A program made the translations under genes and the position numbers. DNA of 8,405 nucleotides from Candidatus Desantisbacteria bacterium CG1_02_38_46 (GTDB lineage Bacteria; Desantisbacteria; UBA1551; UBA1559). The DNA is taken from positions 1 to 8,405 of the forward strand of contig MNUO01000118.1 in the NCBI GenBank assembly GCA_001871015.1, in the 5' to 3' direction. Positions within the stretch are counted from its first letter, which is position 1, and each line of letters begins with the position of its first letter. Under the pieces are notes generated by a model, which saw only the letters and a program-made list of their open reading frames with translations, had not been told where the DNA came from and did not search any database. Shown piece by piece: positions 1-8,405 of the stretch.

Positions 1-2
1 CA

Positions 3-104
3 CCGTTAGAGTTAGCAGGAGTAGATGTTTCAGGAATCGACTGGCTCAAATTTAGTCAACGATCTTCTCAACCTAAAAACCTATTATCGCTATTAGAATT
101 TTGA
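3..104 (+). CDS. C-terminal end of an unidentified protein (5' end outside window)
   Basis: Frame 3 is open from the window edge for 33 codons and stops with TGA at 102-104. The encoded tail begins PLELAGVDVSGIDW and ends SLLEF. I do not recognise the family from this fragment. It is followed by a 239-base gap and then the Type III restriction-like gene. In Type III systems the modification methyltransferase (mod) usually precedes res, so a Mod C-terminus is a natural guess, but no methyltransferase motif is visible here and the guess rests on position only. The reading frame could also be fortuitous, since 33 codons is short. Confidence 0.4.
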   Translation, partial: PLELAGVDVSGIDWLKFSQRSSQPKNLLSLLEF

Positions 105-113
105 AATACTGCT

Positions 114-254
114 TGTGGATAATGACGCTCTGTGGAAATTGATGGATAACGATAGAGAGTAAGGCAAATAAGAGTGTTACCCACCCTTCCCTATCGGGTG
201 GGTGCCCGTTCCACATCGCTTGGATAACTCTTTGAGTTACCCACATTATCCACT
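114..254. promoter_or_regulatory. Cluster of DnaA-box-like 9-mers
   Basis: Against the consensus TTATCCACA, the minus strand at 114-122 is a perfect match (plus strand TGTGGATAA). Plus-strand 237-245 (TTACCCACA) and 246-254 (TTATCCACT) each match 8 of 9 and are directly adjacent. Weaker 7 of 9 matches are at 131-139, 141-149 and 219-227 on the minus strand and 177-185 on the plus strand. This gives seven box-like words in about 140 bases. Such clusters occur at replication origins and at DnaA-titrating or regulatory sites, but the gene context here (restriction gene, no dnaA, dnaN or plasmid rep in view) does not prove an origin. The words also take part in inverted repeats, which may be the real reason for their recurrence. 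Confidence 0.35.
115..253. repeat. Nested inverted repeats that fold as a branched (three-way junction) structure
   Basis: Four mutually compatible stems are visible. (1) An outer perfect 10-base pair GTGGATAATG at 115-124 with CATTATCCAC at 244-253. (2) TGTGGAA at 131-137 with TTCCACA at 209-215. (3) Inside stem 2, an 8-base hairpin ACCCACCC at 179-186 with GGGTGGGT at 196-203 and a 9-base loop. (4) A hairpin TGGATAACTC at 221-230 with GAGTTACCCA at 234-243, one mismatch, loop TTT, abutting the outer stem. Together they make a branched fold spanning the left half of the gap. It could be a structured RNA, a recombination or attachment site, or a mobile palindromic repeat. No U-run follows the stems, so a plain intrinsic terminator is unlikely. 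Confidence 0.45.
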
Positions 255-268
255 AAGCACGGCGACTG

Positions 269-288
269 TTTTTCAATATTTTTCAAAG
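269..288 (+). repeat. 10-base tandem direct repeat, TTTTTCAA core
   Basis: TTTTTCAATA (269-278) is followed immediately by TTTTTCAAAG (279-288), sharing the first eight bases. A 10-base period places both copies on nearly the same helix face. It lies 56 bases upstream of the restriction gene start and just downstream of the DnaA-box-like cluster. It could therefore be an operator, an UP-like element or an A+T-rich unwinding repeat, or simply chance in A+T-rich DNA. Confidence 0.35.
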
Positions 289-343
289 ACCAAGAAACGA
301 TTCTATTAGACCCAATTTTCTATACGCTACTAATTTTTTAACT

Positions 344-2950
344 ATGATGCTTTACGAAACTTTTAATTCAATTAGAGAATCATTCGGGGCGGATTATTTT
401 ACTTCGCGTGTAAGCGATGAAATAGTCCAAAATCTCAATTCAAAGTTTGAGTTGCGAGAATACCAAAAAGAGGCGTTGGGAAGGTTTGATTTTTATTTTG
501 GCGGGTATCAAAAGCGGGCCCATCCGGCGCAGTTGCTTTTTAATATGGCGACCGGAAGCGGAAAAACACTAGTTATGGTTGCCAATATTTTACAACTTTA
601 CAAGCATGGTTACCGCAATTTTATCTTTTTTGTAAATAGCGTAAATATTATTGAAAAAACAAAGGATAATTTCCTAAATCCTTTATCAGAAAAATATCTT
701 TTTGCTCCAAAGATTAAGTTTGGTGAGAAAGAAGTTTTTGTTAAAGAGGTGCAAAATTTTGAGGCGGCAAATCCGGAAGATATAAATATCCTTTTTACAA
801 CTATTCAGGGATTGCATATTCGTCTAAATTTCCCAAAAGAAAACGCTCTAACTTATGGAGATTTTGCCGATAAAGAAATTGTTTTAATTTCTGATGAGGC
901 ACATCATTTGCAAACAATAACGAAGAAAAGTAGAGAAGAAATTGAGCTGGAAAGAAGCTGGGAATATACGGTTGAAAAGATTTTCAGAAGCAATCTTAAA
1001 AATATCTTATTGGAATTTACCGCTACGATTGACCGTGGCAACCAAAACATCCGGCAGAAATATGAAGACAAAATCATTTTTCGATATGATTTAAAGCAAT
1101 TTCGCCTGGACAAATTCTCAAAAGAAATAGAAGTTTTGCAGGCGGATTTGGAGCCGGTTGATAGAGCTTTACAAGCGGTGATTTTAAGTCAGTATCGCAG
1201 AAAAATTGCCGAGAAAAACAAAATATACTTAAAGCCAGCACTTCTTCTTAAATCCAAGAGTATTAAAGAATCAAAAGAAAATTACGAGGGATTTTTGGCA
1301 AAAATAAAAAATTTAACTTCTGGTGATATTCAAAAGATAAATTCGCGGGCAAAGGGAACAGATTTAGAAAAGGCATTTAACTATTTTCAGAAAGAGAATA
1401 TAACTTTTGACAATCTAATTAAAGAATTGCAAGAAGATTTTTCTGAAGAAAAATGTATGCTTTTGGACTCTGAAAATGTTGACGAAGAAAAGCAACTAAT
1501 ACTGAACTCTTTAGAAAGTAAAGATAACGAAACAAGAGCGATTTTTGCCGTTAATATGCTTAATGAAGGCTGGGATGTATTGAATTTGTTTGACATTGTA
1601 AGATTATATGATACACGTGATGGGAAATGGGTCAGCGGCAAATATAAGCCAGGCAATACGACAATGGGAGAAGCACAGCTTATTGGCAGAGGAGCAAGAT
1701 ATTTTCCATTTCAATTAGATGAGACAGAAGATAAATATAAAAGGAAGTTCGATGAAGACATCGAAAGCGAGTTGCGGATTGTAGAAACATTACACTATCA
1801 CAGCGCCCATAATTCTGACTATATTAAAGAAATAAAAAGCGCCCTTACGGAGTTGGGTATTATACCAGAAAAGCACGTTCAGATTGATTTATTTATTAAG
1901 GACTCTTTTAAAAAGACCGACTTTTGGAAAAATGGAGTGGTTTTCATAAATGATAGGGTGCCGAACCTAAGGACAGAGATTTTTAGTTTAGACGATGCAA
2001 GAATTGAGCGGAATTACCCATATAAACTGAGAACCGGCGAACTTAAAGAAGAAATTATTTTGGAAGAAGAGAAAAAAGTAAGAGCCACAAAAGATATAGT
2101 ACGAGGTAAAATAAAATATAAACTTTCTGACTTTGGAGAGAATATAATTAGAGGTGCGTTAGATAAATTTGAGTTCTATAAATTTGAAACACTAAGACAA
2201 TATTTCCCTCACATAAAATCGGTTAGAGAGTTTGTTTTATCTCCTAATTATTTGGGCTGGGTTGAGATAGAAGTTTCAGGACCAAAAGATAAGTTAAATA
2301 AACTAACGCCAATTGAGAAATTGGAGGTAGCTTTATTTGTGGTTAGGAACATATCGGAGAAAGCAAGAGTCAACACTTCAGAATTTGTGGGAACTAATCT
2401 ATTTAAAGCCAGAATGTTGCAGCAAGTTTTTAAGGATAAGAAAATTAAAATAGATATTGATGAAGTGAAAAATAAAGAATTGAAGGATGTTAATTTAGCT
2501 GAGAAAGATTGGTATGCCCAGAATGAATTTTATGGCACAGAGGAGGAACAGAAATTTATAAGTTTTATTGATGGATTTATAGAAAAGTTGAGGCAAAGAT
2601 ATTCAGAAATCGTCCTGCTTCGTAACGAAAAATTTTTTCAAGTTTTTGATTTTGACGAAGGAAGGCCATTTGAACCGGATTTTATAATGATTTTGAAAAA
2701 AAGGAATAGGACTATTAGTATTTATCAGATTTTTATTGAACCGAAGGGAGATCAGTTTAAAGATAATCGAGGTAGATTTGAAGAATCAAGGGAGAGTTGG
2801 AAGCAGGAATTTTTGCTTGAATTAGAAAGCAAAGCAGATACAGATTTGAAGTTAGAAAACAAACATTTTAAACTCATAGGATTGCCTTTTTACAATGAAA
2901 AATTGAAAAAAGAATTTGAAAAAACTTTAGAAAGTAAAGTACTTTCTTAA
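344..2950 (+). CDS. res: Type III restriction-like DEAD/DEAH helicase-endonuclease (Res subunit)
   Basis: This 868-residue protein has a superfamily 2 helicase core and a C-terminal nuclease. Visible helicase motifs are the Q-motif-like LREYQKEAL (37-45), Walker A ATGSGKT (69-75), DEAH (184-187), FTATI (225-229), NEGWDV (407-412) and the arginine-finger motif QLIGRGAR (445-452). Near the C-terminus, EPDF (777-780) followed by IEPKGD (798-803) gives a PD-(D/E)xK site, with D779, E799 and K801 as likely metal and catalytic residues. The same order occurs in Type III restriction Res subunits, which translocate or track on DNA and cut when partnered with a Mod methyltransferase. All motifs look intact, so the enzyme is probably active. 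The start is ATG at 344 (a second ATG at 347 is equally possible); an in-frame stop at 254-256 and no upstream start codon limit the choice. No Shine-Dalgarno is evident. No mod gene is seen complete in the window. Confidence 0.85.
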   Translation: MMLYETFNSIRESFGADYFTSRVSDEIVQNLNSKFELREYQKEALGRFDFYFGGYQKRAHPAQLLFNMATGSGKTLVMVANILQLYKHGYRNFIFFVNSVNIIEKTKDNFLNPLSEKYLFAPKIKFGEKEVFVKEVQNFEAANPEDINILFTTIQGLHIRLNFPKENALTYGDFADKEIVLISDEAHHLQTITKKSREEIELERSWEYTVEKIFRSNLKNILLEFTATIDRGNQNIRQKYEDKIIFRYDLKQFRLDKFSKEIEVLQADLEPVDRALQAVILSQYRRKIAEKNKIYLKPALLLKSKSIKESKENYEGFLAKIKNLTSGDIQKINSRAKGTDLEKAFNYFQKENITFDNLIKELQEDFSEEKCMLLDSENVDEEKQLILNSLESKDNETRAIFAVNMLNEGWDVLNLFDIVRLYDTRDGKWVSGKYKPGNTTMGEAQLIGRGARYFPFQLDETEDKYKRKFDEDIESELRIVETLHYHSAHNSDYIKEIKSALTELGIIPEKHVQIDLFIKDSFKKTDFWKNGVVFINDRVPNLRTEIFSLDDARIERNYPYKLRTGELKEEIILEEEKKVRATKDIVRGKIKYKLSDFGENIIRGALDKFEFYKFETLRQYFPHIKSVREFVLSPNYLGWVEIEVSGPKDKLNKLTPIEKLEVALFVVRNISEKARVNTSEFVGTNLFKARMLQQVFKDKKIKIDIDEVKNKELKDVNLAEKDWYAQNEFYGTEEEQKFISFIDGFIEKLRQRYSEIVLLRNEKFFQVFDFDEGRPFEPDFIMILKKRNRTISIYQIFIEPKGDQFKDNRGRFEESRESWKQEFLLELESKADTDLKLENKHFKLIGLPFYNEKLKKEFEKTLESKVLS

Positions 2951-2958
2951 TGCGGGAT

Positions 2959-2977
2959 AAACTCTGCTGAGGAGTTT
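2959..2977 (+). promoter_or_regulatory. Small hairpin overlapping the MNT ribosome binding site
   Basis: AAACTC (2959-2964) pairs with GAGTTT (2972-2977) around a 7-base loop, and the T-run continues to 2979. The 3' arm contains the GGAG of the ribosome binding site for the gene starting at 2980. It could act as a weak intrinsic terminator after res or mask the ribosome binding site. The stem is only 6 pairs and A+T-rich, so either role is tentative. Confidence 0.3.
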
Positions 2978-2979
2978 TT

Positions 2980-3300
2980 ATGAATAAAAACTTGTCTGAA
3001 TTGCAGAAGATTGTGAATCAGGTTAAAGATGGGTATGACCCGGAAAAAATTATTTTATTTGGTTCGTATGCCTGGGGAAAACCTACAGAATACTCTGATA
3101 TAGATTTATTAGTGATCAAGAATACCAGCGATAAATTTATTCGTCGATTAGAAAAGATTTCTTATGTAATTAAATCGAATTTAGGAACGGATATTATTGT
3201 TTATACCCCCTGCGAGATAAAAAGGATAATGAAAGACCCAAGCGATTTTTTTGTGCATAGAATTATTCAAAAAGGCAAAATAGTTTATGAAAAGAAATAA
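2980..3300 (+). CDS. MNT-type (minimal) nucleotidyltransferase, putative antitoxin of an MNT-HEPN pair
   Basis: This 106-residue single-domain protein has the DNA polymerase beta-like nucleotidyltransferase signature. GSYAWG (28-33) is followed by SDID (39-42), giving the two metal-binding aspartates D40 and D42, with the third acidic position probably D71 in the strand GTDIIVY. The domain is complete and of the usual length for minimal nucleotidyltransferases. In known MNT-HEPN modules this protein neutralises the HEPN ribonuclease partner, in characterised cases by attaching AMP groups to it; that role is inferred here from family and context. The start ATG at 2980 is supported by GAGGAG at 2969-2974. 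The gene lies 29 bases after res and overlaps the HEPN gene by 14 bases, implying coupled translation. Confidence 0.85.
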   Translation: MNKNLSELQKIVNQVKDGYDPEKIILFGSYAWGKPTEYSDIDLLVIKNTSDKFIRRLEKISYVIKSNLGTDIIVYTPCEIKRIMKDPSDFFVHRIIQKGKIVYEKK

Positions 3301-3679
3301 CTCAAAAAATTTTCTATCGTGGATACAAAAAGCTAATGAAGATTTTGCATTAGCTAAGGTAATTTTAAAAGAAAAAGGCTTCTATGCTCATATTTGTCTT
3401 TTGTGTCAACAGGCAGTTGAGAAATATCTCAAATCCTTTATTATAAAAAACAGAAAAGAGCCTCCATTGATTCACAATCTTAATACACTCGCAGAGATTT
3501 GCAAGGAGTATAACATTGATTTATCTTACTATGAGACAGAACTCAGGATATTGACTCAATATTATATTCCTGCCAAATATCCTATACCTTCTATAGTTAT
3601 TTTTACAAAAGAAGAAGCAAAAAAAGCAATAGAATTTGCCGGTAAGATTATCGAAAAAATTCAGGAAGAAATGGAGTGA
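3287..3679 (+). CDS. HEPN domain protein, putative toxin partner of the MNT protein
   Basis: This 130-residue, largely helical protein matches the HEPN family that pairs with MNT nucleotidyltransferases. The family-typical stretch QQAVEKYLKSFI (41-52) is followed by HNL (63-65) and a late helix with YYIPAKYP (92-99). In many relatives I recall, the last segment reads RYP, so the K97 position may be a conservative change. The only Rx4-6H spacing present is R56 to H63, earlier than in the classic HEPN ribonuclease site. Nuclease activity is therefore uncertain, and the protein may be a divergent or inactive member. It starts 14 bases inside the MNT gene, with AAAGG at 3271-3275 as a rather distant binding site. 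Its stop is 4 bases before coaD, and its final codons contain the coaD ribosome binding site. Confidence 0.8.
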   Translation: MKRNNSKNFLSWIQKANEDFALAKVILKEKGFYAHICLLCQQAVEKYLKSFIIKNRKEPPLIHNLNTLAEICKEYNIDLSYYETELRILTQYYIPAKYPIPSIVIFTKEEAKKAIEFAGKIIEKIQEEME

Positions 3680-3683
3680 AAAA

Positions 3684-4172
3684 ATGAAACGAATAGTGGT
3701 TTATCCGGGGAGTTTTGACCCGCCTACATACGGGCACTTAGATATTATTCAGAGGGTTTTAACACTTTTTGATAAGGTTATAGTCGCGGTGATGGACAAC
3801 CCTAACAAATGCTCTTTATTTAGTATTGATGAACGGATAAAAATTTTTAAGGAAATCACCAGGAGATTCAAAAAAGTAGAGGTAGATAAATTCAAGGGTT
3901 TGCTTGTCAACTATGTTAAAAAGAAAAAAGCGCAGGCAGTTGTTCGTGGACTGCGTGCTATTTCAGACTTTGAATATGAATTTCAAATGGCACAGATGAA
4001 TCGGGAATTGAGCACTGAAGTTGAAACGATATTTATGATGACGAGTACCCCTTATTCATATTTGAGTTCAAGCATTGTCAAGGAAATAGCAAAACTGGGT
4101 GGAGATATTGGCAAATTTGTTCCCCGGCCTGTAGAGTGGATGTTAAAGAAAAAAATGAAAGAAGGCAAATGA
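3684..4172 (+). CDS. coaD: Phosphopantetheine adenylyltransferase
   Basis: CoaD transfers AMP from ATP to 4'-phosphopantetheine to make dephospho-CoA, the penultimate step of coenzyme A synthesis, in the cytoplasm. The 162-residue product is the normal family length. The N-terminus YPGSFDPPTYGHLDII carries the nucleotidyltransferase TxGH motif (15-18). RGLRAISDFEYE (88-99) is the conserved substrate-binding block, and SSSIVKEIA (128-136) is the ISSTxVR/K-like nucleotide-binding loop. I chose ATG at 3684 over an in-frame upstream TTG at 3636 because the conserved N-terminus begins right there and GGAG at 3673-3676 is well spaced. That ribosome binding site lies inside the end of the HEPN gene, so coaD appears translationally linked to the MNT-HEPN pair. 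Its stop overlaps the secD start as ATGA. Confidence 0.96.
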   Translation: MKRIVVYPGSFDPPTYGHLDIIQRVLTLFDKVIVAVMDNPNKCSLFSIDERIKIFKEITRRFKKVEVDKFKGLLVNYVKKKKAQAVVRGLRAISDFEYEFQMAQMNRELSTEVETIFMMTSTPYSYLSSSIVKEIAKLGGDIGKFVPRPVEWMLKKKMKEGK

Positions 4173-5482
4173 GAAGAAAACGCTGGAAAATTATTTTAAT
4201 AATCGGAATTGTTGCACTTTCAGTGTGGGCACTATACCCTCCTTCTGAGAAAATACACTTAGGCCTTGATTTACTTGGTGGAATGCATCTTATCTTAGAA
4301 GTAGATACCGCGAGGTTACCTGAGAATGTTTCAGCAGGTGAGGCGGTTGACCGGGCACTTTTAGTTATCCGCAACCGCATTGACCAATTCGGGGTAAGGG
4401 AGCCATTAATTCAGAAGCAGGGACAGAGCTGGATTGCAGTGCAATTGCCAGGCATCAAGGACCCACAGAGAGCAATAGATATCATCGGTAGAACAGCACT
4501 TCTTGAGTTTAAATTAGTGGATGAAAAAGGAGAACTTCCTTCCAACATTAGTGATACATCAGGACTATCTAGTGAGAATGAAGTTTTGTATGGGACAGAT
4601 GGAAAGGCTTATCTTTTGAAAAAAGAAGTATTAATGACGGGTGCTGCACTTTCTCTGGCTAGAGTGGATATGGATGAATATGGCAGGCCCCGTATCTCTC
4701 TGGAGTTCAATAAAATCGGTGCAGGCCAGTTCGCGCGCATTACCCGCAGACATGTTGGAGAACGTCTTGCTATAATCTTAGACAATAAAGTGCATTCAGC
4801 TCCTGTTATAAAACAAGAAATTACAGGAGGAAAAGCAATAATTGAAGGAAAATTTTCAGTAGAGGAAGCAAATGACCTTGCAATTGTATTAAAAGCAGGT
4901 GCACTGCCAGTACCTTTTAAAGTAGGGCCTGAAGGTGAACCATTTATTGAAAAACGTCAGGTCGGACCTTCGCTTGGAGAGGATTCAATTCGCAAAGGAG
5001 TTTTTGCAATAATATTAGGGTTAATACTTGTCCTATCATTTATGTTTTTCTATTATAGAATGTCAGGTTTAATCGCTGATTTTGCCCTGCTTTTAAATAT
5101 CGTTATATTATTAGGAGCGCTTGCTGGATTTGGTGCAACGCTTACACTCCCTGGCATTGCAGGGATTATACTTACAGTTGGTATGTCTGTGGATGCAAAT
5201 GTCCTTATCTTTGAAAGAATCAGGGAAGAAATAAGAGGTGGAAAAGGACCCTGGTCAGCAATTGCAGCAGGTTATTCCCGTGCATTTCCTGCAATCCTTG
5301 ATTCAAACCTTACAACATTGATTACCGCGCTATTGCTATTTCAGTTTGGGACTGGCCCGGTAAAGGGTTTTGCAGTAACATTAAGTCTGGGGATTTTAAT
5401 CAGTATGTTCACAGCCATCATAGTTACACGCGTAATTTTTGATGAGAGTGTTCCCAGGGAAGCACAGAAGTTAAGTATTTAA
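4169..5482 (+). CDS. secD: Protein translocase subunit SecD
   Basis: SecD works with SecF at the SecYEG channel in the inner membrane, using the proton gradient to help pull exported proteins out on the periplasmic side. The 437-residue protein begins with a basic N-terminus and one membrane segment (about 6-23). The conserved block LGLDLLGGMHL (31-41) and a large exported domain follow. The C-terminal membrane bundle, starting near residue 277, contains GMSVDANVLIFERIREE (about 338-354), the RND-like signature of the family. It is much shorter than Escherichia coli SecD (about 615), as in many other phyla. ATG at 4169 overlaps the coaD stop, with AAGAAGG just upstream. An in-frame GTG at 4136 would add 11 residues inside coaD and is less likely. 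The secF gene follows after 11 bases. Confidence 0.95.
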   Translation: MRRKRWKIILIIGIVALSVWALYPPSEKIHLGLDLLGGMHLILEVDTARLPENVSAGEAVDRALLVIRNRIDQFGVREPLIQKQGQSWIAVQLPGIKDPQRAIDIIGRTALLEFKLVDEKGELPSNISDTSGLSSENEVLYGTDGKAYLLKKEVLMTGAALSLARVDMDEYGRPRISLEFNKIGAGQFARITRRHVGERLAIILDNKVHSAPVIKQEITGGKAIIEGKFSVEEANDLAIVLKAGALPVPFKVGPEGEPFIEKRQVGPSLGEDSIRKGVFAIILGLILVLSFMFFYYRMSGLIADFALLLNIVILLGALAGFGATLTLPGIAGIILTVGMSVDANVLIFERIREEIRGGKGPWSAIAAGYSRAFPAILDSNLTTLITALLLFQFGTGPVKGFAVTLSLGILISMFTAIIVTRVIFDESVPREAQKLSI

Positions 5483-5493
5483 AAGAGAAAAAA

Positions 5494-6483
5494 ATGAAAT
5501 TTTTGAAAAAAACAAGTATAGATTTTATAGGTATGAAGAAATATGCATTTGGATTATCAGTAGTTCTTATTATTATCGGGGTTGTATCTATTATTGTTCG
5601 GGGAGGATTAAATCTCGGCATTGATTTTATTGGCGGAACATTAACACAGATGAAAATCCAACCAATGCCTGCAATTGAAGAAGTGCGAAAAACATTAATT
5701 GAAAATGGACTGAAGGATGCTCAAATTCAGCATTTTCCAAAGGAAAATGAAATCATAGTAAGGGTTAAAAAAGGTGAGGTCCAGCTTGTAGAAGAGATTC
5801 GTTTAGAAATCTTGCCTCAAGCATCAGGGGAGACATTAGTCCAGGCGGTTACGGCTCAGATTGCAACGCAAACACCAAGGATGGGAGGGGTTGAATCAAA
5901 GTTTTATGAAATGTTTTCTAAGAAATTTCCACAGACCAGAATTGAGGTTACGCGAGCTGAAATGGTTGGTCCAGCAGTTGGAAAGAAATTATTAAATCAG
6001 GCTATTAAAGCACTTTTTGCCGGTGTGATTTTAATAATGGTTTACATTGGCTGGCGTTTTGAATTTAAATATTCTGCTCCGGCGGTTCTTGCGCTCCTGC
6101 ATGATACATTTATTACAATAGGAATACTTACACTTTTAAATAAAGAAATTACAGTGACTATTGTTGCAGCTATTTTGACCCTGATAGGTTATTCTATAAA
6201 TGATACGATTGTTGTTTATGACCGCATCCGTGAAAAAAAGAGGCTGTTTGCTAAGGATGAATTGGCTAAAGTGATGAATATAGCAATAAATGAAACATTG
6301 AGCAGGACAATAATTACAAGTATTACCACAGGGCTCGTTTTGCTTTCAATCTTTTTTGCAGGAGGAGAAGTGCTTCATAATTTTGCCTTTACTTTATTAT
6401 TTGGGATAATAATTGGAACTTATTCATCAATATTTGTTGCCAGTCCTTTAGTCTATGAATTGGAGAAAGGTGTCAGGTCTTGA
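5494..6483 (+). CDS. secF: Protein translocase subunit SecF
   Basis: SecF is the membrane partner of SecD in the accessory complex of the Sec translocase. The 329-residue protein has a first membrane segment at about 17-35, then the family motif LGIDFIGGTL (41-50), an exported domain to about residue 165, and five further membrane segments. LIGYSINDTIVVYDRIRE (230-247) is the conserved SecF counterpart of the SecD RND motif. Length and order are normal. The ribosome binding site is weak (AAGAG about 8 bases before ATG), fitting translation coupled to secD. The extreme C-terminus is odd: the last codons (GVRS) and the stop at 6481-6483 fall inside a repeat word that recurs after recJ. The original SecF end may therefore have been replaced or trimmed by repeat insertion. 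Confidence 0.95.
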   Translation: MKFLKKTSIDFIGMKKYAFGLSVVLIIIGVVSIIVRGGLNLGIDFIGGTLTQMKIQPMPAIEEVRKTLIENGLKDAQIQHFPKENEIIVRVKKGEVQLVEEIRLEILPQASGETLVQAVTAQIATQTPRMGGVESKFYEMFSKKFPQTRIEVTRAEMVGPAVGKKLLNQAIKALFAGVILIMVYIGWRFEFKYSAPAVLALLHDTFITIGILTLLNKEITVTIVAAILTLIGYSINDTIVVYDRIREKKRLFAKDELAKVMNIAINETLSRTIITSITTGLVLLSIFFAGGEVLHNFAFTLLFGIIIGTYSSIFVASPLVYELEKGVRS

Positions 6484-6486
6484 CAA
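6468..6486 (+). repeat. Copy of the 19-base dispersed repeat at the secF/recJ junction
   Basis: AGGTGTCAGGTCTTGACAA occurs here and again, exactly, at 8179-8197 and 8237-8255. An inverted version is at 8329-8347, sharing 18 of these bases. The copy supplies the end and stop codon of secF, the likely ribosome binding region of recJ (CAGG at 6474-6477), and the first base of the recJ ATG at 6486. It is a stand-alone copy: the flanks do not continue the 58-base unit seen after recJ. Confidence 0.85.
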
Positions 6487-8201
6487 TGGAATGGGAAATG
6501 GCTGAATCTAATGTTGGGGTGGAAGAAAGTTTTGTAAAGGAATTAGACATTCCATTATTTATTGCAAAAATGCTCCTCAATCGAGGTATTTCCGACATAA
6601 AAGAAGCCGCTGATTTTATAAACCCTCAATTAGGTGCTCTCCATAATCCTTTTCTTATGAAAGGAATGAAGAGGGGGGTGGAAAGGATAGGAAGAGCACT
6701 TCATTATGGAGAATCAATATGTGTATTTGGTGATTATGATACAGACGGAATTTCCGCAACCGCACTTTTAGTTTTAACTTTACAGAGGTTAGGCGCCAGA
6801 GTCAAATCTTACATTCCGCATCGATTGAAAGAAGGCTATGGTTTAAAGAAAGAATCAATAAAGAAACTGAGCGACGAAGGAGTCAATCTTATTATAACAG
6901 TGGATTGTGGAATTACTTCCCTGGAGGAAATTGGATTTGCACATTCTCTTGGTCTGGGTGTGATTGTCACTGATCATCATCAACCTTTTGCAATACTTCC
7001 TTCTGCAGATGTCATAATTAATCCGATGCAGATTGACTGTCAATATCCTTTTAAGGAATTAGCTGGCGTGGGCGTTGTTTTTAAATTATGCCAGGCATTA
7101 GCCGGATTAAAAAATGAAGAATTATTGTGTCAGGAATCCCATCTGGATTTAGTAGCTCTGGGAACCATAGCAGATTTGGTACCTCTTAAGGGTGAAAACC
7201 GCATACTTGTTAAATACGGACTGAAAAGTTTTGCCTCTACTTCTAAAGTGGGGTTGAGGGCACTTGGTGAGGTGAGCGGGGTTGATTTAGGCAACATTAA
7301 TGTCACTCACATTGGATATAGATTTGCTCCCAGAATTAATGCAGGAGGGAGAATGGGAGATGCAAAAAAAGGATTTAATCTTCTTCTCTCTAAGGATTTC
7401 ACTGAGGCGAGAATTATAGCCTCAATGTTAGATGAGGACAACAAAACCAGGCAAAAGATTCAGAGGGAAGTTTTTGGGGAAGCGTCCAGCCTCGCAAGCG
7501 GTGTTGACCTGGGAACCGAAGGCATTATAATTCTTTCATCCCGGCAATGGCATCGGGGTGTGATTGGAATCGTTGCATCACGATTGTCTGAAAAATATAA
7601 TTGTCCAGCTATAATTATCTCTATAGAAGATGGAATGGGATACGCTTCATGCCGAAGTGTCAGGGGAACTGATATAATGAGTGTTCTTTCCGGTGGTGCA
7701 GACTTATTTTCCTCGTATGGCGGGCATGAATATGCTGCCGGATTTACAATTAAAGAAGAAAAGATAGATGAACTTAAGAAAAGAATTAAGCAGGCTATTT
7801 CAAAATTATCCCATACTAAATGTTCATATCCCGGACTTATTGTTGAATCTGAGCTGGATCCCGGCGAGGTTTCCAGAGAAGTATTCGAGAACTGGATGAA
7901 TGTATTTTCCCCATTTGGCAAGGAGAATCCCGTTCCGATTTTTCTCTCAAAGAATATGACTTTGATTGAATCACCCCTGATAGTGAAAAACAGGCATTTG
8001 CGACTAATACTTGAAGGGAAAAGAAGAGTTGTAGAGGCGATTGGATTTGGAATGGGTGGCCTCAAAGAAAAATTGGAAAAAGGCGATTGTATTGATATTA
8101 TCTTCAGCCCTCGTTTTAATAATGGCCGAGTAGGTCTTGACGACCGAGTAGGTCTTGACGACCGAGTAAATCTTGTGGAGGTGTCAGGTCTTGACAAATG
8201 A
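6486..8201 (+). CDS. recJ: Single-stranded-DNA-specific 5'-3' exonuclease RecJ
   Basis: RecJ degrades single-stranded DNA from 5' ends in recombination, mismatch and base-excision repair. The 571-residue product has an intact DHH phosphoesterase site: DYDTDG (83-88), the aspartate of VDCG (D140), and DHH (163-165). ALGTIADLVPL (about 225-235) and NAGGRMGDA (285-293) follow. The DHHA1 domain has HRGVIGIVASRL and GGH (412-414), and a C-terminal OB-fold-like region follows. I prefer ATG at 6486, giving MEWEMAES, because relatives start a few residues before a conserved Trp. TTG at 6480, overlapping the secF stop, would add two residues. The last 24 residues (548-571) are four in-frame hexads from an 18-base repeat: RVGLDD, RVGLDD, RVNLVE, VSGLDK. 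The stop also lies in repeat DNA, so this tail is unlikely to be ancestral. Confidence 0.95.
   Translation: MEWEMAESNVGVEESFVKELDIPLFIAKMLLNRGISDIKEAADFINPQLGALHNPFLMKGMKRGVERIGRALHYGESICVFGDYDTDGISATALLVLTLQRLGARVKSYIPHRLKEGYGLKKESIKKLSDEGVNLIITVDCGITSLEEIGFAHSLGLGVIVTDHHQPFAILPSADVIINPMQIDCQYPFKELAGVGVVFKLCQALAGLKNEELLCQESHLDLVALGTIADLVPLKGENRILVKYGLKSFASTSKVGLRALGEVSGVDLGNINVTHIGYRFAPRINAGGRMGDAKKGFNLLLSKDFTEARIIASMLDEDNKTRQKIQREVFGEASSLASGVDLGTEGIIILSSRQWHRGVIGIVASRLSEKYNCPAIIISIEDGMGYASCRSVRGTDIMSVLSGGADLFSSYGGHEYAAGFTIKEEKIDELKKRIKQAISKLSHTKCSYPGLIVESELDPGEVSREVFENWMNVFSPFGKENPVPIFLSKNMTLIESPLIVKNRHLRLILEGKRRVVEAIGFGMGGLKEKLEKGDCIDIIFSPRFNNGRVGLDDRVGLDDRVNLVEVSGLDK
8126..8197 (+). repeat. 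18-base tandem repeat, four units, inside the recJ 3' end
   Basis: Units lie at 8126-8143 and 8144-8161 (identical, CCGAGTAGGTCTTGACGA), 8162-8179 (degenerate) and 8180-8197 (GGTGTCAGGTCTTGACAA). They share the core GGTCTTGAC, spaced exactly 18 bases apart at 8133, 8151, 8169 (decayed) and 8187. The fourth unit is the dispersed 19-base word itself, so the tandem array runs in register into the following 58-base repeats. Because 18 is a multiple of three, the array stays in frame and adds hexapeptides to RecJ. Confidence 0.85.
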
Positions 8202-8289
8202 CAAATATCAGGACTAAAGTCCTGAGTTACATGTGGAGGTGTCAGGTCTTGACAAATGACAAATATCAGGACTAAAGTCCTGAGTTACA
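8174..8289 (+). repeat. Two perfect tandem copies of a 58-base repeat
   Basis: Positions 8174-8231 and 8232-8289 read identically. Each unit starts TGTGGAGGTGTCAGG, contains TCTTGACA and a doubled GACAAAT, then a TCAGGAC-TAAA-GTCCTGA hairpin, and ends GAGTTACA. The first copy overlaps the recJ stop at 8199-8201. Perfect identity implies recent duplication or continuing homogenisation. An assembly artefact is a possible but less likely alternative. Confidence 0.9.
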
Positions 8290-8322
8290 TGTCATGGTGT
8301 CATATCAGGACTAAAGTCCTGA
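8208..8322. repeat. Three copies of a short palindromic hairpin (TCAGGAC-TAAA-GTCCTGA)
   Basis: The same 18-base hairpin, 7-pair stem and TAAA loop, is at 8208-8225, 8266-8283 and 8305-8322. The third lies in a shortened repeat unit. None is followed by a T-run, so they are not intrinsic terminators. They resemble REP-type palindromes, and on transcripts could slow 3' exonucleases or separate recJ from clpP expression. Confidence 0.8.
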
Positions 8323-8328
8323 GTTACA
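8290..8328 (+). repeat. Third, internally deleted copy of the 58-base repeat
   Basis: This 39-base segment begins TGTCATGGTGTCA (close to the unit start TGTGGAGGTGTCA). It then jumps to TATCAGGACTAAAGTCC and the same ending GAGTTACA. Relative to a full unit, 19 bases are missing, the part containing GGTCTTGACAAATGACAA. Confidence 0.8.
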
Positions 8329-8347
8329 TGTCAAGACCTGACACCTC
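8329..8347 (-). repeat. Inverted copy of the dispersed repeat before clpP
   Basis: TGTCAAGACCTGACACCTC is the exact reverse complement of 19 bases at 8178-8196 and 8236-8254. The patch is therefore closed by an inverted terminal copy, and the right end can pair with either left copy to form a long 19-pair stem. This palindromic arrangement is what a REP/BIME-like or miniature mobile unit would show. Confidence 0.85.
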
Positions 8348-8364
8348 AAGAAAGGAGTGAAAAA

Positions 8365-8405
8365 GTGAATATGGAATTAGTTCCGGTTGTTATTGAGCAA
8401 TCGAG
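8365..8405 (+). CDS. clpP: N-terminus of ATP-dependent Clp protease proteolytic subunit (3' end outside window)
   Basis: The first 13 codons read (M/V)NMELVPVVIEQS. This matches the well-known ClpP N-terminus, ALVPMVIEQTSRGER in Escherichia coli. ClpP is the serine protease core that degrades unfolded proteins with ClpX, ClpA or ClpC. The catalytic residues lie beyond the window. AAAGGAG (8351-8357) is 7 bases before GTG at 8365, so I take GTG as the start; ATG at 8371, 13 bases from the site, is the alternative. In many bacteria clpP lies between tig and clpX. Here it follows recJ and a repeat patch, so it may have its own promoter or be read from the recJ operon. Confidence 0.8.
   Translation, partial: MNMELVPVVIEQS

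Follow-up and report, generated by a model that had tools for sequence, protein, structure and literature searches.

Gene content of the window and anatomy of the RecJ tail

The window (the whole stretch of 8,405 nucleotides analysed here) comes from a bacterial genome of 1.73 Mb that is 88% complete, and carries the genes listed in Table 1; an Rfam scan of the window returned zero families. The big ResIII-type helicase ORF (344-2950) is similar to the Res subunit of a type III restriction system, and no methylase was seen alongside it in the window. The adjacent MNT-like nucleotidyltransferase and HEPN genes (2980-3679) are arranged like a HEPN-MNT toxin-antitoxin pair.

RecJ ends in the 27 residues NNG-RVGLDD-RVGLDD-RVNLVE-VSGLDK, followed by the stop codon. 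The original prediction of four in-register 18-bp units, each adding a hexad to the end of RecJ, described this tail accurately, the unit cores being spaced exactly 18 bp apart, and TRF reports an 18-mer at 8126-8168 (2.4 copies, 100%). Unit 3 is identical to units 1 and 2 at 13 of 18 positions and may be either native sequence, RVNLVE resembling the last OB strand, or a worn, diverged unit, while unit 4 agrees with units 1 and 2 mainly at (A)GGTCTTGAC. The 18-bp tandem in recJ is not a product of chance: self-repeats of at least 23 bp were found in only 2 of 68 flanks of the inverted-repeat elements described below, the recJ flank among them, and are rare in random 60-mers. Downstream, the stretch 8237-8352 folds with z = -9.1.

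In a same-order relative, RecJ is 57% identical and its C-terminal end, SPHIDKSGDLYMSLEDFEIPEAV followed by the stop, has no hexads, which agrees with the earlier proposal that repeat DNA was adopted here as coding sequence in frame-keeping 18-bp steps. That alignment had also been suggested as a way to locate the ancestral C-terminus; the absence of hexads in the relative is clear, but the two C-termini are too divergent for the boundaries of an insert, and hence the ancestral end, to be placed. RecJ profile scores are equal with 0, 1 or 2 units and do not tell the native last strand apart among the hexads. A search of genome contigs with the RecJ protein brought up no relative, and the RecJ array had zero matches among phages and plasmids.

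Table 1. Features of the window, with emphasis on the 3' end of recJ
Feature	Position	Strand	Remarks
Restriction helicase-like ORF, nucleotidyltransferase-HEPN pair, cytidylyltransferase-like gene, secD, secF, recJ	window	+	
Lone edge-repeat copy, secF-recJ junction	6469-6485	+	GVRS and stop of SecF (stop 6481-6483); recJ ATG 6486 adjoins
recJ ORF	6480-8201	+	Likely start ATG 6486; stop TGA 8199-8201
recJ domains DHH, DHHA1, RecJ_OB			Solved RecJ 8y30 aligned to residues 4-549
Unit 1, 18-bp mini-repeat CCGAGTAGGTCTTGACGA (RVGLDD)	8126-8143	+	Codon register 8127-8144; core at 8133
Unit 2, 18-bp mini-repeat (RVGLDD)	8144-8161	+	Same sequence as unit 1; codon register 8145-8162; core at 8151
Unit 3, CCGAGTAAATCTTGTGGA (RVNLVE)	8162-8179	+	CCGAGTA exact, remainder native RecJ or diverged unit; codon register 8163-8180; core at 8169
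Unit 4, outer edge of RAYT-type inverted-repeat element (VSGLDK)	8180-8196	+	Runs into RecJ stop; codon register 8181-8198; core at 8187
58-bp exact tandem duplication (8174-8231, 8232-8289)	8174-8289	+	Element's left half plus recJ TGTGGA
Interior palindrome CAGGACTAAAGTCCTG	8209-8224, 8267-8282, 8306-8321	+	
Element's right edge, inverted copy	8329-8345	-	Few bases 5' of the next gene's AAGGAG

An 18-bp mini-repeat inserted in frame in unrelated genes

The 18-bp sequence of units 1 and 2 is itself dispersed in the host genome, where it occurs at five loci with one to four units per site: C38 (recJ, two), C41 (one), C76 (two), C131 (one) and C3 (four). The pattern CCGAGTAGGTCTTGACGAC was likewise found at five loci, and its reversed control gave zero. 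Besides recJ, the unit lies in trpS, in a nuclease gene, in radC and in an intergenic array. In trpS, two units encode RVGLHDRVGLHD, an exact 12-residue insertion relative to every homologue aligned; these residues are missing from solved TrpS proteins and from 11 relatives, including the same-order genome, whose TrpS is 70% identical. The restriction-nuclease-like gene at C41 (MTES_1575/DUF559 nuclease domain) holds one unit, read as RVGLDD, an exact insertion of six residues that are missing from its four closest homologues (37-44% identical). In radC the unit is read on the opposite strand, giving SSRPTR in frame close to the N-terminus. The units of recJ and radC are thus in frame, yet neither gene offers a decisive empty homologue. 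Judged from the trpS and nuclease alignments, the 18-bp mini-repeat is an exact in-frame insertion in unrelated genes (12 and 6 residues, respectively), and units 1 and 2 of recJ would be insertions of the trpS kind.

It could be argued instead that RVGLDD-RVNLVE is the native end of RecJ, and that the 7-bp direct repeat CCGAGTA mediated a single local duplication of 18 bp, which produced the second RVGLDD, the copies elsewhere being derived from recJ or unrelated to it. The length of RecJ minus one unit does agree with that of relatives, at about 19-20 residues past the N motif, and an alignment of RVGLDD-RVNLVEV with LYMSLEDFEIPEAV is possible. However, the identical 18-mer forms clean insertions in unrelated genes, so that a native origin would require recJ to be the source of the whole family, and we therefore consider this explanation unlikely.

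A 17-bp form of the mini-repeat, CRAGTAGGTCTTRCGAC, is found at about ten further loci, in arrays that contain between one and eight units; its exact sequence was present in the host genome only, being absent from the other 385 of the 386 genomes searched. The two forms differ in where they lie. The 18-bp form is inside genes at four of its five loci, the fifth (C3) being in a doubtful N-terminal extension, whereas the 17-bp form is inside genes at none of its approximately ten loci and is exclusively intergenic. The coding-like strand of the 18-mer has a single open frame, which is the one read in recJ, trpS and C41. We infer that reading-frame selection sorts the copies: genes would tolerate the 18-bp form only, as it leaves the frame intact, while the 17-bp form would persist between them. 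The contrast between the two lengths offers a direct test of such selection. At L210 (1500-1571), four 18-bp units of a CGGG variant lie 5' of a gene start and could be a translated N-terminal extension (RQDLPG four times).

As for the mobility of the mini-repeat, the unit contains GTAG and the complementary halves of GGTC-TTGAC-GACC, and the 18-bp arrays fold no better than shuffled sequences, which leaves a hairpin-based, REP-like route unsupported. In the 88%-complete genome, neither of the RAYT genes at C60 and C109 is flanked by the mini-repeat. Lone 17-bp units at L221, L228, L234 and L248 (near 1500) occupy the loop of a larger hairpin whose arms are C6/G6 (CCCCCCTGCTTTCTTGC...GCAAGAAGGGGGG), and the mini-repeat may derive from this element. 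The 17-mer and 18-mer also matched viral contigs; these hits were set aside as chance, since they are single matches within ordinary phage ORFs, and 18-mer matches with two (C97:11078) and three mismatches (C6:2287) were not counted, both being in ordinary coding sequence.

The edge repeat is linked to Y1 transposases

The word forming unit 4 had been predicted to be dispersed, and this was confirmed well beyond the window: the host genome contains 60 exact and 10 one-mismatch copies of GGTGTCAGGTCTTGACA (hereafter the edge repeat), 35 per strand, with none for the reversed-pattern control. Most copies form inverted (+/-) pairs that span 43-203 bp and enclose one or more CAGGACTAAAGTCCTG palindromes, of which the genome has 159 copies at one mismatch or fewer. 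At one such locus (L067, 2080-2259) the interior of the element holds repeated copies of the last bases of the host gene (AGTTGTTCAAA), as if the flank had been copied in, and elements of this kind therefore seem to expand locally.

Among the matches listed, the 17-mer GGKGTCAGGTCTTGACA was found in Elusimicrobia, Planctomycetes, Betaproteobacteria, Deltaproteobacteria, Nitrospirae, Aminicenantes, Desantisbacteria and others, and a Y1 transposase ORF was nearby at 18 of 114 edge-repeat loci outside the host, mostly within about 100 bp. Several of these ORFs (L089, L105, L160, L179, L186 and L189) sit between an inverted pair of edge repeats. Three of the Y1 proteins match NCBIfam REP_Tyr_transpos with E-values of 1e-21 or better, two above the curated cut-off and one just below it. 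The same-order relative has 14 copies of the edge repeat, with a RAYT-like ORF beside two of them (including L323). No RAYT gene bounded by the exact edge repeat was found in the host's 88%-complete genome; the RAYT gene at C109 has related ends, GGGTCAGACCTCAACA. From its genomic contexts, then, the edge repeat is a RAYT/TIRYT-associated repeat, which in other genomes flanks Y1 (HUH) transposase genes as an inverted pair.

These observations bear on the original prediction that a single noncoding repeat invaded the end of recJ and slipped in 18-bp steps to give all four hexads. The four cores are indeed in exact 18-bp register and share TCTTG of GGTCTTGAC. However, the other half of the mini-repeat (CCGAGTA...CGA) is missing from the edge repeat, and it is present at trpS, C41, C131 and C3, all of them loci at which the units have no edge repeat beside them. 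Units 1 and 2 belong to another repeat, of which they are exact copies, and unit 4, rather than being a slipped copy, is the edge of a separate RAYT-linked element with inverted repeats and a palindromic interior, all of which makes slippage of one invader very improbable. Both families share AGGTCTTGAC, and it is because of this that they had been taken for one repeat.

The shared sequence could also mean that the families are linked: the 17-bp mini-repeat and the edge repeat would have come together at some site, such as recJ, and given rise there to a hybrid 18-bp form that then spread. TTGAC is common to the 18-bp form and the edge repeat, where the 17-bp form has TTGC or TTAC, and of all such matches in 68 flanks the common AGGTCTTGAC is the longest. 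Nevertheless, a 10-base match also occurs in a few of 1200 random flanks and no intermediate sequence was found, and we regard a hybrid origin as quite improbable.

The edge repeat caps genes

In the host genome, the 3' end of an ORF abuts 34 of 43 elements (stop position from 9 nt ahead of the element to 45 nt into it), against an expected 20% (binomial P ~1e-16) under a null that assumes random placement in noncoding DNA and in the last 24 nt of genes, uses simple gene calls and takes a sample of about 214 kb of the genome as background. Approximately 21 ORFs have a C-terminal tail and stop codon derived from the outer edge of the element, and according to the frame these tails read GVRS, VSGLDK/M/I or CQVLT..., each ending in a stop. 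All 10 tail-bearing proteins checked are supported by Pfam (e.g., PGK, histidinol dehydrogenase, acetate kinase and homoserine dehydrogenase). Since every forward frame of the edge reaches a stop within about 40 nt, insertions at gene ends cap the protein cleanly.

The window contains a second case of capping, in which SecF ends in GVRS whereas its counterpart in the relative ends in VYEWDKRYRKAR (KRYRKAR). The edge repeat at this junction (6468-6500) links the secF stop straight to the likely recJ ATG, leaving scant room for a ribosome-binding site. Outside the host, 44 of 100 elements sit at a stop, where 17% would be expected; the stop falls inside the element in 30 cases and follows GVRS in 18 of them. 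Some of these stops are those of the transposase genes themselves. None of the 14 edge-repeat copies of the same-order relative ends an ORF, and capping is therefore not obligatory.

Origin of the RecJ tail

We conclude, with a probability of roughly 0.78, that the RecJ tail results from two independent repeat insertions, one of the 18-bp mini-repeat and one of the RAYT-linked edge element. Two units of the lineage-specific mini-repeat would have inserted in frame close to where the OB domain ends, adding RVGLDDRVGLDD. Afterwards, a non-autonomous inverted-repeat element, which may be moved now or may have been moved formerly by a RAYT/TIRYT-type HUH transposase, would have entered recJ a few codons short of the native stop, its edge supplying VSGLDK and a new stop codon, and a later 58-bp tandem duplication would have copied the left half of the element together with TGTGGA of recJ. 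The order of the two insertions and the assignment of a moving enzyme to either repeat are inferred. The proposal that a noncoding repeat invaded recJ thus holds in so far as a dispersed repeat forms the gene end and its stop, but two families are involved and not one.

Repeat DNA has become protein by two routes in one bacterium, through 18-bp inserts within conserved genes and through capping by a transposase-linked palindrome, the latter giving some 20 genes (SecF, RecJ, PGK, histidinol dehydrogenase, acetate kinase and others) a common new C-terminus. This bears on gene annotation, on family profiles and on studies of how short repeats move. It is possible, although on the whole doubtful, that the lineage-specific 18-bp element is actively mobile and is spreading as frame-keeping RVGLDD hexads into core genes, in which case it would perhaps be the smallest in-frame coding mobile repeat described.

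Comparison with known repeat systems

Cyanobacteria have small dispersed repeats of about 24 bp, which are very small and apparently mobile. The mini-repeat resembles them by description alone, in its tiny size and apparent mobility. The Rickettsia palindromic elements (Ogata et al. 2000, 2002, reviewed in PMC10969869) are also in-frame repeat DNA in unrelated protein-coding genes, but they are palindromic and approximately 150 bp long (about 100-150), whereas the mini-repeat unit is 18 bp, tandem and without a significant fold.

The edge repeat has closer counterparts. Di Nocera et al. 2013 (PMC3733652) and Nunvar et al. 2010 (PMC2817692) describe TIR and REP repeats associated with TIRYTs and RAYTs that likewise flank Y1 transposases, form inverted pairs and lie 3' of genes, and they report that ORFs next to GTAG REPs often take their stop codon from the repeat. 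TIRYT elements have the common TIR motif GGGGWSAS (PMC3733652); GGGGTCAG, the GGGG variant of the edge repeat, fits this motif, and the GGTG form that dominates in the host is off by one base. Like REPINs (Bertels and Rainey 2011, PMC3116915), the edge element is an inverted doublet with a hairpin interior that is dispersed as a unit, but it differs from them in sequence and in having an interior of separate palindromes and tandem duplications.

An 18-bp frame-keeping repeat in several conserved genes of one lineage, together with capping on this scale, is a variant that we did not find described in the literature searched, the coverage of which was incomplete. REP-supplied stops, TIR-type RAYT repeats and in-frame coding palindromes are already known (PMC3733652, PMC10969869), and among in-frame repeats of the known kind the 18-bp unit, present in frame in several core genes, stands out as an unusually small variant.
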